Source: Streptomyces sp. NBC_00490 (GTDB lineage Bacteria > Actinomycetota > Actinomycetes > Streptomycetales > Streptomycetaceae). Taken from it: a DNA stretch of 64,000 bases. A program made the translations under genes and the position numbers. The stretch lies in assembly GCF_036013645.1 (NCBI RefSeq), contig NZ_CP107869.1, positions 3,534,001-3,598,000 of the forward strand, in the 5' to 3' direction. Each line of letters begins with the position of its first letter. The first letter of the stretch is position 1. Below the pieces are notes generated by a model that was given only the letters and a program-made list of their open reading frames with translations, did not search any database and was not told the DNA's origin. This document shows, in pieces, positions 1-64,000 of the stretch.

Positions 1-369
1 GTCGGCGACATCGACACCGGCTCGCTGCGCGGCGACTTCCACCAGCTGGTGGGGCGGCTAGACGACGAGCAACTGGCGAAGGAGACCGCGCTGGTACGGG
101 GTCTGGTCCACGCCGTCCACACCCACCCCGACCTGCTGCGGGCGCTCCAGGACCTGATCGTCGACCCCGACCCCACCGGACTGGCGGCGATCCTGCGGCG
201 AGCGGTGTCCCGGGGCGAAGTCCGCGCGGACTGCCCGGCGTTGGGGTACGTCCCGTACATCCTGGTCGGCGCGCTGGTGGCCCGCCCGCTGGTCGGGGAC
301 CGGCCACCGGATCGGGCGTTTCTGCTCCACTACCTGGATGCGGTGGTCCTGCCCTCCCTGACGACCTGA
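1..369 (+). CDS. TetR-family regulator, C-terminal part (5' truncated by window edge)
   Basis: The reading frame is open from base 1 and ends at a TGA at 367-369, so only about the last 122 residues are present. The segment has a TetR ligand-binding-domain look: amphipathic helices, a phrase AILRRAVSRGEVR followed by a small hydrophobic helix (VPYILVGALVARPL) and a final helix FLLHYLDAVVLPSL. This matches the C-terminal dimerisation domain common in actinobacterial TetR/AcrR repressors. The DNA-binding domain lies outside the window, so its target and ligand cannot be inferred. It faces a convergent SWIM protein 48 bases downstream. Confidence 0.7.
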   Translation, partial: VGDIDTGSLRGDFHQLVGRLDDEQLAKETALVRGLVHAVHTHPDLLRALQDLIVDPDPTGLAAILRRAVSRGEVRADCPALGYVPYILVGALVARPLVGDRPPDRAFLLHYLDAVVLPSLTT

Positions 370-417
370 CCAGTCTGTGGCGGGCCAGGGCCTGCGTCCG
401 TCCCTCTACAGCCCGGT

Positions 418-2094
418 TCACAAACCGTGTTCAGCCAGCAAACGCATCAGGTTCCGCTTTCGTCCGTGGGCGCCGCGCAGGGCGCTGATGTACGCGGTGA
501 ACTCACCCTGCGTGCCCAGCAGGCGATGGCATTCACGGATGCTCACCAACAGGCCGACGAGCTGTTCGTAGACCGCGTTGCCGGTCGGCCCGATGAGTGG
601 CTCGGCCAGGCGCAGATAGACGGCGAGCGCGTCGGCGGGACGGGCCGTGCGGACCCGGTCGGCGAGCGCCAGCCACTGGCAGTCGTCGGCGCCGCAGTGG
701 GAAGCGGCCTCCCAGGCAGCTTCGCCTTCCTTGTCGTCGAGGAGCGCGTCGACCAGTACGGTCCCGCCGTACCGCCTCGGGGTTCCCCGTTCCGCCTCGG
801 TGCGCAGCTGGGCGAGTGCTCCTGGGCGTTCCTGCTGCCAGCATTCGGCGGCGCGGGCTGCGGCACGCAACTGCTGGTACGCGCGCAGGGAGCGGCGGGC
901 GCCGAAGTGTTCGCGGCGCAGGGCGACGACGTCCGTGAGCCTGGCGGCCTGTGCGTAGCGTTCGCAGAGGTGGTCGACGAGGTCGGTGTCGACGGCGGCG
1001 AGATCCGGCGTCTCCCGAATGCCGCGTTCTGCCCAGCGCAGGGCCTCATCGGATCGTCCCGCGGCGTCCAGCTCGCGGGCGATGACCAGGTGCGTATGCC
1101 CGTTGGACGCCAGGTCCGCCGCGTGTACGGCGATCACCATGTCGATGTCGCCTCCGGCCCTGGCCAGCCGCTGCATCAGTGACTTCTCGGCCCAGCCGGT
1201 GCGCTTCTTCCGCCATGCCGCGACCGCCAGTTTCCGCAGGGCGGTCATTCCCTGCTCGCCCAGGACGTCCTCGTAGTCGAGCGGGTCGATGTCGCAGATG
1301 CTGTCGAGGTCCCTGAGTGTGTGCTTGACCAGCCAGCCGGCCAGTGCCTCCGGGTCGGGGCGCGCCGTGCGGCAGGCGTTGAGATGGGCGTCGACGAGAC
1401 GGGCACCGACCTGACCGAGCCAGCCGTCGGAGTCGTCGATGCTGTCGGCTGCCTGGGTCAGCAGCCGCATCCCTTCGACCGCCAGATCGATCGCTTCGTC
1501 CGCCTGCCCCGAGTCGGTCACCGCGTCGATGGCAGCCACTACTTGGGCGGCCTGGTCGGCATAGGCGCGGGCGTCGGCGTACTCGACGTATCCGTACTGT
1601 GCGAACGGACCGATGTCGAGCAGGTCGCGGACGCGCGCCCGGACCTCGGCGAGGTCGCCGCGGGCGCTCGCGGCCCGTACCTCCAGACGGCGCCGCAACT
1701 GCCGGTCCTGGTCGACCTGTTCACGGACCAGAGCCAGCAACTCGTCCTTCGACAAGGCGGACAGCCAGGCATCGAGGTTCCGTGCCCGGCTCCGGGCCGA
1801 CTCGCGCTGCCGCGGCAGGGCGCGCTGCTGGGCGAGCACGGTGAGGCCGAGGGCGACCAGGTGCTTGCAGAAGTTGCCTTCCAGCCCGTAGGGGCAGTCA
1901 CATGCGCCGGTGACCCCCTGGGGCCCCTCCAGGCTCAGCTCCACCTCGTAGCGTTCCGTGCCGTGGACGCTCGCGGTGATCCACCCGTCGCCGATCTCCA
2001 CGCCGGCCACCGCGTCCAGGTACCCCTGCCCGCGTTCGAAGGAGCGGGTACCGGCCAGCGCTTTGAGTTTCGCTTCGGTGAGGATGCCGTCCAT
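418..2094 (-). CDS. SWIM zinc-finger domain protein
   Basis: This 558-residue protein has a SWIM-type zinc-binding motif near its N-terminus: Cys65-x-Cys67, then Cys76-x-His78 in the phrase CDCPYGLEGNFCKHL. The rest is mostly alpha-helical, Ala/Leu/Arg-rich and repeat-like, and resembles TPR-like helical hairpins (for example ARELDAAGRSDEALRWAERG). SWIM domains are thought to bind DNA or proteins. In bacteria they often sit next to SNF2 helicases, but no helicase is present here, so the role is unknown. The start ATG at 2094 lies just upstream of the SWIM region, as expected for the family. It looks like a single-gene transcription unit. Confidence 0.8.
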   Translation of the reverse strand: MDGILTEAKLKALAGTRSFERGQGYLDAVAGVEIGDGWITASVHGTERYEVELSLEGPQGVTGACDCPYGLEGNFCKHLVALGLTVLAQQRALPRQRESARSRARNLDAWLSALSKDELLALVREQVDQDRQLRRRLEVRAASARGDLAEVRARVRDLLDIGPFAQYGYVEYADARAYADQAAQVVAAIDAVTDSGQADEAIDLAVEGMRLLTQAADSIDDSDGWLGQVGARLVDAHLNACRTARPDPEALAGWLVKHTLRDLDSICDIDPLDYEDVLGEQGMTALRKLAVAAWRKKRTGWAEKSLMQRLARAGGDIDMVIAVHAADLASNGHTHLVIARELDAAGRSDEALRWAERGIRETPDLAAVDTDLVDHLCERYAQAARLTDVVALRREHFGARRSLRAYQQLRAAARAAECWQQERPGALAQLRTEAERGTPRRYGGTVLVDALLDDKEGEAAWEAASHCGADDCQWLALADRVRTARPADALAVYLRLAEPLIGPTGNAVYEQLVGLLVSIRECHRLLGTQGEFTAYISALRGAHGRKRNLMRLLAEHGL

Positions 2095-2335
2095 GGTGTT
2101 CCGCCCTGCTGCGGTGGTGCACTTGCGGTTGCGGTGCGTCAGCCTAGCGGCGGGTGAATGTCGACGGGCCGTCGTGCGGATCTTCGGCGCGAACCGGACG
2201 CAGGCGCGAACCAGGAGGTGCCTCGTCGACCGCCACCGCCGTCGGGCCTCGATCCCGCCGGTCGATGACGACGCTGCGTGAAGGTATGGCGAGGATTGCC
2301 GAACCGGGGCCCTTGTCGGGAAGAATGCCCCAACG

Positions 2336-2860
2336 ATGACGTCGACGCCTTATGAGCGCGTTCCTTTCACCCTGGGCGGGCGGATCGCCTTGCTTATCGG
2401 CGAGTTGGAGGGTCAGGGCCGGGCCGGTGCGCTCTTACGGCTGGCGGCGGCGCGGGAGGCCGCCGATGCTGCTCCGGACGAGGCCGAGAGTGCCGAGGCA
2501 CAAGCCTACGCGCGGTGGGTAGCCGGTGGTCGGGGCTGGCCGCCTGGTTCGTGTCGGCGGACGGCCGCGAGTCGCAGGCCCGCCTGCTGCGCGGGCGCGC
2601 TCTCGGCACGATCCCACAACTGCTGGCAGTGGTACGGCAGTTGAACGAGCGACGGGCCGGGCGTTCGGACTGCTCGGCCGGCTCGCCGAGCAGGTGGTCC
2701 TGAACGCCGTCGATCCCCAGCTGGCCGCCGCGGGGATTGAGTTCACGCTGGAGCGACGCGAGGAGCGGCTGGGTCGTGCCGGAACGCCTTGCCTCGTTCT
2801 CCGCCGACCTACACCTCGGCTAGTCCGGGACCTCGCACTCCTCCGGGTAGGCCTCCGGTG
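2336..2860 (+). pseudogene. Decayed gene remnants, including a DUF2397 (TIGR02677)-like fragment
   Basis: No single frame stays protein-like across this stretch, but pieces in all three forward frames do. From an ATG at 2336, about 60 residues (frame 2) look genuine. At about 2521 the coding look moves to frame 1, with the phrases GLAAWFVSADGRESQARLLR, IPQLLAVVRQLNERRAGRSD. This matches my memory of DUF2397/TIGR02677 proteins, the JetA component of type III Wadjet plasmid-defence systems. After about 2650 frame 3 looks coding (FGLLGRLAEQVVLNAVDPQL). I read this as one or more defence genes broken by frameshifts and deletions. The family call is from memory of motifs, not from a search. No intact Wadjet partner is present. 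Confidence 0.35.
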
Positions 2861-3036
2861 AACTCAGCTCCTTCCAGGCGCCCTTGGGCTGGACGGTTGA
2901 CCTCTACCTGCCATGGGCAGACTCCCGGGGCCACGGTTCGTACGACACCAATGTGATCAACGCGATCCATGCGGATGCGTTTCCGGAGAAGTGCACGGCA
3001 TGTCCGGGCGCCCCGCAGCGTTTTCCGGGGGCGGGC

Positions 3037-6000
3037 ATGAGGGGTGGCACGTGGATCGATCGGGTCGTCGCCGATTTCGGAGCACAGTGCAAGCAAGTCC
3101 TTGGAGTGGGCGAGCATGAGGCGGGTATCCGTAGCGCGGTCGAAAGTCTGCTTGGCGCGTCAGCCGTGGAATTGGGGCTTCACCTTCGACTCCACCCTGA
3201 GGCCCGCCTGACAGACCTGGGAATTCGCCCAGACTTCGCCGCGAGCCTTGGAGAGAACAAACAGCAGACCTTTGGCTATGTAGAGTTGAAGAGTCCAAAA
3301 AAGAGGGACATAAGTCCGGGCGGCTTACGCGGCAAGGACAGGAAGCAGTGGGAAGCGATGTCCCGCCTCCCCAACGTTCTCTACACCAATGGGCAAACCT
3401 GGATTCTTTACCAGAATGGCCAGCAGCAAGGTAAGATCATCCAGCTGGAAGGCGATATCTACCGGTCCGGACGCCGATTACAGGCGCCAGGCACCACGGC
3501 TGCCGCATTCGAGCGCATGCTCAGCGATTTCCTTTTCTGGAACCCCCGCCCATTGACCACGGTACGTCATCTGGTCAGTACCATAGCGCCGCTGTGCGGA
3601 CTTCTGCGGGACGAGGTGCATGACCGGCTCCGTGAAGAAGAACGATATCGCGGGGACGACGGAATCCGACGCGGCCCAGGGCGCCCGTTCACTGAGCTTG
3701 CGCAGACATGGGAGAATTTCCTCTTCCCTCATACCGACGAGCGAGACCATAAAGTCGCCTTCTCTGATCGCTACGCACAGACCGTGACTTTCGCACTGCT
3801 GCTCGCTCGCGCCGACAAGATATCCCTGGAAAATCGCAATCTACACGAAGTCGGCGATTTACTGGGAGCTGACCACACCGTGATGGGAAGGGCACTTCAA
3901 ATCCTCACCGATCACGTCGGAAAACAGTTCAAGAACAGTCTTGATGTTCTGGTACGGGTAGTGAATGCGGTGGACTGGGATACCATTCTTGAGCGCGAGC
4001 CGGACGCTCACGTACTGCTCTACGAGCACTTTCTTCAGGAGTACGATCCGGAACTCCGTAAAGCCTCGGGAACTTACTACACGCCAGCCGCCCTCGTGAA
4101 AGAGATGGTGCGGCTCGTCGATGAGGTACTGCGCCTGAATCTGAGCTGCTCCAAAGGCTTCGCTGACTCCCGAGTGACGATCATCGATCCCGCCATGGGA
4201 ACAGGTACATTCCTCAGCGCGATCGTCGACCTCGTCGCCGAGCGCCGATCCGCCGGAGGAAACGACGGCTTCCGAGCCGAAGCCGTCGAGGAACTCGCAC
4301 AGCGACTCATAGGCTTCGAGAAGCAGATGGCCGCCTATGCCGTCGCTCAGATGCGCATCTCGCAGACCTTGCGCACCCACGACTCCCATACTCAGCTGAA
4401 TGATCTGCGCCTGCATCTTAATGACACCCTCACAGACCCATGGGAGCGCCCCACCCTGTTCGGTGGCACCGGAGCCGATGTTCTACGCCGGGAGACCGAA
4501 GCCGCTAACCACATCAAGAGAGACGAGGAAGTAACGGTTGTCATCGGGAACCCTCCCGATCGAGAGGACGCACAAGGTGAAGGAGGCTGGATCGAGAAAG
4601 GCTCCGCGAAGCACGGCCCACCGCTACTGGACGACTTCCGACTGCGCGGCACCAACGGCGTCTACGAGAAGAAACTCAAGAACCTCTATGTGTACTTCTG
4701 GCGTTGGGCGACCTACAAGGTATTCGAGCAGCACCACCCCGCGCATCACCGAGGAATAGTCTGCTTCGTGACCACGGCCGGCTTCCTTCGAGGACCCGGT
4801 TTCAGGGGGATGCGTGAGTATCTGCGCTCAACTTGCTCAGAGGGGTGGATAATCGATCTGACCCCGGAAGGTAAGCAGCCTCCCGTACGAACCAGGTTCT
4901 TTCCCGGAGTTCAACAAGAGCTGGCCATAGCCCTCTTCGTACGTAGGGGTGTATCAGAAACGCAGGGCCTAGCACCTGTGCACTACGTGGCGGTGACTGG
5001 CACCCGTGACGAGAAGCAGGCACAGCTGGTCGATTTGCACATAGATGACATCAGCTGGCAACCGTGCCACCACGAGGCGCATGCCCCTTTCACACCGGCC
5101 CCGACAACCCGATGGTCCGAATTTCCCGCCCTGGGCGATATTATGCCCTGGACCCGACAAGGCATGCAGACCAAGCGCACCTGGGTCTATGGAGTCGACG
5201 AGGAGAACTTACGGCAGCGCTGGGACAGGCTGGTTCACGAACCCGACCCGGAAGAGAAGCGAACGCTTTTCAGCGAATCCCGTGACCGGAAAATAGGAAG
5301 CACAGTAGCCTATCGACTCCCCGGCCAACCTGGACGGCCACTCACAGAAGAACGAGGAAGCTGTCCACGTCTGAAGCAAATTCTTCATCGTAGCTTTGAC
5401 CGGCAGTGGATCATACCTGACAGCCGAGTAATCGACTATCCTCGACCAAGCCTCTGGGACGCAGATTGCAATGACCAGTTGTTCCTCATCGAACAACACA
5501 GTCGACCGATAAGGTCAGGGCCCGCCCTTATCTTCTCCGCCCTGATCCCAGATATGCATTGCTTCAACAACGACGGCGGTAGAGTACTGCCATTGCGACA
5601 TTCAGATGGATCACCCAACATCACGCCCGGCCTGCTGGCACATCTCGCGAATTCGTACGGCCTGCCAATGATCTCGCCAGAAGACTTAGCTGCTTACATA
5701 GCCGGTGTCACCGCGCATCCAGCCTTCACTCAGAGATTCCGAGAAGAACTCAACTCTCCGGGCATCAGGATCCCGCTCACTGCTGATCTCCATTTGTGGC
5801 TCGACGCCACAAAAATCGGATATGAACTCATCCGGATATCGACCTTCGGCGCACTCTTCGACAATGCAGGGACCGAGGTCAGCGGCAGCGCAACAGAACC
5901 TGTCACGTACTCGGTACGCGTCGACCCATCAGAACTTCCCTCATCTCTTTCCTATGATCCCGAGCGTCAGGCGCTGCGGATTGGGACGGGAGAGTTTCTG

Positions 6001-6483
6001 GGGGTCACCGAGCGCATGCGTCACTATGATGTGGGCGGCCGAAACGTACTGGACAGCTGGCTCGCCGCACGCTGCAGCGGGCCTAAAGGGCGCAACCTCA
6101 GCGAATTGGACGAGATCCGCAGCGAGCGCTGGAAACCAGGTTGGAGCAGCGAACTCATAGAGGTTCTCAAGGCGCTTCACCACCTCACGAGACTGGAGCC
6201 GCCACAGGAATCCCTACTGGAACGCGTTCTGAGCGGACCACTGATTGATGTAGCCGAGTTGACGCGTCGCGGAGTACTTCAACCTCCCACGTACGCGCGG
6301 GCACCGAGGCAGACGCACACCAACGAGGAGATGCTCCCCGGAATGGGCGATCTCGATGGGCATCCACCGTCGCCGGTACAGCCACTGGCGCCTGCACCGC
6401 CAGAAAGCTCGACCCGTCCGACACTTCAGCCACGTAAACGCCGCAGCTCACAGGAGCGGCCAAAGCATCACCCGCCAGCCTGA
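3037..6483 (+). CDS. Type ISP-like restriction/modification protein: PD-(D/E)xK nuclease fused to N6-adenine DNA methylase
   Basis: This protein of about 1148 residues combines an N-terminal PD-(D/E)xK nuclease-like region (IRPDF at about residue 64, VELK at about 82) with a gamma-type adenine methyltransferase. Motif I is DPAMGTGTF near residue 384. Motif IV is NPPD near residue 504, where NPPY is usual. A long C-terminal target-recognition region resembles the Type ISP C-terminal family. Unlike true type ISP enzymes (LlaGI) it has no helicase. The open frame extends up to a start at 2884, but the family-like sequence begins near ATG 3037 (a GTG at 3049 is also possible), so I start there. 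Its base composition is clearly more AT-rich than its neighbours, and the codon choice is relaxed, which suggests horizontal transfer. No partner gene is intact. Confidence 0.8.
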   Translation: MRGGTWIDRVVADFGAQCKQVLGVGEHEAGIRSAVESLLGASAVELGLHLRLHPEARLTDLGIRPDFAASLGENKQQTFGYVELKSPKKRDISPGGLRGKDRKQWEAMSRLPNVLYTNGQTWILYQNGQQQGKIIQLEGDIYRSGRRLQAPGTTAAAFERMLSDFLFWNPRPLTTVRHLVSTIAPLCGLLRDEVHDRLREEERYRGDDGIRRGPGRPFTELAQTWENFLFPHTDERDHKVAFSDRYAQTVTFALLLARADKISLENRNLHEVGDLLGADHTVMGRALQILTDHVGKQFKNSLDVLVRVVNAVDWDTILEREPDAHVLLYEHFLQEYDPELRKASGTYYTPAALVKEMVRLVDEVLRLNLSCSKGFADSRVTIIDPAMGTGTFLSAIVDLVAERRSAGGNDGFRAEAVEELAQRLIGFEKQMAAYAVAQMRISQTLRTHDSHTQLNDLRLHLNDTLTDPWERPTLFGGTGADVLRRETEAANHIKRDEEVTVVIGNPPDREDAQGEGGWIEKGSAKHGPPLLDDFRLRGTNGVYEKKLKNLYVYFWRWATYKVFEQHHPAHHRGIVCFVTTAGFLRGPGFRGMREYLRSTCSEGWIIDLTPEGKQPPVRTRFFPGVQQELAIALFVRRGVSETQGLAPVHYVAVTGTRDEKQAQLVDLHIDDISWQPCHHEAHAPFTPAPTTRWSEFPALGDIMPWTRQGMQTKRTWVYGVDEENLRQRWDRLVHEPDPEEKRTLFSESRDRKIGSTVAYRLPGQPGRPLTEERGSCPRLKQILHRSFDRQWIIPDSRVIDYPRPSLWDADCNDQLFLIEQHSRPIRSGPALIFSALIPDMHCFNNDGGRVLPLRHSDGSPNITPGLLAHLANSYGLPMISPEDLAAYIAGVTAHPAFTQRFREELNSPGIRIPLTADLHLWLDATKIGYELIRISTFGALFDNAGTEVSGSATEPVTYSVRVDPSELPSSLSYDPERQALRIGTGEFLGVTERMRHYDVGGRNVLDSWLAARCSGPKGRNLSELDEIRSERWKPGWSSELIEVLKALHHLTRLEPPQESLLERVLSGPLIDVAELTRRGVLQPPTYARAPRQTHTNEEMLPGMGDLDGHPPSPVQPLAPAPPESSTRPTLQPRKRRSSQERPKHHPPA

Positions 6484-6525
6484 CAGGACTCAATCAGATA
6501 GGCCCCGCCCTGTGGATACTTGGAG

Positions 6526-6942
6526 CGGCAGACGAGTCGGGCTGTACGCCGGGTTCTGTCGCCCGACTGCCTCGCGGCGGCCGGGGAGACGGCCATCCAT
6601 CTAGGGCCGGTGTTGCCACCGGCCTCGTGCGGTCTACCCGGGAACTCGGGCGAGCAGCCCTCGGACGTTCCCGCAGAGTGCTTTTTACGGCGCTCCTTTT
6701 GACCTTGCTCCAGGTGGGGTTTACCTAGCTGCCCAGGTCACCCTGGGCACTGGTGGTCTCTTACACCACCGTTTCACCCTTACCGAGGACCGAGGTCCCC
6801 GGCGGTCTGTTTTCTGTGGCACTGTCCCGCGGGTCACCCCGGGTGGCCGTTAGCCACCACCTTGCCCTGTGGAGCCCGGACGTTCCTCGGGAAGCCCCCG
6901 TCAAGGGGACTCCACGCGGCCGTCCGCCCGGCTCGTCTGCCG
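6526..6942 (-). ncRNA. rnpB: RNase P RNA (bacterial class A)
   Basis: The minus strand carries the conserved RNase P landmarks: a 5' GAGGAACGTCCGGGCTCCAC block followed by AGGGCA and GGTGG(C) elements, and the 3' CCTAGATGG...CCGGCGTACAG block. The ends were set by the P1 helix: the 5' CGGCAGACGAGCCGGGC (6942 downward) pairs with GCCCGACTCGTCTGCCG at 6542-6526. The size of about 417 nt fits a Streptomyces class A RNA. The RNA is the catalytic subunit that trims tRNA 5' leaders. The last 42 bases of the upstream transporter gene overlap its 5' end. Confidence 0.95.
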
Positions 6943-7827
6943 TGTCGACCATGTTACCGGGCCCTCGTCCCTCGCAGGACCGGCCGCTGTCGCCAGGACC
7001 GAGCCCGCCAGGATCAACGTGAACGCCGCCCCCACGCCCAGAGTCAGTTCCTCCCCCAGGAACAGCGCGCCCGCCGCCACCGCCACCGCCGGGTTGACGT
7101 ACGTGATCACGGTCGAGCGCGTCGGGCCGACCTCCTTGATCAGCTCCAGGAAGGCGACGAAGGCCACCGCCGTGCAGATCACGCCGAGGCCCGCCAAGGC
7201 CAGCAGGACGGTGGGCGAGGGCACGGTGGCAGGCCAGGTCATCGCGGCCGGCGTTGCGTACACCACGGCCGCCAAGCCCAGGCAGGATGCCGTGAGCTGC
7301 AGGGACGGGACATTCCGTAGGTGCCGTGCCGCTATCAGGGGTGCCGTCGCGTAGCCCACCACCGTCACCAGTACCTCCGCCAGCGAGCGGGCGTCCCCGC
7401 CCGTCAGGTGCGGGACGGTCAGGATCCCCACACCCGCCAGGCCCAGTCCCAGACCCGTCAGCCGCCGCGCCCCCAGCCGCTCCGTGTCGCCGAAGAAGCG
7501 GGCCAGCGCCACTCCCACGATCGGGACCCCGGCGATCAGCAGGCCCGCCGTCGAGCTGGACAGGTGGCGTTCGGCGTCCGTGAGCGTGAACCACGGGCCG
7601 ATGATCTCGATGCACGCGAAGGCCAGCATCGGCTTCCAGAACGACCTGACGGTCCCCGCCAAGCCCCTCGCCGCGAACGGCAGCAGCAGCGCCGCGCCCA
7701 GCGCGCATCGCGTGAACACCACGACCGACGGGGACAGCGGGGCCTCCACCGCCACCTTGATCATCAGGTAGGGGATGCCCCAGACCACTCCCATCAGGGA
7801 GAACAGGAACCAGCCGCGTGCAGTCAT
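6901..7827 (-). CDS. EamA/DMT-family transporter
   Basis: About 308 residues form ten hydrophobic segments, arranged as two five-helix EamA repeats. Typical phrases are VVWGIPYLMIKVAVEAP near the N-terminus, SSSTAGLLIAGVPIVGVALA mid-protein, and RSTVITYVNPAVAVAAGALFLGEELTLG in the second repeat. Such proteins export metabolites such as amino acids or nucleotides across the cytoplasmic membrane, and the substrate cannot be read from sequence. I prefer ATG 7827 to the GTG two codons upstream. The C-terminal codons run into the 5' end of rnpB. A co-directional AraC regulator ends 19 bases upstream and probably shares its transcript. Confidence 0.85.
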   Translation of the reverse strand: MTARGWFLFSLMGVVWGIPYLMIKVAVEAPLSPSVVVFTRCALGAALLLPFAARGLAGTVRSFWKPMLAFACIEIIGPWFTLTDAERHLSSSTAGLLIAGVPIVGVALARFFGDTERLGARRLTGLGLGLAGVGILTVPHLTGGDARSLAEVLVTVVGYATAPLIAARHLRNVPSLQLTASCLGLAAVVYATPAAMTWPATVPSPTVLLALAGLGVICTAVAFVAFLELIKEVGPTRSTVITYVNPAVAVAAGALFLGEELTLGVGAAFTLILAGSVLATAAGPARDEGPVTWSTRQTSRADGRVESP

Positions 7828-7846
7828 GCACACACTGTCGGCCGGA

Positions 7847-8671
7847 TCAGGGTCTGCGGTCTTGAACGCTGTTGCGGTACGCCGCCGGGGTCACGCCGAG
7901 GACGCGGCGGAACCAGCGGGTGAGGTGCGCCTGGTCCGCGAAGCCGACGAGTGACGCGACCTCGGCCGGTCGCAGGCCCGTGTCCAGGAGGCGGCGGGCG
8001 CGGGTGACGCGGTACTGGGCCAGCCAGGCGTACGGCGGCAGCCCCATCGTCGTACGGAAGGCGCGGAGCAACTGGTAGCGGGACAGGCCCAGTTCCTCGG
8101 CCAGCGCCGCCAGTGACGGGGGCTCCAGGAGTTCGTCGGCCAGCCGGTCCCGTACGGCTACAGCGATGCGGTCCGCGCCCGGGATCGTGTCCGTCGTGGC
8201 CCGGGCCGTGGAGTGGCGGCGGGCCAGGGCCGTGAGCAGCCAGGGGAGGCGCGACTCGGTCTCCAGGGGGTCGGGGCGGGCGCCCAGTTCGGTGTGGGTG
8301 AGGAGGATCGCCGCGGCCAGTTCGGGGTCGTCTATCAGTGGCTCGCGGAAGTGCGGGACACCGCCCAGCGTTCCTTCCGTCAGCAGCGAGGTCTCCGCGT
8401 ACAGGGCGCGGTAGGCGTAGCCGTCGGTCGCGTTGCCGGGGCCGCCCGTGTGCACCTCGCCGGGGGCCAGGACGACGATGGAGCCGGGGCCTGTGCGGAT
8501 GTGGCCGCCGCGGTAGTCGATGACCTCGGTGCCGTCGACGCAGACGCCGACCGTGAACTCGTCGTGGGCGTGCGGGGCGTAGACATGCTTGTCGAAGCGG
8601 GCGGTCAGGAGGTCCAGGGACGGACCGCACCGGCCCAGCCGGGCCCTTGTCCACAAGGCCTGCTCACCCAT
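7847..8671 (-). CDS. AraC-family transcriptional regulator
   Basis: The 274-residue protein has an N-terminal cupin-like effector domain (HAHDEFTVGVCVDGTEVIDYRGG, VLAPGEVHTGGP) and a C-terminal double helix-turn-helix (LAALAEELGLSRYQLLRAFR, then PAEVASLVGFADQAHLTRWFRRVLGVTP). It therefore resembles small-molecule-sensing AraC activators. ATG 8671 is preferred over the longer frame start because a GGGGGG-rich ribosome site precedes it at normal spacing and the cupin homology begins soon after. It sits immediately upstream of, and co-directional with, the EamA transporter. It may control that transporter, a common pairing for efflux. Confidence 0.88.
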   Translation of the reverse strand: MGEQALWTRARLGRCGPSLDLLTARFDKHVYAPHAHDEFTVGVCVDGTEVIDYRGGHIRTGPGSIVVLAPGEVHTGGPGNATDGYAYRALYAETSLLTEGTLGGVPHFREPLIDDPELAAAILLTHTELGARPDPLETESRLPWLLTALARRHSTARATTDTIPGADRIAVAVRDRLADELLEPPSLAALAEELGLSRYQLLRAFRTTMGLPPYAWLAQYRVTRARRLLDTGLRPAEVASLVGFADQAHLTRWFRRVLGVTPAAYRNSVQDRRP

Positions 8672-8755
8672 CCGACGCCCCCCTTCCCGCCAAGCCTTCC
8701 CACCGAGCTTCCCCACCGAGCGTGGCCCGCTCATGAGCCGGTCACGGGACGACTC

Positions 8756-9277
8756 TCAGGGGTGGAACGTCTTCAGGCCCCGTTTCCATGCCGCCCCCAG
8801 GTCGGCGTCGTCCGGAAACCGGCCGTGGATCTCCAGGACCACCATCCCGTGGGCGAAGGCCCACACCGAACGGGCCAGGTCGAGGTCGCCGCCGCACACC
8901 CGCATCAGCGGCATCGCGGCCCGCTCCTCCAGGCCGGCGGGCAACGCTGCGCGGGGCAGGGGGCGTTCGGTGGCGAGGCAGTAGAGGTGGGGGTGGTCGA
9001 GGGCGTAGGTGCGGTAGGCCTCCGCCAGGGTCAGGAGGGAGCCGGGGTCGCGTTCCTCCGCCGCCTCCAGCGCCGCCGCCGACTCCTCCAGCATCTGCGC
9101 GATCAGCTCCACCTCCACGGCGTGCTTGTCGGGGAAGTGCTTGTAGAGGGAGGGCGCCTTGATGCCGAGGCGGTCGGCGAGGGTTCGCAGGGTGAGTGCG
9201 GTGGGCCCGGACTCCTCCAGGAGGGTCCGGGCGGCCGTCGCGATCTCGCGGGCGCGGGGGGTGAGGCGGTCAGTCAC
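8756..9277 (-). CDS. TetR/AcrR-family repressor
   Basis: The 173-residue protein starts with a clear TetR helix-turn-helix: ARTLLEESGPTALTLRTLAD followed by LGIKAPSLYKHFPDKHAVE. The remainder is a helical ligand-binding domain of the WHG/TetR_C_33 type. Its GTG start (9277) overlaps the end of the DUF4260 gene (9270) by 8 bases, so the two are translationally coupled. The promoter of the pair carries two identical palindromes at 9746-9795 that look like its own operators, so autoregulation is likely. The ligand is unknown. Confidence 0.9.
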   Translation of the reverse strand: MTDRLTPRAREIATAARTLLEESGPTALTLRTLADRLGIKAPSLYKHFPDKHAVEVELIAQMLEESAAALEAAEERDPGSLLTLAEAYRTYALDHPHLYCLATERPLPRAALPAGLEERAAMPLMRVCGGDLDLARSVWAFAHGMVVLEIHGRFPDDADLGAAWKRGLKTFHP

Positions 9278-9689
9278 GCTGGAAGCCCTCCTTCGTACGC
9301 AGTCCGTAGCCGAAGGCGCGATCGTACGAGATGTGCGCGAGCCAGCCGCACAGGGCCGCGAAGGCGGGGGCCCAGGCGAAGAAGGGCTGGAAGGCGTAGG
9401 CCAGCAGCAGGGCCAGCGGGACCAGCGCCCGGTGCATGGCGTTGTAGTACGGCACCGCGCGCGGCGGCAGCTGTCCCTTCGCCATCCGGGGCGCGTCGTC
9501 GAGGGCCACGAGGAAGGTCAGGTCCGGCAGGACGAAGAAGGCGAGCGCGAGGGTGCCGGCGAGCCAGCCGTGGTTGACGGCCTCCAGGACCGCGAAGGCG
9601 GACCAGAACAGGGCGTTGGCGAGCCATGCGGTGCGGCGGGCGAGGGAGCGGACCGAGCGGTGCGTGGTGGTGCTCGTGACGGTGCTCAT
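9270..9689 (-). CDS. DUF4260 family small membrane protein
   Basis: This protein of 139 residues has about four hydrophobic helices. It carries the family phrases LPDLTFLVALD, RAVPYYNAMHRALVPLALL, WLAHISYDRAFGYGLR and TKEGFQ, which I recognise as DUF4260 (YndB-like membrane family of unknown function). It is the first gene of a two-gene unit with a TetR repressor, so its expression is probably induced by that repressor's ligand. The small size and four helices fit a membrane accessory protein rather than a complete pump. No enzyme motif is visible. Confidence 0.8.
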   Translation of the reverse strand: MSTVTSTTTHRSVRSLARRTAWLANALFWSAFAVLEAVNHGWLAGTLALAFFVLPDLTFLVALDDAPRMAKGQLPPRAVPYYNAMHRALVPLALLLAYAFQPFFAWAPAFAALCGWLAHISYDRAFGYGLRTKEGFQRD

Positions 9690-9745
9690 GACTGCCTCCG
9701 GGTCGGGTCGATGGCTCGATCGTTGGGTGGGCTCGACAGGTGGTA

Positions 9746-9795
9746 GCTAACAGCGTTAGCCCCATATCCATGAAGGTACGGCTAACAGCGTTAGC
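9746..9795. promoter_or_regulatory. Two identical 15-bp TetR operator palindromes
   Basis: GCTAACAGCGTTAGC occurs at 9746-9760 and again, identical, at 9781-9795. The two centres are 35 bases apart. Each has perfect 6-bp arms (GCTAAC/GTTAGC) around a 3-base centre, a typical TetR operator form. They lie 57-106 bases upstream of the DUF4260-TetR unit and also upstream of the divergent MerR gene. Confidence 0.75.
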
Positions 9796-9906
9796 CGTCA
9801 AGAGGGGGCACCGACCACCGCGCCGACACTGCCCACTGGGCGCCGACACCGCCCACGGCGCGCCGCCGCTTGACCCTGCCGCAGCGTCAACGTCTCTACT
9901 GATCCC

Positions 9907-10656
9907 ATGCGGATCGGAGAACTCGCCGCGGCCGTCGGCGTCACCACGCGGACCGTGCGGCACTACCACCATCAGGGGCTGCTGCCGGAGCCGGAGCGGC
10001 TGGGCAACGGGTACCGGAACTACACCCTGCGGCACGCCGTCGTCCTCGCGCGGATCCGGCGGCTGACCGAGTTGGGGCTGGGGCTCGCGGAGGTGCGGGA
10101 CGTACTGGCCGATGACACGGCGAAAGAGCTGACGGAGATCCTCCAGGAGCTGGACGAGGATCTCGCCCGGCAGGAGGCGGCGATCCGGGAGCGCCGGGTA
10201 CGGCTGCGCGCGCTGCTGGACGCCGACGAACTGCCCGCCGAAGGGCCCGTCTCCCCCGAACTCGCCGCGCTGTTCAGTGAGATGGCCCCGCTGTCCGACT
10301 CCCCCATGGCCGCCAAGGACCGTGAGGTGCTCGCCCTCATCGAGGCCGCCGCGAGCCCCGCGGAGCGGGAGCGGATGCTGTCGGCGGTGAACTCCGTGCT
10401 CGCCTCGCCCGAAGGGGTGGCCAGGGCCAACGAGGCCTACGCGCTCCTCGACGCCCTCGCCGAGGCCTCCGTCGACGATCCTCGCGTGGCCGAGGCCGCC
10501 CGCAAGCTCGCCGACAGCACACCCCGCGAACTGCTCCCCGAAGCCGTCTCCCTGGACCACGGCAGCAGCTTCCTGCGCGCCTTCTACGCCGACTTCGCCC
10601 CGGCCCAGGCGGAGGCCATCCGTCGGGCCATGCGCATCCTCACGGAGGAGACATGA
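9907..10656 (+). CDS. MerR-family transcriptional regulator
   Basis: The 249-residue protein opens with a MerR winged helix (MRIGELAAAVGVTTRTVRHY, HHQGLLPEPERLGNGYRNY) followed by the dimerisation coiled coil (EILQELDEDLARQEAAIRER). The long C-terminal region (about 140 residues) is helical, acidic and without metal-binding cysteines, so it is probably an effector domain for an organic ligand. The last codons overlap the next gene by 4 bases (ATGA), so the downstream membrane protein is almost certainly co-translated. The start ATG follows a CTACTGATCCC leader without a strong ribosome site. Confidence 0.9.
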   Translation: MRIGELAAAVGVTTRTVRHYHHQGLLPEPERLGNGYRNYTLRHAVVLARIRRLTELGLGLAEVRDVLADDTAKELTEILQELDEDLARQEAAIRERRVRLRALLDADELPAEGPVSPELAALFSEMAPLSDSPMAAKDREVLALIEAAASPAERERMLSAVNSVLASPEGVARANEAYALLDALAEASVDDPRVAEAARKLADSTPRELLPEAVSLDHGSSFLRAFYADFAPAQAEAIRRAMRILTEET

Positions 10657-11261
10657 GAACAGCGGCCTCCGCCCTCGTACGGCATGAACTGCGGCTGTTC
10701 GTCAGCCTCGCACTGTGGATGGCCCGGCGTACTCACCAGGCCCGGCACGGACGAGCCTTCGGATACGCCCGTGGCGAGGGGCTGTTGATGTTCGGGCTGG
10801 CGTTCGTGTGCGTGATCGAGTCGGTGACGATGTCCGTGCTGCTGCGGGATCTGCCCGCCGTGCACACGCCGGTCCTCGTGCTGGACGTCTACACCGTCGT
10901 CCTCGTCGTGGGCATGCACGCGGCCAACGTCGTACGGCCCCACGTGCTCGACGCCGACTCCCTCCGGATCCGCCGCGCCGCGCACGTCGACCTGCGCATA
11001 CCGCTGCACCACATCACCGGTGTACGGCGGGAGTTGCGCGCCAGCCACCAGCGCACCGAGGGTGAACTCGACCTCGCCATGGGCGCACGGACCACCGTCA
11101 CCCTCGAACTGGCCCAGCCGATCCGCCACTTCACTTTTCTCGGGCGCCCGAAGCAGATCCACCTCGTCCGCTTCCACGCCGACGAACCCGGCGAGCTCGT
11201 ACGCGCGGTCACGCAGGCACGAAACGCACGGTCGGAGCAGGTTCGGGGTCGGCCTGTGTGA
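10653..11261 (+). CDS. Hypothetical membrane protein coupled to MerR regulator
   Basis: The 202-residue protein has two hydrophobic segments (about residues 48-66, LLMFGLAFVCVIESVTMSVL; and about 80-95, DVYTVVLVVGMHAANVV). They are followed by a soluble C-terminal part that looks like a PH-like or bacterial membrane-flanked domain (DSLRIRRAAHVDLRIPLHHITGVRRE). It starts inside the stop of the MerR gene (ATGA), so it belongs to that operon. The last 53 bases overlap the convergent RNB ribonuclease gene. I do not recognise a named family. Confidence 0.75.
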   Translation: MRTAASALVRHELRLFVSLALWMARRTHQARHGRAFGYARGEGLLMFGLAFVCVIESVTMSVLLRDLPAVHTPVLVLDVYTVVLVVGMHAANVVRPHVLDADSLRIRRAAHVDLRIPLHHITGVRRELRASHQRTEGELDLAMGARTTVTLELAQPIRHFTFLGRPKQIHLVRFHADEPGELVRAVTQARNARSEQVRGRPV

Positions 11262-12636
11262 GGCGGACCCGCAACCGCTCGCCCAGGGACAGACCGGCGC
11301 CCTCGACCCGTCCGATCACCGCCGGTGACTCCAACTGCACCACGCCCACGGTCGGTCGACGCTCCTCGACCTCCACCACGCACCCGTCGAACACCTCCCC
11401 CACCCGGTCCTTCAGCAGGGCCGCCTCGACGATGTCCACGCAGGCCCGCTCCACCGCGCCCGCGCGCCGGCCACCCTCGGCCATCTCACGGGGCAGCGCG
11501 TCGAACGCGGCCAGGACCCAGTCGGGCACCGGCTCCCCCGCCGTCGCCGCGAGGCAGATCTCCGACGCGTACCGGTCGGCCAGGCGGCGCAGTGGTGCCG
11601 TGCAGTGGGCGTAGGGCGCGGCGACGGCCGCGTGGGTGGTGATGTCGGGCAGTACGCCGTCCCGGAAGACCGTGTAACCCGCGCCCCGCAGCAGCGTCGT
11701 GCACTCCTGGAGGAACGCCGCGTGGTGCGGGACATGCGGGTCCAGGGAACGGATCAGCGCCGCGTACGACATGTGGTGCGGCCAGTCGATGTGCAGGGCG
11801 TGGGCGGTGCGGCGCAGCCGGCCGACCGCGCCGTCTGGGGCGGCTGGGAGGGTGCGCAGGACGCCGGTGCCGTGCGCCAGCATCAGGTCCGCCGCCGCCA
11901 TCCCGGTCAGCAGGGAGATCTGGGCGTTCCAGCCGTCGGCGGGGAGCGCGGCGCGGTACGTCAGTTCGTAGGTCCCGTTCCGCTCGACGATCTCCTGTTC
12001 GGGAACGTTCAGCGAGATCCCGCCCCGCTCGACCTCGAGCTCCTCCCGCAGCCGTCCGATCACCTCCAGCAGCGCCAGTGGCTCCTCGGCCGTCTTCGCG
12101 TCGATCTCCTTCTGCACGCCCTCGTAGTTCAGCTTGGCCCGGCTGCGGACCAGGGCGCGGCGGACGTCGACGGCGACGGTACGGCCCTCCGCGTCGAGGT
12201 CGATCGTCCACAGGGCGGCCGGGCGCGTCCGGTCCGGGAGCAGGCTGGCCGCGCCCTCGCTGAGGGAGACGGGGTGCAGGGGGACCTTCTCGTCCGGGAA
12301 GTAGAGGGTCATCACGCGGCGGTGCGTCTCCGCGTCGAGGGCCGAACCGGGGACGACGAAGGCGGCGACGTCCGCGATGGCGTACCGGACGCGGTAGCCG
12401 GTGCCCCGGCGGGAGAGGTGCATCGCCTGGTCGAGGTCGGTGGAGGCGGGCGGATCGATCGTGAACAGGGGGATGTCGGTGGCGTCGTACGACGGGAGGA
12501 CGGGAGGTGTCCCGGCGTCCGCCGAGGCCTGCGGCGGATACGTCTGCGGCACTCCCAGTTCGGTGCGCAGCGCTGCGAGGGCGGCCCGGAGGGGGGCTTC
12601 GGGGGCGCCGGTCACGCGGATGTGGCGGCGAGGCAT
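11209..12636 (-). CDS. RNB-domain ribonuclease (RNase II/R-like)
   Basis: This 475-residue protein contains the RNB catalytic signature: FTIDPPASTDLDQAMHL (metal-binding Asp cluster, about residues 58-74), then YAIADVAAFV and LYFPDEKVPLHPVSLSEG. These enzymes degrade RNA 3' to 5' as hydrolytic exoribonucleases. It is much shorter than E. coli RNase II/R and lacks recognisable cold-shock domains at the N-terminus. The C-terminal 60 residues may be a reduced S1-like barrel (VFDGCVVEVEERRPTVGVVQ). This short form is common in actinobacteria. The 3' end overlaps the convergent MerR-operon gene. Confidence 0.88.
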   Translation of the reverse strand: MPRRHIRVTGAPEAPLRAALAALRTELGVPQTYPPQASADAGTPPVLPSYDATDIPLFTIDPPASTDLDQAMHLSRRGTGYRVRYAIADVAAFVVPGSALDAETHRRVMTLYFPDEKVPLHPVSLSEGAASLLPDRTRPAALWTIDLDAEGRTVAVDVRRALVRSRAKLNYEGVQKEIDAKTAEEPLALLEVIGRLREELEVERGGISLNVPEQEIVERNGTYELTYRAALPADGWNAQISLLTGMAAADLMLAHGTGVLRTLPAAPDGAVGRLRRTAHALHIDWPHHMSYAALIRSLDPHVPHHAAFLQECTTLLRGAGYTVFRDGVLPDITTHAAVAAPYAHCTAPLRRLADRYASEICLAATAGEPVPDWVLAAFDALPREMAEGGRRAGAVERACVDIVEAALLKDRVGEVFDGCVVEVEERRPTVGVVQLESPAVIGRVEGAGLSLGERLRVRLTQADPEPAPTVRFVPA

Positions 12637-12737
12637 ACAGCGAGCGTAGGGCCGGGGACCCCGGGGAGCACGCCGTACGCTGTCGAGAGCTGTACAGGAT
12701 CTACAGCCTCTCAGCCGCTACGAAGGAGATCCCGCTC

Positions 12738-13520
12738 GTGCTTGTCCTGCTGCCGCCGTCCGAAGGCAAGGCCTCCTCCGGTCGTGGCGCCCCGCTGAAG
12801 CTGGAGTCGTTGTCGCTGCCGGGGCTGACCGAGGCCCGTGAGGCCGTTCTCGGCGAGCTCGTCGAGCTGTGCGCCGGTGACGAGGACAAGGCGCGCGAGG
12901 TGCTCGGGCTGAGCGAGGGGCTGCGGGGCGAGGTCGCCAAGAACACCGAGCTGCGGACCGCCGGGGCACGGCCCGCCGGGGAGATCTACACCGGTGTGCT
13001 GTACGACGCCCTGGAGCTGTCGTCCCTCGACACGGCCGCCAAGAAGCGGGCCGCCCGGCAGCTTCTCGTCTTCTCGGGGCTGTGGGGTGCCGTCGGGGTC
13101 GCCGACCGGATCCCCTCGTACCGGTGCTCCATGGGTGTGAAGCTGCCCGGCCTCGGAGCGCTGGGCGCGCACTGGCGTACGCCGATGGCGGCGGCGCTTC
13201 CCGAGGCGGCGGGGAACGGGCTGGTGCTGGATCTGCGGTCCTCGGCGTACGCGGCGGCGTGGAAGCCGAGGGGTGAGGTGGCCGGGCGGACGGCGAGTGT
13301 GCGGGTGCTGCACGCGCCGACACGGAAGGTGGTCAGTCACTTCAACAAGGCGACCAAGGGGCGGATCGTACGGAGTCTGCTGTCGGCGGGCATCGCGCCG
13401 ACGGGGCCCGCCCAGCTGGTGGAGGCGCTGCGGGACCTCGGGTACGTGGTGGAGGCGGCGCCGCCGAAGGGGGCCGGGAAGGCCTGGACCCTGGACGTTC
13501 TCGTGGACGAGATCCACTGA
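12738..13520 (+). CDS. yaaA: Peroxide stress protein YaaA (DUF328)
   Basis: This protein of 260 residues begins with the family hallmark LLPPSEGK, and later has [25 protein letters not shown] and [28 protein letters not shown] text. YaaA limits intracellular free iron during hydrogen peroxide stress in E. coli. The frame is open much further upstream, but the GTG at 12738 has a GAAGGAG ribosome site 9 bases before it, and the family motif begins immediately, so this start is firm. It is followed after 59 bases by KDPG aldolase in the same direction. Confidence 0.9.
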
Positions 13521-13522
13521 CG

Positions 13523-13550
13523 GTTGCAGCATCTGCAACGCTCGTTGCAG
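13523..13550. promoter_or_regulatory. Palindrome plus half-site upstream of KDPG aldolase
   Basis: GTTGCAG-CAT-CTGCAAC (13523-13539) is a perfect palindrome with 7-bp arms. A third half-site GTTGCAG follows at 13544-13550. It sits in the 59-base gap between yaaA and eda, 30-57 bases before the eda start, where a repressor operator would be expected. The binding protein is unknown; GntR or LacI families would fit the geometry. Confidence 0.5.
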
Positions 13551-13579
13551 CTGTCGCTTCCCCTGGGCACGATGAGGCC

Positions 13580-14242
13580 ATGACCTCGCCGCTGCCCTCC
13601 TCGCCGTACGCCTCCGTGCTCGACCTCGCGCCCGTCGTGCCCGTCGTCGTCATCGAGGACGCCTCCGATGCCGTGCCGCTGGCGCGGGCGCTGGTCGCCG
13701 GAGGGCTGCCGGCGATCGAGGTGACCTTGCGGACGCCGGTCGCGCTGGAGGCGATCCGGGCCATCGCCGACGAGGTGCCCGGCGCGGTGGTCGGCGCGGG
13801 GACGGTCGTGACGCCGGAGCAGGTGACGCGGTGTGTGGAGGCCGGGGCGCGGTTCCTGGTCAGTCCGGGCTGGACGGACGTGCTGCTGACCGCGATGCGG
13901 GCGTCGGGGGTGCCGTTCCTGCCGGGGGTGTCCACGGTGTCGGAGGTCGTGGCACTGCTGGAGCGCGGGGTGCGGGAGATGAAGTTCTTCCCGGCACAGG
14001 CGGCGGGCGGGACGGCGTATCTGAAGTCGCTGGCCGGGCCGCTGCCTCAGGCTCGGTTCTGCCCCACGGGGGGTATCGGTCCGGCGAACGCGCCGGAGTA
14101 TCTGGCCCTGCCCAACGTCGGGTGCGTGGGCGGGACATGGATGCTGCCCGCGGACGCGGTCGCCGCGCGGGACTGGGACCGGATCGAAGGGCTGGCCCGC
14201 GCGGCGTCGGGGCTCAGGGACGCAGGTGGGACGTGTCGTTGA
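13580..14242 (+). CDS. eda: 2-keto-3-deoxy-6-phosphogluconate/4-hydroxy-2-oxoglutarate aldolase
   Basis: The 220-residue protein has the class I KDPG aldolase pattern: [18 protein letters not shown] (catalytic Glu), [13 protein letters not shown], and the Schiff-base lysine in [38 protein letters not shown] closes the TIM barrel, with the phosphate-binding glycine loop. It cleaves KDPG to pyruvate and glyceraldehyde 3-phosphate (Entner-Doudoroff or hexuronate catabolism). It is typical in length. Its last 29 bases overlap the convergent RNase H/phosphatase gene. A palindromic site precedes it. Confidence 0.92.
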
Positions 14243-15590
14243 AGAGCCGTACGCTCGCGTTGCCGTCGGCGTAGTACGCCACGGCGGACAGCGACGCGGC
14301 CGACAGTTCCATCCGGAACAGGGACTCCGGCGGGGCGCCGAGCGCGAGTCGTACGAACGTCTTGATCGGCGTGACATGCGTGACGAGCAGGACCGTGCGT
14401 CCCGCGTACGCCGCGACCAGCTTGTCCCTCGTCGCCGCGATACGGGTGGCGGTGGCCGCGAAGCTCTCGCCGCCGCCGGTGGGTTCGGCGTCCGGGTCGG
14501 AGAGCCAGGTGTTGAGGTCGTCGGGGTAGCGCTCCCGCACCTCGGCGAAGGTGAGCCCCTCCCACGCCCCGAAGTCGGTCTCCCGCAGCCCGTCCTCGAC
14601 GGTCACGTCGAGTCCGAGCCGTTCGGCGACGGCGGCGGCGGTCTCCCGGGTACGGGTGAGGGGCGAGGCGAGGATCTCCTGGACCGTGCCCCTCCGGGCG
14701 AGCGCGGCGGCGACCCGCTCGGCCTGCTCACGCCCGACGTCGGACAGGGACGGATCGGTCCCTCCACTCCCCGAGAAACGCTTCTGGGGCGTCAACGGCG
14801 TCTCCCCGTGCCGCAGCAGCACAAAGGTCGCGGGCGCCCCCATGTCGGCCGGCGCCCACCCGGGGCTGGCGACCACCTTCGCGGCACGCACATCGGCATC
14901 GGCCGCAGCGGCTCCGCCGCCCGGGACCTCCACCGCTCCGCGGCGCGAGGAAGCAGCGGAGGACGACACAGCCGAGGCGGACCGGGAACCCCCGGCAGCA
15001 GCAGAACCCAACGCCGCACGCACCTTCGCCGCCCCGGCGACCGCATCCCCCGGCGCCCCGGCCACCACACCCGCCCCGGCCTCAGCGGCTCCGCCGCCCA
15101 AAGACTCCACCGCTCCGCGGCGGGCCGCGGAAGCGGCCGCGTCCAGTTCCGCCGTCGAATCCGCCGCCGACCACTGCTCCCCCCGCTTCCCCGCGTCCAT
15201 CGCCTCGTTCGCGAGCCGGTCCGCGTGCTTGTTGCTCTCCCGCGGGATCCACTCGTACGTCACCTGGTCCGCCGGATACACCCGCCCCGCCTCCATCGCG
15301 AGCGGCTTCATGTCCGGGTGCTTGATCTTCCAGCGGCCCGACATCTGCTCCACGACGAGCTTGGAGTCCATGCGGACGTGGACCGAGGCGGCGGGGTCCA
15401 GTTCGTGCGCGGCGCGCAGGCCGGCCAGCAGGCCCCGGTACTCGGCGACGTTGTTGGTGGCGACGCCGATGTACTCGGCCCGCTCCATCAGCGTCTCGCC
15501 GGTCGCCGCGTCGATGACCACGGAGCCGTAGCCCGCGGGGCCGGGGTTGCCCCGGGACCCGCCGTCGGCCTCGACGATGAACTCCCGCAC
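14214..15590 (-). CDS. Bifunctional RNase H / histidine (acid) phosphatase
   Basis: The 458-residue protein fuses two enzymes. Residues 1-135 form an RNase HI domain (FIVEADGGSRGNPGPAGYG; ATNNVAEYRGL; VRMDSKLVVEQM; SNKHADRLANEA). Residues about 255-458 form a histidine phosphatase (FVLLRHGETPLTPQKRFSG; EGLRETDFGAWEGL; VTHVTPIK), related to CobC/alpha-ribazole phosphatase. The same fusion in mycobacteria (Rv2228c) degrades RNA-DNA hybrids, and its phosphatase half acts on alpha-ribazole phosphate, a B12 precursor. The two domains are joined by an unusually long (about 115 residues) Ala/Gly/Ser linker with an internal duplication. It is last in the Nif3/zinc-ribbon operon, 12 bases after the previous gene. 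Confidence 0.92.
   Translation of the reverse strand: MREFIVEADGGSRGNPGPAGYGSVVIDAATGETLMERAEYIGVATNNVAEYRGLLAGLRAAHELDPAASVHVRMDSKLVVEQMSGRWKIKHPDMKPLAMEAGRVYPADQVTYEWIPRESNKHADRLANEAMDAGKRGEQWSAADSTAELDAAASAARRGAVESLGGGAAEAGAGVVAGAPGDAVAGAAKVRAALGSAAAGGSRSASAVSSSAASSRRGAVEVPGGGAAAADADVRAAKVVASPGWAPADMGAPATFVLLRHGETPLTPQKRFSGSGGTDPSLSDVGREQAERVAAALARRGTVQEILASPLTRTRETAAAVAERLGLDVTVEDGLRETDFGAWEGLTFAEVRERYPDDLNTWLSDPDAEPTGGGESFAATATRIAATRDKLVAAYAGRTVLLVTHVTPIKTFVRLALGAPPESLFRMELSAASLSAVAYYADGNASVRLFNDTSHLRP
14906..15122. repeat. 40-bp imperfect direct repeat in the RNase H-phosphatase linker
   Basis: Bases 14906-14945 and 15083-15122 share CAGCGGCTCCGCCGCCC at the start and CTCCACCGCTCCGCGGCG at the end, with about 35 of 40 positions identical. 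The repeat distance is 177 bases (59 codons), so the frame is kept. It encodes the repeated phrase RRGAVE..GGGAA in the linker. This suggests that the linker grew by segmental duplication. Confidence 0.8.
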
Positions 15591-15602
15591 GCGCGACGCT
15601 CC

Positions 15603-16346
15603 TTACAGGCCGGACTCGGACGTACGCACCAGGATGCGGCGGCAGTTCTCGCAGCGGACGACCGTGTCCGGCGCGGCCGCGCGGATCTCGTTGATGTCGG
15701 TGATCGCCAGCTCCTGGCGGCAGCCCTGGCAGGTCCGCTGGTACAGCTTCGCCGCACCGATGCCGCCCTGCTGCTCGCGCAGCTTGTCGTAGAGCTTGAG
15801 CAGGTCCGCGGGGATCGTGCCCGCGATGACCTCGCGCTCCTTGGTGACGGTGGCGACCTCGTTGTCGATGCCCTCGAACGCGGCCTCGCGGCGGGCCGTC
15901 GCGTCGTCGACCTTGCCCTGCACCGCGCCGACCCGCTCGGTCAGCTCGGCGACCCGCTCCTGCGCGGACTCCCGGCGCTCCATGACCTCCAGGACGATGT
16001 CCTCCAGGTCGCCCTGGCGCTTGGCGAGGGAAACGATCTCGCGCTGGAGGTTCTCCAGGTCCTTCGGGGAGGTGACGGCCCCGGAGTCCAGACGCTGCTG
16101 GTCGCGGGTGGCGCGCTGGCGCACCTGGTCCACGTCCTGCTCGGCCTTGATCTGCTCGCGGGCGGTGTCGCTCTCCTCGGTCTGCGCGGCGACCAGCAGG
16201 TCACGCAGCTGGGTGTGGTCCTTGGTCAGCGACTCGATCTCGGCGTGCTCGGGCAGCGACTTGCGCTTGTGCGCGAGCTGCTGGAGGCGGACGTCGAGGG
16301 CCTGGACCTCGAGGAGGCGGATCTGGTCGGCGGGCGCGGCGTTCAG
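15603..16346 (-). CDS. C4-type zinc-ribbon coiled-coil protein
   Basis: This 247-residue protein is a long coiled coil (residues about 5-180, heptads such as LLEVQALDVRLQQLAHKRK and VAELTERVGAVQGKVDDATA) followed by a zinc ribbon with CQGC and CENC pairs (about residues 205-235). It belongs to the family annotated as zinc-ribbon/DUF164 or CdsZ-like, and is thought to act in RNA or nucleoid-related processes. It sits between Nif3 and RNase H genes in a conserved actinobacterial operon. No ATG, GTG or TTG fits the start. A CTG at 16346 overlaps the Nif3 stop (CTGA) and has GGGAG 7 bases upstream, so I take this non-standard start. Confidence 0.88.
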   Translation of the reverse strand: MNAAPADQIRLLEVQALDVRLQQLAHKRKSLPEHAEIESLTKDHTQLRDLLVAAQTEESDTAREQIKAEQDVDQVRQRATRDQQRLDSGAVTSPKDLENLQREIVSLAKRQGDLEDIVLEVMERRESAQERVAELTERVGAVQGKVDDATARREAAFEGIDNEVATVTKEREVIAGTIPADLLKLYDKLREQQGGIGAAKLYQRTCQGCRQELAITDINEIRAAAPDTVVRCENCRRILVRTSESGL

Positions 16347-17203
16347 TTGGGGGCTCCCAGTGAGTCGGTGGTGTCGGTGGCGGACGCCGCGTGGGCGGTC
16401 CAGGGGTCGGTGACCGTCTTGGAGACGTGGACCCGCAGGCCCCATCCGTGGCGGTCGGAGATCTCGTCGAGCTGGGTCGCGGCCAGCTCGCACCAGGGCC
16501 ATTCGGTGGCCCAGTGCGCGGCGTCGAGCAGCGCGAGAGGGGTTTGGGCTCGGGCCTCGGATGCCGGGTGGTGGCGGAGGTCCGCGGTGAGGAAGGCGTC
16601 GACGCCGGAGGCTCGTACGACGTCGAAGAGGCTGTCGCCGGAGCCGCCGCTGACGGCGACGGTGCGGACGATGGCCTCGGGGTCGCCGGCGACGCGGATG
16701 CCCTGCGCGGTGGCGGGGAGCCGGGCGGCGGCCCGTGCCGCGAAGTCCTTCAGCGGCAGCGGGTGGTCCAGCTCGCAGATCCGGCCGAGGCCCCGGCGGC
16801 CGTCCTTGTCGGAGGGGTCCGGCACGAGCGGTCGTACGACCCGGAGGTCCAGCGCGCCCGCGAGGGCGTCGCTTACCCCGGGGTCCGCGGTGTCCGCGTT
16901 CGTGTGCGCCACGTGCAGGGCGATGTCGTTCTTGATGAGCGTGTGGACGACGCGGCCCTTGAAGTGGGTCGCCGCGACCGTCGTCGTACCGCGCAGATAG
17001 AGCGGGTGGTGGGTGACCAGCAGGTCGGCGCCCAGCTTCACGGCCTCGTCGACGATCTCCTGGACCGGGTCGACGGCGAACAGGACCCGAGAGACCTCCT
17101 GGTCGGGGTCGCCCACGACGGTGCCGACCGCGTCCCAGGACTCGGCCCGCTCGGCGGGCCACAGGTTCTCCAGCGCGGTGATGACTTCAGACAGACGGGG
17201 CAC
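16343..17203 (-). CDS. Nif3-like dinuclear metal-centre hexameric protein
   Basis: The 286-residue protein matches the Nif3/YbgI family: WPAERAESWDAVGTVVGDP near the N-terminus, LLVTHHPLYLRG (metal-binding histidines, about residues 60-71), LHVAHTNADTADPGV, and the C-terminal AHWATEWPWCELAATQL. The family forms hexameric rings with two metals per subunit, and its function is unsettled (GTP cyclohydrolase I type 2-like). It is the first gene of the operon that continues with the zinc-ribbon protein and RNase H/phosphatase; the stop overlaps the next start by 4 bases. It is divergent from the 17392 gene. Confidence 0.92.
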   Translation of the reverse strand: MPRLSEVITALENLWPAERAESWDAVGTVVGDPDQEVSRVLFAVDPVQEIVDEAVKLGADLLVTHHPLYLRGTTTVAATHFKGRVVHTLIKNDIALHVAHTNADTADPGVSDALAGALDLRVVRPLVPDPSDKDGRRGLGRICELDHPLPLKDFAARAAARLPATAQGIRVAGDPEAIVRTVAVSGGSGDSLFDVVRASGVDAFLTADLRHHPASEARAQTPLALLDAAHWATEWPWCELAATQLDEISDRHGWGLRVHVSKTVTDPWTAHAASATDTTDSLGAPN

Positions 17204-17391
17204 GGGGCAAAGGCTACCTGGCTGGTCTGTGCCGATGTACCGGTCCGGCTCCCGATGACCCCGCCCAGCACATTCGTCCCGTTTTCCTCAGGCGAATCGT
17301 TCCTGGGCCACCCCTTTGTGTGAAGTGGTCGTCGGCTCGTCCCACGTCCGTGCGTGCGAAAACTAACTTCGTGGCCGGAGGTGACCGAACG

Positions 17392-18648
17392 ATGACGGCC
17401 TGTGCGATCGAGCCCACGGCGGCGGACGAGGACGGTACGCCGCAGGCTGGCTGCACGATCACCGCGGACGGCGCGTACGCCGCCCGCCTCACACTGGACG
17501 GCGACTCCTGGTTCCCGGAGCGCTGGACGCTGGACGGCCCCGAGCCGTACGCGGTACCGCTGCCCGGCAACCAGCCGGAGGAGCCGGGCACCGAGGTGCA
17601 GCCGATGGGCGACGGACGGGTTCTGATCAGGCGGTTCGCGGACGGGCGGCACAACTTCTCGCTGCTCTACCCCACCGGCCCCGCCACCGGCGAGCTGCCG
17701 CTCGGGGCGGTCGAGTGCCCGGAGGAGGGCACCCGGCTGTGGCTGCTGCCGCCCGCGCCGGGGGGCGAGAAGGCGTACGCCCTCGCCGCGGGCCGGCACT
17801 CGACCGCGGTGTGGCTGGTGGCGGGGGGCGCCTTCGGGCCCGAGCATCTCGCGGAGATCCCCGGGCGCTGCTCGGGCGGGGTGTGGCTGGACCGGGCGGG
17901 GCGGATGCTGGCGCTCGACCGGGAGGTCGGGGGGTGCACCAAGGCCATCGTGGTCGATCTGGAGCGCGCCGGTGAGGTGTCGCCGCTGCTGCAGATCTCC
18001 GCCGGCAGTGACGACCGGCTGCTGCTCGCCGACCCGGACAGCGGGCTGCTGCTGATCCGCTCGGACGCGCCCGGTGAGGAGCGGCTCGGCTGGGGGGTGC
18101 TCGGCAGCACGCTGCCGGTGCGCTTCCCGGAGAGCCTGCGGCTGCCCGAGTGCGCGGTGACGCCGTTCGCCGCCCAGCCGGGGCAGGTGCTGATGCCGGA
18201 GAACTGTGCGGTGGCGCTGCGGATCGACGGACCGGTCGGCAGCTGGGTAGGCATGTGGCGGCCGAACGGGCGGCAGGTGCACCATCTCGCGGCGCCCATG
18301 GGGTGGTTGACGGGCGCCGGGCGGTGGACGCGGGACGGGGTGCTGCGGCTGCCGTACTCGACGGACGAAGTGCCGTGCGGGGTGGCGGAGTTGACGGTGC
18401 CCACGGGGGAAGCGGGGGGCGGGGGAAGGACGGGGGACGCGGGCCCGGGGGATCCGGTGCGGGACGCGACGGCCGACGAGTCGACGCCGGGGAGGCCGTC
18501 GGACTCGGACGGGCCGTCGCCATCGGATCCTCCGGAGCCCGCGGTGCTGAGACCGGTGCCGCTCGGGAAGGCGCCGTTGGAGTCGCTCGGGAAAGTGGCG
18601 TCGAAGGGCCTCGGGAAAACGCCGTTGGGTGGTCTTGTAACGAACTAG
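17392..18648 (+). CDS. Conserved hypothetical Streptomyces protein
   Basis: This protein of 418 residues has no membrane segment or signal peptide. The first 330 residues look like repeated beta strands (LTLDGDSWFPERWTLDG; GRVLIRRFADGRHNFSLLYPTG; SGGVWLDRAGRMLALDRE), possibly a beta-propeller. The last 90 residues are low-complexity Gly/Pro/Ser/Asp with repeated LGK/SLGK phrases. ATG 17392 is chosen over an earlier start because of a strong GGAGGTGA ribosome site 7 bases upstream. I do not recognise a function. The gene is conserved in my memory of Streptomyces next to the Nif3 operon. Confidence 0.75.
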   Translation: MTACAIEPTAADEDGTPQAGCTITADGAYAARLTLDGDSWFPERWTLDGPEPYAVPLPGNQPEEPGTEVQPMGDGRVLIRRFADGRHNFSLLYPTGPATGELPLGAVECPEEGTRLWLLPPAPGGEKAYALAAGRHSTAVWLVAGGAFGPEHLAEIPGRCSGGVWLDRAGRMLALDREVGGCTKAIVVDLERAGEVSPLLQISAGSDDRLLLADPDSGLLLIRSDAPGEERLGWGVLGSTLPVRFPESLRLPECAVTPFAAQPGQVLMPENCAVALRIDGPVGSWVGMWRPNGRQVHHLAAPMGWLTGAGRWTRDGVLRLPYSTDEVPCGVAELTVPTGEAGGGGRTGDAGPGDPVRDATADESTPGRPSDSDGPSPSDPPEPAVLRPVPLGKAPLESLGKVASKGLGKTPLGGLVTN

Positions 18649-18744
18649 TGCCGGTTGGCGTGGCCGCCTGGATTCGCCCCGTGGTCGGTTGGTTAAACTC
18701 GCCCGGCTGTTAGAAAGATCATGTTGACGGGGTGAGTTCTTCCG

Positions 18745-18900
18745 ATGAGCGACGCAAGCACGATTCAGCCGCCGCGCACCGATGTCCAGCAGACGTCCGG
18801 CCACGGCCGGCACCGGGGGCAGGTCTCGGCTCACGACGGCGATTCGGCCCCTCGTGGCCGACACCGCAAGCCGGTCGAGGAAGCCGAAAAGGCTGCCTGA
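18745..18900 (+). CDS. Small conserved Streptomyces protein (51 aa)
   Basis: An ATG at 18745 opens a 51-codon frame ending in TGA at 18898-18900. The protein starts MSDASTIQPPRTDVQQTSGH and ends in a basic/acidic tail RHRKPVEEAEKAA. It is hydrophilic, disordered-looking and lacks cysteines. Two facts support it as a real gene: the start is preceded by a GGGGTGAG ribosome-binding sequence, and a 17-bp perfect hairpin follows 12 bases after its stop. The function is unknown. Confidence 0.65.
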   Translation: MSDASTIQPPRTDVQQTSGHGRHRGQVSAHDGDSAPRGRHRKPVEEAEKAA

Positions 18901-18912
18901 CGGTACGACGAC

Positions 18913-18950
18913 GAAGGGGTCCGCGTGTCGGCTGACACGCGGACCCCTTC
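18913..18950. terminator. Perfect 17-bp hairpin terminator
   Basis: GAAGGGGTCCGCGTGTC (18913-18929) pairs fully with GACACGCGGACCCCTTC (18934-18950) around a GGCT loop. It lies between the 51-aa gene and the convergent SDR gene, so it can serve both directions. There is no U-tract, as is common in Streptomyces. Confidence 0.85.
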
Positions 18951-18998
18951 CGTATGTCCCCTCCCGTTTGCCCTGCTCCCGTATGTGCTCGCGTGTGT

Positions 18999-19937
18999 CT
19001 ACTCCCGCTTGAGCCCCAGCACCTCCGCCGCCGCGAACGTCTCCCCCGAGGGGCGCCCGGCATAGTGCGGGGTGAGCAGCGCGTCCAGTTCGTCGTACGT
19101 GAAGGTCTCCTGCTTGCTGTCGAACTTGGCCTGCACACGCGGCCGTTCGACGACGGCGACCATCCCTCCGTGTAAGACGAGCAGCTGGCCGTTGACGCGT
19201 GCGGCGGCGGGTGAGGCCAAGTAGCCGACGAGCGGGGCGACATGCTCGGGGGCGAGCGGGTCGAGCCCGGCGTCGGGTGCTTCGAGGCCCGCGAAGACGT
19301 CCTCGGTCATCCGGGTGCGGGCGCGCGGGCAGATGACGTTCGCGGTGACGCCGTACTTGGCGAGGGCAAGGGCCGTGGAGGTGGTGAGCCCGACGATTCC
19401 GCCCTTCGCGGCGGCGTAGTTGGGCTGTCCGGCCGAGCCCGCGAGGAACGCCTCCGACGAGGTGTTCACGATCCGCCCGTACACCGGCCCGCCCGCCGCC
19501 TTGGACCTCTCCCGCCAGTGCGCGGCGGCGAAGCGGGTCGTGTTGAAGTGGCCCTTGAGGTGGACCCGGATGACCGAGTCCCACTCCTGCTCGGTCATGG
19601 AGAAGACCATGCGGTCGCGCAGGATGCCCGCGTTGTTGACGAGGATGTCGAGCTTGCCGAACTCCTCGACGGCCGACTGGACGAGCCGCTGGGCCTGGGA
19701 GAAGTCGGAGACGTCCCCGGTGTGGGCGAGCGCCGTGCCGCCCGCCGCGCGGATCTCGGCGGCGACCTCCTCGGCGGGGCCCGCGGAGGCCTCGCCGGAG
19801 CCGTCCCGGCCGGGCTGTCCGTAGTCGTTGACGACGACGGCGGCGCCGAGCCGGGCGAGTTCGAGCGCCTCGGCCCGGCCGAGGCCGCGTCCGGCGCCGG
19901 TGACGATCGCGGAGAGCCCCTCGAGTGGCAGTGTCAT
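18999..19937 (-). CDS. SDR-family 3-hydroxyacyl-CoA dehydrogenase (Hsd4A/MFE-2 dehydrogenase-like)
   Basis: The 312-residue protein has the SDR cofactor motif TGAGRGLGRAEA (about residues 13-24), NNAG, and the catalytic Ser/Tyr/Lys set in VNTSSEAFLAGSAGQPNYAAAKGG. The N-terminal phrase VVVNDYG and the C-terminal extension after residue 260 (KQETFTYDELDALLTP) are typical of the dehydrogenase half of peroxisomal MFE-2, and of mycobacterial Hsd4A, which acts in cholesterol side-chain beta-oxidation. It ends an operon with zinc alcohol dehydrogenase (12 bases upstream) and a MaoC hydratase. The hydratase and this SDR would catalyse consecutive steps. Confidence 0.85.
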   Translation of the reverse strand: MTLPLEGLSAIVTGAGRGLGRAEALELARLGAAVVVNDYGQPGRDGSGEASAGPAEEVAAEIRAAGGTALAHTGDVSDFSQAQRLVQSAVEEFGKLDILVNNAGILRDRMVFSMTEQEWDSVIRVHLKGHFNTTRFAAAHWRERSKAAGGPVYGRIVNTSSEAFLAGSAGQPNYAAAKGGIVGLTTSTALALAKYGVTANVICPRARTRMTEDVFAGLEAPDAGLDPLAPEHVAPLVGYLASPAAARVNGQLLVLHGGMVAVVERPRVQAKFDSKQETFTYDELDALLTPHYAGRPSGETFAAAEVLGLKRE

Positions 19938-19949
19938 ACCGGGAGTTCC

Positions 19950-21026
19950 TCAGATCTCTATGCAGGTGCGCAGCGAGGTGCCGGTGCGCATCTGGTCCAG
20001 GGCCTCGTTGATGTCGGCCAGCGGGACGCGGTGGGTGATCAGGCCCGCCAGGTCGACGCGGCCCGCCCGCCACAGGGCGATGGTCCGCTCGTAGGAGGTC
20101 AGGACGTCACCGCCGCCGTACATGGACGGCAGGATCCGCTTCTCGTCGAAGAACAGCTCGAACATGTTGAGCTGGAGGTTGTCGTCCATGGCGCCCGCAC
20201 CGACGACGACCAGGGTGCCGCCGCGCCGGGTGTTGTCGTACGCGGTGCGTGCCGTGGCCGACTTCCCGACGACCTCGAAGACGTAGTCGAAGCCCTCTCC
20301 CGCGGTGACCTGTTGCTTGGCGTCGGCCAGTTCGTCGGGGGAAACGGCCCTGGTGGCACCGAACTTGAGGGCGGACTCGCGGCGGGAGAGCACCGGGTCG
20401 ACGGCCACGATCTCCGCCGCGCCCTTGAGCCGGGCGCCCTGGATCGCGGAGATACCGACGCCACCGCAGCCGATGACGGCGACGGACGAACCGGCCTTTA
20501 CGTCGGCGGTGTTGAGGGCGGCGCCGAGGCCCGTGGTGACTCCGCAGCCGATCAGCGCGGCGATGTCGAAGGGCACGTCGTCGGGGATCGGCACCGCGCA
20601 GCCCGCGTCGACGACGACCTCCTCGGTGAAGGTGCCGGTGCCGGCCATGCCGAAGACGTCTCCGGCGGGGCGCCTGAAGTTGGGGGTGCCGGCGTTCATG
20701 AACCCGGCCAGACACAGCTCGGTCTGGCCGCGCTTGCACGCCGGACACGCGCCGCAGGCGGGCAGCCAGCAGACGACGACCCGGTCACCGGCCTTCAAGT
20801 GGCTGACGCCGTCCCCGACTTCGAGGATCTCCCCCGCGCCCTCGTGACCGGGCACGAAGGGCGCGGGCTGCGGCAGCACGCCGCTCATCCCGGACAGGTC
20901 CGAGTGGCACAGCCCCGCGGCCCGCACCCTGATCCTGACCTTTCCGGGCCCGAACCCCACCGCCTCGACGTCGTCGAGGACCTCCAGCTTGTCCTGGCCG
21001 ATCTCGTGCAGTACGGCTGCGCGCAT
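19950..21026 (-). CDS. Zinc-dependent alcohol dehydrogenase
   Basis: This 358-residue MDR enzyme has a catalytic zinc site (GLCHSDLSGM and GHEGAGEI), a structural zinc loop of four cysteines (CGACPACKRGQTELC), and a Rossmann motif (VAVIGCGGVGISAIQ). It should oxidise a primary alcohol with NAD. The open frame continues upstream to 21278, but the conserved N-terminus MRAAVLHEIGQDKLEV begins at ATG 21026, which follows a GAGGGGAGC ribosome site. It is the middle gene of the MaoC/ADH/SDR operon. In the proposed pathway it could act on the C26/C27 alcohol made by the CYP125-like P450. Confidence 0.9.
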   Translation of the reverse strand: MRAAVLHEIGQDKLEVLDDVEAVGFGPGKVRIRVRAAGLCHSDLSGMSGVLPQPAPFVPGHEGAGEILEVGDGVSHLKAGDRVVVCWLPACGACPACKRGQTELCLAGFMNAGTPNFRRPAGDVFGMAGTGTFTEEVVVDAGCAVPIPDDVPFDIAALIGCGVTTGLGAALNTADVKAGSSVAVIGCGGVGISAIQGARLKGAAEIVAVDPVLSRRESALKFGATRAVSPDELADAKQQVTAGEGFDYVFEVVGKSATARTAYDNTRRGGTLVVVGAGAMDDNLQLNMFELFFDEKRILPSMYGGGDVLTSYERTIALWRAGRVDLAGLITHRVPLADINEALDQMRTGTSLRTCIEI

Positions 21027-21055
21027 GGTGCGGCTCCCCTCAACGGCTGGTGTGC

Positions 21056-21913
21056 TCAGGCGTGTTCGACGACGGTGTCGGCGAGGACGGGCGCGTCGTC
21101 CCGCTCCACAGCGCTCACGGCGACCCGTACGGCGCCTTGCTGTTCCCACATCCGGATGCGCAGGGTCTCCCCCGGGTACACGACCCCCGCGAACCGGGTG
21201 ACGTAGGACCGCACCCGCGCCACATCCCCGCCCAGCACGGTGTCGACGACCGCCTTGAGGGTGATGCCGTAGGTGCACAGCCCGTGCAGGATGGGCCGCT
21301 CGAACCCGGCGACCTTGGCGAACTCGGGGTCGGCGTGCAGCGGGTTCCAGTCGCCGGAGAGGCGGTAGAGCAGGGCCTGGTCCTCACGGACGGCCCGCTC
21401 GACGACCCGGTCGGGCTCGCCGGAGGGCGGGTCGAGACGGCCGGACGGCCCCCGGTCGCCGCCCCAGCCCCCTTCCCCCCGCACGAAGATCTGCGCGTCG
21501 TTGGTCCACAACGGGCCGTCGGCGTCGGCGACTTCGGTGCGCATGACGAGGACGGCGGCCTTGCCCTTGTCGTAGACCGCGGCGATACGGCCGGTGGCGG
21601 TGGCGGTGCCCTCGGCGGGCAGCGGGCGGTGGATGGTCAGCGACTGGCCGCCGTGCAGGACCTTGGCGAGGTCGACCTCGATGCCGGGCATGGACAGACC
21701 GCTGATCACACCGGGCGAGCCGGAACCGGCGACGGTGGCGAAGCTCGGCAGGACGTGCAGCCTGGACTCGAGGGTGTAGCGCAGCTCGTCCGGGTCCGTC
21801 GCCGGGACGCCTGCTCCGATGCCGAGGTGGTAGAGCTGCACGTCCTTGGAGTTCCAGGCGATCTCGCCCGTCCGGGGTTCGGCGGCCACTGCCTTTGCGG
21901 CGTCGATGGGCAT
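21056..21913 (-). CDS. MaoC-family (R)-hydratase, MFE-2/Hsd4B-like
   Basis: The 285-residue protein has two hot-dog folds. The N-terminal half starts MPIDAAKAVAAEPRTG and includes YHLGIGAGVPATDP, typical of the hydratase-2 domain of MFE-2 and mycobacterial Hsd4B/HtdY. The C-terminal half carries the hydratase-2 motif YRLSGDWNPLHADPEFAKVA (catalytic Asp and His). It hydrates trans-2-enoyl-CoA esters to (R)-3-hydroxyacyl-CoA. It is the first gene of the operon, with a KstR-type site 93 bases upstream of the start. Confidence 0.9.
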   Translation of the reverse strand: MPIDAAKAVAAEPRTGEIAWNSKDVQLYHLGIGAGVPATDPDELRYTLESRLHVLPSFATVAGSGSPGVISGLSMPGIEVDLAKVLHGGQSLTIHRPLPAEGTATATGRIAAVYDKGKAAVLVMRTEVADADGPLWTNDAQIFVRGEGGWGGDRGPSGRLDPPSGEPDRVVERAVREDQALLYRLSGDWNPLHADPEFAKVAGFERPILHGLCTYGITLKAVVDTVLGGDVARVRSYVTRFAGVVYPGETLRIRMWEQQGAVRVAVSAVERDDAPVLADTVVEHA

Positions 21914-22005
21914 GGGGCTCCTGGGGGCTCAGAGACCTCGGTGCGACCGTCCGCACCGTCGGCCGCACCGAGGTCGTTCACGGGTCCGTGCCTCCGCGCT
22001 CGTTC

Positions 22006-22019
22006 TAGAACGCGTTCCA
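22006..22019. promoter_or_regulatory. KstR-type operator (perfect match)
   Basis: TAGAACGCGTTCCA at 22006-22019 fits the mycobacterial KstR consensus TnnAACnnGTTnnA at every fixed position. It lies between the MaoC operon (start 21913) and the divergent histidine kinase gene (start 22167), closer to the MaoC operon. A TATAGC element follows at 22035. Confidence 0.7.
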
Positions 22020-22166
22020 GTACGGCGACCCCTGTATAGCCCAGCTCCCAGAAGTTGTGAAGACTACTGACGGCATGTCAGATGCCGGGGCCCGTGACAT
22101 TTGTACCGCCGGATTCCGTACATGTCCCTCTGCCGCGCACGTGGGCGGGTTCGTAGCGTGGGAGCC

Positions 22167-23618
22167 ATGACACAAGGCAGCGGGAACCGGTCGTGGTGGC
22201 GCAAGGCGTCGTGCCGTACGGACGCGTGGCAGGCGGCGCGGGCGGACTGGAAGTCGGACATGGAACGCTTCAAGGCCGACCAGCGCAGCGCCCGCGAAAC
22301 CGGGGTGCCGGTCGAGAACCCGGGCCCACCGCCCACCGGCTTCTCCCTCCTCCCCTGGCTGCTGATGGGAATGGGCGCCTTCTCCAACGTCTTCCAGGCC
22401 GGAACACCCCAGCCATGGCTCGGCGCCCTCGGCCTGCTCGCCTTCAACTCCCTCTACATCTACGTCGTCTTCCGCGCCTTCGTGAAGGAGAAGCGCGAGG
22501 CCCGCTCGACCCGGGTCGCACTCGTCCTGATGGGCCTGGTCACCTGCGCCCTGGCCATCGGCTACGGCGGCAACTGGCTGTACTTCTTCCCCCTGCTCGG
22601 CCTGGCCACGGGCGCCGTGACCCGGGGCCCCTGGCTCGGCCGGACCGGGCTCGGCCTCACCGCGCTCGCGGTGGCCGTCTCCGCGGTCCAGGACGGCTGG
22701 GACGCGGTGAACATCGGATACGCCACCTTCCTGTCGACGATGGTGACCGCGGCGATCCTGTCCCTCTCCGAGGCGGTACGGGAACTGCGCGCGGCCCGCG
22801 AGGAACTGGCCCGGCGCGCGGTCGAGAAGGAGCGCCTGCGCTTCTCCCGCGACCTCCACGACCTCCTCGGCCACACCCTGTCCGTGATCGTGGTCAAGTC
22901 GGAGGCCGCCCGCCGTCTGGCCCGCCGCGACATGGACGCGGCCCTCGCCCAGATCACCGACATCGAGTCCGTCGGCCGCCAGGCACTCACCGAGATCCGC
23001 GAGGCGGTCACCGGCTACCGCGAGGGCAGCCTCAGCACCGAACTGGACCGCGCCCGCTCGGCCCTGGAGGCCGCGTCCATCGCCCCCGTCGTACGCCACT
23101 CCGGCCCACCCCTGACCGCCCCCACGGAGACCCTGCTGAGCTGGGTCGTACGAGAGGCCGTCACCAACGCCGTCCGGCACAGCGGGGCTTCACGGTGCGA
23201 GATCGCGGTGGAGGGGACGGCGGAAAGGGTGCGGTTGCGGGTGGTGGATGACGGGCGGGGGGTGGTTCCTGCGGTGGATGCGGTGAGCGGGGTGGATGTG
23301 GTGGGCGCGGTGAGCGGGGCGGGTGCGGTGAGCGGGGTGGATGCGGTGGGCGGCGTGGGCTCGGCGAGCGGACTGGGCGCGGCGAGCGGCGTGAGCGGAG
23401 TGGGCGCGGTGGGCGGAGTAGGCGCGGTGGGCGGAGTAGGCGCGGTGGGCGGAGTAGGCGCGGTGGGCTCCGCCGGCACCGGCCTGAAGGGCCTGGCGGA
23501 ACGCCTCGCGGCGGCGGGCGGCCGACTGGAGGCGGGCCCGGGCCCGAGGGGCGGGTTCGTGGTGACGGCGGAGCTGCCGGTGGAGGTACTGGAGCGGGAG
23601 GTGGCGGCGGTGGGGTGA
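22167..23618 (+). CDS. Sensor histidine kinase (HisKA_3/DesK type) with minisatellite insertion
   Basis: This 483-residue kinase starts with a soluble stretch and then four or five membrane helices (about residues 55-200: WLLMGMGAFSNVF, LGLLAFNSLYIYVVF, LVTCALAIGYGG). The dimerisation box LRFSRDLHDLLGHTLS holds the phospho-accepting His, near residue 233. The ATPase domain has the N box (REAVTNAVRHS) and the DDGRG G1 box near residue 366. Then follow about 65 residues of Gly/Val/Ala/Ser repeats (about 368-434) where family members have about ten, before GTGLKGLAERL. The response regulator follows after a 370-base gap. ATG 22167 has a GGGAGCC leader. Confidence 0.9.
   Translation: MTQGSGNRSWWRKASCRTDAWQAARADWKSDMERFKADQRSARETGVPVENPGPPPTGFSLLPWLLMGMGAFSNVFQAGTPQPWLGALGLLAFNSLYIYVVFRAFVKEKREARSTRVALVLMGLVTCALAIGYGGNWLYFFPLLGLATGAVTRGPWLGRTGLGLTALAVAVSAVQDGWDAVNIGYATFLSTMVTAAILSLSEAVRELRAAREELARRAVEKERLRFSRDLHDLLGHTLSVIVVKSEAARRLARRDMDAALAQITDIESVGRQALTEIREAVTGYREGSLSTELDRARSALEAASIAPVVRHSGPPLTAPTETLLSWVVREAVTNAVRHSGASRCEIAVEGTAERVRLRVVDDGRGVVPAVDAVSGVDVVGAVSGAGAVSGVDAVGGVGSASGLGAASGVSGVGAVGGVGAVGGVGAVGGVGAVGSAGTGLKGLAERLAAAGGRLEAGPGPRGGFVVTAELPVEVLEREVAAVG
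23268..23470 (+). repeat. In-frame minisatellite inside histidine kinase ATP-lid
   Basis: The region consists of degenerate 18- to 24-base units of the type GTGGGCGGNGTNGG or GTGAGCGGGGTGGATGCG. It ends with three perfect tandem copies of GGTGGGCGGAGTAGGCGC at 23408-23461 and a partial fourth. The units keep the frame and encode GAVGGV/AVSGVD-type repeats. Their homogeneity suggests recent slippage or unequal recombination. Confidence 0.9.
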
Positions 23619-23693
23619 GGGTCCCGGAGGTGAGGGGCCGGGGCGAGAGGCCCGGCGGGAGAGGCCCGGGGCGAGGGTCGGGGGCCAGAGGTC

Positions 23694-23917
23694 CGGTGGT
23701 GGTCGAGGCTCTCCACGTACCCGGCCTCCGACAGGGCCGCCGTGACGGTGGGCTCCTGCTCCAGGCGGTGCATCAGGTCGAGGTCGCGATGGTCCCGGGT
23801 CTGCTCACCGACCAGCGCGTCGATGCCCCAGCCTCCACCGACCCAGACCTCCACACGCGCCCGGCGCAACAGGGCGAGCACGGACAACACGTCATCGGAC
23901 GACATCACTTGGAGCAT
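23694..23917 (-). pseudogene. Truncated nucleotidyltransferase (aminoglycoside/lincosamide NTase-like) fragment
   Basis: The minus strand from ATG 23917 (or 23905) encodes about 70 good residues: SSDDVLSVLALLRRARVEVW, then GGGWGIDALVGEQTRDHRDL-DL, then a short helix and EAGYVESLDHH. The GGWGIDA and HRDLDL elements are the nucleotide-binding and metal-binding motifs of the LnuA/AadA-like nucleotidyltransferase domain, which adenylylates antibiotics or other small molecules. After about 23700 the frame turns into Pro/Arg-rich noise that runs into the antisense of the kinase gene. The C-terminal two thirds is missing, so the gene is probably a deletion remnant. Confidence 0.6.
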
Positions 23918-23987
23918 GTCAGGTGCACGGCACACCGGCACGACTCCGCACCGAGCGCACCCGGCCCCCGCGCCCTACCCTTGGGCC

Positions 23988-24629
23988 GTGAACGAGATGC
24001 CCCGGGACTACCGGCCGACCAAGTCCATCAGGGTTCTGCTCGCCGAGGACCAGGGGATGATGCGGGGCGCGCTCGCGCTGCTGCTCGGCATGGAGGCGGA
24101 CATCGAGGTCGTGGCCCAGGTCGGGGCCGGTGACAAGATCGTGGACGCGGCGCTGATCCACCGCCCGGACGTCGCGCTCCTGGACATCGAACTGCCCGGC
24201 AAGAGCGGCCTCGACGCCGCCGCCGAGCTCCGCGACCAGGTCCCCGACTGCCGGGTCCTGATCCTCACCACCTTCGGCCGCCCCGGCTACCTCCGCCGGG
24301 CCATGGAGGCAGGCGCCGCGGGCTTCCTCGTGAAGGACGGCCCCGTCGAGGAACTGGCCTCCTGCATCCGCCGCGCCCTGACCGGCGAGACGGTCATCGA
24401 CTCCGCCCTCGCCGCGGCCGCCCTCAGCGCCGGCCCCAACCCCCTCACCTCCCGCGAGTGCGACGTACTGAGTGCCTCGGCGGACGGGGCGACCGTCGCC
24501 GACATCGCCTCCGCCCTCCACCTCTCCGAGTCCACCGTCCGCAACTACCTCTCCTCCGCCATCGGCAAGACCGGCACCCGCAACCGGATGGAGGCACTGC
24601 GGGAGGCCCGCCAGCAGGGGTGGGTGTGA
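23988..24629 (+). CDS. Response regulator (NarL/DesR type)
   Basis: The 213-residue protein has a receiver domain (IRVLLAEDQGMMRGALALLL; phospho-acceptor Asp in DVALLDIELPG; Thr in LTTFGRPGYL; Lys in FLVKDGP) and a C-terminal LuxR-type helix-turn-helix (LTSRECDVLSASADGATVAD, HLSESTVRNYLSSAI). It should be phosphorylated by the kinase at 22167-23618. GTG 23988 is taken as the start; an ATG at 23997 is the alternative. The region between kinase and regulator holds a decayed nucleotidyltransferase fragment on the other strand, which explains the unusual 370-base gap in the pair. Confidence 0.92.
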   Translation: MNEMPRDYRPTKSIRVLLAEDQGMMRGALALLLGMEADIEVVAQVGAGDKIVDAALIHRPDVALLDIELPGKSGLDAAAELRDQVPDCRVLILTTFGRPGYLRRAMEAGAAGFLVKDGPVEELASCIRRALTGETVIDSALAAAALSAGPNPLTSRECDVLSASADGATVADIASALHLSESTVRNYLSSAIGKTGTRNRMEALREARQQGWV

Positions 24630-24675
24630 CGGGAGGCCCGCCCCTCGGGTCCTGGTGGCCGCCGCAGAGGCGGCA

Positions 24676-24750
24676 ATTGGCAGATCGGTCCCACGCCCGA
24701 CCTCCCCCACCTGGGCCTTTTCACTCCGCCCGTGGGACACATCTGCCAAT
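24676..24750. repeat. 20-bp inverted repeat after the response regulator
   Basis: ATTGGCAGATCGGTCCCACG (24676-24695) and CGTGGGACACATCTGCCAAT (24731-24750) are inverted copies, identical at 18 of 20 positions, separated by 35 bases. It may act as a terminator for the two-component operon. The long spacer also allows a small non-coding mobile element. Confidence 0.7.
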
Positions 24751-24757
24751 CACTCCC

Positions 24758-24804
24758 GTCCCCCCGTCCCCCCGTCCCCCCGTCCCCCCGTCCCCCCGTC
24801 CCCC
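24758..24804. repeat. 8-bp tandem repeat GTCCCCCC
   Basis: GTCCCCCC is repeated about six times in a row, immediately after the inverted repeat. The complementary strand has regularly spaced G6 runs that could form a G-quadruplex. It lies in the 190-base gap between the converging response regulator and SigE-operon genes, beyond the 3' ends of both. Confidence 0.85.
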
Positions 24805-24818
24805 GCCCCCCGTTCCCG

Positions 24819-25634
24819 CTACCTCACCGCCGTCACCTCCGCCGACCGCGCTGCCGTGCCCTCCGGGGCCAGGCAGACGAACCAGTCCACCGGGGAGCCC
24901 TCCGCCGGGCGGATCGCCGGGGTGTCGGTGCTGGTGTCCTCGTTCTGCGGGGCCCTGTCGACCTTGGTCGCCGTGCCGTTCTTCCAGTTGCAGGTGACCT
25001 GCTGGGCGTCCTTGCCGACCATGCCGATGACCAGGCGTTCCGGACCCTCGGGGTCGGCGTCGAAGGGGGTCGAGGCGGACTGGAGGTCCGTGCCCGACAT
25101 GGTGTCGTCCTTCCCGAACAGGTCCTCGAACGTCTTTCGCCGCGCGTCGCCGTTGCTGAAGTACACGAGGTACGACCTCTTGCCGATCAGTTCGGAGGGC
25201 TTGGTCCCGTACGGCGCATCGCCGTACTCACCCATCGCCGCAAACTGACCCGCCGCCTGCCCCTCGGTCCGCGGCGCGGCCCAGACGTCGATGGCGACCC
25301 GCCACTCCTTGCCGTTCTCCGTGCCGGTCGCGAGGGTCGTCCGGGTGGGGGTGAACAGGTCGGGTGCCGGCGTCGCCGACCGGGTCGCCGCCTGTGTCAC
25401 CGTCCCGCCCCCGCCCGGCAGTCCCGCCACCGCGAGCGTCGCCGAGGAACCGGCGAGTACCAGGGCCGTGGCCGCGGCGACCGCCCAGCGGCGGGCCTTG
25501 CGGCGACGGCCGCCGCGGATGACCGCCTCGTAGGGGGCTATACCGATCTCGACCTCGTCCGCGGCTCCGGCCAGCATGGAGGCGATGTCACCGTTCGTCA
25601 TGTCGTGGTTCGTCTCCCGGTCCGCGTTCATCAC
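24819..25634 (-). CDS. Membrane-anchored partner of SigE-family sigma factor (CU044_5270-like)
   Basis: The 271-residue protein has a cytoplasmic N-terminus of about 48 residues (DIASMLAGAADEVEIGIAPYEAVIRGGRRRKARR), one membrane helix (WAVAAATALVLAGSSATLAVAG) and an extracytoplasmic beta-rich domain with two or three cysteines. This layout is common for genes that follow SigE-family sigma factors and may be anti-sigma or sensor proteins, although no zinc anti-sigma motif is visible. The ATG overlaps the sigma stop (ATGA at 25631-25634), so the two are translationally coupled. The function is an inference from context. Confidence 0.8.
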   Translation of the reverse strand: MMNADRETNHDMTNGDIASMLAGAADEVEIGIAPYEAVIRGGRRRKARRWAVAAATALVLAGSSATLAVAGLPGGGGTVTQAATRSATPAPDLFTPTRTTLATGTENGKEWRVAIDVWAAPRTEGQAAGQFAAMGEYGDAPYGTKPSELIGKRSYLVYFSNGDARRKTFEDLFGKDDTMSGTDLQSASTPFDADPEGPERLVIGMVGKDAQQVTCNWKNGTATKVDRAPQNEDTSTDTPAIRPAEGSPVDWFVCLAPEGTAARSAEVTAVR

Positions 25635-26170
25635 TTACGCCCTCCCTGCGTCACGACGTCGGCCAGCCCCGGTATGGCGCGGAGTTTCGCGATTCCCTTG
25701 GCCGCGTTGCTCTTCACCGAGCCGACGGAACAACCCATCGCCTCGGCGGTCTGTGTCTCTGTGAGGTCCTCCCAGTAGCGCAGGACGACCGCCTCGCGCT
25801 GCCGTGGCGGCAACTGGGACAACGCCTTCAGCAGGGCGTTGCGGTCCTCGGCCTGGGCCATGCGGTCGCCGGTGTCGGCGATCTCGCGCACGAGCCCCGA
25901 GTCGTCCTTGGGCGCCAGGAACTCCCGGAGCCGTCGACGGTGTTTTCGTGCGTGCGCGTTGATCATCACGCGCCGTACATAAGCCTCCGGGTCGTCAGCC
26001 GAACCGACTCTGCGCCAGGCCACGTAGACCTGCTCCAAGGTCGACTGGACCAGGTCCTCCGCACCGTGCTGCTCCCCCGTGAGGAGAAATGCCGTCCGCA
26101 TCAGCCGCGGCCAGCGGCCGATGACGAAGCTCTGGAACTCCTCGTCCCGAGCCTCCTTGCGATCCCCCAT
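25631..26170 (-). CDS. SigE-family RNA polymerase sigma factor (ECF)
   Basis: The 179-residue protein has sigma region 2 (FQSFVIGRWPRLMRTAFLLTG, HGAEDLVQSTLEQVYVAWRR, YVRRVMINAHARKHRR) and region 4 (ALSQLPPRQREAVVLRYWEDLTETQTAEAMGCSVGSVKSNAAKGIAKLR). It is of the SigE/SigJ-like short ECF type that is abundant in Streptomyces. ATG 26170 is preferred to a GTG four codons earlier because a GGAGGT site fits. It forms a two-gene unit with its membrane partner. A rich AGGAGGTGGAGG purine tract precedes the start. Confidence 0.92.
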   Translation of the reverse strand: MGDRKEARDEEFQSFVIGRWPRLMRTAFLLTGEQHGAEDLVQSTLEQVYVAWRRVGSADDPEAYVRRVMINAHARKHRRRLREFLAPKDDSGLVREIADTGDRMAQAEDRNALLKALSQLPPRQREAVVLRYWEDLTETQTAEAMGCSVGSVKSNAAKGIAKLRAIPGLADVVTQGGRK

Positions 26171-26514
26171 GGGCACCTCCACCTCCTAGATGTCTAAAGG
26201 AGTCCATGGGCCACCCAGACCGTTGCCTCAACCGGCGGAATTCTTTTCACGCACCGGACCCCTCCCGCCGACCCCGCAGACGCCGGCCTCGGAGACGCCG
26301 ACCCCGAAGGCGGCGTCGCGTCCGGTTCCGTCAGCGGTCCCCGGGGCCGACACCCCGGCTCGGTGTCGTCGTCGTGAGTGCGGCGAGCGCTCCGCACCGC
26401 CCGCCGCCCTCATCGCGCCCCGCACCCCGCGCCCCGGGCCGCTTCGCCCGGCCCCTCACCTCCGGGCCCCGCACCCCGGGCCTCCCGCCGCCATCACCGC
26501 GCCCCCGCCCCACC
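26171..26514. other. Intergenic stretch without a gene
   Basis: Between the SigE start and the end of the MFS gene no frame on either strand looks coding. Upstream of SigE the DNA is AT-enriched near 26200-26250 (GGAATTCTTTTCACG), a plausible promoter. From about 26380 to 26514 it is a C-rich low-complexity run. Nothing else was seen. Confidence 0.6.
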
Positions 26515-28143
26515 TCACTCCCCGGAAAACTTCCCACCCACCTCTGCCTCCGCCTCCGTCTCCGCACCCACCGCTGCCCCCGCCCCCTCCTTCGCCTCGG
26601 ACCCCGCCTCCCGCTCAGCCCCCTCCTCCACCCCGTCCTCCGCCTCCCCCGACACCGAAGCAACCCCCTCCCCCACCACCGGAACCACCACCGCCCCCGA
26701 CACCGGAGCCCCCACCCCCGCCGGAACCCTCCGCGGCAGCCACACCCACATCAACACCGCACCGCCCACCAACACCCCGGCCCCCGTCCGGAACACCAGC
26801 GCGTACCCCTCCGTCAGGGCCTCCCGCCCCGTGCTCCCCTCCGTCCGTGCGGCCGCCAGTGTCGACATCACCGCGAGTCCCAGGGAGCCGCCCATCGTGC
26901 GGGAGGTGTTGACCAGCCCCGAGACCAGTCCCGCCTCCCCGGGCGCCGCTCCCGACGTGGCCAGCGCGGCCAGGGGTGTCGTGGCGAGTCCGGCCCCGAG
27001 CATCATCAGGATGCCGGGGATCATGATGGTGACGACGTAGTCCCCGTCCACGCTCATCGTCGACTGCCAGGCGAACCCGGCCACGGCCACGAGCGTCCCC
27101 AGCACCGCCACGTTGCGCTCGCCGAGAGCCCGCATGAACCGGGGCGCCGCCTTCGACGCCAGCACGATCGCCAGGGAGCTCGGCACCAGTGCGAGACCGG
27201 CCTCGGTCGGGGAGTAGCCGAGCACGTTCTGGGCGTAGAGCGTCATGAAGAACCACATGCAGAACATCGCGGAGCCGCTCAGGAACATCGCGACGTTGGC
27301 GGAGGCCACCGGGCGCCGCCGCAGCAGTCCGAGCGGCATCAGCGGGGCCGCCGTACGCGTCTCGACCAGCAGGAACACCCCGATCAGGGCCGCACCGACC
27401 ATGAGCGGGACCACCGTCGCCGCCGACGTCCAGCCCTCGGCCTCCGTCTGCGAGATGCCGTACGCCGAAGCCGCCAGCCCCGCGGTCACCAGTACCGCGC
27501 CCGGCAGGTCGAGCCGCCGCCCGTCCCCGGCCCGGCTCTCGGTGAGCCACCACAGGGCGCCGAGGAGGAGGACCGCGCCGACCGGCACGTTGACCAGCAG
27601 CGTCCAGCGCCACGACCACGCGTCGACCAGCACCCCGCCGACGAACCCGCCCGCCGCTCCGCCGCCCGCGCCCACCGCCGTCCAGGTCGCTATGGCACGC
27701 GCGCGTGCCGCTCCCTCGGGCACCGCGGACGTGACGATCGTCAGCGTCGAGGGCGCCAGTACCGCCGCGCCCAGTCCCTGCACGGCCCGTGCGACCAGCA
27801 GCTGCCAGCCGTCCTGGGCCAGGCCGCCGCCCAGCGAGGCGAGTGTGAACAGGCCGAGCCCGACGAGGAACATCCGCTTGCGCCCGTACAGGTCTCCGGC
27901 CCGTCCGCCGAGCAGCATGAACCCGGCGAAGGCGATCGCGTACGCGTTCACCACCCACTGGAGGCCCTGCTCGCTGAGGGCCAGGTCGGCCCGTACCGAC
28001 GGCAGTGCCACGTTGACGACGGACATGTCGAGCACGACGAGGAACTGTCCGGCGCACGCGAGGGCCACGACCAGCCAGACGGGAGGTGTCGTACGCGGGC
28101 GGGGGGCGCGGGTGACCGCGGCGGCTTCGGGCATGGCCGTCAT
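26515..28143 (-). CDS. MFS transporter, DHA2/EmrB-QacA family (14 helices)
   Basis: The 542-residue protein starts with a cytoplasmic tail followed by the DHA2 opening CAGQFLVVLDMSVVNVALPSVRADL, then motif A (GGRAGDLYGRKRMF) and motif C (VGAGGGAAGGFVGGVLVD). Fourteen hydrophobic helices can be counted. Such proteins expel drugs or metabolites using the proton gradient. The last 50 residues are a very unusual Glu/Ala/Gly-rich tail (EAEDGVEEGAEREAGSEAKE). ATG 28143 or the in-frame ATG 28134 may be the start. It is divergent from a second MFS gene, with a repeat-containing control region between them. Confidence 0.9.
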   Translation of the reverse strand: MTAMPEAAAVTRAPRPRTTPPVWLVVALACAGQFLVVLDMSVVNVALPSVRADLALSEQGLQWVVNAYAIAFAGFMLLGGRAGDLYGRKRMFLVGLGLFTLASLGGGLAQDGWQLLVARAVQGLGAAVLAPSTLTIVTSAVPEGAARARAIATWTAVGAGGGAAGGFVGGVLVDAWSWRWTLLVNVPVGAVLLLGALWWLTESRAGDGRRLDLPGAVLVTAGLAASAYGISQTEAEGWTSAATVVPLMVGAALIGVFLLVETRTAAPLMPLGLLRRRPVASANVAMFLSGSAMFCMWFFMTLYAQNVLGYSPTEAGLALVPSSLAIVLASKAAPRFMRALGERNVAVLGTLVAVAGFAWQSTMSVDGDYVVTIMIPGILMMLGAGLATTPLAALATSGAAPGEAGLVSGLVNTSRTMGGSLGLAVMSTLAAARTEGSTGREALTEGYALVFRTGAGVLVGGAVLMWVWLPRRVPAGVGAPVSGAVVVPVVGEGVASVSGEAEDGVEEGAEREAGSEAKEGAGAAVGAETEAEAEVGGKFSGE

Positions 28144-28227
28144 GGTGTCAACCGCCGGATGCCCTCGGCATCGGGATTTCGGCCCAGCCCATCTCCGCAG
28201 GAGGTCCTAGGCCAGGCCTGGGCCCGC

Positions 28228-28273
28228 CTCTTCTTCACCTGTCTCTTCTTCAAGCTCACCTCCCTCTTCTTCA
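28228..28273. promoter_or_regulatory. Three direct repeats CTCTTCTTCA between two MFS genes
   Basis: CTCTTCTTCA is found at 28228-28237, 28243-28252 and 28264-28273, with start-to-start distances of 15 and 21 bases. The third copy is part of a small palindrome (CTTCTTCAAGAGAAG). The array sits in the 205-base divergent region, next to an AT-rich promoter-like block (GATAAAGAAATCG). It looks like a binding site for a regulator of the two exporters. Confidence 0.55.
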
Positions 28274-28347
28274 AGAGAAGATAAAGAAATCGTTAGCTGG
28301 CCAAAGCATCGGAATAGTTGCCCCAGCACACCGGGTTGGCCACTGAC

Positions 28348-30084
28348 ATGAGATCTACGCCGACCGATCAGCCCAGCCGCCCGGCGAGCGGCGCCCTCGT
28401 CCCGGTGCTCGCGTTCGCGGGCATCGTCGTCGCGGTGATGCAGACCCTGCTCGTCCCGGTCATCAAGGACCTGCCCCAGCTCCTCGACACCGAGCCCAGC
28501 AACGCCACCTGGGTCCTGACCTCCACGCTTCTCTCGGGCGCCGTGGCCACGCCGATCATGGGCCGCCTCGGCGACCTGTACGGCAAGCGGCGGCTGCTGA
28601 TCGCGAGCCTGTCGGTGATGGTGGTCGGCGCGCTGGTCAGCGCGCTCACCAGCGACCTGATCGTCATGATCGCCGGCCGTACCCTCCAGGGCTTCGCGAT
28701 GGGCGCGATCCCCCTCGGCATCGGCCTGATGCGGGACATGCTGCCGCGCGAGAAGCTCGGCTCGGCGATGGCCCTGATGAGCTCCTCGATCGGCGTCGGC
28801 GGCGGCCTCGCCCTGCCGCTCGCGGCCCTGATCGCCCAGCACGCCGACTGGCACGCCCTCTTCTACGGTGCCGCGGGCCTCGGCGTGCTCTCCATCGTCC
28901 TCACCCTCCTCGTCGTACCGGAATCCCCCATGCGCGCCGAGGGCTCCTTCGACGGGCTCGGCGCGTTCGGTCTCTCCACCGGCCTGGTCCTCTTCCTCCT
29001 GCCCATCACCAAGGGCAGCGACTGGGGCTGGACCTCGGCCACCACGCTCGGCCTGTTCGCCGCGTCGGCCCTCGTGCTGCTGCTGTGGGGCGTCTTCGAG
29101 CTGCGCACCAAGGCGCCGCTCGTCGACCTGCGCACCACGGCCCGCCCGGCCGTCCTCTTCACCAACCTCGCGTCGATCATGGTCGGGGTCAGCTTCTACG
29201 TCGTCTCGCTGGTCCTTCCCCAGCTCCTCCAGCTCCCGAAGGCCACCGGCTACGGCCTCGGCCAGTCGATGGTCGTCGCCGGCCTGCTGGTCGCCCCGCT
29301 GGGCCTGACGATGATGTTCACGGCGCCGGTCTACGCCCGCCTCTCCGCCAAGTACGGCCCCAAGACCACCCTCATCCTCGGCATGCTGATCATCGCGATC
29401 GGCTACGGAGCGGGTCTGGGTCTCATGAGCGCCGCCTGGCAGAGCCTGGTCATCGCCGTCGTCCTCGGCGCCGGCATCGGCCTCGCCTACTCCTCGCTGC
29501 CCGCCCTGATCGTCGGCGCGGTCCCGGCCTCGGAGACGGGCGCGGCGAACGGCCTCAACACGCTGATGCGGTCCATCGGTACGTCGGTGTCGAGCGCTGT
29601 GATCGGCATGGTGCTGGCCAACACCGCGAACACCGTGAACGGGGTCGCGATCCCGACCATGCACGGCTTCCGCGTCTCCTTCCTCATCGCGACCGGTGCG
29701 GTGGCGATCGGTCTGCTGATGGCCCTGTTCCTGCCGAAGCCGAACCGTGCGCCCCAGCTGCGGGCGAGCAGCGAGGAGGAGGACAACCTGGCGCGCGCCG
29801 AGGAGGCCCTGCGCGGATTCCGCGGCCGGGTCCTGGACGCCGAGGGCGCCCCGGTCCCCCGCGCCAAGGTCACCCTCATCGACCGCCGCGGCCGCCAGGC
29901 GGGCGCGACGCTCTCCGACGAGGACGGCGGTTACGCCCTCGCGGTCCCGGCCCAGGGCGCGTACGTCCTGGCCGCCCGCGCCACCGGTCACGGCCCGCTC
30001 GCCTCGTCCGCGACCCACGCGGGCGACGAGAACACGGTCGCCCTGGACCTGTCGCTGCCGGGCGAGACGGTCTCCGCACCCTGA
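28348..30084 (+). CDS. MFS transporter with C-terminal carboxypeptidase-regulatory-like domain
   Basis: The 578-residue protein has an MFS core of 14 helices (residues about 15-465), with GRLGDLYGKRRLL as motif A and SSSIGVGGGLALPLAAL as motif C. After the last helix (MALFLPKP) comes an acidic linker (SSEEEDNLARAEEAL), then an 80-residue beta-sandwich of the CarboxypepD-reg/PEGA-like type: GRVLDAEGAPVPRAKVTLID, LSDEDGGYALAVP, GAYVLAARATGHGP. MFS proteins with such a tail are seen in Streptomyces but are rare elsewhere. By topology this domain should be cytoplasmic. ATG 28348 is preferred over 28318. A strong hairpin follows the gene. Confidence 0.9.
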   Translation: MRSTPTDQPSRPASGALVPVLAFAGIVVAVMQTLLVPVIKDLPQLLDTEPSNATWVLTSTLLSGAVATPIMGRLGDLYGKRRLLIASLSVMVVGALVSALTSDLIVMIAGRTLQGFAMGAIPLGIGLMRDMLPREKLGSAMALMSSSIGVGGGLALPLAALIAQHADWHALFYGAAGLGVLSIVLTLLVVPESPMRAEGSFDGLGAFGLSTGLVLFLLPITKGSDWGWTSATTLGLFAASALVLLLWGVFELRTKAPLVDLRTTARPAVLFTNLASIMVGVSFYVVSLVLPQLLQLPKATGYGLGQSMVVAGLLVAPLGLTMMFTAPVYARLSAKYGPKTTLILGMLIIAIGYGAGLGLMSAAWQSLVIAVVLGAGIGLAYSSLPALIVGAVPASETGAANGLNTLMRSIGTSVSSAVIGMVLANTANTVNGVAIPTMHGFRVSFLIATGAVAIGLLMALFLPKPNRAPQLRASSEEEDNLARAEEALRGFRGRVLDAEGAPVPRAKVTLIDRRGRQAGATLSDEDGGYALAVPAQGAYVLAARATGHGPLASSATHAGDENTVALDLSLPGETVSAP

Positions 30085-30108
30085 GCGAAGGGTTCCCCGA
30101 CACACCAT

Positions 30109-30154
30109 CCGCGTCCCTGTGACCTCCGTACGAGCGGAGATCACAGGGACGCGG
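30109..30154. terminator. 20-bp stem hairpin after MFS gene
   Basis: CCGCGTCCCTGTGACCTCCG (30109-30128) pairs with CGGAGATCACAGGGACGCGG (30135-30154), one mismatch, with a 6-base loop. It lies 25 bases after the MFS stop codon and has a stem long enough for intrinsic termination, with no U-tract. Confidence 0.8.
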
Positions 30155-30371
30155 TCGTATGCGGTCTTGCAGGGCCTCAGGAACTGGTGAGCCGTGTGTG
30201 GACGTACAGTCAACTCTCAGTGCACCCAGTGCTAACGACATGGATGGGCGCCGCCTCGCATCCTGGTCGAGCACTCTCGAGGGCGTCCCGTGGGACCCGC
30301 ACCGAGAACTTCAACCAGCGGTAGAGCTGGTGACATCCGGAAGTTGAATTGATGAAGGAATCTCTCCTGTC

Positions 30372-30914
30372 ATGAACCTGCGAAGAAGGGTGGCCGCCGT
30401 TCTGGCGGCCGTCGCCCTCACCTGCGCGCCCGTGCTCACGGGCTCGTCCCTGACCGGCTCGACGCCGACCGCCGCGGCCGCCGAAGCGGTCGCCAACGCA
30501 CGCCTCTACAACATGGCGACCGGCCTCTGTGTGGCCAACCCCCTCTCCGACCAGGACAAGGGCACCGTCATGTTCCAGTACACGTGCAGCAACAGCGACA
30601 GCAACTACTGGTCCCTCCAGCCGATGACCGGCGGCGGCTACCACGTGGTCAACAAGGCGAGCGGCCAGTGCCTGGCCATCCCCGGCGGAGTCAAGGACAC
30701 CAAGCTCAAGGCCATCCAGTGGCCCTGCCAGCAGACCCAGAACGACGAGCAGGTCTGGTACCACGACGAGCTCGACCAGCTGCGGAACGCGCAGAGCGGC
30801 CTGTGCCTCGCCATCCTCGGGAGCGACCCGACCCCCAAGGTGGAGGTGGGCCAGTGGACCTGCGACGCCCTGACGACTGCGACCCCGAACCCGGATCGGC
30901 AATGGCTGTGGTAA
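30372..30914 (+). CDS. Secreted ricin-type beta-trefoil lectin
   Basis: The 180-residue protein begins with a Sec signal peptide (RRRVAAVLAAVALTCAPVLT, cleavage near AAAAEA, about residue 38). The mature protein is one beta-trefoil domain with three QxW-type repeats (ATGLCVANP...NYWSLQP; ASGQCLAIPGG...QVWYHDE; QSGLCLAIL...DRQWLW) and paired cysteines. Such domains bind galactose-like sugars on extracellular polysaccharides. The last 13 bases overlap the sialidase-like gene, so both are co-expressed. A 218-base upstream region with a GAAGGAA ribosome site separates it from the previous terminator. Confidence 0.88.
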   Translation: MNLRRRVAAVLAAVALTCAPVLTGSSLTGSTPTAAAAEAVANARLYNMATGLCVANPLSDQDKGTVMFQYTCSNSDSNYWSLQPMTGGGYHVVNKASGQCLAIPGGVKDTKLKAIQWPCQQTQNDEQVWYHDELDQLRNAQSGLCLAILGSDPTPKVEVGQWTCDALTTATPNPDRQWLW

Positions 30915-32083
30915 CCCGCACGCGCGGCTGGACCGCGCTCCTGACCGCGCTCGTCCTCGCCGTCCTGACCGGCCTCCTGATGCCGGGCCCGGCCTCCGCC
31001 GAGGGCCCGTTGGTCGAGAAGACCGTGTACACCAACACGGTGACCGGAGGCGACGGCCCCCGCACGCCGGACATCATCAACACGAGCGCCAACAACGCGG
31101 TCGTGGCGTGGCGGGAAGGCCTGCGGCCCGGCAGCGTGGACATGGGCTACATGCGGTACTCGTACACCACCGACGGTGGTGCGCACTGGAGCCGCCCCCA
31201 GACGCTGGCGCAGGAGACCGACCAGTACGCCTGGCACTATGTGATGCTCTACAAGTCGGGCAGCGAACTGTTCGCGTTCCTCGGGCGCACCCCGATCGCC
31301 GACGCTTCCGAGCCTGACGGGATCAACAACAACGGCCTGCCGATCAACGGCATCGTCGTCAAGCGCAGCACCGACGAGGGGCACACCTGGCAGGACTACT
31401 CCGCCAACGTCAAGCTGCCGCTCGATCTCCCGGAGACCCCCACCATCGACGAGGGATACGCGAACCTCGCCATCTCCGGACGGCCGCTCAAGCTGGCCAA
31501 CGGCAACACCGTCATCCCGTTCTGGGCATCGGGCCGCGAGAACGGCGTGCTGATCTCGGCGGGCGCGGACCTGACGAAATGGACGGCCGGCACCGTGGCG
31601 GGCGGGCTCGCGCACCTGGCCGGTGAGAACCAGATCGTCGTCGCGCCGGACAACGCGAACAAGCTGATCATGGTCGCCCGCAGCGGAGAAGCCGAAGCCG
31701 TGACGGCCACGAGCACCAACGGCGGCGCGACCTGGACGGCCTTCACCAGCGCCACCGGCCTGCCGAGCAACGACGCGGCCAGGAGCTACTTCGGCAAGGA
31801 CAGCAACGGCCAGCTCCTGTACATCTACACGACCGGCAACAGCACCAGCCGCCTGGCTCTCTACTACAAGACCAAGCGCCCCGGCGCGACGTCCTGGAGC
31901 GCCGCCAAGAAGTTCGCCGACGGCCTCGCGAGCGAGGAGGACCCGACACCGGCCGGCTCCGGCGCGGGCTGGGACACGTACCCGATGGCCGACGAGTACG
32001 CCCCGGGCAAGTTCTTCGTCACCTGGGAGTTCGACACCACCCGCATCAAGGTGAACGAGCTGGACATCTCCGACGCGCCCTGA
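30902..32083 (+). CDS. Secreted exo-alpha-sialidase/BNR-repeat glycosidase
   Basis: The 393-residue protein has an N-terminal signal peptide (WTALLTALVLAVLTGLLMPGPASA) and a six-bladed propeller with Asp-boxes: TTDGGAHW, STDEGHTW and STNGGATW. This pattern belongs to the sialidase/neuraminidase superfamily (GH33, GH74-like and related). The classic sialidase arginine triad cannot be placed with certainty, so it may have another polysaccharide substrate. ATG 30902 lies inside the lectin gene, and its secreted partner could target it to glycans. A hairpin terminator follows. Confidence 0.85.
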   Translation: MAVVTRTRGWTALLTALVLAVLTGLLMPGPASAEGPLVEKTVYTNTVTGGDGPRTPDIINTSANNAVVAWREGLRPGSVDMGYMRYSYTTDGGAHWSRPQTLAQETDQYAWHYVMLYKSGSELFAFLGRTPIADASEPDGINNNGLPINGIVVKRSTDEGHTWQDYSANVKLPLDLPETPTIDEGYANLAISGRPLKLANGNTVIPFWASGRENGVLISAGADLTKWTAGTVAGGLAHLAGENQIVVAPDNANKLIMVARSGEAEAVTATSTNGGATWTAFTSATGLPSNDAARSYFGKDSNGQLLYIYTTGNSTSRLALYYKTKRPGATSWSAAKKFADGLASEEDPTPAGSGAGWDTYPMADEYAPGKFFVTWEFDTTRIKVNELDISDAP

Positions 32084-32105
32084 CCCTCGAGCACAGTCGC
32101 CCGTC

Positions 32106-32143
32106 GCCGTACCCCCTGTCGCCCGCCGACCAGGGGGTACGGC
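32106..32143. terminator. 13-bp hairpin after sialidase gene
   Basis: GCCGTACCCCCTG (32106-32118) pairs with CAGGGGGTACGGC (32131-32143) with a 12-base loop. It starts 23 bases after the sialidase stop and ends 45 bases before the methyltransferase start, so it separates the two units. Confidence 0.75.
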
Positions 32144-32188
32144 AGCATGGGGCGCCCATAGACCCGTACGACCGGAAGGCCCCCGCCC

Positions 32189-32839
32189 ATGACCGCGGCA
32201 CCCAAGCCCGAGATCCTGGCCGCGTTCGAGGCGGCGAAGGGATTCATGCCGGTGGACGAGGGCCTCGCCTTCTACACGGCCGCCGTCGAGGCCGGCGCTC
32301 TCGGGCTGCCGCTCCTGGAGGTCGGGACGTACTGCGGCCGTTCCGCGATCCTGCTCGCCGACGCGGCCCGTTCGGCCGGTGTCACCGCGCTGACCGTCGA
32401 CCACCACCGCGGCAGCGAGGAGCAGCAGCCCGGCTGGGAGTACCACGACCCCGAGACGGTGGACCCCGAGATCGGCCTGATGGACACCCTGCCGACGTTC
32501 CGCCGGACCCTGCACAAGGCGGGCCTGGAGGACCACATCGTGGCCCTGGTCGGCCGTTCCCCGCAGATCGCGAAGATCTGGAGCTCTCCCCTCGCCCTCG
32601 TCTTCATCGACGGCGGCCACACCGACGAGCACGCGAGCGCCGATTACGAGGGCTGGGCGCCGCATGTCGCGGAGGGCGGGCTGCTCCTCATCCACGACGT
32701 GCACCCGGACCCGAAGGACGAGTTCACCGGCCAGGCGCCGTACCGGATCTATCTGCGGGCGCTGAAGTCGGGGGCGTTCACGGAGATCTCCGTCACGGGG
32801 ACACTGCGGGTGCTGCGGCGGGTGGGTGCGGGGATGTGA
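32189..32839 (+). CDS. Class I SAM-dependent methyltransferase (Methyltransf_24 type)
   Basis: The 216-residue protein fits the O-methyltransferase/Methyltransf_24 family. It has a SAM-binding loop (LLEVGTYCGRSAILLADAA, near residue 45), an acidic end of strand 2 (ALTVDHHRGSEEQQ), and a metal-like FIDGGHTDEHASADYEGWAP segment. LLLIHDVHPDPKDE gives the late strand. The methylated substrate is not evident. It follows the sialidase hairpin and precedes a convergent small secreted protein, so it is a single-gene unit. Confidence 0.85.
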   Translation: MTAAPKPEILAAFEAAKGFMPVDEGLAFYTAAVEAGALGLPLLEVGTYCGRSAILLADAARSAGVTALTVDHHRGSEEQQPGWEYHDPETVDPEIGLMDTLPTFRRTLHKAGLEDHIVALVGRSPQIAKIWSSPLALVFIDGGHTDEHASADYEGWAPHVAEGGLLLIHDVHPDPKDEFTGQAPYRIYLRALKSGAFTEISVTGTLRVLRRVGAGM

Positions 32840-32852
32840 GGCGCCGCGGGTC

Positions 32853-33062
32853 TCAGGGCTTCACGTTGATGTCGATGTCGACCGGGGTCTGGATGACATT
32901 GCCCGTGCCGACGCCCGGCTGACCGTAGACGTGGTCGACGGCACAGACGTCTTCCGGCGGCGCGCAGGGAAACGCGGCGGCCTGGGCCGCCGGCGCTCCC
33001 AGTACGACCGCCCCGGCGACGGCGGCGAGGACGCTCGCCATGACACGCATATGTGAACTCAT
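32853..33062 (-). CDS. Small secreted protein (69 aa)
   Basis: This 69-residue protein has a signal peptide (VMASVLAAVAGAVVLGAPAAQA) and a mature part of about 38 residues with two cysteines (PCAPPEDVCAVD), then YGQPGVGTGNVIQTPVDIDINVKP. Small secreted Streptomyces proteins of this sort are of unknown role; it is not a chaplin, since the chaplin signature is absent. ATG 33062 is the chosen start; 33050 is possible. It is divergent from the amidase gene 120 bases away and converges on the methyltransferase. Confidence 0.65.
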   Translation of the reverse strand: MSSHMRVMASVLAAVAGAVVLGAPAAQAAAFPCAPPEDVCAVDHVYGQPGVGTGNVIQTPVDIDINVKP

Positions 33063-33181
33063 GGGCGATTCTCGGCATATCACCCAGCCGTGAGCGACAC
33101 CGACGGTGCCGTTCGGATGAAGCGCCCCGCTCCGCACCCACCGGCCTGCCGTGCCGGTGACCCGCCGCTAGGGTGGCTGTC

Positions 33182-34147
33182 GTGTCGTACGTAGGCCCGG
33201 ACTTCGATCCTCCCCAGCCCCGCCGTTCCCGGCGCCGCCCTCTCACCGTCGCGGTCGCCGCGCTCGTCCCGGGCGCGCTGCTCGGGTGGCTGGCGTACGA
33301 GACGGTGGGCGGATCCGGTGGAGGTTCCGAGGAGGCCGCGGGAACACCGACGTCGTCGTCGAGCGCACCGGCCTCTCCCCCGAGGTCCTCGAAGCCCTCG
33401 ACGTCCTCGTCCTCCGCGCCCGACGACGGGAAGCCCAGCTCCACCCCCACCACTTCGGCACCAGCCGCCTCCGGCCCCCTCAAGGGCAAGGTCGTCGTCA
33501 TCGACCCGGGCCACAACCCGAACAACTTCCAGCACACCGCCGACATCAACCGCAAGGTGAACATCGGTACGGGCTGGAAGGAGTGCGACACCACCGGCAC
33601 CTCCACCAACGCCGGTTACACGGAAGCCAAGTTCACCCTCGACGTCGCCCACCGCCTGCGCACGCTGCTGGAGAAGCAGGGCGCCACGGTGAAGCTGACG
33701 CAGGACGGCGACCGGACGTTCGGCCCGTGCATCGACGAGCGGGCGAGCATCGGCAACAAGGCGGACGCGGACGCCGTGGTGTCGGTCCACGCGGACGGCG
33801 CGGGCGCCGGCCAGCGCGGCTTCCACGTCATCCTCCCCGGCAGGGTCGAGGCGGGCAGCGCCGACACCGGCCCGATCGTCGCCTCCTCCGCCGAACTCGG
33901 CGAACGCGTCGCCGGCAACTTCGTCCGCGTCACGGGCAGCGCCCCCTCCAACTACGTCGGCGACGGCACCGGCCTGGTCACGCGTAAGGACCTCGGCGGT
34001 CTCAATCTGTCAACGGTTCCCAAGGTGTTCATCGAGTGCGGCAACATGCGCGATAGCAAGGACGCGGCACAGTTGACCAGCGGTGCCTGGCGACAGAAGG
34101 CGGCGCAAGGGATCTCTGCGGGAATCGTGAGTTTCCTGCGCGGGTAG
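33182..34147 (+). CDS. N-acetylmuramoyl-L-alanine amidase (Amidase_3)
   Basis: The 321-residue protein has a short cytoplasmic N-terminus (YVGPDFDPPQPRRSRRRP), one membrane helix (LTVAVAALVPGALLGWLAY), a Ser/Pro-rich spacer, and the zinc amidase domain. The domain carries VVIDPGHNPNN (first His), NAGYTEAKFTLDVAHRL (Glu), SVHADGAG (second His), and VFIECGNMRDSKDA (catalytic Glu). It cuts the bond between muramic acid and stem peptides in cell-wall peptidoglycan. GTG 33182 fits homologues, with an AGGGTGG site in front; a GTG at 33173 is also possible. Confidence 0.92.
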   Translation: MSYVGPDFDPPQPRRSRRRPLTVAVAALVPGALLGWLAYETVGGSGGGSEEAAGTPTSSSSAPASPPRSSKPSTSSSSAPDDGKPSSTPTTSAPAASGPLKGKVVVIDPGHNPNNFQHTADINRKVNIGTGWKECDTTGTSTNAGYTEAKFTLDVAHRLRTLLEKQGATVKLTQDGDRTFGPCIDERASIGNKADADAVVSVHADGAGAGQRGFHVILPGRVEAGSADTGPIVASSAELGERVAGNFVRVTGSAPSNYVGDGTGLVTRKDLGGLNLSTVPKVFIECGNMRDSKDAAQLTSGAWRQKAAQGISAGIVSFLRG

Positions 34148-34314
34148 TGGTCCGCGGGTTGATCCCCGGGGACAGCCTCGTCGGACGGACGATAAGGTCG
34201 TCTTTACGATGAGGGGCCACCCCCGCGCTTCACACCGGGGCCTGACGGCGACATGGTGACAGCGACGCCTCCAACGAAGCCGATGACGAGACGACTGAAC
34301 CGAAGGACCTAGAA

Positions 34315-35118
34315 GTGAATATCCGCTCCCTCACTCGAGGCGACGGCGTGGTGATCGGAGCAGCGGTACTGCTCTTCATCTCGTCGTTCCTCAAGTTCTA
34401 CACCGTCGACGGGTACAGCAGTATCTCCGTCACCGCGTGGGACAACCTCGGCTACGGCCTCGGCACCTACATGGGCGGCGTCATCGGCGCCGCGCTGATC
34501 GTCGTCAACCGCCTCCTGCCGCAGCCGCGCAAGGTTGCCGGTCTGGACCTCGGGACGGTGGGCGCGGCCTTCGCCGTGCTCGTCACGTGGACCCTGTTCT
34601 GGACACTGGTGGACATCAACGACGGTTCCAGCGCCGCCGCCGGTCTCATCCTCGGCTTCATCGCCGCCCTGGTCCTGACCGGTGGCGCCATCGCCACCCC
34701 GCTCCTCCCCGCCCTCCAGGCCGCCCTCGTCCCGGCCCCCCGCCCCGCCGCCCCCCAGCCCTACGGCGCGCAGCCGCCCGGTGGTTACGGCTACCCGGGC
34801 GCTCCGCAGCCGGGTCAGCCGCAGCCCTACGGTGGTCAGCCGCAGCCGGGTCAGCCGTACGGCGGCCAGCCGCAGCCCGGTCCGAGCCAGCCGCAGCCCC
34901 AGGCGCCCCAGCCGGCCGGGGACTTCTCCCCGTTCTGGTTCGCGGTGCCGGTGGCGCGCCCCCTCTTCGCGGAGGACGGCTCGCAGTCGCCGATCGCCGA
35001 ACTCGCCCCGGGTACCTGGTACCTGGCCGTCGAGCAGCGCGGCGCCAACCTGGTCGCGCAGACGCAGGACGGCCGTCGTGGCGTACTGCAGGACACCTCG
35101 GGCATCCAGCGCGGCTGA
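34315..35118 (+). CDS. DUF5336-type membrane protein with proline/glutamine repeat tail
   Basis: The 267-residue protein has four helices (residues about 14-30, 44-65, 83-100, 107-125). They are followed by a low-complexity region of Gly/Pro/Gln/Tyr repeats (AQPPGGYGYPGAPQPGQPQP, then GGQPQPGQ, about residues 145-200). A folded C-terminal part comes last: FWFAVPVARPLFAEDGSQSP, GTWYLAVEQRGANLVAQTQDG. It matches the DUF5336 pattern in actinobacteria. A GTG at 34315 (GGACCTAGAA in front) is the start. The unknown role may relate to the cell envelope. A hairpin follows. Confidence 0.85.
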   Translation: MNIRSLTRGDGVVIGAAVLLFISSFLKFYTVDGYSSISVTAWDNLGYGLGTYMGGVIGAALIVVNRLLPQPRKVAGLDLGTVGAAFAVLVTWTLFWTLVDINDGSSAAAGLILGFIAALVLTGGAIATPLLPALQAALVPAPRPAAPQPYGAQPPGGYGYPGAPQPGQPQPYGGQPQPGQPYGGQPQPGPSQPQPQAPQPAGDFSPFWFAVPVARPLFAEDGSQSPIAELAPGTWYLAVEQRGANLVAQTQDGRRGVLQDTSGIQRG

Positions 35119-35138
35119 TCCCGAAGCGACATCAACGC

Positions 35139-35170
35139 ACGGCCCTTCGCCCTTCCGGGCGGGGGGCCGT
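35139..35170. terminator. Two-part hairpin after DUF5336 gene
   Basis: An outer stem ACGGCCC/GGGCCGT (35139-35145 with 35164-35170) encloses an inner stem GCCC-TTCC-GGGC (35149-35160), followed by TTGTCGT. It starts about 20 bases after the stop. Confidence 0.7.
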
Positions 35171-35225
35171 TGTCGTACAGTCGCCTCCCTCGACCGGTTA
35201 ACTGACACATCGTCAGGAGGCGGCT

Positions 35226-36236
35226 ATGCGGCTCGGTCTCGCACTCGGCTACTGGGGTCGCGGCCCCAATCCCGACCACGTACCGCTGGCGCGGGAGGCG
35301 GAGCGGCTCGGTTACGACTCCGTGTGGACGGCCGAGTCCTGGGGCTCGGATGTCTTCACCCCGCTGACCTGGATCGCCGCCCAGACCTCAAGGATCAAGC
35401 TGGGCACGGCGGTTGCCCAGATGGCGGCCCGCTCCCCGACCACGACGGCGATGCACGCGCTGACCCTGGACCACCTCTCCGGGGGCCGCGTGATGCTCGG
35501 TCTGGGACTCTCCGGCCCGCAGGTGGTCGAGGGCTGGTACGGCCGCCCCTTCCCGAAGTCACCGCTGACCGCGACGCGCGAATACGTCGACGTCGTACGC
35601 CAGGTCCTGCGGCGCGCGGCCCCCGTCGAACTCGCCGGCCGCTTCCACTCCCACCCCTACCGGGGTCCGGACGCCACCGGCCTGGGCAAAGCCCTCAAGC
35701 CGATCACTCACCCGCTGCGCCCCGACCTCCCCGTCCTCCTGGGCGCCGAGGGCCCGAAGAACGTCGCCCAGACGACCCGCATCGCCGACGGCTGGCTCCC
35801 CCTCTACTGGTCCCCGACCCGCCCCGAGGTCTACGAGGCCTCCCTCGCCGACGCCCCGGACGGCTTCCTCATCGCCCCCATGGCCCAGGTCCGGGTCTGC
35901 GACGACGTACGCGAGGGCCTGCTCCCCGTGAAGACCATGCTCGGGTTCTACATCGGCGGCATGGGCCACGCGGCCCGCAACTTCCACGCCGACCTGATGG
36001 CACGGATGGGATACGAGGAGGAGGCCCGCCGCATCCAGCGCCTCTTCCTCGAAGGCCGCCGCGAGGAGGCGGTGCTGGCGGTCCCCGACGCCTTCGCCGA
36101 CGAGATCTCCCTCGTCGGCCCCCGCGAACGCATCGCCGAACGCCTGGAGTCGTGGCGCAAGGGCCCGGTCACGGACCTGCTGGCGCTGTCACCGGACCGG
36201 GAGTCGCTGCGGGTGCTGGCCGAGCTCAACTCGTGA
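35226..36236 (+). CDS. LLM-class F420-dependent oxidoreductase
   Basis: The 336-residue luciferase-like monooxygenase-fold protein has the typical start MRLGLALGYWGRGPNPDHVP and the phrases AEAERLGYDSVWTAESWGSD, IKLGTAVAQMAARSPTTTAM and MLGLGLSGPQVVEGWYGRPF. PLRPDLPVLLGAEGPKNVAQ is characteristic of F420-type enzymes of the LLM family rather than FMN luciferases. F420 is common in Streptomyces. It transfers hydride from reduced F420 to an organic substrate that cannot be named. A CTGAC-ACATC-GTCAG palindrome at 35202-35216 lies just upstream and may be an operator. Confidence 0.9.
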   Translation: MRLGLALGYWGRGPNPDHVPLAREAERLGYDSVWTAESWGSDVFTPLTWIAAQTSRIKLGTAVAQMAARSPTTTAMHALTLDHLSGGRVMLGLGLSGPQVVEGWYGRPFPKSPLTATREYVDVVRQVLRRAAPVELAGRFHSHPYRGPDATGLGKALKPITHPLRPDLPVLLGAEGPKNVAQTTRIADGWLPLYWSPTRPEVYEASLADAPDGFLIAPMAQVRVCDDVREGLLPVKTMLGFYIGGMGHAARNFHADLMARMGYEEEARRIQRLFLEGRREEAVLAVPDAFADEISLVGPRERIAERLESWRKGPVTDLLALSPDRESLRVLAELNS

Positions 36237-36288
36237 GCTCTTCCCGCTGTTCGGGCCGTTCTCGCTCACGATCCGGTTTCATACGGGA

Positions 36289-36600
36289 ATGAGCGGCAAC
36301 ACGCTGGTTATGTCCTCTCGATATAGCGGTGCCAACTCGGCCGGCACGGTCATAGCGATCGTCGCCGACATCATGGCCCTCATCCTGGGCCTCTGGATTG
36401 TGATGTACCTGCTGGACGCGAACCGCGCGAACGACTTCGTGCAGTTCATCCACGACGCGGCTCGCTGGCTGGCAGGCTGGAGCCACGACCTGTTCACGTT
36501 CGACGAGGCGTGGGCGAGGGTCGTCGCCGGGTACGGACTGGCAGCAGTGGTCTACCTGTTCGTCGGACACGCCATCGCCAACCGGGTCCACCGCCACTGA
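36289..36600 (+). CDS. Small membrane protein (103 aa)
   Basis: The 103-residue protein has two helices (GTVIAIVADIMALILGLWIVMYLL, about 19-42; VVAGYGLAAVVYLFVGHAIA, about 78-97) and a soluble loop between them with Trp/Asp-rich text (HDAARWLAGWSHDLFTFDEAW). I recall similar proteins in Streptomyces without a role. The upstream 50 bases contain a sequence resembling TTTCATACGGG before the start. It converges on the alpha-barrel gene at 36615. Confidence 0.75.
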   Translation: MSGNTLVMSSRYSGANSAGTVIAIVADIMALILGLWIVMYLLDANRANDFVQFIHDAARWLAGWSHDLFTFDEAWARVVAGYGLAAVVYLFVGHAIANRVHRH

Positions 36601-36614
36601 ACCCACCCGAACCC

Positions 36615-37685
36615 TCAGGCGCAGCAGTCCGGGTCCAACCCGCTCGGCAGGCGGTCCCCGCCGAACACCGCGCATGTAGCCTCGTGGCCACCCAGCGCGG
36701 CGACCGCCAGAAGTAGCGACCCGGCCGTCCAAGTGGTCAGTTCCCGGGGCCAGATGGCGCCGTCGTCGAAGACGTACCCGGTCCAGTACAGGCCGCTCTC
36801 CGGATCCCGCAGATGCTGGATCGCCTGGAGAATGTCCAGCGCACGGTCGGACTCGCCCATCGCCCAGAGCGCGAGGGCGAGTTCGGCGCTTTCGCCTCCC
36901 GTCACCCACGGGTTGGGGACGACGCAGCGCACGCCGAGTCCGGGTACGACGAAGCGGTCCCAGTCCGCCTCCATGCGGGACTTGGCTTCCGCGCCGGTGA
37001 GCGCGCCGCCGAGGATCGGGTAGTACCAGTCCATGGAGTAGCGGTCCTTGTCGAGGAACCGCTCGGGGTGGCGGCGGATGGCGTGCCGCAGCATGCCCAG
37101 CGCCAACTCCCAGTCCGGCTGCGGCTCTTCGCGCTGTTCCGCGATGGCGAGCGCGCACCGCAGCGCGTGGTGAATGGACGAGGAGCCCGTCAGCAGCGCG
37201 TCCGTGGTGAACGTGCCGTCGTCCTCGCCCTTCCAGCCGATCTGGCCGCCGGGCTGCTGGAGCCGCAGGACGTACTCCACCGCCGAGTAGACCGTCGGCC
37301 ACATGCGGTCGAGGAAGGTGTCGTCGCCCGTCGAGAGGTAGTGGTGCCACACGCCTACGGCTATGTAGGCGACGAAGTTCGTCTCCCGGCCCCGGTCGGT
37401 GACGTCGTCGAACGCCCCGTCCTGGTAGGCCGCGTACCAGGAACCGTCCTCGTTCTGGTGCCGGGCCAGCCAGTCGTAGGCCCGCTCGGCGGCCTCGTGC
37501 TCACCCGCCGCGTCCAGGGCCATCGCGGCCTCGGTGTGGTCCCAGGGGTCGAGGTGGTGGCCGCGGAACCACGGGATCGCCCCGTCCTCGCGCTGCGCGG
37601 CGAGGATGCCGGCGACGGTCGCGGCGGCCTCCTCCGCGGTGAGGACGCCGGACAGGACGAGGTGTTCGGTACGGGGAGTGGTCAC
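36615..37685 (-). CDS. Prenyltransferase-like (alpha/alpha barrel) protein of glycosyltransferase operon
   Basis: The 356-residue protein is an alpha/alpha-barrel of repeats with Gly-Gly-Trp-like phrases: ILAAQREDGAIPWFRGHHLD, HQNEDGSWYAAYQDGAFDD, VLRLQQPGGQIGWKGEDDG and RDPESGLYWTGYVFDDG. Family databases often call this prenyltransferase/squalene-cyclase-like, but a six-hairpin glycosidase is equally likely. The DWYYPILGGAL block near residue 240 and the acidic residues DPWDHTE near 47 are candidate active-site parts. GTG 37685 overlaps the methyltransferase stop (GTGA). It is the last gene of a three-gene operon. Confidence 0.8.
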   Translation of the reverse strand: MTTPRTEHLVLSGVLTAEEAAATVAGILAAQREDGAIPWFRGHHLDPWDHTEAAMALDAAGEHEAAERAYDWLARHQNEDGSWYAAYQDGAFDDVTDRGRETNFVAYIAVGVWHHYLSTGDDTFLDRMWPTVYSAVEYVLRLQQPGGQIGWKGEDDGTFTTDALLTGSSSIHHALRCALAIAEQREEPQPDWELALGMLRHAIRRHPERFLDKDRYSMDWYYPILGGALTGAEAKSRMEADWDRFVVPGLGVRCVVPNPWVTGGESAELALALWAMGESDRALDILQAIQHLRDPESGLYWTGYVFDDGAIWPRELTTWTAGSLLLAVAALGGHEATCAVFGGDRLPSGLDPDCCA

Positions 37686-38416
37686 CGCGCATCCACGGCG
37701 GGCAGGTGCGGCTTGGTCGCGTACGCCACGAAGCTCTTGCCGATCAGGGGGTTGAGGGCCTGCTCGGCGACCCTCGTCGCCAGCGGCTTCTTCATGATGT
37801 CCCAGACCAGCAGCTTGTGGTACGCCTTCACCGGCAGCGCCTTGTCGTTGTCGACGCCGAACGCGCACTTCAGCCACCAGTACGGCGAGTGCAGGGCGTG
37901 CGCGTGGTGGGTGCCGTACGGCTTGAGGCCGGCCTCGCGCATCTTCGCGAGGAGTTCGTCCGCCTTGTAGATGCGGATGTGGCCGCCCTCGACCTCGTGG
38001 TAGGCGTCGGACAGCGCCCAGCAGACCTTCTCGGGTCCGTAGCGCGGGACGGTGACGGCGATCCGGCCGCCGGGCCTCAACACCCGCACCATCTCGGCGA
38101 GTACGCCCTTGTCGTCGGGGATGTGCTCCATGACCTCGGAGATGATCACGACGTCGAAGGACTCGTCGGGGAAGGGCAGCGCCAGGGCGTCGCCCTCCAT
38201 CGCGGTGGCCGTCGCGCCCTCGGGGGCCTCGCCGGCCTCCTTCATCGCCGCGAACCACTTGGCGACCTCGCGGATCTCCTCGGCGTTCTGGTCCAGCGCG
38301 ACGACCTGCGCGCCGCGCCGGTAGCACTCGAACGCGTGCCGGCCGGCTCCGCAGCCGAGGTCCAGGACGCGGTCGCCCGGGGCTAGCGGGAACCGGGAGA
38401 AGTCGACGGTCAGCAC
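37682..38416 (-). CDS. Class I SAM-dependent methyltransferase
   Basis: The 244-residue protein has the SAM-binding motif VLDLGCGAGRHAFECYRRGA, then VVALDQNAEEI (acidic strand 2), GDALALPFPDESFDVVIISE (motif II), and LRPGGRIAVTVPRYGPEKVCW (motif III). Tryptophan-rich, lipid-like C-terminal sequences follow (HSPYWWLKCAFGV). The substrate may be a glycolipid precursor, judging by its neighbours. The gene overlaps the glycosyltransferase by 7 bases at its start and the alpha-barrel gene by 4 at its end, so the three proteins are probably made together. Confidence 0.9.
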   Translation of the reverse strand: MLTVDFSRFPLAPGDRVLDLGCGAGRHAFECYRRGAQVVALDQNAEEIREVAKWFAAMKEAGEAPEGATATAMEGDALALPFPDESFDVVIISEVMEHIPDDKGVLAEMVRVLRPGGRIAVTVPRYGPEKVCWALSDAYHEVEGGHIRIYKADELLAKMREAGLKPYGTHHAHALHSPYWWLKCAFGVDNDKALPVKAYHKLLVWDIMKKPLATRVAEQALNPLIGKSFVAYATKPHLPAVDAR

Positions 38417-39807
38417 GTGGCCCTGCTTTCGCGATCGGATTCAACGTCAACAACTTCTTCGGCCGCGGGTGCGACGCGGCCGGCGTGCGGGGCTGCGGGC
38501 GGGAGGGCCATCGCCTCGCGGTACCGGGCCGCCGTTCCCTCGGCGGCCCGGGCCCAGGTGAACCGCGCCAGGACCCGCTCACGTCCCGCGCGGCCGAGCC
38601 GCGCCCGCAGGTCACGGTCGCCGAGCAGTCGGCTCAGGGCGGTCGCGAGTGCGCCGGAGTCCCCCGGCGGTACGGCCAGACAGGTCTCGCCGTCGCGGCC
38701 CGCGACCTCCGGGATCGCGCCGCCGGTCGTCGCGACCAGCGGTGTGCCGGTGGCCATGGCCTCCGCGGCGGGGAGGGAGAAGCCCTCGTACAGGGACGGC
38801 ACGCAGGCGACCTCCGCCGAGCGGACCAGGTCGACCAGTTCGGCGTCGGTGATGCCCTTGACGAAGCGGATGGCGCCTTCGAGGCCGTAGCGCTCGATGG
38901 CCTGGGCGACGGGGCCGTCCTCGGCGCGCTTGCCGACGACGACGAGGTGGGCGTCGGGGTGCTCGGTGCGGACCTTCGCGAGGGCCTCGACCAGGAATAT
39001 CAGGCCCTTGAGCGGGACGTCGGCGCTGGAGGTGGTGACGATCCGGCCGGGGACCACGGCCACCGCGGGATCCGGCGAGAAAAGGTCGGTGTCGGCGCCG
39101 ATGTGGACGACGTGGATGCGGTCGTCGCGGACGCCGAGGTGGTCGACGATCTCCTGGCGGGAGGTGCCGGAGACGGTGAGGACGGAGGGGAGCCTGCGTG
39201 CCGCGCGCTTCTGCATGCGGGTGAAGGCGTACCAGCGCCGCTTGGCCAGGCGCTGGCCCCAGCTCTCGGCCGCGTCCAGCTCCAACTGGCGGTCCACGGT
39301 GATGGGGTGGTGGATCGTCGTGACCAGGGGGGCGCCGAGGTCGCCCAGGAGGCCGTATCCCAGGGTCTGGTTGTCGTGCACGACGTCGAACTCGCCGCGG
39401 CGGGCGCGCAGATGGCGGCGGGCGCGCAGGGAGAACGTCAGCGGCTCGGGGAAGCCGCCGGTCCACATGGTCGCCACTTCGAGGGCGTCGATCCAGTCGC
39501 GGTACTCGTCGCGCTTGGGGGTGCGAAAGGGGTCCGGGGACCGGTACAGGTCGAGGCTCGGGAGCTCCGTGAGGCTCAGCCGGCCGTCGATGTCGTCGCC
39601 CTCGTCGAGGACGGGGTAGGGCTGGGAGCCGATGACCTCGACGCGGTGGCCGAGGCGGGCCAGTTCGCGGGAGAGGTGGCGGACGTAGACGCCCTGGCCG
39701 CCGCAGAACGGGTTTCCCTTGTAGGTGAGGAGTGCGATGTTGAGCGGTCGCTCGCCGTCCGCGGCCGGGTCCTCCTGGGAACCCGCCCGACTGGCCTCAG
39801 CGGTCAC
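38410..39807 (-). CDS. Glycosyltransferase family 4 (GT-B)
   Basis: The 465-residue protein has an N-terminal GT4 domain (NIALLTYKGNPFCGGQGVYV, RELARLGHRVEVIG) and a C-terminal nucleotide-sugar-binding domain with the E-x7-E motif (VPSLYEGFSLPAAEAMATGTP). The Ala-rich C-terminal tail is not part of the enzyme core. The most likely product is an extracellular or membrane glycan or a glycolipid. It starts an operon with a methyltransferase and an alpha-barrel protein. A KstR-type site lies 55 bases upstream of the ATG. Confidence 0.92.
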   Translation of the reverse strand: MTAEASRAGSQEDPAADGERPLNIALLTYKGNPFCGGQGVYVRHLSRELARLGHRVEVIGSQPYPVLDEGDDIDGRLSLTELPSLDLYRSPDPFRTPKRDEYRDWIDALEVATMWTGGFPEPLTFSLRARRHLRARRGEFDVVHDNQTLGYGLLGDLGAPLVTTIHHPITVDRQLELDAAESWGQRLAKRRWYAFTRMQKRAARRLPSVLTVSGTSRQEIVDHLGVRDDRIHVVHIGADTDLFSPDPAVAVVPGRIVTTSSADVPLKGLIFLVEALAKVRTEHPDAHLVVVGKRAEDGPVAQAIERYGLEGAIRFVKGITDAELVDLVRSAEVACVPSLYEGFSLPAAEAMATGTPLVATTGGAIPEVAGRDGETCLAVPPGDSGALATALSRLLGDRDLRARLGRAGRERVLARFTWARAAEGTAARYREAMALPPAAPHAGRVAPAAEEVVDVESDRESRATC

Positions 39808-39861
39808 TCCGGGCCCCCTTCTCCCTGCTATTTCCCGCGAGATTACGCCGGGACGCTAATC

Positions 39862-39875
39862 TAGAACAAGTTTCA
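39862..39875. promoter_or_regulatory. KstR-type operator (perfect match)
   Basis: TAGAACAAGTTTCA at 39862-39875 matches TnnAACnnGTTnnA at all fixed positions. It lies between the glycosyltransferase operon (start 39807) and the KstR-like gene (start 40016), so it could mediate autoregulation of the regulator. Confidence 0.7.
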
Positions 39876-40015
39876 GACTTGATCGTTCAAGAGGCTCTGA
39901 ATCTACCGGCAGGTAGGGGCGGTGTGAGCAGTGGATCAGGTGATTCACGCCACCACTGTCACCCCTGACATGCTGTGTGATCACTCGCCCTCACCGACTG
40001 TCACGGACGGGACCC

Positions 40016-40630
40016 ATGCCTGCGGAAGCCATCACCCAGCGCCCCGCCTCTGCGCCCCTCACGGAGCGGCAGGAGGCCCGTCGTCGCCGCATCCTGCACG
40101 CGAGCGCGCAGCTGGCGAGCCGGGGCGGTTTCGACGCGGTGCAGATGCGGGAGGTCGCGGAGTCCTCGCAGGTGGCGCTGGGCACGCTGTACCGCTACTT
40201 CCCGTCCAAGATCCATCTGCTGGTCGCCACGATGCAGGATCAGCTGGAGCACATGCACGGCACCCTGCGGAAGAAGCCGCCGCAGGGCGAGACGGCGGCC
40301 GAGCGGGTGGCGGAGACCCTGATGCGCGCGTTCCGCGCGCTCCAGCGCGAGCCGCATCTCGCCGACGCGATGGTCCGCGCCCTCACCTTCGCCGACCGCA
40401 GCGTCTCCCCCGAGGTCGACCAGGTCTCCCGCCAGACCACGGTGATCATCCTGGACGCGATGGGCATCGAGGACCCGACCCCGGCTCAGCTCTCCGCGGT
40501 CCGCGTCATCGAGCACACCTGGCACTCGGCCCTGATCACCTGGCTCTCGGGCCGCGCCTCCATCGCCCAGGTGAAGATCGACATCGAGACGGTGTGCAAG
40601 CTGATCGACCTGACGGCACCGGAGAACTAG
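40016..40630 (+). CDS. kstR: KstR-like TetR-family regulator of steroid/isoprenoid catabolism
   Basis: The 204-residue protein has a TetR DNA-binding domain with the phrases RRRRILHASAQLASRGGFDA, VQMREVAESSQVALGTLYRY and FPSKIHLLV. These match my memory of mycobacterial KstR (GGYEAVQMRAVAD..VAVGTLYRYFPSKVHLLV) closely. The ligand domain also follows KstR (EVDQVSRQT, WHSALITWLSGRASIAQVKID). KstR represses cholesterol catabolism and is released by a cholesterol-derived CoA thioester. ATG 40016 is taken as the start, although the frame is open from 39977. It is transcribed away from the site at 39862 and convergent with the TPR gene, overlapping by 4 bases. Confidence 0.85.
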   Translation: MPAEAITQRPASAPLTERQEARRRRILHASAQLASRGGFDAVQMREVAESSQVALGTLYRYFPSKIHLLVATMQDQLEHMHGTLRKKPPQGETAAERVAETLMRAFRALQREPHLADAMVRALTFADRSVSPEVDQVSRQTTVIILDAMGIEDPTPAQLSAVRVIEHTWHSALITWLSGRASIAQVKIDIETVCKLIDLTAPEN

Positions 40631-41490
40631 CCCACCGGCTGCAGTCCGCTCCAGCTCCGCCCGATCAGGGCCTCCCCGGCCCACAGCTCCAGCAACCGCC
40701 GTGCCTCCTCCGGCGGGGCGGCGAGCGAGACCGACTGGGCGCCTGCCTCGGCACTCCGCTCCTGCTGGTGCGTGCCCTCGCTGCAGCACGCGCACAGCAT
40801 GCGTACGGAGCTGGCGGGCTCGGCGCCGTAGCCGTGCTCGGCGAACAGCACGAGGAGCGCCTCCAGGTCGGTCCGCTCGCCCGCGCTCACGGTGACCTCC
40901 AGGGTGGGTATCTCGGAGGCCTCGAAGAGCAGCAGCTCGTCGAAGACGGGGTACGTCGTGCTGTCGACGATGCGCTCGCCGTTCGGCACGCCGTCGTGGA
41001 CGACGATCTCGCCGTACCGCCGCCCGCCGGTGACGGGCACGTTGACCACCCGGCCGCGCGTCGGGCAGAGCCGCTCGATCCACACGACCTCCTGCTGTCC
41101 GCCGGTGTCGAGGCGTACGCACGCGTTCCCGAGGCGGGCGTCGATCTCACCCTCCCCGTCGGGGAGTTCGATGCCGAATCCCGCCCAGGCGTCCCGTGCG
41201 GTCGCCCACTCCCGCTGGATCGTCGCGGCGATCCCGAGGTTCCAGAACGCCGGTTCGCCCTCGCCGCGCGGGGCACGGGCGGCGGCCTCGCGCCCCAGCT
41301 CGTACGCCTTCTGCCAGTTGCGCAGGAACTTGTGGGCGAGCGCGGCGTCGTACCACCACTCCGCGCTCGGCTCCTCGTCCGGGAAATGGACGAGCACCTG
41401 CTCGAAGAGTTCGGCGGCGCGCAGCCACTCCTCGGCGTCCCACGCCTGGTACGCCTGCTCGATCAGCTGCCTGGCCTCGCTCTTGTGCAC
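40627..41490 (-). CDS. Tetratricopeptide-repeat protein
   Basis: The 287-residue protein starts with TPR-like helical repeats (QAYQAWDAEEWLRAAELFEQ; DAALAHKFLRNWQKAYELGRE; FWNLGIAATIQREWATARDAW, residues about 10-105). It continues with a beta-rich C-terminal half that contains a distinctive cysteine pair (CACCSEG, about residue 233). The TPR half probably binds a protein partner. It appears related to a Streptomyces family of unknown role. The gene ends 4 bases into the convergent KstR gene. Confidence 0.8.
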   Translation of the reverse strand: MHKSEARQLIEQAYQAWDAEEWLRAAELFEQVLVHFPDEEPSAEWWYDAALAHKFLRNWQKAYELGREAAARAPRGEGEPAFWNLGIAATIQREWATARDAWAGFGIELPDGEGEIDARLGNACVRLDTGGQQEVVWIERLCPTRGRVVNVPVTGGRRYGEIVVHDGVPNGERIVDSTTYPVFDELLLFEASEIPTLEVTVSAGERTDLEALLVLFAEHGYGAEPASSVRMLCACCSEGTHQQERSAEAGAQSVSLAAPPEEARRLLELWAGEALIGRSWSGLQPVG

Positions 41491-41538
41491 GTTCCCCTGC
41501 CCGGTTCGGTCCTGTGACGACCGCTGGAGCGTAAGCCG

Positions 41539-41772
41539 CTACTCCTCCGGTGGGAACACCGGCTCCCCGCTGCCCAGGAGGGTGATCATGATCGCCTCCA
41601 CCGGGCAGCTCTCCGCGGCGGCCAGGATCTTTTCGTTGGCGTCCGTTTCCGGGGCGACGGGGTGGGACTGGCGGCCGGTGTCGAGGTGGAAGCCGTCGGG
41701 GGCGTGGTGGATGCACTGGGCCGAGCCGATGCAGATGGAGCGGTCGACCTCGACCTGCCAGCGGTCACCCAT
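41539..41772 (-). CDS. 3Fe-4S-type ferredoxin
   Basis: The 77-residue protein has the cysteine pattern of P450-linked ferredoxins: CIGSAQC (Cys-x5-Cys, with Ser-Ala-Gln between) and SCPVEA near the C-terminus. The missing fourth cysteine in the first group suggests a 3Fe-4S cluster, or 4Fe-4S with a non-cysteine ligand. Such ferredoxins deliver electrons to cytochromes P450; mycobacterial FdxD is similar. It lies 6 bases downstream of the aldehyde dehydrogenase gene (41779) in the same operon. It may serve the CYP125-like enzyme at 60604. Confidence 0.88.
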   Translation of the reverse strand: MGDRWQVEVDRSICIGSAQCIHHAPDGFHLDTGRQSHPVAPETDANEKILAAAESCPVEAIMITLLGSGEPVFPPEE

Positions 41773-41778
41773 GTCCGG

Positions 41779-43236
41779 TCATCCCTCCCAGCCGGCCGGG
41801 AGGTGGATCATCTTGTGCTCCAGGTACTCGCCGAAGCCCTCGGGACCGAACTCCCGTCCCAGGCCGGAGTTCTTGTAGCCGCCGAACGGGCCCAGCATGT
41901 CGAGGCTGAAGGTGTTCACCGAGTACGTGCCCGTGCGGACCTGGCGGGCGACGTCGATGCCGTGCGCCACGTCGGCCGTCCAGACGCTGCCGGAGAGGCC
42001 GTAGTCCGAGTCGTTCGCGATCTTCAGGGCCTCGGACTCGTCGCCGTAGGGAAGGAGGCAGATGACCGGACCGAAGATCTCCTCGCGGGCGATCCGCATG
42101 GAGTTGTCGACGTCGCCGAAGAGGGTGGGCTCCACGTACCAGCCGCGGTCCAGGCCCGGCGGGCGGCCGCCGCCCGTGAGGATCTTGGCGCCCTCCTCCT
42201 GGCCGATGCGGATGTAGTCGAGGTTCCTGCGCTGCTGGCGCTGCGCCACCAGCGGACCCACCTGCGTGGCGGGGTCCAGCGGGTCGCCGACGACCAGGGC
42301 GCTCGCCGCGGCGGCGAAGGCGTCCGCGAACTCGTCGTAGCGCGAGCGCGGCAGGAGGATACGGGTCTGGGCCACGCACGCCTGGCCGTTGTTCATCCAG
42401 GCCGCCGACACGATCCCGGGCACGGACGTCTCGATGTCCGCGTCCGGCAGGACGACCGCCGCCGACTTGCCGCCCAACTCCAGCGTCACACGCGTCAGAT
42501 TGCGTGACGCCACCTCCATCACCCGCTTGCCGGCCGCCACCGACCCGGTGAAGGAGACCTTGTCGATGCCCGGGTGCCCGACCAGGTATTCGCTGACCTC
42601 CCGGTCGGCGGGCAGGATCGACAGCACACCTTCCGGCAGCCCGGCCTCGCGCGTGATCTCGGCGAGGAGATACGCGTCCAGCGGCGACTCGGGCGACGGC
42701 TTCAGCACCACCGTGCAGCCGGTGAGCAGCGCGGGCGCGAGCTTGGCGGCGGCGACGAACTGCGGGACGTTCCAGGGGACCACGGCCGCGACGACGCCGA
42801 CCGGCTCGCGCCGGACCAGGATCTTGCCGAGGACGCCGTCGCGCTGCTCCTCGTACGTGAAGTTCCGTGCGACCGTGATCGCCGCGTCCCACACCATCAT
42901 CGCGCCGAGCGCCTGGGCGAGGACGCTCCAGGAGTAGGGCGAGCCGTTCTCGGAGGAGATCACGCGGGCGATCTCCTCGTGCCGGGTGAGGATGCCGTCC
43001 TTGATGCGGGAGACGACCTCGATGCGCTCGTCGAGCGTCATCCGCGGCCAGGGTCCCTCGTCGAACGCCTTGCGCGCCGCCGCGACCGCCCGGTCCACGT
43101 CCCCGGCCGAGGCGTGCGGCACCCGTCCGATGACCTCCTCGGTGTGCGGGGAGATCACCTCGATGACGTCCTTGCCCAAGGGGTCGGTCAACTCCCCGCC
43201 GATGAACAGCTGTCCGTGTTCCACGAGCTCGGTCAT
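41779..43236 (-). CDS. NAD-dependent aldehyde dehydrogenase
   Basis: The 485-residue protein has all landmarks of the ALDH superfamily: the NVPQFVAAAKLAPAL block, VSFTGSVAAGKRV, catalytic Glu in LELGGKSAAVV, and nucleophilic Cys in NNGQACVAQTRI. GREFGPEGFGEYLEHKMI closes the protein. It oxidises an aldehyde to an acid. It is followed by a ferredoxin gene, and lies near a KstR-like regulator and two candidate operator sites, so it may convert the aldehyde of a sterol-like side chain into the acid that is loaded to CoA. The start at ATG 43236 is well placed, with a GGGGAGGCAG leader. Confidence 0.93.
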   Translation of the reverse strand: MTELVEHGQLFIGGELTDPLGKDVIEVISPHTEEVIGRVPHASAGDVDRAVAAARKAFDEGPWPRMTLDERIEVVSRIKDGILTRHEEIARVISSENGSPYSWSVLAQALGAMMVWDAAITVARNFTYEEQRDGVLGKILVRREPVGVVAAVVPWNVPQFVAAAKLAPALLTGCTVVLKPSPESPLDAYLLAEITREAGLPEGVLSILPADREVSEYLVGHPGIDKVSFTGSVAAGKRVMEVASRNLTRVTLELGGKSAAVVLPDADIETSVPGIVSAAWMNNGQACVAQTRILLPRSRYDEFADAFAAAASALVVGDPLDPATQVGPLVAQRQQRRNLDYIRIGQEEGAKILTGGGRPPGLDRGWYVEPTLFGDVDNSMRIAREEIFGPVICLLPYGDESEALKIANDSDYGLSGSVWTADVAHGIDVARQVRTGTYSVNTFSLDMLGPFGGYKNSGLGREFGPEGFGEYLEHKMIHLPAGWEG

Positions 43237-43281
43237 GGCGACTGCCTCCCCGGGACTGGCTCTGACGGTTCATCAGATACC

Positions 43282-43299
43282 GGAACTGATACCAGTTCC
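43282..43299. promoter_or_regulatory. 18-bp palindrome upstream of aldehyde dehydrogenase
   Basis: GGAACTG-ATAC-CAGTTCC (43282-43299) is a perfect inverted repeat 46-63 bases upstream of the ALDH start, at the expected promoter position. Its outer arms GGAACT/AGTTCC also occur in the longer palindrome upstream of the CYP125-like gene (60443). Confidence 0.6.
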
Positions 43300-43361
43300 C
43301 TTCGGAGGAGTCCACAGAGCGCACAGCCGCGCCGAGGCTGAAGGATGACTTGGGCTCCCAT

Positions 43362-43375
43362 CGAAACGCGTTCTA
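43362..43375. promoter_or_regulatory. KstR-type operator (one mismatch)
   Basis: On the minus strand the site reads TAGAACGCGTTTCG (43375-43362); only the last base deviates from TnnAACnnGTTnnA. It is 36 bases upstream of the MBL hydrolase start and 126 bases from the ALDH start, so it could control either or both. Confidence 0.6.
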
Positions 43376-43410
43376 GTTATAGTGGCGAGAACGCGGCGAC
43401 AGGGGGCCCC

Positions 43411-44448
43411 ATGACTCAGCTCATGCCACAGGTCGGCGACCACGGCGGAGGCGTCCGGTCCATCCGGGTTCCCATTCCCGACAACCCGCTGGGCTTCACG
43501 CTGGTGTACGTCGTCGACACCGACCGCGGTCCGGTGCTGGTCGACACGGGCTGGGACGACCCGGAGTCCTGGGACACGCTCGCCGAGGGGCTGCGGGCCT
43601 GCGGCACCTCCGCAACCGAGGTCCACGGCGTGGTGATCACCCATCACCACCCCGACCACCACGGTCTGTCGGGCAAGGTCCGCGAGGTATCCGGCGCCTG
43701 GATCGCGATGCACGCGGCGGACGCGGCCATCGTCCGCCGTACCCGCGAGACCCGACCGGAGCGCTGGTTCTCCTACATGACGGCCAAGCTGGAGGCCGCC
43801 GGCGCCCCGGAGTCCCATGTGGCGCCCCTGCGCACCGCCCGCAACCGCAAGCTCCCCGGCTTCTCTCCCGCCGTCCCCGACCGCGAGATCGTCCCCGGTG
43901 AACTCCTCGGCCTGGCGGGCCGCCGGCTGCGCGCGATCTGGACGCCGGGCCACACACCGGGCCACGTCTGCCTCCACCTGGAGGAAAGCCACCCCGCCCA
44001 ACTCCCGGGCAACGGGCGCCTGTTCTCCGGCGATCACCTGCTCCCCGAGATCACCCCGCACATCGGCCTCTACGAGGACCCGGACGACGCCACCGTCACC
44101 GACCCGCTCGGCGACTACCTCGACTCCCTCGAACGCGTCGGCCGTCTCGCCCCCGCCGAAGTCCTCCCCGCCCACCAGCACGTCTTCACCGACGCGGCGT
44201 CCCGCGTACGGGAGTTGCTCGCGCATCACGAGGAACGCCTCACCGACCTGCTGACGCTGCTGGTCGAACCCCTCACACCGTGGCAGCTCGCCGAGCGCAT
44301 GGAGTGGAACCGCCCGTGGGACCAGATCCCGTACGGATCACGGACGATCGCGGTCTCGGAGGCCGAGGCGCATCTGCGGCGGCTGGTGAAGCTGGGGCGG
44401 GCGGAGGCCGTGGCCGGGAGTGAGCCGGTGACCTACGTCGCGGTGTGA
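43411..44448 (+). CDS. MBL-fold metallo-hydrolase
   Basis: The 345-residue protein has the metallo-beta-lactamase fold signature: THHHPDHHGL (HxHxDH at residue about 75) and, farther on, TPGHTPGHVCLHLE (His) and SGDHLL (Asp). Its C-terminal tail (WQLAERMEWNRPW) is a winged-helix-like extension seen in a subgroup that hydrolyses thioesters and related bonds. The substrate is unknown. ATG 43411 is chosen over an upstream start because the conserved beginning of the family follows. It is divergent from the aldehyde dehydrogenase and carries a KstR-type site 36 bases upstream. Confidence 0.88.
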   Translation: MTQLMPQVGDHGGGVRSIRVPIPDNPLGFTLVYVVDTDRGPVLVDTGWDDPESWDTLAEGLRACGTSATEVHGVVITHHHPDHHGLSGKVREVSGAWIAMHAADAAIVRRTRETRPERWFSYMTAKLEAAGAPESHVAPLRTARNRKLPGFSPAVPDREIVPGELLGLAGRRLRAIWTPGHTPGHVCLHLEESHPAQLPGNGRLFSGDHLLPEITPHIGLYEDPDDATVTDPLGDYLDSLERVGRLAPAEVLPAHQHVFTDAASRVRELLAHHEERLTDLLTLLVEPLTPWQLAERMEWNRPWDQIPYGSRTIAVSEAEAHLRRLVKLGRAEAVAGSEPVTYVAV

Positions 44449-44490
44449 ATCGGGTCGCGGGCCCAGATCCGCCCCTGGTACCACTGGTCC

Positions 44491-44946
44491 ATGGACCCTC
44501 TGGAGCAACTCCTCGCCGAGCGCGCCTGTGAACGGCTCATCCTCGACTTCGTCCGCCGGCTCGACATCGGGGACCCGGGCTCCGTGGCCGAGCTGTTCAC
44601 CGAGGACGGCAGCTGGGAGTGGCCCTCGCCGGGCGACGGACGGCGGTACGACGGGCGCGAGGCGCTGCGGGGGTACTTCGGGTCCCGGCCCGCGGACCGG
44701 TTGTCGCGGCGGGTGATGTCCAACGTCCTGGTCACGGTGGTCTCTTCGGACACGGCGACGGCGACCTCGTACTTCACCACGTACCGGGTCGACGGGTACC
44801 ACGGCGGGATCGTGCCGCCGGGGGCGCCGGTCCAGGTCGGGCACTACGCGGACACGTTCCGGCGTTCGGCGGACGGGAGTTGGCTGCTGGCGTCGCGGGC
44901 GCTGCATCTGCCGTTCGGGGGGCCGACGCCTCAGCTGAGCGCGTAG
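44491..44946 (+). CDS. NTF2/SnoaL-like cystatin-fold protein
   Basis: The 151-residue protein has the SnoaL_4/NTF2 pattern: helical N-terminus (LEQLLAERACERLILDFVRRLDIGD), then a beta-rich cone (SVAELFTEDGSWEWPSPGDGR, VDGYHGGIVPPGAPVQVGHYAD, TFRRSADGSWLLASRALHLP). This fold occurs in SnoaL cyclases, steroid isomerases and bile-acid dehydratases, and an enzymatic role is possible. It starts 42 bases after the MBL hydrolase in the same direction, so both may share a transcript. The last 16 bases overlap the convergent regulator gene. Confidence 0.82.
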   Translation: MDPLEQLLAERACERLILDFVRRLDIGDPGSVAELFTEDGSWEWPSPGDGRRYDGREALRGYFGSRPADRLSRRVMSNVLVTVVSSDTATATSYFTTYRVDGYHGGIVPPGAPVQVGHYADTFRRSADGSWLLASRALHLPFGGPTPQLSA

Positions 44947-47039
44947 TCGACGCCCTCGTCGTACGCCATCGCCATGCCCTGCGCGTACGCCTCCTCGTAC
45001 GCCCGGTCGCCGATCCGGTCGCGCAGGAGGCGTTCGCGGGCCTCGCGGGCGGCGACGCGGCCGGGCAGGCTGAACTGCTCCTTGCCCACGCGTTCCCAGG
45101 CGCGACGGCTGATGCCGAGCAGCCGGGCGGCACGGCGGCCGTCTCCGCCTTCGTCCCCGATCTCGGCGGCCACCAGGGCGTCGACACCGAAGGCGACCCC
45201 GGCGGTGTTGTGCATCCGCCGATGCCCGGCCAGCGCGGCCCGGGCATGGTCCAGGGCGGCCACGGTACGGCCCTGGGCGAGATCGGCGTCGGCGATGAAG
45301 GCGTCGACGAAGGCCCCCGTCCAGAGCTCGCCGCTGCCGGCGCACAGCGCGCGCAGTTCCGCGGCCGACTCGTCGACTTCGGCGTACGCGCCGCTCATCA
45401 GGTGGGCGAGCGGCCGCATGGCACGCATCTGGAGCTGGCCCGAGCCGCGCCAGTCCGACACGACGGGCACGAACGGCAGGTCCGAGAGCGCCTTGATCGT
45501 CGCGGCCGTGCGGCCGGTCAGGACCAGGGGGCCGAGGGTGACGTATCCGGTGGCGTCGATCGCGGCCGGATCGCCGAGTTCCCGTGCGAGGTCCATGCAC
45601 CGCTCCGCCCACGGGGCCGCGGCCTCCGGGTGCCCCTGGGTGACCGCGACGGCCGCCCGGCTCCACAGCGCCAGCAGCAGGGCCTCGCCCGGCTCGTGCT
45701 CGACGGCGAGCACCCGGTCGAGCGCGAACCGGGCGTCGCGCAGCATGCCGCAGTGGCGCCACAGGAACCCGATGCTGCCCGCCGTCTCCAGCGCGACCCG
45801 GCTGCCGGGGTCCTCCAGAGCGCAGTCCACGGCGGCGCGGAGGTTGGCCTGCTCGGCGAAGACCCGTTCGCACCAGGCGACCTGGCGGCCGGTGTTCCAG
45901 TCGGAGCAGGCCTCCCGCGCGAACCGCCGGTAGTGGTCCCGGTGCCGCCGCCGTACGGCCTCCCCCTCCCCCAACTCCCGTAGCCAGTCGGCGCCGTACT
46001 CGCGCACCGTGTCGAGGAGCCGGAAGCGGTCCGAGTCGGCCGGATGACGCAGCACCACCGACTGCCGGGTCAGGCGCAGGAGCAGGTTCTCGACCTGGTC
46101 GGCAGGGAGCGGCCCGCCCGCACAGACCCACTCGGCGGCCCGCCGGGTGAAGGAGCCGGCGAACACCGACAGCCGCGCCCACAACAGCCGTTCCAGCGGG
46201 GCGCACAGCTCGTGGCTCCAGCCGATGGCCGTGCGCAGGGTCCAGTGCCGCGGCGCCCCCTGTTCCGCCGTCCCCTCCCAGGCGAGCACGTCGAAGCGGG
46301 AGCGCAGCCGGTCGCCGAGGAGTTCGTGGAGCTGGTCCAGGGAGTGCGACGACAGCCGTGCGGCGGCGAGTTCGATGGCGAGCGGGATGCCGTCGAGGAT
46401 CCGGCAGAGGTCGCCGACCTGCCGCCGGGTCGTGGCGTCGAGGACGAAGCCCGGGGTGACGGTGGCGGCCCGCTGGGCGAACAGGGTCGTGGCGTCGGGC
46501 TTCCGCAGCGGGGCGACCTCCAGCGTCCGCTCCCCCGGCATGTCCAGCGGCTCACGGCTGGTGACGAGGACGCGCACCCCCGGAGCGACGGCGAGCAGGT
46601 CCGCGATCAGTGCCGCGCACTCCGCCAGCAGGTGCTCGCAGGTGTCGAGGACGAGCAGCAGCCGCTTGTCCCGCGCCCAGGCGCAGAGTGCCTGGGCCAC
46701 CGGCCCGGCGGTCTGATCGGCCAGCCGCAGCGCCTCCATCACGGCCAGCGGCACCTGCCCCTCGGCCCGCAGCGGCGACAGCTCCACCAGCCAGACCCCG
46801 TCGGGATACGCCGCCCCGGCCCGCTCCGCCGCCCGCAGCGCGAGCCGTGTCTTGCCCACCCCGCCCACCCCGACCAGGGTCACCGGGCGGCGCTCGCCGG
46901 AGGGCTCCAACTTTTCCGCGAGCCAGCCGAGTTCGTGCTGCCGCCCGACGAAGCCGCGGGAATCGGGCGGCAGGTTCCCGGGGAGGGTCTTCTCGCTGGG
47001 CACGGGCAACAGTGTGACCGTGGCGCCACACGCCCACAC
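44931..47039 (-). CDS. NB-ARC/STAND-type ATPase regulator without DNA-binding domain
   Basis: The 702-residue protein starts with FVGRQHELGWLAEKL, then Walker A VGVGGVGKTRLAL (near residue 58) and Walker B LLLVLDTCEHL. The C-terminal half has TPR-like helices (WAERCMDLARELGDPAA; ALDHARAALAGHRRMHN). It has no LuxR-type helix-turn-helix at the C-terminus and no BTAD/OmpR domain at the N-terminus. Such orphan STAND ATPases probably sense a ligand and act through a partner. GTG 47039 is taken as start, with no clear ribosome site; a later start remains possible. It converges on the NTF2-like gene. Confidence 0.82.
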   Translation of the reverse strand: MWACGATVTLLPVPSEKTLPGNLPPDSRGFVGRQHELGWLAEKLEPSGERRPVTLVGVGGVGKTRLALRAAERAGAAYPDGVWLVELSPLRAEGQVPLAVMEALRLADQTAGPVAQALCAWARDKRLLLVLDTCEHLLAECAALIADLLAVAPGVRVLVTSREPLDMPGERTLEVAPLRKPDATTLFAQRAATVTPGFVLDATTRRQVGDLCRILDGIPLAIELAAARLSSHSLDQLHELLGDRLRSRFDVLAWEGTAEQGAPRHWTLRTAIGWSHELCAPLERLLWARLSVFAGSFTRRAAEWVCAGGPLPADQVENLLLRLTRQSVVLRHPADSDRFRLLDTVREYGADWLRELGEGEAVRRRHRDHYRRFAREACSDWNTGRQVAWCERVFAEQANLRAAVDCALEDPGSRVALETAGSIGFLWRHCGMLRDARFALDRVLAVEHEPGEALLLALWSRAAVAVTQGHPEAAAPWAERCMDLARELGDPAAIDATGYVTLGPLVLTGRTAATIKALSDLPFVPVVSDWRGSGQLQMRAMRPLAHLMSGAYAEVDESAAELRALCAGSGELWTGAFVDAFIADADLAQGRTVAALDHARAALAGHRRMHNTAGVAFGVDALVAAEIGDEGGDGRRAARLLGISRRAWERVGKEQFSLPGRVAAREARERLLRDRIGDRAYEEAYAQGMAMAYDEGVDYALS

Positions 47040-47108
47040 CGTCCGACCGAACCGGACGGACTGATCACCTGAAGTGGCCGCACCGAGCCACTCGACGACC
47101 GAACCCGA

Positions 47109-47753
47109 TCAGATCAGCGACCGGATCAAGTCCTCCGCCGTCCCGAGGAGTTCGACCTCCCGCCGGCTCATCGTCGGATTGACCGCCCGCCGGCGCCGCG
47201 CCTGCGCCAGCCCGTCGTCGGTCAGGGACGAGGCGTCGGCGAGCAGCGCGGCCAGCATCGCGCGCGCCGGTTCGGCGAACGTCTCCTCCCCCACCGCGAC
47301 CTGGGCGAGGATCACCGCCGACATGCCCCAGTCGAGACCGGGGTCGCCCTCCTCGGCGTTGGCCCAGTCGATGACGTAGGGCCCGGCGGGGGTGAGCATG
47401 ACGTTGTCCGGGTGCAGATCGAGGTGGACGACACGGCCGGGCAGGGCGTGCAGCCGCCGCAGGAGACGGGCCAGTACGGCCCCTGTCTCCTCCGCGTCGA
47501 TCCGTCCGGCGGCGAAGGCCCCCAGCATCGTCGGCCCGTGCAGGCGCTCCATCACCAGCTCGGTGGACGAGCAGTCCTCCACGCGCACCCGCGGCACCGG
47601 ATACCCGTGCCCGCGCACCCGCTCCATGACGGCCGCCTCGGCGAGCGCGTCGCCGTAGGTGTCCCGGGCCCGCCGCAGCACCCACGCCTCGTCGATCTCG
47701 TACACGTCCGAGGCCCGCCCCGAGCCGATCAGTCTCCCCGTGATGATCCCCAT
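47109..47753 (-). CDS. APH-type phosphotransferase
   Basis: This 214-residue kinase-like protein is of the aminoglycoside phosphotransferase/choline-kinase superfamily. It has the catalytic HLDLHPDNV motif (HxDxxxxN, near residue 115) and the metal-binding VIDWANAEEG motif that follows. The N-terminal nucleotide-binding lobe is short (GRLIGSGRASDVYEID). The total length is below the usual 260-300, so it is a compact member. Its substrate could be a small hydroxylated metabolite or an antibiotic. A 300-base gap containing a riboswitch separates it from the B12 operon on the other strand. Confidence 0.85.
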   Translation of the reverse strand: MGIITGRLIGSGRASDVYEIDEAWVLRRARDTYGDALAEAAVMERVRGHGYPVPRVRVEDCSSTELVMERLHGPTMLGAFAAGRIDAEETGAVLARLLRRLHALPGRVVHLDLHPDNVMLTPAGPYVIDWANAEEGDPGLDWGMSAVILAQVAVGEETFAEPARAMLAALLADASSLTDDGLAQARRRRAVNPTMSRREVELLGTAEDLIRSLI

Positions 47754-47814
47754 GCCGGGAACCTACCGGGCCCGCAACCGCCCCTCGGGGGCTTTCCTAC
47801 GGGCCGGTAGAGTG

Positions 47815-47945
47815 GCCGGGTCGTCATCACACCCGTACGGGGGGAAGCCGGTGCAATTCCGGCGCTGACCCGCAACCGTGAGCCGTCTCCGCCAGGGGGG
47901 CGGCGAGCCGGATCGCCCCGTGTCGGTACTTGTGACCGGCTCACG
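47815..47945 (+). ncRNA. Cobalamin (B12) riboswitch
   Basis: Between the phosphotransferase and the operon start, the plus strand shows cobalamin-riboswitch features. There is a GGGGGGAAGCCGGTGCAATT segment, then CCGGCGCTGACCCGCAACCG (B12 box region), then GTGAGCCGTCTCCGCCAGG and GGCGAGCCGGATCGCC. The order and wording of these elements match the conserved core of the class. The 3' part could mask the ribosome site (AGGGAGAGG) of the downstream gene by pairing. B12 binding usually turns the genes off. The limits given are approximate. Confidence 0.85.
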
Positions 47946-48052
47946 TGCACCGGCAACCGGCCGGTGCGCGGCACCGTCGAGGTATACGGAGCCGAGCCGC
48001 CGGGGTGTCCCGTGCTGCCCGGCTCCCCCGCAGGGAGAGGCACCCGCCGATC

Positions 48053-49288
48053 ATGAACGTCCGCCGCAGGGCCGCGGTCCTGGCCGCCACCGCAGTGATC
48101 GGTACGGCCGCCCCGGCCGTCGCCACGAGTCCCTCTCCGTCGCCGTCGGTGGCGATACCGGAGGGGTTGTACGGGGGTGGGGATCCGACGTACGACGGGG
48201 TGTGGCGGCAGTCGTTGGCGCTGCTGGCACTGAACAAGCAGGGCGTCATCCCCGCCGAGAAGGCGGAGGACTGGCTGGTCGGCCAGCAGTGCGCGAGCGG
48301 CGCCTTCCCGGCGTTCCGCGCGGACACCGGCAAAGCCTGCGACGCCAAGGTGATGGTCGACACCAACAGCACGGCCGCAGCCGTCCAGGCCCTCGCCACG
48401 ACGTCCAGCAGCCACGAGGACGGGGTGCGCAAGGCGCTCGCCTGGCTCAAGTCCGTACAGAACAAGGACGGCGGCTGGGGCTACACGGCGGGCGGGGCGA
48501 GCGACGCGAACTCCACGTCCGCCGTCATCGGCGCGATCCAGGCCGCGAGCATGGCAGGCACCGGGTCGCTGAAGACGTTCGAGAAGGACGGCAAGTCCCC
48601 GTTCGACGCCCTCCTGAAGCTCGCTCTGCCCTGCTCCCGTGACGGCGCCTTCGCCTACCAGCCCGACAAGAAGGGCAAGCTCACCGCCAACGCGGACGCC
48701 ACGGCGGCAGCCGTTCTCAGCGGCTTCGGCGGACAGCCGCAGGTCTTCCTCCTCGGCAGCGACCAGGCCACCGCGTCCTGCGAGAAGCCGGGAGACTTCA
48801 AGCAGGCGGTCCACAACGGCGCCTCGTACCTCGCCAGGACCATGGCCAAGGACAAGTACCTCAAGTCCGTCCTGCCCGGCGCGGAGGACCAGCCGGATTA
48901 CGGCAACACGGCCGACGCCGTCGTCGCCCTCTCCGCCGCCGAATTCAACGACGAGGCCGCCGTGTCCGTCCACTGGCTGGAGTCCAACGCCCTGAAGTGG
49001 GCCGCGCAGAGCGGTCCGGCTGCCTACGCCCAGCTCATCTTCGCTGCCCGGGCCGGCGGCGTGGACCCGCGCGAGTTCGGCGGCAAGAACCTGGTCGCCC
49101 TGCTGAACGCGACCGGTCCGAAGCCCGAGCACGTGCCCACGGTGAAGGAAGAGCCCCTGCTGGAGGCGAACACCGACGACAACGACAACGGCGCCCTCAC
49201 CGTCGCCTGGACCGTCGGCGGTGGTCTTCTCCTCGGCGCCCTCATCGGCTCCGCCCTGATGTTCCGCGGCCGGAAGCGCGGCCAGTGA
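48053..49288 (+). CDS. Surface-anchored alpha/alpha-barrel protein of the B12 operon (intrinsic-factor-like)
   Basis: This 411-residue protein has a signal peptide (RRRAAVLAATAVIGTAAPAV), an alpha/alpha-barrel with prenyltransferase/squalene-cyclase-like repeats (ALLALNKQGVIPAEKAEDWL, VRKALAWLKSVQNKDGGWGY, AVIGAIQAASMAGTGSLKTF), and a C-terminal membrane helix (VAWTVGGGLLLGALIGSALM) with basic tail. The barrel recalls the alpha domain of animal cobalamin carriers (intrinsic factor, transcobalamin), and control by a B12 riboswitch supports that role. It is the first gene of a five-gene chain that ends with an ECF importer. ATG 48053 has an AGGGAGAGG site. The annotation as B12 carrier is inference. 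Confidence 0.8.
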   Translation: MNVRRRAAVLAATAVIGTAAPAVATSPSPSPSVAIPEGLYGGGDPTYDGVWRQSLALLALNKQGVIPAEKAEDWLVGQQCASGAFPAFRADTGKACDAKVMVDTNSTAAAVQALATTSSSHEDGVRKALAWLKSVQNKDGGWGYTAGGASDANSTSAVIGAIQAASMAGTGSLKTFEKDGKSPFDALLKLALPCSRDGAFAYQPDKKGKLTANADATAAAVLSGFGGQPQVFLLGSDQATASCEKPGDFKQAVHNGASYLARTMAKDKYLKSVLPGAEDQPDYGNTADAVVALSAAEFNDEAAVSVHWLESNALKWAAQSGPAAYAQLIFAARAGGVDPREFGGKNLVALLNATGPKPEHVPTVKEEPLLEANTDDNDNGALTVAWTVGGGLLLGALIGSALMFRGRKRGQ

Positions 49289-49956
49289 TCCGCCGTCGCG
49301 CCGCCGCCCTGATGCTGGCCGCGTTCCTCCTCCTCGGGTTCGCGACCCAGGCCGCCCACGCCGCCGGCTACCGCTACTGGTCCTTCTGGGACCGCACGGG
49401 CACGACCTGGACGTACGCCACCCAGGGCCCCGCCACCTCCGTCCCCGCCGACGGCGACGTGCAGGGGTTCCGTTTCGCCGTCAGTGAGGACTCCGCGGAC
49501 GCGACGAAGCCGCGTGGCACGGCGTCCTTCGCGACGATCTGCGCGCAGACCCCGGCGGCGGAGGGCAGGAAGCGGGTGGCGCTGGTCATCGACTCCGGTA
49601 CGGCACAGGACGCGCCCTCCGGCGAGACTCCGCCCGCGACCCGCACGGCCTGCGCGGTGGTGTCGCAGGACGCGACGACGGCCGAGGCTTTGGCGACGGT
49701 GGCGAAGCCGTTGCGGTACGGCACGAACGCGCTGCTGTGTGCCATCGCCGGATATCCGGAGGCGGGGTGCGGGGAGCAGGTGGCCGGAGGGAAGGAGCCG
49801 ACGTCCCCGCAGAAGACGGCCGCACAGAAGCCGTCCGCAGAGAAGAAGGACTCCGGCGGCGGCCCCTCCGTGGGCCTGTTCGCGGGGGCGGCCGCCGTGG
49901 CGGCCCTGGGCGCGGCGGCGGTGTGGCAGGCGAGGCGGCGCGGGAATGCGCGCTGA
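49285..49956 (+). CDS. Second surface protein of the B12 operon (signal peptide, C-terminal helix)
   Basis: The 223-residue protein has a signal peptide (LMLAAFLLLGFATQAAHA), a beta-rich part that opens with AGYRYWSFWDRTGTTWTYAT, a region with three cysteines (FATICAQTP; TACAVVSQ; LLCAIAGYPEAGC), a Lys/Ser-rich spacer and a final membrane helix (VGLFAGAAAVAALGAAAVW). It may be the small domain that closes over cobalamin in the two-domain fold of intrinsic factor. I do not recognise a named family. GTG 49285 overlaps the previous stop (GTGA), and its own end overlaps the next gene by 11 bases. Confidence 0.75.
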   Translation: MIRRRAAALMLAAFLLLGFATQAAHAAGYRYWSFWDRTGTTWTYATQGPATSVPADGDVQGFRFAVSEDSADATKPRGTASFATICAQTPAAEGRKRVALVIDSGTAQDAPSGETPPATRTACAVVSQDATTAEALATVAKPLRYGTNALLCAIAGYPEAGCGEQVAGGKEPTSPQKTAAQKPSAEKKDSGGGPSVGLFAGAAAVAALGAAAVWQARRRGNAR

Positions 49957-51037
49957 CCTCGCGCGGCCGCGGAACCTGCACGCCGCCGCCTGGTGGCTCT
50001 GGGCCCTCTCCCTCGGTGTCGCGGCCACCCGCACCACCAACCCCCTCCTGCACGCCCTCCTCATCGCCACGTCCGCCTACGTCGTGGTGACCTGCCGCCC
50101 CGACGCCCCCTGGTCCCGCTCCTACTCCGCCTTCGTCAAGCTCGCCCTCGCCGTCCTCCTCGTCCGCCTCGCCTTCGCCGTCACCCTCGGCTCCCCTCTC
50201 CCCGGCACCCATGTGATCGTCACCCTTCCCGAACTTCCCCTCCCCGACTGGGCGCAGGGCATCCGGCTGGGCGGCGAGGTCACCGGCGAGACACTCCTCT
50301 TCGCGTTCTACGACGGGCTGAAGCTGGCGACCCTCCTCATCTGCGTGGGCGCGGCGAACGCCCTCGCGAACCCGAGCCGGCTCCTCAAGTCCCTGCCGGG
50401 CGCCCTCTACGAGATCGGCGTGGCGGTCGTCGTCGCCCTCACCTTCGCGCCGCACTTCATCGCCGACGTCCAGCGCGTGCGCGCCGCCCGCCGGTTGCGC
50501 GGCCGTCCGGACAAGGGCATGCGGGGCCTGCTGCACGTGGGACTCCCGGTCCTGGAGGGCGCCCTCGAGCGGTCCGTCGCCCTCGCCGCCGCGATGGACG
50601 CGCGCGGGTACGGCCGTACCGCCGACGTCCCGACCCGTGTCCGGCGTACGACGACCGCGCTCACCCTCGGCGGTCTGCTCGGCATCTGCGCGGGAACGTA
50701 CGGTCTGCTCACCGCCGAAGGCGGCACGTACGGTCTGCCCGTGCTCCTCGGCGGAGCGGCCGCCGCCCTCGCGGGTCTGCGCCTCGGCGGACGGCGTACC
50801 CCGCGCACCCGCTACCGGCCGGACCGCTGGAACGCGCGCGCGTTCCTCGTCGCCGGTTCCGGCGCGGTGGCGGCGGTGGCACTGTTCCTCGCGTCCGCGA
50901 CGGACCCCGCCGCCCTGCACCCCGGTGTGATCCCGCCGGTCGCCCCCACCCTGCCCCTCTGGCCCGCGGCGGCGATCCTCGTCGGACTGCTCCCGGCCTT
51001 CATCGCCCCGAACGTCCCCCACAAGGAGCCGTCGTGA
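49946..51037 (+). CDS. ECF transporter T component (EcfT/CbiQ-like)
   Basis: The 363-residue integral membrane protein contains the characteristic EcfT motifs: RAARRLRG (residues about 180-187) and AAAMDARGYG (about 215-224), the two Ala-Arg-Gly signatures of the coupling helices that touch the ATPases. About six to eight membrane helices are visible (LWALSLGVAAT, FVKLALAVLLVRLAFAVT, FYDGLKLATLLICVGAANAL). The C-terminal half has additional helices. It couples ATP hydrolysis to the substrate-binding S component. ATG 49946 overlaps the preceding gene; the stop overlaps the next gene's GTG (GTGA). Confidence 0.9.
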   Translation: MRADLARPRNLHAAAWWLWALSLGVAATRTTNPLLHALLIATSAYVVVTCRPDAPWSRSYSAFVKLALAVLLVRLAFAVTLGSPLPGTHVIVTLPELPLPDWAQGIRLGGEVTGETLLFAFYDGLKLATLLICVGAANALANPSRLLKSLPGALYEIGVAVVVALTFAPHFIADVQRVRAARRLRGRPDKGMRGLLHVGLPVLEGALERSVALAAAMDARGYGRTADVPTRVRRTTTALTLGGLLGICAGTYGLLTAEGGTYGLPVLLGGAAAALAGLRLGGRRTPRTRYRPDRWNARAFLVAGSGAVAAVALFLASATDPAALHPGVIPPVAPTLPLWPAAAILVGLLPAFIAPNVPHKEPS

Positions 51038-52779
51038 TCCGCTTCGAGGATGTCTCCGTGACGTACGACGGGGTGGCCGAACCGACCGTCCGGGGCGTCG
51101 ATTTCGAGGTCCCCGAGGGTGAACTCGTCCTGCTCGTCGGGCCGTCCGGCTCCGGCAAGTCGACCGTCCTCAACTCCGTCTGCGGTCTCGTCCCGCACTT
51201 CACCGGCGGCACCCTGCGCGGCCGGGTCACGGTGGCCGGCCGTGACACCCGTACGCACAAGCCGCGTGAACTCGCCGACGTGGTGGGGACGGTGGGCCAG
51301 GACCCGCTGTCCCACTTCGTGACGGACACGGTCGAGGACGAACTCGCCTACGGCATGGAGTCGTTGGGCCTCGCGCCGGACGTGATGCGGCGCCGGGTGG
51401 AGGAGACCCTGGACCTCCTGGGTCTGACCGACCTCCGTGACCGGCCCATCGCCACCCTCTCCGGCGGCCAGCAGCAGCGCGTGGCGATCGGCTCGGTCCT
51501 CACCCCGCACCCGAAGGTCCTCGTCCTCGACGAACCGACCTCCGCGCTGGACCCGGCCGCCGCGGAGGAGGTCCTCGCGGTCATCCAGCGTCTGGTCCAC
51601 GACCTCGGGACGACGGTCCTGATGGCCGAGCACCGCCTGGAGCGGGTCATCCAGTACGCCGACCAGGTCGCCCTCCTGCCGGGCCAGGGAGCGCCCCCGG
51701 TGCTGGGCGACCCGGCCGAGATCATGGCAGTGTCCCCGGTGTACCCGCCGGTGGTGGACCTGGGGAGGCTGGCGGGCTGGTCCCCACTGCCCTTGACGGT
51801 GAGGGATGCGCGCCGGAGGGCAGGAGACCTGCGCGAACGTCTGAACGCGGGGTCGGCCGACGCCGCCAAGGGGCGCGGGGAACGGCGCGATCAGCCACAG
51901 ACAGGTCGCACCCGCCAACACTCCACACCCCCCACCCCAGTGGGCGCCCCCACCCGCCGCCGCTGGTTCACCCGCACCACCTCCACCCCACTCCCCCCGT
52001 CCCCCCACACCGCCGAAGTGCACGACGTCTCGGTCCGCCGCGCTCACGTCGAGGCCCTCCGCCACATCACCCTCACCGTCACCCCCGGCGAGACCATCGC
52101 CCTCATGGGCCGCAACGGCGCCGGCAAGTCCACGCTGCTCAACACCCTCGTCGGCCTCGTCGAACCCTCCTCCGGTTCCGTCCGGGCAGGCGGAGCCGTA
52201 CCGCACCGCACGGCTCCCAAGGACCTCATACGCCGCGTGGGCCTCGTACCGCAGGAGCCCCGCGACCTCCTCTACACCGACACGGTCGCCGCCGAATGCA
52301 CCGCCGCCGACGCCGACGCGGGCGCCGCCCCCGGCACCTGCCGGAGCCTCGTCTCCGAGCTCCTCCCGGGCGTGAGCGACGACACCCATCCGCGCGACCT
52401 CTCCGAGGGCCAGCGGCTCGCGCTCGCCCTGGCCGTCGTGCTCACCGCCCGCCCTCCCCTGCTCCTCCTGGACGAGCCGACCCGCGGACTGGACTACGCG
52501 GCGAAGGCCCGGCTGGCCACCCTCCTCAGCGCGCTCGCCGCCGAGGGCCACGCCATCGTGCTGGCCACGCACGACGTGGAACTGGCCGCCGAGATCGCCC
52601 ACCGGGTCGTCCTGCTCGCCGACGGCGAGGTGATCGCGGACGGCCCCGCGGCGGACGTCATCGTCGCCTCCCCCTCCTTCGCCCCCCAGGTCAGCAAGAT
52701 CCTGGCCCCACAGAAGTGGCTCACGGTGACACAGGTACGGGAGGCACTCGAGGCGGGCGTCGAGGGGGGCCTCGCGTGA
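51034..52779 (+). CDS. ECF transporter fused ATPase (EcfA1-EcfA2)
   Basis: The 581-residue protein holds two ABC ATPase domains. The first (about 1-235) has Walker A GPSGSGKST, signature LSGGQQQR and Walker B VLVLDEPTSALD. The second (about 330-575) has Walker A GRNGAGKST, signature LSEGQRLALAL and Walker B LLLLDEPTRGLD. They are joined by an arginine- and proline-rich linker (about 260-325) whose DNA contains a Streptomyces interspersed repeat. This fused architecture is usual for actinobacterial ECF importers. The GTG 51034 overlaps the EcfT stop; the end overlaps the S component. Confidence 0.93.
   Translation: MIRFEDVSVTYDGVAEPTVRGVDFEVPEGELVLLVGPSGSGKSTVLNSVCGLVPHFTGGTLRGRVTVAGRDTRTHKPRELADVVGTVGQDPLSHFVTDTVEDELAYGMESLGLAPDVMRRRVEETLDLLGLTDLRDRPIATLSGGQQQRVAIGSVLTPHPKVLVLDEPTSALDPAAAEEVLAVIQRLVHDLGTTVLMAEHRLERVIQYADQVALLPGQGAPPVLGDPAEIMAVSPVYPPVVDLGRLAGWSPLPLTVRDARRRAGDLRERLNAGSADAAKGRGERRDQPQTGRTRQHSTPPTPVGAPTRRRWFTRTTSTPLPPSPHTAEVHDVSVRRAHVEALRHITLTVTPGETIALMGRNGAGKSTLLNTLVGLVEPSSGSVRAGGAVPHRTAPKDLIRRVGLVPQEPRDLLYTDTVAAECTAADADAGAAPGTCRSLVSELLPGVSDDTHPRDLSEGQRLALALAVVLTARPPLLLLDEPTRGLDYAAKARLATLLSALAAEGHAIVLATHDVELAAEIAHRVVLLADGEVIADGPAADVIVASPSFAPQVSKILAPQKWLTVTQVREALEAGVEGGLA
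51867..51918. repeat. Streptomyces-type interspersed repeat inside the ABC ATPase linker
   Basis: The text CCAAGGGGCGCGGGGAACGG followed by CGCGATCAGCCACAGACAGG and TCGCACCCGCCAAC resembles a short palindromic repeat I have met many times between Streptomyces genes (GGGGCGCGGGGAACTGCGCG and so on). It is in frame within the linker between the two ATPase domains, adding the residues AKGRGERRDQPQTGRTRQ. No further copy was seen in this window. Confidence 0.6.
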
Positions 52780-53579
52780 AGACCGTGAAGGCCGTCCGTC
52801 TCGGCCCCTTCTCCCTCGCCGCCCTCGGCCTCGCCGGGGCGGTTGGTGTCGTCGCCTTCGGGTGGCCGTTTCTCGCGCCGCCTACCTCGCAGGTCGGGAC
52901 GCATACGCAGGACGCGCCGTGGTTGTTCGCGGGGTTGTTGCTGCTGCTGGTGGCCGTGGTCGGGGCGGCGATCTCGGAGGCGGGGCTGGGGCCGAAGGCG
53001 GTGGCGATGATGGGCGTGCTGGCCGCGACCGGCGCCGCGCTGCGGCCGATCGGTGCCGGGACCGCCGGGATCGAGCCGATGTTCTTCCTGATGGTGCTGA
53101 GCGGCCGGGTGCTCGGCCCCGGGTTCGGGTTCGCGCTCGGCTCGACGACGATGTTCGCCTCGGCGCTGCTGACGGGTGGGGTGGGCCCGTGGATGCCGTT
53201 CCAGATGATGGCGATGGGCTGGTTCACGATGGGCGCGGGTCTGCTGCCGGCCCGGGTCCGCGGCCGGGCGGAGCTGCGGCTGCTCGCCCTGTACGGCTTC
53301 CTGGCGGCCTTCGCCTACGGCACGGCGATGAACCTCGCGGGCTGGCCCTTCATGGGCGCGCTGGCGTCGAACATCGCCTTCGTCCCCGGGGACCCGGTCC
53401 CCGAGAACCTGGCCCGTTTCCTCGCCTACTGCATGGCCACATCCCTCGGCTGGGACCTGGGCCGGGCGGTGTGCACGGTCGTCCTGACGTTCCTGCTCGG
53501 TCCGGCCGTGCTCAGGGCGCTACGCAGAGCCACCCGGCGCGCGGCCTTCGAGAGCGCGGTCACATTCGAACCTCGTTGA
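52776..53579 (+). CDS. ECF transporter S component (substrate-binding membrane protein)
   Basis: The 267-residue protein has six or seven helices (FSLAALGLAGAVGVVAFGWPFLA, WLFAGLLLLLVAVVGAAISEA, ATGAALRPIGAGTAGIEPMF, GSTTMFASALLTGGVGPWMPFQMMAMGWFTMGAGLLPA). The motif LRPIGAGTAGIEPMFFLM and the loop with GPGFGFALGSTTMFAS correspond to the S component family with the conserved ALRP segment, as in ECF-type cobalamin or cobalt transporters of actinobacteria. GTG 52776 overlaps the ATPase stop (GTGA). The substrate is inferred as cobalamin from the upstream riboswitch. Confidence 0.88.
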   Translation: MKTVKAVRLGPFSLAALGLAGAVGVVAFGWPFLAPPTSQVGTHTQDAPWLFAGLLLLLVAVVGAAISEAGLGPKAVAMMGVLAATGAALRPIGAGTAGIEPMFFLMVLSGRVLGPGFGFALGSTTMFASALLTGGVGPWMPFQMMAMGWFTMGAGLLPARVRGRAELRLLALYGFLAAFAYGTAMNLAGWPFMGALASNIAFVPGDPVPENLARFLAYCMATSLGWDLGRAVCTVVLTFLLGPAVLRALRRATRRAAFESAVTFEPR

Positions 53580-53887
53580 GCGGTGAAGCACCCCACATGA
53601 CCCACATCACGAACTAACCGCCTTAGTAGTACATTTCGGACGCCATGTCCACGCCATAACGGCCTCTGACCTGCGCTTTGAGAGCCAGATCACACCACCC
53701 CCTCCCGCCACACATACGACCACAACTAGCAAAAGGGGTCATTGCGGACGGGCTCCGAGCCTGTTTATCTGGACAACGTCGCACGGCGCCGACCCGCCCC
53801 ACGGGCCTCGGCGCCAACGCATGTCAGAGCCGCTCAACACGGTCACGACACACCCGCGACTCCCTGTCCCCGAAGAAAAGGTTCTCC
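53580..53887 (+). other. Leader region of the transglycosylase gene with a hairpin
   Basis: This 308-base region holds no gene. It has an AT-richer first 150 bases (promoter-like). A strong inverted repeat GGCGCCGA/TCGGCGCC (53785-53792 and 53808-53815) has an inner CCCG/CGGG stem. The start codon follows after about 70 bases, with a GAAAAGG ribosome site. I looked for the c-di-AMP (ydaO) riboswitch that often precedes cell-wall hydrolases and did not see its conserved core. Confidence 0.5.
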
Positions 53888-54307
53888 GTGTCCGTCTCCC
53901 GCATCGTTCGCCGCATCGCTTCCCCGAAGAAGGCCATCACCACCGTCGCGATGGCCGCCGCCACCGCCGGTCTGGTGCTGACCGCGGCGCCCGCTCAGGC
54001 GGCCACGACCTCCTCGGCCGCCGAGGCCAAGTCCATCGCGCACCAGATGATCCCGAACGCCGCCCAGTACAACGCGTTCAGCAAGATCGTCGAGCACGAG
54101 AGCGGCTGGGACGTCGACGCCACCAACGCCTCCTCCGGCGCCTACGGCCTGGTCCAGGCCCTGCCGGGCTCCAAGATGGCCTCCGCCGGCTCGGACTGGA
54201 AGACCAGCGCCGAGACCCAGATCGAGTGGGGCCTGAAGTACATGAACGAGCGCTACGGCAGCCCGACCGGCGCCTGGGCGTTCTGGCAGGCCAACGGCTG
54301 GTACTGA
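53888..54307 (+). CDS. Secreted transglycosylase (SLT-like)
   Basis: The 139-residue protein has a signal peptide (RIASPKKAITTVAMAAATAG, then LVLTAAPAQA, cleavage near residue 38) and a small lysozyme-like domain: YNAFSKIVEHESGWDVDATN contains the catalytic Glu, followed by SSGAYGLVQALPGSKMASAG and WGLKYMNERYGSPTGAW. It cuts peptidoglycan glycan strands. The start GTG 53888 follows GAAAAGG. The frame is open upstream, but there is no other ribosome site or signal-peptide logic. A strong 19-bp hairpin follows after 24 bases. Confidence 0.9.
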   Translation: MSVSRIVRRIASPKKAITTVAMAAATAGLVLTAAPAQAATTSSAAEAKSIAHQMIPNAAQYNAFSKIVEHESGWDVDATNASSGAYGLVQALPGSKMASAGSDWKTSAETQIEWGLKYMNERYGSPTGAWAFWQANGWY

Positions 54308-54331
54308 GCCGGCTGACAGCAGACTGACGTA

Positions 54332-54373
54332 CGAAGGCGGCGGCCCCCTCCAACGAGGGGGCCGCCGCCTTCG
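54332..54373. terminator. Perfect 19-bp hairpin
   Basis: CGAAGGCGGCGGCCCCCTC (54332-54350) pairs with GAGGGGGCCGCCGCCTTCG (54355-54373) around a CAAC loop, followed by TCGTTCC. It terminates the transglycosylase transcript, 33 bases before the DUF1275 gene. Confidence 0.88.
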
Positions 54374-54406
54374 TCGTTCCGGGAGCGCTCATGGTCCACT
54401 GGGCCG

Positions 54407-55099
54407 GTGAGCGCAGAGACTGAGGAGCCCACGGAGTCCGCCCCCGAGGACCGCGGGCTCCGCCTGGTACCGGTACTGCTCGCGCTGACCCTGGTCAGCG
54501 GTCTGATCGACGCCGTCAGCTATCTCGGCCTCGGGCACGTCTTCACCGCGAACATGACCGGCAACGTGGTGGTGCTGGGCTTCGCCGCGGCCGGCGCCCC
54601 CGGCTTCTCGGTACCGCACACCGTGACCTCGCTCGCCTCGTTCCTGGTGGGCGCGGTGGTGGGCGGCCGGACCGCCGTACGTCTCGGCCGTGGCTCCCGC
54701 CGCAGATGGGCCCGGCTCACCCTCGCCGCGGAGGCGGCCCTGCTGGGCGCGTCCGCGGTGGTCGCCTTCGTCGCGCCCGACGACACGGCCACCGTCTACA
54801 CCCTCATCGCGGTCACGGCCTTCGCGATGGGCCTGCGCAACGCCACGGTCCGCAGACTCGGCGTCCCCGACATCACGACCACCGTCCTCACCATGACCCT
54901 GACCGGCCTCGCCGCGGACTCCCGCGCGGGCGGCGGACCGGGGACCCGCTCTCCCCGCCGTTCGGCCGCGGTCGTCGCGATGGTCGTGGGCGCCGCACTC
55001 GGGGCGTGGCTGGTGCTCCACCACGGACTGGGCATCCCGCTGCTGGTCACGGCCGTACTGGTGGGGGTACTGGCGGTGGTGGCGTCGGGGCGGGAGTAG
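54407..55099 (+). CDS. DUF1275 (YoaK) family membrane protein
   Basis: The 230-residue protein has five or six helices and the family phrases LTLVSGLIDAVSYLGLGHVF, TANMTGNVVVLGFAAAG and FAMGLRNATVRRLGVPDITTTVLTMTLTGLAADSR. DUF1275 proteins are widespread integral membrane proteins without a proven role. The GTG 54407 is used; a ribosome site is weak (GGGCC). The terminator upstream suggests its own promoter between 54374 and 54406 or read-through. The 3' neighbour is a convergent cysteine-rich protein. Confidence 0.88.
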   Translation: MSAETEEPTESAPEDRGLRLVPVLLALTLVSGLIDAVSYLGLGHVFTANMTGNVVVLGFAAAGAPGFSVPHTVTSLASFLVGAVVGGRTAVRLGRGSRRRWARLTLAAEAALLGASAVVAFVAPDDTATVYTLIAVTAFAMGLRNATVRRLGVPDITTTVLTMTLTGLAADSRAGGGPGTRSPRRSAAVVAMVVGAALGAWLVLHHGLGIPLLVTAVLVGVLAVVASGRE

Positions 55100-55126
55100 G
55101 GAGGGGCCGTCGCGTTCGGGACCGGC

Positions 55127-55399
55127 TCAGCGCCACTGCGGCGGAATGTTCGCCAGCTGCCGCAACAGGTCCCAGCCCTCGCTCTTGCGCTTGCGCTCCG
55201 CCGACGGACTGCGCCACGGGGCGCCCTGCCCCACCCAGTAACCGCGGTAGCCCCGCACACTCAGGACGCTGCTGTCCCCGACGTCGGACTCGTTGCCGCA
55301 GCACGAGCAGATCTCCGCCGTGGGCCAGCCGTCCTCCCAGAACACCTCGTAGCCGTCATGGCCACAGACCCGGCAGACGGTCTCCGTCTCGTTCTCCAT
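55127..55399 (-). CDS. Small cysteine-rich protein with two zinc-knuckle pairs
   Basis: The 90-residue protein has CRVCGHDGYEVFWEDGWPTA and EICSCCGNESDVGD, two CxxC pairs that should bind one zinc. A basic C-terminal region follows (GAPWRSPSAERKRKSEGWDL). This resembles the CPCC-type small cysteine-rich families of unknown role. The frame is open farther upstream on the minus strand, but the compositional start is at ATG 55399. It converges on the DUF1275 gene with a 27-base gap. Confidence 0.75.
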   Translation of the reverse strand: MENETETVCRVCGHDGYEVFWEDGWPTAEICSCCGNESDVGDSSVLSVRGYRGYWVGQGAPWRSPSAERKRKSEGWDLLRQLANIPPQWR

Positions 55400-55460
55400 G
55401 CGAAGACGATATGCGGGAGCCAACGTCCGGGCGACGATGTCTGGTTGAGGCGGAATCCCG

Positions 55461-55860
55461 GGTGACAGAGCATTCGTACGATGTCCCGCGGACTCCTCCC
55501 GTACGACCTCACCTGGCCCGACGTCGCCCCTTGGGCACCCCCGAGCCCCCGCCCTTCCGCAGCGACCCGGCCCACGCCAAGTCCGGCCGTGAGCGCTACG
55601 GCACCGGACCGGACCTCCCCGCCCTCCTCGACACATGCCTCACCGAAGCCAGGACCGGGCGCCCGATCCGGTACTCCCCCTCACGGCCAGGGGTGCCCGC
55701 TCCGCGTTCCTCACCCTGACCTTCGTCCTGGCCCGGGCCGGTGTCTCCCTGGACCAGGTCGGCCCCGTACGCCGGATCCGCCGCCGCGCCGACGATCCCG
55801 AGGGCGCCCTGGCACTCGCCGACCTGCCGGCCGTCCTCATCACGGCCGCAGCGGGTCGAC
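55461..55860 (+). pseudogene. Possible frameshifted gene (unknown family)
   Basis: No single frame is convincing, but three frames in order look protein-like: frame 2 (GLLPYDLTWPDVAPWAP, about 55488), frame 1 (DPAHAKSGRERYGTGPDLPA, LLDTCLTEARTGRPIRYSP, about 55567-55680), and frame 3 (ARSAFLTLTFVLARAGVSLD, QVGPVRRIRRRADDPEGALA, about 55700-55850). I suggest one former gene broken by two or more frameshifts. A sequencing error would produce the same pattern. The family is unknown. Confidence 0.35.
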
Positions 55861-56310
55861 AGGCACCCGGTGATCCGGCTTGCCGTCCTTCGCCAGCATC
55901 GAGTGACCGTCGGCCACCGCGCGGTACAGCCTGATCCCGGAGTCGCCCCGCACGTCGTCGAGGGTCCAGACCCGCCCCCCGTGCTCCACGGAACGCCGGG
56001 AGAAGACCTCCAGCGCACGCGCGGCCGCCGCTTCGTCCACGACCTCCCCGGCCGCACCCGCCACGTACACCGCCTGCCCGGTACTGATCGGCACCGACGA
56101 GTCGAAGACCGAGATCCCCACCTCGGGCCGTACCGCGATGTTCCGTGAATGGGTGACCTCCGGCGAGGACACCCAGAAGAACTCCCGGTACCCCTCGTGC
56201 GCGAAGTAGACGGGCGACGCCCACGGCCGCCCGTCCGCGTCGGCGGTGGCCAGCACCATGTACCGGTTCCCGTCGACGATCCCCCGCGCGATCTCACCGC
56301 GCCCCGTCAC
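55840..56310 (-). CDS. Pyridoxamine 5'-phosphate oxidase-family (FMN-binding split-barrel) protein
   Basis: The 156-residue protein has the split-barrel flavin family pattern: YMVLATADADGRPWASPVYF, FFWVSSPEVTHSRNIAVRPE, ISVFDSSVPISTGQAVYVAG. These proteins bind FMN, F420 or heme and reduce or detoxify small molecules. GTG 56310 overlaps the stop of the upstream gene (GTGA), so it is translationally coupled with the 153-residue protein; an earlier start would overlap more. The C-terminal helix region (LYRAVADGHSMLAKDGKP) is typical. Confidence 0.85.
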   Translation of the reverse strand: MTGRGEIARGIVDGNRYMVLATADADGRPWASPVYFAHEGYREFFWVSSPEVTHSRNIAVRPEVGISVFDSSVPISTGQAVYVAGAAGEVVDEAAAARALEVFSRRSVEHGGRVWTLDDVRGDSGIRLYRAVADGHSMLAKDGKPDHRVPVDPLRP

Positions 56311-56768
56311 CGAGTCCTCCGGTAGACAAGTCCGAAGTCCCGTTCCCACGGCTCCGATTCACCCTTGGACAGCTCCCAGGCTCCCCGGATGACATCGCCT
56401 TCCACCCGCCCGAAGAACCGCTGCCGGAAGGACAGCGCCGAGAAGTCCGGCGTCTCACGCAGCAGCCGCCACTCCTCGCCGTCGAAGGTCATCGCATACG
56501 TCCGTACGACACCGCGTGTGTCGAAGTAGTGGTACGTGTACGCCCCCGACTCCGGATCGACGGCGATGATCGCCATGCTGTCCGGTGCCCCCTCGACCGG
56601 GATCTCGGTCCGCTGCACCAGGAACCGCCCGTCCAGATCCCACGCGAACACACACCGCGCGGGCGGCCCGTCCGCCCCGGGAAGATCGGCCTCCACCGCC
56701 CACTCCCCGACCAGCACGCCCAGCCGATCCAACGCTTCCCGCCCCGCCGATCCGCCCATCGCGGACAC
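56307..56768 (-). CDS. DUF1579-like beta-barrel protein
   Basis: The 153-residue protein has the pattern of DUF1579/THAP4-like lipocalin folds: LGVLVGEWAVEADLPGADG, CVFAWDLDGRFLVQRTEIPV, MAIIAVDPESGAYTYHYFDT, MTFDGEEWRLLRETPDFSAL and RVEGDVIRGAWELSKGESEP. Such proteins bind small hydrophobic ligands or heme. It is the first gene of a coupled pair with a PPOX-type flavoprotein, which suggests joint action. The function is not known. The start at ATG 56768 has no strong ribosome site; ATG 56759 (MGGS) is the alternative. Confidence 0.78.
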   Translation of the reverse strand: MSAMGGSAGREALDRLGVLVGEWAVEADLPGADGPPARCVFAWDLDGRFLVQRTEIPVEGAPDSMAIIAVDPESGAYTYHYFDTRGVVRTYAMTFDGEEWRLLRETPDFSALSFRQRFFGRVEGDVIRGAWELSKGESEPWERDFGLVYRRTR

Positions 56769-56826
56769 CTCCTCGTCGCCTCTACCGACAGTGATGACCG
56801 CGGCGGCGGAGGAAACTCATCGCCGG

Positions 56827-57246
56827 TCAGCCCGGGGATGCGGATCGGTCGTCGTTCTCGATCCGATCGCGCGCGAGCTTCCGCACTTCGCTCCAGTCGT
56901 CCGCCAGGAGCCTCTCCAGCACGGATCGTGGGGTCCGCCGGTGGCGGGCGACCTGCAATCTGACGGGCTCGTGCGAATCGGCCGCCATGCCCTCCAGGAT
57001 GTCGGGAGTCAGTTTGCGCTTCATGGCCACCATGCTTCTCACAGCGAAGTCGGGGTCGCTGGCCAGCGCGCGAAGGATCTCCAGCGGAACCGTCTTGTTG
57101 TGCGCCACCCAGAACCGAGCATCCGGATAGCGCTCGACGATCTCCGTCCAGACCTCCAGGGAGGCCGACTCCAAACCCGCCCGTCTCTGTTCATCGAGGT
57201 CGTCGCTGTAGCGCAGAGCGATGAACTCCTCCGCCGACCGGATCAC
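56827..57246 (-). CDS. Leucine-rich-repeat-variant/HEAT-like small protein
   Basis: The 139-residue protein is a set of short helical repeats with the phrases VERYPDARFWVAHNKTVPLE, ILRALASDPDFAVRSMVAMK, MAADSHEPVRLQVARHRRTP and RSVLERLLADDWSEVRKLAR. The pattern is that of LRV or HEAT-like repeats, as in a Streptomyces family adjoining WhiJ-like regulators and toxin-like genes. It probably binds protein. GTG 57246 has a GGGTGGGGGA purine tract in front. It is co-directional with, and 20 bases from, the ATP-binding protein gene. Confidence 0.75.
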   Translation of the reverse strand: MIRSAEEFIALRYSDDLDEQRRAGLESASLEVWTEIVERYPDARFWVAHNKTVPLEILRALASDPDFAVRSMVAMKRKLTPDILEGMAADSHEPVRLQVARHRRTPRSVLERLLADDWSEVRKLARDRIENDDRSASPG

Positions 57247-57266
57247 TCCCCCACCCACCCCGCCCT

Positions 57267-57644
57267 TCAACCCACAGTCGCGGACGCCCCGCACTCGAAC
57301 CACACGACCTTCCCACCCCCGGGCACTCCCGTCACACCCCATTTATCCACGACCGCCTCCAGGAGCAGCAGCCCACGCCCCCCTTCCGCGTCCGGCGACA
57401 ACTCACCGCTCGGTAGCGGCCGTTGAACACACTCATCCGCCACCTCCACCCGCACGCCGGCCACCTGACGCAGCACCACCACCTCACACCGCCGGCCCGG
57501 GACATGCCGTACGACATTGGCGACCAGCTCCGTCACCCCGAGCTCCACGGCGTAGGTCAGCTCGTCCAGTTCCCAGTCGGTGAGCAGCGAGCGGACGATA
57601 CGGCGGATGTACCGGACCGAGTGTTCGCCCACGGTGAGGCGCAT
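57267..57644 (-). CDS. RsbW-like ATP-binding (HATPase) anti-sigma-type protein
   Basis: The 125-residue protein is a stand-alone GHKL ATPase: the N box is ELVANVVRHVPGRRCEVVVL, the DECVQ region replaces the usual DxGxG G1 box, and the G2 box is EGGRGLLLLEAVVDKWG. Such small kinases act as anti-sigma factors or in developmental switches. Together with the XRE-DUF5753 regulator on the other strand and a DUF397 protein, it reproduces the gene set of WhiJ/AbaA loci. The start at 57644 is a plausible ATG with a CACCGTGAGGCGC context in the complementary reading. Confidence 0.85.
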   Translation of the reverse strand: MRLTVGEHSVRYIRRIVRSLLTDWELDELTYAVELGVTELVANVVRHVPGRRCEVVVLRQVAGVRVEVADECVQRPLPSGELSPDAEGGRGLLLLEAVVDKWGVTGVPGGGKVVWFECGASATVG

Positions 57645-57775
57645 GCGGTACTACTGGGTGGAGAGGGGACCCAGGAGGATGGGGGGAAAGTATGCGTTCA
57701 CGGTACGAGCCTGAACTGGCGCGACTACGCTGGGCTACAGGCCGAACACAACCAGCTCTGCAGTGGGGGCAGTTC

Positions 57776-58603
57776 GTGACGCACATCAACGTCCTCGACC
57801 CGGGGGCCTCACCGCTCGATTACTACGGCTTCGAGTTGCGGCGACTGCGGGAGGCGGCTGGGCTGACGCAGAAGCAGCTCGGGGACATCCTCAACTACAC
57901 CGGCTCACTGGTTGGCCAGATCGAGACCGCGCGGAAGATTCCGACACCGGAGTTCAGCGAACGGGCGGATGCGGCGCTGGGGTCGGACGGGCTGCTGTCG
58001 CGACTGGTCGACCTGGTGCTGCGTAGCCAACTTCCGGCCTGGTTCCAGCAGGTGGCCGAGCTTGAGGCGCGAGCCATCGAGATGTGCACCTTCCATACGC
58101 ACCTGATTCATGGCCTTCTACAGACCAAGGCATACGCCCGCGCCGTGCTCGGTGCACTGGACCGGACCAACCTCGACGACCGCACTGCCGTACGACTCGC
58201 CCGCCAGCGCATCTTCGACAAGGCGGAACCGCTGGTCCTCTGGGCTGTCATCAGCGAAGCCGCGCTCTATCAGGAAATGGGCGATCGCGACACCATGCGA
58301 GGCCAACTGGCACAACTGTTGTCCTTCGAGGACAACCCTCGGCTCAACATCCAGATCCTGCCGTTCACAGCCGGGGCACACGCGGGCCTGCAAGGCTCGT
58401 TCGACATCTTCCGCTTCGCGAGCGACCCGACCATCGTCTACACCGAGGGCTATGGCACCGGGCATCCGACCGCGAATCCGGACACCGTCAAGGACTGCGC
58501 GCTCCGTTACGATCATCTACGGGCCGCCGCTCTATCCCTCAAGGACTCGGCGGAGTTGATCCGGCGCGTGATGGAGGACCGCTATGGAGAGCAAATGGCG
58601 TAA
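57776..58603 (+). CDS. XRE-family regulator with DUF5753 (WhiJ-like)
   Basis: The 275-residue protein has an N-terminal helix-turn-helix (YGFELRRLREAAGLTQKQLG, DILNYTGSLVGQIETARKIP) and a C-terminal DUF5753 region (FHTHLIHGLLQTKAYARAVL, LYQEMGDRDTMRGQLAQLLS, NIQILPFTAGAHAGLQGSFD). This is the WhiJ/AbaA-type regulator, abundant in Streptomyces and often linked with sporulation and secondary metabolism. GTG 57776 is chosen because the domain begins soon after; the longer frame start at 57692 is possible. The DUF397 gene overlaps its last 20 bases. Confidence 0.88.
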   Translation: MTHINVLDPGASPLDYYGFELRRLREAAGLTQKQLGDILNYTGSLVGQIETARKIPTPEFSERADAALGSDGLLSRLVDLVLRSQLPAWFQQVAELEARAIEMCTFHTHLIHGLLQTKAYARAVLGALDRTNLDDRTAVRLARQRIFDKAEPLVLWAVISEAALYQEMGDRDTMRGQLAQLLSFEDNPRLNIQILPFTAGAHAGLQGSFDIFRFASDPTIVYTEGYGTGHPTANPDTVKDCALRYDHLRAAALSLKDSAELIRRVMEDRYGEQMA

Positions 58604-58841
58604 GTCGAGCTACAGCGGCGACCAGGGCGGCTCGTGTGTCGAGTGCGCGACCACCGGCCAACTCGCCTGGCGCAAGTCCACGCACAGCAGCGACCAGGGC
58701 GGCAACTGCGTAGAAATCGCCGAAGCACCCCCCACCATCGCCATCCGCGACTCAAAGAACCCGACGGGACCGATCCTCACCATCGCCCCCGCCGCCTTCC
58801 ACCACTTCGTCTCCTGGAGCGGCGCTACACCTGTGGTGTGA
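58584..58841 (+). CDS. DUF397 protein with duplicated core motif
   Basis: The 85-residue protein belongs to the small DUF397 family that accompanies XRE-DUF5753 regulators. The typical core W-R-K-S-S-Y-S-x-x-x-G-x-x-C-V-E appears twice: WRKSSYSGDQGGSCVE at about residue 5 and WRKSTHSSDQGGNCVE at about 29. The second copy continues into the normal end (IAIRDSKNPTGPILTIAPAA, FHHFVSW). It therefore looks like a head-to-tail partial duplication of the N-terminal third. ATG 58584 lies inside the regulator gene. The last 17 bases overlap the convergent membrane protein gene. Confidence 0.88.
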   Translation: MESKWRKSSYSGDQGGSCVECATTGQLAWRKSTHSSDQGGNCVEIAEAPPTIAIRDSKNPTGPILTIAPAAFHHFVSWSGATPVV

Positions 58842-59067
58842 CCACACCCCCCGCCTTCGCCGCCTGGTGCGCTCTCCACTCCTTACGGAAGAGATACGCA
58901 CGCAGGACGGCGATCGCCAGGAACAGCAGCCCGAAGCCGCCCCTGCCCAAGCCCCCTACCTGGACGAACCAGTAGAAGCACGCGCCGGCCATGGTGAGGC
59001 AGAGGCCGATGACCAGCGGTTCGCGGAGGTAGAAGGGCAGGACGCGGAGGATGAGGTTGAGAAACAT
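58825..59067 (-). CDS. Small membrane protein (80 aa)
   Basis: The 80-residue protein has two hydrophobic helices (REPLVIGLCLTMAGACFYWFV, about 15-35; GGFGLLFLAIAVLRAYLF, about 43-60) and a basic C-terminus (RKEWRAHQAAKAGG). It begins with MFLNLILRVLPFYL. I recognise no family. The gene is followed by the convergent DUF397 gene and lies 39 bases downstream of the thiolase stop, in the same direction, so it may be expressed from the thiolase promoter. Confidence 0.65.
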   Translation of the reverse strand: MFLNLILRVLPFYLREPLVIGLCLTMAGACFYWFVQVGGLGRGGFGLLFLAIAVLRAYLFRKEWRAHQAAKAGGVVTPQV

Positions 59068-59105
59068 CGGGCAAGTTGATCAGGCCACGTCAACCTCTGT
59101 CGAGC

Positions 59106-60293
<1,188 letters not shown>

Positions 60294-60297
60294 TCAA

Positions 60298-60399
60298 GAG
60301 CCTGTGTCATGTTCCCGGCCGGGCGCCCGCCGCCTGGCACGCACGCTCGCACGCACCAGACGCCGCGCGCTGATCCGGCCGGAAACATGACACAGGCTC
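60298..60399. repeat. 102-bp inverted-repeat element between thiolase and P450
   Basis: A left arm of 25 bases beginning GAGCCTGTGTCATGTTCCCG (60298-60322) is matched by its inverted copy ending GGAAACATGACACAGGCTC (60375-60399), 24 of 25 identical. The inner 52 bases are also partly self-complementary (CTGG...CCAG, GCGCCC...GCGCGC). No coding frame is convincing inside it. It could be a MITE-like element or a long hairpin in the thiolase leader. Confidence 0.75.
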
Positions 60400-60442
60400 T
60401 CACCCGCGCGGCGCGGGGGCGTCCCGGCCCGGCCCGCCACGC

Positions 60443-60466
60443 GGAACTAGTACGTGTTCTAGTTCC
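60443..60466. promoter_or_regulatory. KstR-like palindrome of the thiolase/P450 promoter
   Basis: GGAACTAG (60443-60450) and CTAGTTCC (60459-60466) are perfect inverted arms around TACGTGTT. On the minus strand the core reads TAGAACACGTACTA, one base from TnnAACnnGTTnnA. It lies 168 bases from the thiolase start and 138 from the P450 start. Confidence 0.6.
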
Positions 60467-60528
60467 ACAGGCAGTCTGCTTATACCGAGTCCGTCCCCGC
60501 AAGAGTCGTGCACACCTCTTGCTACTTC

Positions 60529-60542
60529 TAGAACCGGTTACT
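60529..60542. promoter_or_regulatory. Second KstR-like site at the P450 promoter
   Basis: TAGAACCGGTTACT at 60529-60542 matches all fixed positions of TnnAACnnGTTnnA except the last base. It lies just before the P450 gene. This and the 60443 palindrome form a pair of sites in the divergent promoter. Confidence 0.6.
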
Positions 60543-60603
60543 ACGTTCACGGCACGACCTGATGGACCGTCAGAAGACTGCCGGAACACGGCTGGAGCTG
60601 CCC

Positions 60604-61839
60604 ATGACCTGTCCAGCGCTCCCCGACGGGTTCGACCTCACCGACCCCGACCTGCTGCAACAGCGCGTACCACTCCCGGAGTTCGCCGAGCTGCGCCGGA
60701 CGGAACCGGTCCACTGGATCGCCCAGTCGGACAATGTCGCCGGTTTCCAGGACGAGGGCTACTGGGCCGTCACCCGCCACGAAGACGTCAAGTTCGTCTC
60801 CACGCACCCCGAGCTCTTCTCCTCCATGCTCAACACGGCGATCATCCGCTTCAACGAGCGCATCGAGCGCGACGCCATCGACGCCCAGCGGCTCATCATC
60901 CTCAACATGGACCCGCCGGAGCACACCCGTGTCCGCCAGATCGTCCAGCGCGGCTTCACCCCGCGCTCGATCCGGGCCCTGGAGGACACCCTGCGCGCCC
61001 GGGCGCAGGGCATCGTCCAGAGCGCCCTCGCCCAGGAGGGCTCCTTCGACTTCGTCACCCAGGTCGCCTGCGAACTCCCCCTCCAGGCCATCGCCGAGCT
61101 CATCGGCATCCCGCAGGAGGACCGCCTCAAGATCTTCGAGTGGTCGAACCGGATGATCTCGTACGACGATCCCGAGTACGCGATCACCGAGGAGGTCGGC
61201 CAGGAGGCGGCGATGGAGGTCATCGCCTACGCCATGAACATGGCCGCCGACCGCAAGAAGTGCCCGGCGAAGGACATCGTGACCACGCTGGTGGCGGCGG
61301 AGGACGAGGGCAACCTGGGCTCGGACGAGTTCGGCATGTTCGTCCTCGCGCTCGCGGTCGCGGGCAACGAGACCACCCGCAACGCGATCAGCCACGGCAT
61401 GCACGCCTTCCTGACCCACCCCGACCAGTGGGAGCTGTTCAAGCGCGAGCGCCCGGCGACCACCGCGGAGGAGATCGTCCGCTGGGCGACCCCGGTGGTC
61501 AGCTTCCAGCGCACGGCCACGCAGGACACGGAACTCGGCGGCAAGAAGATCAAACAGGGCGACCGGGTCGGCATCTTCTACGCCTCGGCCAACCACGACC
61601 CGGACGTCTTCGAGAACCCGGACGCCTTCGACATCACCCGCGACCCCAACCCCCACCTCGGCTTCGGAGGCGGCGGCCCGCACTTCTGCCTCGGCAAGTC
61701 CCTGGCCGTCATGGAGATCAACCTGATCTTCAACGCCATCGCCGACGCCATGCCCGGCCTCCATCTGACCGGCGACCCGCGCCGGTTGCGGTCCGCGTGG
61801 ATCAACGGCGTGAAGGAACTCCAGGTGAGCGTGGGCTGA
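60604..61839 (+). CDS. cyp125: Cytochrome P450, CYP125-like (steroid C26/C27 monooxygenase)
   Basis: The 411-residue P450 has the I-helix motif AGNETTRN (around residue 250), ExxR in AEEIVRWATP, and the heme-binding loop FGGGGPHFCLGKSLA. Text shared with CYP125A1 of M. tuberculosis, from memory, includes LPDGFDLTDPDLL, NMDPPEHTRVRQIV and RGFTPRSIRALED, SCELPLQAIAELIG-like, and AVAGNETTRNAIS. That enzyme oxidises the terminal carbon of the cholesterol side chain. A strong candidate start, ATG 60604, has GGAG 8 bases upstream; ATG 60562 lies upstream, close to a KstR-like site. A hairpin follows the gene. Confidence 0.9.
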   Translation: MTCPALPDGFDLTDPDLLQQRVPLPEFAELRRTEPVHWIAQSDNVAGFQDEGYWAVTRHEDVKFVSTHPELFSSMLNTAIIRFNERIERDAIDAQRLIILNMDPPEHTRVRQIVQRGFTPRSIRALEDTLRARAQGIVQSALAQEGSFDFVTQVACELPLQAIAELIGIPQEDRLKIFEWSNRMISYDDPEYAITEEVGQEAAMEVIAYAMNMAADRKKCPAKDIVTTLVAAEDEGNLGSDEFGMFVLALAVAGNETTRNAISHGMHAFLTHPDQWELFKRERPATTAEEIVRWATPVVSFQRTATQDTELGGKKIKQGDRVGIFYASANHDPDVFENPDAFDITRDPNPHLGFGGGGPHFCLGKSLAVMEINLIFNAIADAMPGLHLTGDPRRLRSAWINGVKELQVSVG

Positions 61840-61857
61840 CCGCACCCACCCCTACTC

Positions 61858-61887
61858 GGGCCGACGGCTTCCCGGCGCCGTCGGCCC
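61858..61887. terminator. 11-bp stem hairpin between convergent genes
   Basis: GGGCCGACGGC (61858-61868) pairs with GCCGTCGGCCC (61877-61887) with an 8-base loop. It lies between the P450 stop and the end of the GT87/PAP2 gene, and can terminate both transcripts. Confidence 0.8.
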
Positions 61888-61924
61888 GTTCAGAGACCCG
61901 GGGGAGGCAGCGAGCACCCCATCC

Positions 61925-63964
61925 CTACGTCCCGCTCCTGCCTCCCCCGAGGCCCGTCGCCACGGGTTCGTGCTTGACGTCCGCCGCCACCGCCACCGTC
62001 GTACGCGCCCTCGGCCCCTGGAAGAGATACGCCAGCCCGAAGCCGCCGCCCACCACCAGCGCGCCGCCCACCGCGTCCAGGACCCAGTGGTTGCCGGTCG
62101 CCACGATCGCCGTGACCGTGAACAGCGGGTGCAGCAGGCCCAGGGCCTTGAGCCACCACTTCGGGGCGACGATCGCGATGACCAGACCGCACCACAGCGA
62201 CCAGCCGAAGTGCAGCGACGGCATCGCGGCGTACTGGTTCGTCAGCGCGGTCAGGGTGCCGTAGTCCGGCTTGGAGAAGTCCTGGACGCCGTGGACCGTG
62301 TCGATGATGCCCAGCGACGGCATGAGCCGGGGCGGGGCCAGCGGGTAGAGCCAGAAGCCGACCAGGGCCAGCAGCGTCGCGAAGCCCAGCGACGCGCGGG
62401 CCCAGCGGTAGTCCACCGGGCGCCGCCAGTACAGGACCGCCAGCACCGACAGCGGCACCACGAAGTGGAAGGACGTGTAGTAGAAGTCGAAGAAGTCGCG
62501 CAGCCAGGCGATCCTGACCACCGCGTGGTTGGCCCAGTGCTCGATGTCGAGGTGGAGCCAACGCTCCAGATCGAGGATCTGCTGCCCATGTGCCTCCGCC
62601 CGCGCCCGGCCCTGCGAGTTGCTGCCGCCCGTCGCCGCCAGCCGCACCTTCTGGTAGGCCGCGTACGTCACCCGGATCAGCAGGAGTTCGAGGAGCAGGT
62701 TCGGGCGGGTCAGCACCCGCTTCAGGAACGGCAGCAGCGGCACCCGCCGGAAGCGGGTCGGAACCGGCTCGGCGTACTCCGCGGGGATCGCGGTCTGGTA
62801 GTACGGCGAGGTGCGGGACAGGAACGGGATCACGGTCGCCGCCGCGAGGGCCGCCAGCAGCACGATGTTGTCGCGCAACGGGTACAGCGACGACATGTTC
62901 GGCAGCATCATCTTCGTCGGCAGGGTCATCACCAGCACCACCGCCACCGGCCACACATACCGGTCCGACGCCCGCTTCCCGACCCGCCCGACCACCGCGA
63001 GCAGCACCCACAGCAGCTGGTGCTGCCAGGTCGTCGGCGAGATCAGGATCGCGGCGCAGCCCGTGATCGCGACCGCGAGCAGCAACTGCCCGTCGTGGGC
63101 GTAGCGCACCGCCCGGCGCAGCGCCAGCACCGCCACCGCCGCGCCCAGCACGAGGAACAGCGCGATCTCCGGCGGCCCCGACAGGCCCGCCCGCAGCAGC
63201 GCGCCGTGCAGCGACTGGTTGGCGAGACCGTCCGCCGCGCCGCCGAGCCCCGTGCCCGCCACGTGGTGGACCCAGTAGGTGTACGAGTCGTGCGGCATCG
63301 CCAGCCACGCGAGCGCCGTGCACGCGGCGAACGTCACGCCGGCCGACACCCCGGCCAGCCGCCGGCCCGTGAACCACAGCAGCGGCGCGAACAGCAGCAC
63401 CGTCGGCTGGAGCGCGGCGGCCACGCCGATCAGTAGGCCGCCCGCTCGTTGGCCGCGGACGACGAAGCAGCCCAGCAACACCAGGAGCACCGGCATGATG
63501 CTCGTCTGGCCGAGGTACAGCGTGTTGCGGACCGGCAGCGACAGCATCAGCAGGCTGATCGCGACGGGCGCGGCCAGCAGCGACGTACGTCTGTTCACCG
63601 GATGAGGAAGCGCCCGCGCGGCGACGAGGCCGAGCGCGGCGACCAGGAGCAGCGTGCCGAAGGTCCAGCCCCAGCCGAGCGCCTGCTCGGCGGCACGTGT
63701 CAACGGCTTCAGGACAAGTCCCCCGAAGGGGGTACCGGTGAACAGGGTCGAGTCGTACAGCGAGCCCTTCACATGCAGGACGCCGTCCGGGCCGACCCAG
63801 GTCTCCAGATCGGTCAGCCGCTCCCCGTCGGGGGTGCTCAGGACGACGGCCACCTGCCGGACGGCCAGTATCGCGGCGATCAGCCACAGTCCCAGGCGGG
63901 CCACGCGCACGCGTGCCCGTACCGTCTCGGCGTCCGTCGCTCCGCTGTGTTCCGCATTCGCCAC
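61925..63964 (-). CDS. Bifunctional glycosyltransferase 87 / PAP2-type phosphatase
   Basis: The 679-residue membrane protein has two parts. Residues about 1-390 form a GT87/DUF2029-like polyprenyl-phosphate-sugar glycosyltransferase with 9-10 helices (SLYDSTLFTGTPFGGLVLKP carries an aspartate, YLGQTSIMPVLLVLLGCFVV, SPTTWQHQLLWVLLAVVGR). Residues about 430-660 form a PAP2/AUR1-like phosphatase with YYTSFHFVVPLSVLA, MPSLHFGWSLW and TGNHWVLDAVGGALVV, which give the histidine pattern of the phosphatase. It may act in arabinan/mannan or glycolipid assembly and lipid-phosphate recycling. It converges on the P450 gene and faces the window end. Confidence 0.88.
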   Translation of the reverse strand: MANAEHSGATDAETVRARVRVARLGLWLIAAILAVRQVAVVLSTPDGERLTDLETWVGPDGVLHVKGSLYDSTLFTGTPFGGLVLKPLTRAAEQALGWGWTFGTLLLVAALGLVAARALPHPVNRRTSLLAAPVAISLLMLSLPVRNTLYLGQTSIMPVLLVLLGCFVVRGQRAGGLLIGVAAALQPTVLLFAPLLWFTGRRLAGVSAGVTFAACTALAWLAMPHDSYTYWVHHVAGTGLGGAADGLANQSLHGALLRAGLSGPPEIALFLVLGAAVAVLALRRAVRYAHDGQLLLAVAITGCAAILISPTTWQHQLLWVLLAVVGRVGKRASDRYVWPVAVVLVMTLPTKMMLPNMSSLYPLRDNIVLLAALAAATVIPFLSRTSPYYQTAIPAEYAEPVPTRFRRVPLLPFLKRVLTRPNLLLELLLIRVTYAAYQKVRLAATGGSNSQGRARAEAHGQQILDLERWLHLDIEHWANHAVVRIAWLRDFFDFYYTSFHFVVPLSVLAVLYWRRPVDYRWARASLGFATLLALVGFWLYPLAPPRLMPSLGIIDTVHGVQDFSKPDYGTLTALTNQYAAMPSLHFGWSLWCGLVIAIVAPKWWLKALGLLHPLFTVTAIVATGNHWVLDAVGGALVVGGGFGLAYLFQGPRARTTVAVAADVKHEPVATGLGGGRSGT

Positions 63965-64000
63965 GCCTCGTAGGCCTCCCGCCCCGTTTTCCCACGCATT

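Follow-up and report, generated by a model that had tools for sequence, protein, structure and literature searches.

We asked what two surface proteins, here called P1 and P2, might do in an operon that places them between a cobalamin-riboswitch-like leader and the genes of an ECF importer. The operon lies in a 64,000-nt stretch of Streptomyces sp. NBC_00490 (NZ_CP107869.1), the window, to which all coordinates refer, and its five genes are all on the + strand. Operon structure, conservation, the association with riboswitches, the toroid fold of P1 (as a model), the permutation of both proteins (from sequence) and a link to absent B12 synthesis were computed here; by analogy, P1 and P2 look like counterparts of the two halves of the animal B12 carrier and probably catch B12 for the importer.

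Operon structure and riboswitch association

The features of the locus, in the order leader, P1, P2, EcfT, double EcfA and S component, are as follows:

47820..47940, + strand: cobalamin-riboswitch-like leader (Rfam core match 47843-47904)
48053..49288, + strand: P1, SCO2321 family, predicted exported, C-terminally anchored alpha6/alpha6 toroid, apparently circularly permuted (start ATG, 411 aa)
49187..49270, + strand: C-terminal hydrophobic segment of P1, putative membrane anchor (residues 379-406, Kyte-Doolittle scan)
49285..49956, + strand: P2, SCO2322 family / PF28005, predicted exported small beta protein, putative permuted relative of a DUF4430-like domain (start GTG, 223 aa)
49855..49932, + strand: C-terminal hydrophobic segment of P2, putative membrane anchor (residues 191-216, Kyte-Doolittle scan; GPS-CTERM)
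49946..51037, + strand: EcfT, CbiQ-like transmembrane coupling subunit (363 aa; PF02361 at 28.2 bits, cut-off 25)
51034..52779, + strand: fused EcfA-EcfA' double ATPase (581 aa; two ABC_tran stretches)
52776..53579, + strand: S component, substrate-binding membrane subunit (267 aa; PF12822, ECF_trnsprt, at 28.2 bits, cut-off 30.7)

By their ORF coordinates the genes overlap by 4 (P1/P2), 11 (P2/EcfT), 4 (EcfT/EcfA) and 4 bases (EcfA/S), in agreement with the original prediction of one operon joined by 4- to 11-base overlaps. Among the 80 closest loci, 57 had enough flank, and in 54 of these all five gene families are found on the same strand, so the arrangement is not due to chance. Of 40 other loci chosen, 34 have P2 followed by the T, A and S genes, and the remaining six are without adjoining T-A-S genes. 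The operon is real, and operons of this type are found in many actinobacteria.

The importer had been called complete. This holds for EcfT, which is over its cut-off, and for EcfA, which carries the Walker A, signature and Walker B motifs in two copies each, whereas the S component stays below the PF12822 cut-off. Its relatives range from 36.5 bits, over the cut-off (locus L168), to no match (L148). The S component also weakly matches ECF-ribofla_trS; no sequence match to solved S components was found, and its profile matched no PDB chain, CbrT included.

The leader, predicted to be a B12 riboswitch, scores 31.0 bits against RF00174 (E 2.8e-6), just under the gathering score of 31.5, and is for this reason missing from the default-threshold list. 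RF00174 reaches gathering at the same place in 7 of 11 relatives searched, so that the assignment stands for the relatives and falls short of the threshold for the window copy; in L001, the closest of the 11, the leader is likewise not at gathering score. An alignment of 40 sequences shows the leader to be conserved, with two-sided changes at four pairs of one stem, although the overall covariation term is small (-0.78 of -31.94 kcal/mol). When 34 other loci were searched, 22 had a B12 riboswitch over gathering on the same strand and upstream of a P1- or P2-type gene (9/12, 7/10 and 6/12 loci; matches from three Rfam families), two had one elsewhere only and 10 had none at gathering score.

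Predicted fold and apparent circular permutation of the two surface proteins

P1 matches NCBIfam NF053823 with 542 bits and P2 matches NF040672 with 226 bits; PF28005.1 is precomputed on P2 and on its listed relatives. Each protein has a hydrophobic N-terminus in addition to its C-terminal hydrophobic segment, and P2 contains a GPS-CTERM domain (32.2 bits, cut-off 28), as would be expected if both were secreted and membrane-anchored, as originally proposed.

The alpha/alpha barrel proposed for P1 was borne out by structure prediction: the model of the ectodomain (residues 28-373) is an alpha6/alpha6 toroid of 12 helices with a pLDDT of 91.9 and a pTM of 0.90, and its fold matches are toroids. 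The matches listed (the best 50 per fold search and the best 60 of 72 PDB sequence matches) show terpene cyclases, prenyltransferases, sugar epimerases and complement C3d as neighbours of P1, but neither transcobalamin nor intrinsic factor. Squalene-hopene and drimenyl diphosphate cyclases, which share the alpha/alpha toroid, are the closest structural and sequence relatives among the matches listed. DxDD, the catalytic motif of these cyclases, is not found in P1, whose family conserves a DTNST motif, and we rejected a terpene cyclase activity for P1 on this ground. The alignment used for the P1 model and the motif counts (A2; 12 unpermuted rows and 38 others) contains D.DD somewhere in 3 of its 50 rows.

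For P2, modelled over residues 27-170, a small beta domain is predicted with confidence (pLDDT 92, pTM 0.87). Searches of the model against the PDB with Foldseek and VIA-align gave no usable fold match; the circular permutation seen against relatives suggests why, and for a permuted small domain such a negative does not argue for a new fold. Pfam DUF4430 (PF14478), the transcobalamin beta-domain family, was not matched by P2 at E up to 1, nor by any of nine unpermuted P2-type ORFs that were scanned with Pfam. The profile of the unpermuted beta family, searched against PDB sequences, gave nothing judged related (best E 0.095). Of 76 sequences collected for this family, 31 were retained; the other 45, excluded by locus number (those below L165, plus L179), are window-type proteins that had matched over one half. 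The DUF4430 set was reduced from 30 loci to 25, with four loci left out as short and one for which the ORF could not be recovered. In hhalign, the unpermuted relatives and P2 scored weakly against DUF4430 (24.2-30.5; probability 24-61%; E-values from such single comparisons differ from database E-values), but in each of the two shuffling tests none of 150 column shuffles scored as high. The P2-type beta family thus appears weakly, though non-randomly, similar to DUF4430. Of the proposal that P2 is the matching beta domain, the small beta model and this weak similarity can be retained, while Pfam and the PDB lend it no match.

P1- and P2-type proteins of other actinomycetes carry their two halves in the reverse order. 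Relative to these unpermuted proteins, the halves of both window proteins are swapped, as seen from swapped BLAST matches and from the profiles (columns 168 to 277 for P1, 34 to 94 for P2); judged by these alignments, both are circularly permuted versions of the proteins in these relatives. The unpermuted P2 relatives align to DUF4430 in DUF4430's own order. This profile link does not by itself show the permutation, since native P2 scores 30.1 over 49 columns and permuted P2 30.5 over 56 columns. An alignment of repeats was considered as the cause of the P1 permutation and rejected: when the C-terminal part of P1 is aligned with the N-terminal part of the unpermuted toroid the score is 100.9, compared to 40.8 after removal of the latter part (best of 60 column shuffles 18.9). 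The score of 40.8 indicates that some repeat signal exists.

The two proteins share their permutation status, both being permuted in the window type and neither in loci L165-L167. In locus L174, a single ORF behind a B12 riboswitch fuses a beta domain of the unpermuted kind to an Ig domain and a toroid. The fusion and the joint permutation status suggest a shared job of P1 and P2, and they speak against the alternative that the ECF complex imports B12 via S alone. In that case P1 and P2 would not bind the substrate; P2 would be a structural accessory subunit, as CbiN is for CbiM, and P1 a toroid with another role, e.g. wall anchoring. Two further observations count against it: the beta domain is closer to DUF4430 than column shuffles are, and in L164, where P1 and P2 follow an AdoCbl riboswitch, the 12 kb read contains no ECF genes. 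In favour of the alternative are the distribution of P1, for which a strong match is missing in 28 of 83 P2-positive genomes, making P1 dispensable, and the loci where P2 keeps the ECF genes in the absence of P1 (L145, L147, L152, L155, L162, L182-L184). According to the accessible part of the report on ECF-CbrT (PMC5997447), that transporter moves cobalamin without a surface protein. Taken together, we regard import via S alone as unlikely.

Genome distribution and substrate

The P1 NCBIfam cut-off is reached only in the 22 genomes of the window's own genus. Outside this genus, CobK is found in 7 of 61 P2-positive genomes compared to 85 of 163 other genomes (Fisher 9e-9), and in total 55 of the 83 P2-positive genomes are without CobK over the cut-off. 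Each of these 55 carries a marker of B12 enzymes: 39 (counted by eye) have MM-CoA mutase, and the remaining 16 have NrdJ and a B12-binding domain. A match to FecCD/BtuC-type permeases is missing in 7 of these 16 NrdJ genomes.

The avoidance of cobK genomes by P2, together with the B12-enzyme markers, argues for the uptake of a corrinoid rather than of cobalt. A CbiMNQO-like ECF importer that supplies cobalt to de novo B12 synthesis would explain why EcfT matches CbiQ, and cobalt importers are under B12 riboswitch control as well. However, CbiM and CbiN gave no Pfam match among the five operon proteins, and with CobK lacking in most P2-positive genomes we rejected cobalt import as highly improbable. 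The window's own genome does have CobK, and in addition a riboswitch-linked CobD/CbiB gene, and could thus finish precursors. This would fit an operon of the same architecture that takes up cobinamide, an incomplete corrinoid, or another cobamide in preference to cobalamin; ECF-CbrT takes cobinamide too, as stated in the accessible part of its description (PMC5997447). We consider such a preference improbable.

Proposed mechanism and known carriers

We rather favor a corrinoid (B12) uptake operon in which P1 and P2 capture the corrinoid outside the cell and pass it to the ECF importer. When B12 is scarce, the leader RNA would permit expression, and P1 and P2, once exported, would stay attached to the outside of the membrane through their C-terminal helices, whose hydrophobic segments are seen in both proteins. 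P2 would represent a circularly permuted transcobalamin-type beta domain and P1, where present, a circularly permuted alpha6/alpha6 toroid. The corrinoid may be caught between the two, as between the two domains of transcobalamin, and handed to the S component, whereupon import would be driven by EcfT and the double EcfA ATPase. The core of the system would be P2 with the ECF complex, and P1 an added capture lobe. More tentatively, and with slightly less than even confidence, we propose that a transcobalamin-like carrier has been split into two surface proteins and that, in one lineage of actinobacteria, each half has undergone circular permutation; the beta half would have become the constant partner of an ECF importer dedicated to B12 and the toroid a second lobe that can be missing, and beta-only versions would feed B12 to streamlined freshwater Nanopelagicaceae.

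The likeness to animal intrinsic factor and transcobalamin, two-lobed B12 carriers made of a toroid and a small beta domain, is drawn by analogy. The animal carriers are single chains in canonical order, whereas the putative counterparts in the window are encoded by two overlapping genes, permuted, apparently membrane-anchored and located beside an ECF importer. The window operon would share ATP-driven ECF import with an S component with ECF-CbrT of Lactobacillus delbrueckii; as far as the accessible part of that study goes (PMC5997447), ECF-CbrT differs in two ways: its ECF module also serves other S components, and it is active in proteoliposomes without a surface protein. The window S profile gave no match to CbrT in PDB chains.

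Related systems also include the transcobalamin-like SLBB proteins of other Gram-positives described by Burroughs et al. 2007 (PMC1796856), predicted B12 scavengers in CbiO/CbiQ operons. These exported surface proteins contain a beta-grasp domain and are joined, by fusion or within an operon, to an alpha/alpha toroid or a second SLBB protein; they are assigned to low-GC Gram-positives, planctomycetes and, less often, euryarchaea. In contrast, P1 and P2 are separate chains and, by the alignments above, both circularly permuted; the words Streptomyces, riboswitch and permut- are absent from the text of that paper. The original prediction of a new uptake system is thus to be narrowed, as the principle was already known from the prediction of Burroughs et al. 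(2007). No description of the system was found in the literature searched, mostly outside subscription journals, and the split, doubly permuted version is new relative to that literature.

If the proposal is true, it would provide a concrete B12 uptake route for a large group of actinomycetes, including genomes, such as those of relatives of Nanopelagicaceae, in which cobK is absent and B12-dependent enzymes are present. Circular permutation of both partner proteins in an unchanged operon would likewise be unusual, and the use of surface capture proteins by ECF importers would become testable, the characterised ECF-CbrT needing none. In NCBIfam both surface families are named by locus tag only; in print, SCO2321 appears once, as a 'hypothetical protein' in the accessible part of a report in which its signal sequence inspired a cell-penetrating peptide (PMC9237094).

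The ECF operon and its riboswitch-like leader

The operon in the window is a real, widespread ECF operon linked to B12. Behind a cobalamin-riboswitch-like leader it comprises:

48053-49288 (+), P1, predicted exported and C-terminally anchored alpha6/alpha6 toroid (SCO2321 family); its nearest named relatives are from Streptomyces
49285-49956 (+), P2, predicted exported small beta protein (SCO2322 family)
49946-51037 (+), EcfT
51034-52779 (+), fused EcfA-EcfA'
52776-53579 (+), S component

Successive genes overlap by 4, 11, 4 and 4 bases and the leader in front is conserved, which bears out the original prediction of an overlap-joined operon. Among the 80 closest loci (all titled Streptomyces except L027, 'Actinobacteria bacterium'), 57 have enough flank for a gene-order count, and all five families are co-stranded in 54 of them, the exceptions being L009, L032 and L053. 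In 34 of 40 loci chosen from other genera or as second copies, P2 is followed by EcfT, EcfA-EcfA' and S on one strand; this order is missing in L154, L157, L163, L164, L176 and L177. At L164 (3875-6084, +), P1 and P2 lie behind an AdoCbl riboswitch, no ECF genes were found within the 12 kb read, and the ORF after them resembles, by eye, a sugar kinase. Across the class, 83 of 246 genomes have a P2 above the family cut-off. Of these, 55 also have P1 matched at E 1e-30 or better and 28 lack it at that level; the 28 include the contig-edge cases G004 (with a partial P1 in its locus L112), G021 and G084. The SCO2321 family cut-off is reached only by the 22 Streptomyces genomes.

The window leader scores 31.0 bits against RF00174, half a bit below the gathering score, which is attained at the same place in 7 of 11 relatives searched; with nhmmer, 95 of 110 loci, including a number of incomplete ones, show a similar leader. 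In a 40-sequence alignment its core is almost invariant, and four pairs of one stem show pairing-preserving two-sided changes in 13, 2, 5 and 11 sequences and are broken or gapped in 4, 2, 2 and 7, the total covariation term being small. The same genome has three more cobalamin riboswitch matches, two of which precede CobD/CbiB and a ribonucleotide reductase large chain; the third (L084, G000:C1:1576987-1577134; 30.8 bits) lies below the cut-off and lacks a clear target gene. The window also holds a bacterial RNase P class A RNA (6529-6935, -; 299.8 bits).

At other loci, with placement judged by eye from coordinates, a B12 riboswitch at gathering score lies upstream of P1-/P2-type genes on the same strand in 22 of 34 (9 of 12, 7 of 10 and 6 of 12). 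In L169 and L184 the only one is on the opposite strand or at another place, and 10 of the 34 have none at that score. L170, L172 and L175 carry 5, 4 and 3 above it within 14-16 kb around the P1/P2-type genes, not all of them on the strand of those genes.

B12 synthesis and B12-dependent enzymes

The B12-synthesis marker CobK/CbiJ is above cut-off in 113 of 246 genomes, and among the 83 P2-positive genomes it is present in 28 and absent in 55 (8 of these, by eye, less than 90% complete). Outside Streptomyces it occurs in 7 of 61 P2-positive versus 85 of 163 P2-negative genomes (Fisher 9e-9), genomes that match the unpermuted type (protein halves in the opposite order) only weakly being scored as P2-negative; adding Streptomyces weakens the trend but keeps its direction (28 of 83 versus 85 of 163, p 0.007). 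Every one of the 55 P2-positive, CobK-negative genomes has a B12-enzyme marker: 39 have methylmalonyl-CoA mutase (by eye), and the remaining 16, all of family f25, have NrdJ and a B12-binding domain, both above cut-off. A genome unable to make B12 that keeps the operon would need a corrinoid rather than cobalt, CobK being one marker whose absence is no proof of inability. Corrinoid uptake by the operon is well supported, and we consider it very probable.

In a search confined to FecCD-type importers, 7 of the 16 f25 genomes had no match and one more, G091, had a weak match only. P2 itself went unmatched in at least one other f25 genome (G125). The f25 P2 of L145 shares 93% identity with a protein recorded under the name Candidatus Nanopelagicaceae bacterium.

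Order of the protein halves in P1 and P2

NCBIfam assigns P2 to the SCO2322 family with a GPS-CTERM anchor. Its domain model is confident (pLDDT 92, pTM 0.87) and found no match in the PDB; its relatives suggest that this is because its halves are swapped. Indeed, G013, G036, G054 and G140 each have two adjacent partial P2 matches, the C-terminal part of the profile lying upstream of the N-terminal part. In 31 such unpermuted domains the strand-helix half precedes the YWSYW half; the window's P2 has the swapped order. With hhalign, native P2 aligned to the unpermuted family over 34 columns (score 81), and P2 cut in its linker over 94 of 106 (score 145). By BLASTP against L165, residues 74-175 of P2 match 497-585 (E 3e-13) and those from 31 on match the stretch from 586 on (E 2e-7), so that the two hits are contiguous but swapped.

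By sequence comparison, P1 is permuted like P2. Its residues 32-221 match 164-353 of L166 (E 4e-29) and residues 250-339 match 62-151 (E 4e-10), and cutting at one region raises profile coverage from 168 to 277 columns. When the C-terminal part of P1 is aligned to the unpermuted toroid, it scores 100.9 on the N-terminal part and 40.8 elsewhere, so toroid repeats alone are insufficient to explain the permutation. L165-L167, with unpermuted P1 and P2 highly similar to both halves, seem to be an unpermuted sister of the type seen in the window.

Possible relation to transcobalamin, and earlier predictions

Against a profile of the transcobalamin beta-domain family DUF4430, built from 25 sequences of the phylum, the unpermuted beta family scores 24.2 (28.7 in the other query order) and permuted P2 30.5; none of 150 column shuffles attained either 24.2 or 30.5 (maxima 16.9 and 19.8). 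As native P2 also scores 30.1, the comparison backs similarity, not permutation. With hhalign probabilities of 24-61%, the relation is suggestive only. That P2 might be the matching beta domain of an intrinsic-factor-like pair is supported in part; its scores exceed all shuffles, its halves are swapped and the PDB gave no match. The reading we favour for P1 and P2 is that of a split, circularly permuted transcobalamin-like pair, and we think it somewhat probable that they capture corrinoids.

Burroughs et al. (2007; PMC1796856) report transcobalamin-like beta-grasp proteins that are exported and in some cases carry a fused alpha/alpha toroid. The genes generally share an operon with CbiO and CbiQ, the hosts usually lack key enzymes of B12 synthesis, and the authors predict that the proteins scavenge B12. 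Priority for the principle therefore lies with them, and the uptake system originally proposed as new is so only as a split, circularly permuted variant of an already predicted kind. The searched text of PMC1796856 contains neither Streptomyces, riboswitch nor permut-; available parts of PMC1949818 mention circular permutation for another beta-grasp family. Excerpts of PMC5997447 present ECF-CbrT as the characterised B12 ECF importer, those of PMC7527133 and PMC12381374 discuss vitamin auxotrophy in freshwater bacteria and name no such transporter, and those of PMC4350170, PMC2667541 and PMC3766115 hold no description of a P1/P2 ECF system.

In the unpermuted-type operon of L169, the toroid gene is directly followed by a DUF4430 gene (near 11482-11628, +; E 4.7e-8). 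At L174 (6233-9919, -), a single 1228-aa ORF behind a cobalamin riboswitch combines a P2-type beta domain in unpermuted order with an Ig I-set domain and a toroid, perhaps with a second toroid-like stretch (by eye), and constitutes a single-chain actinobacterial version.
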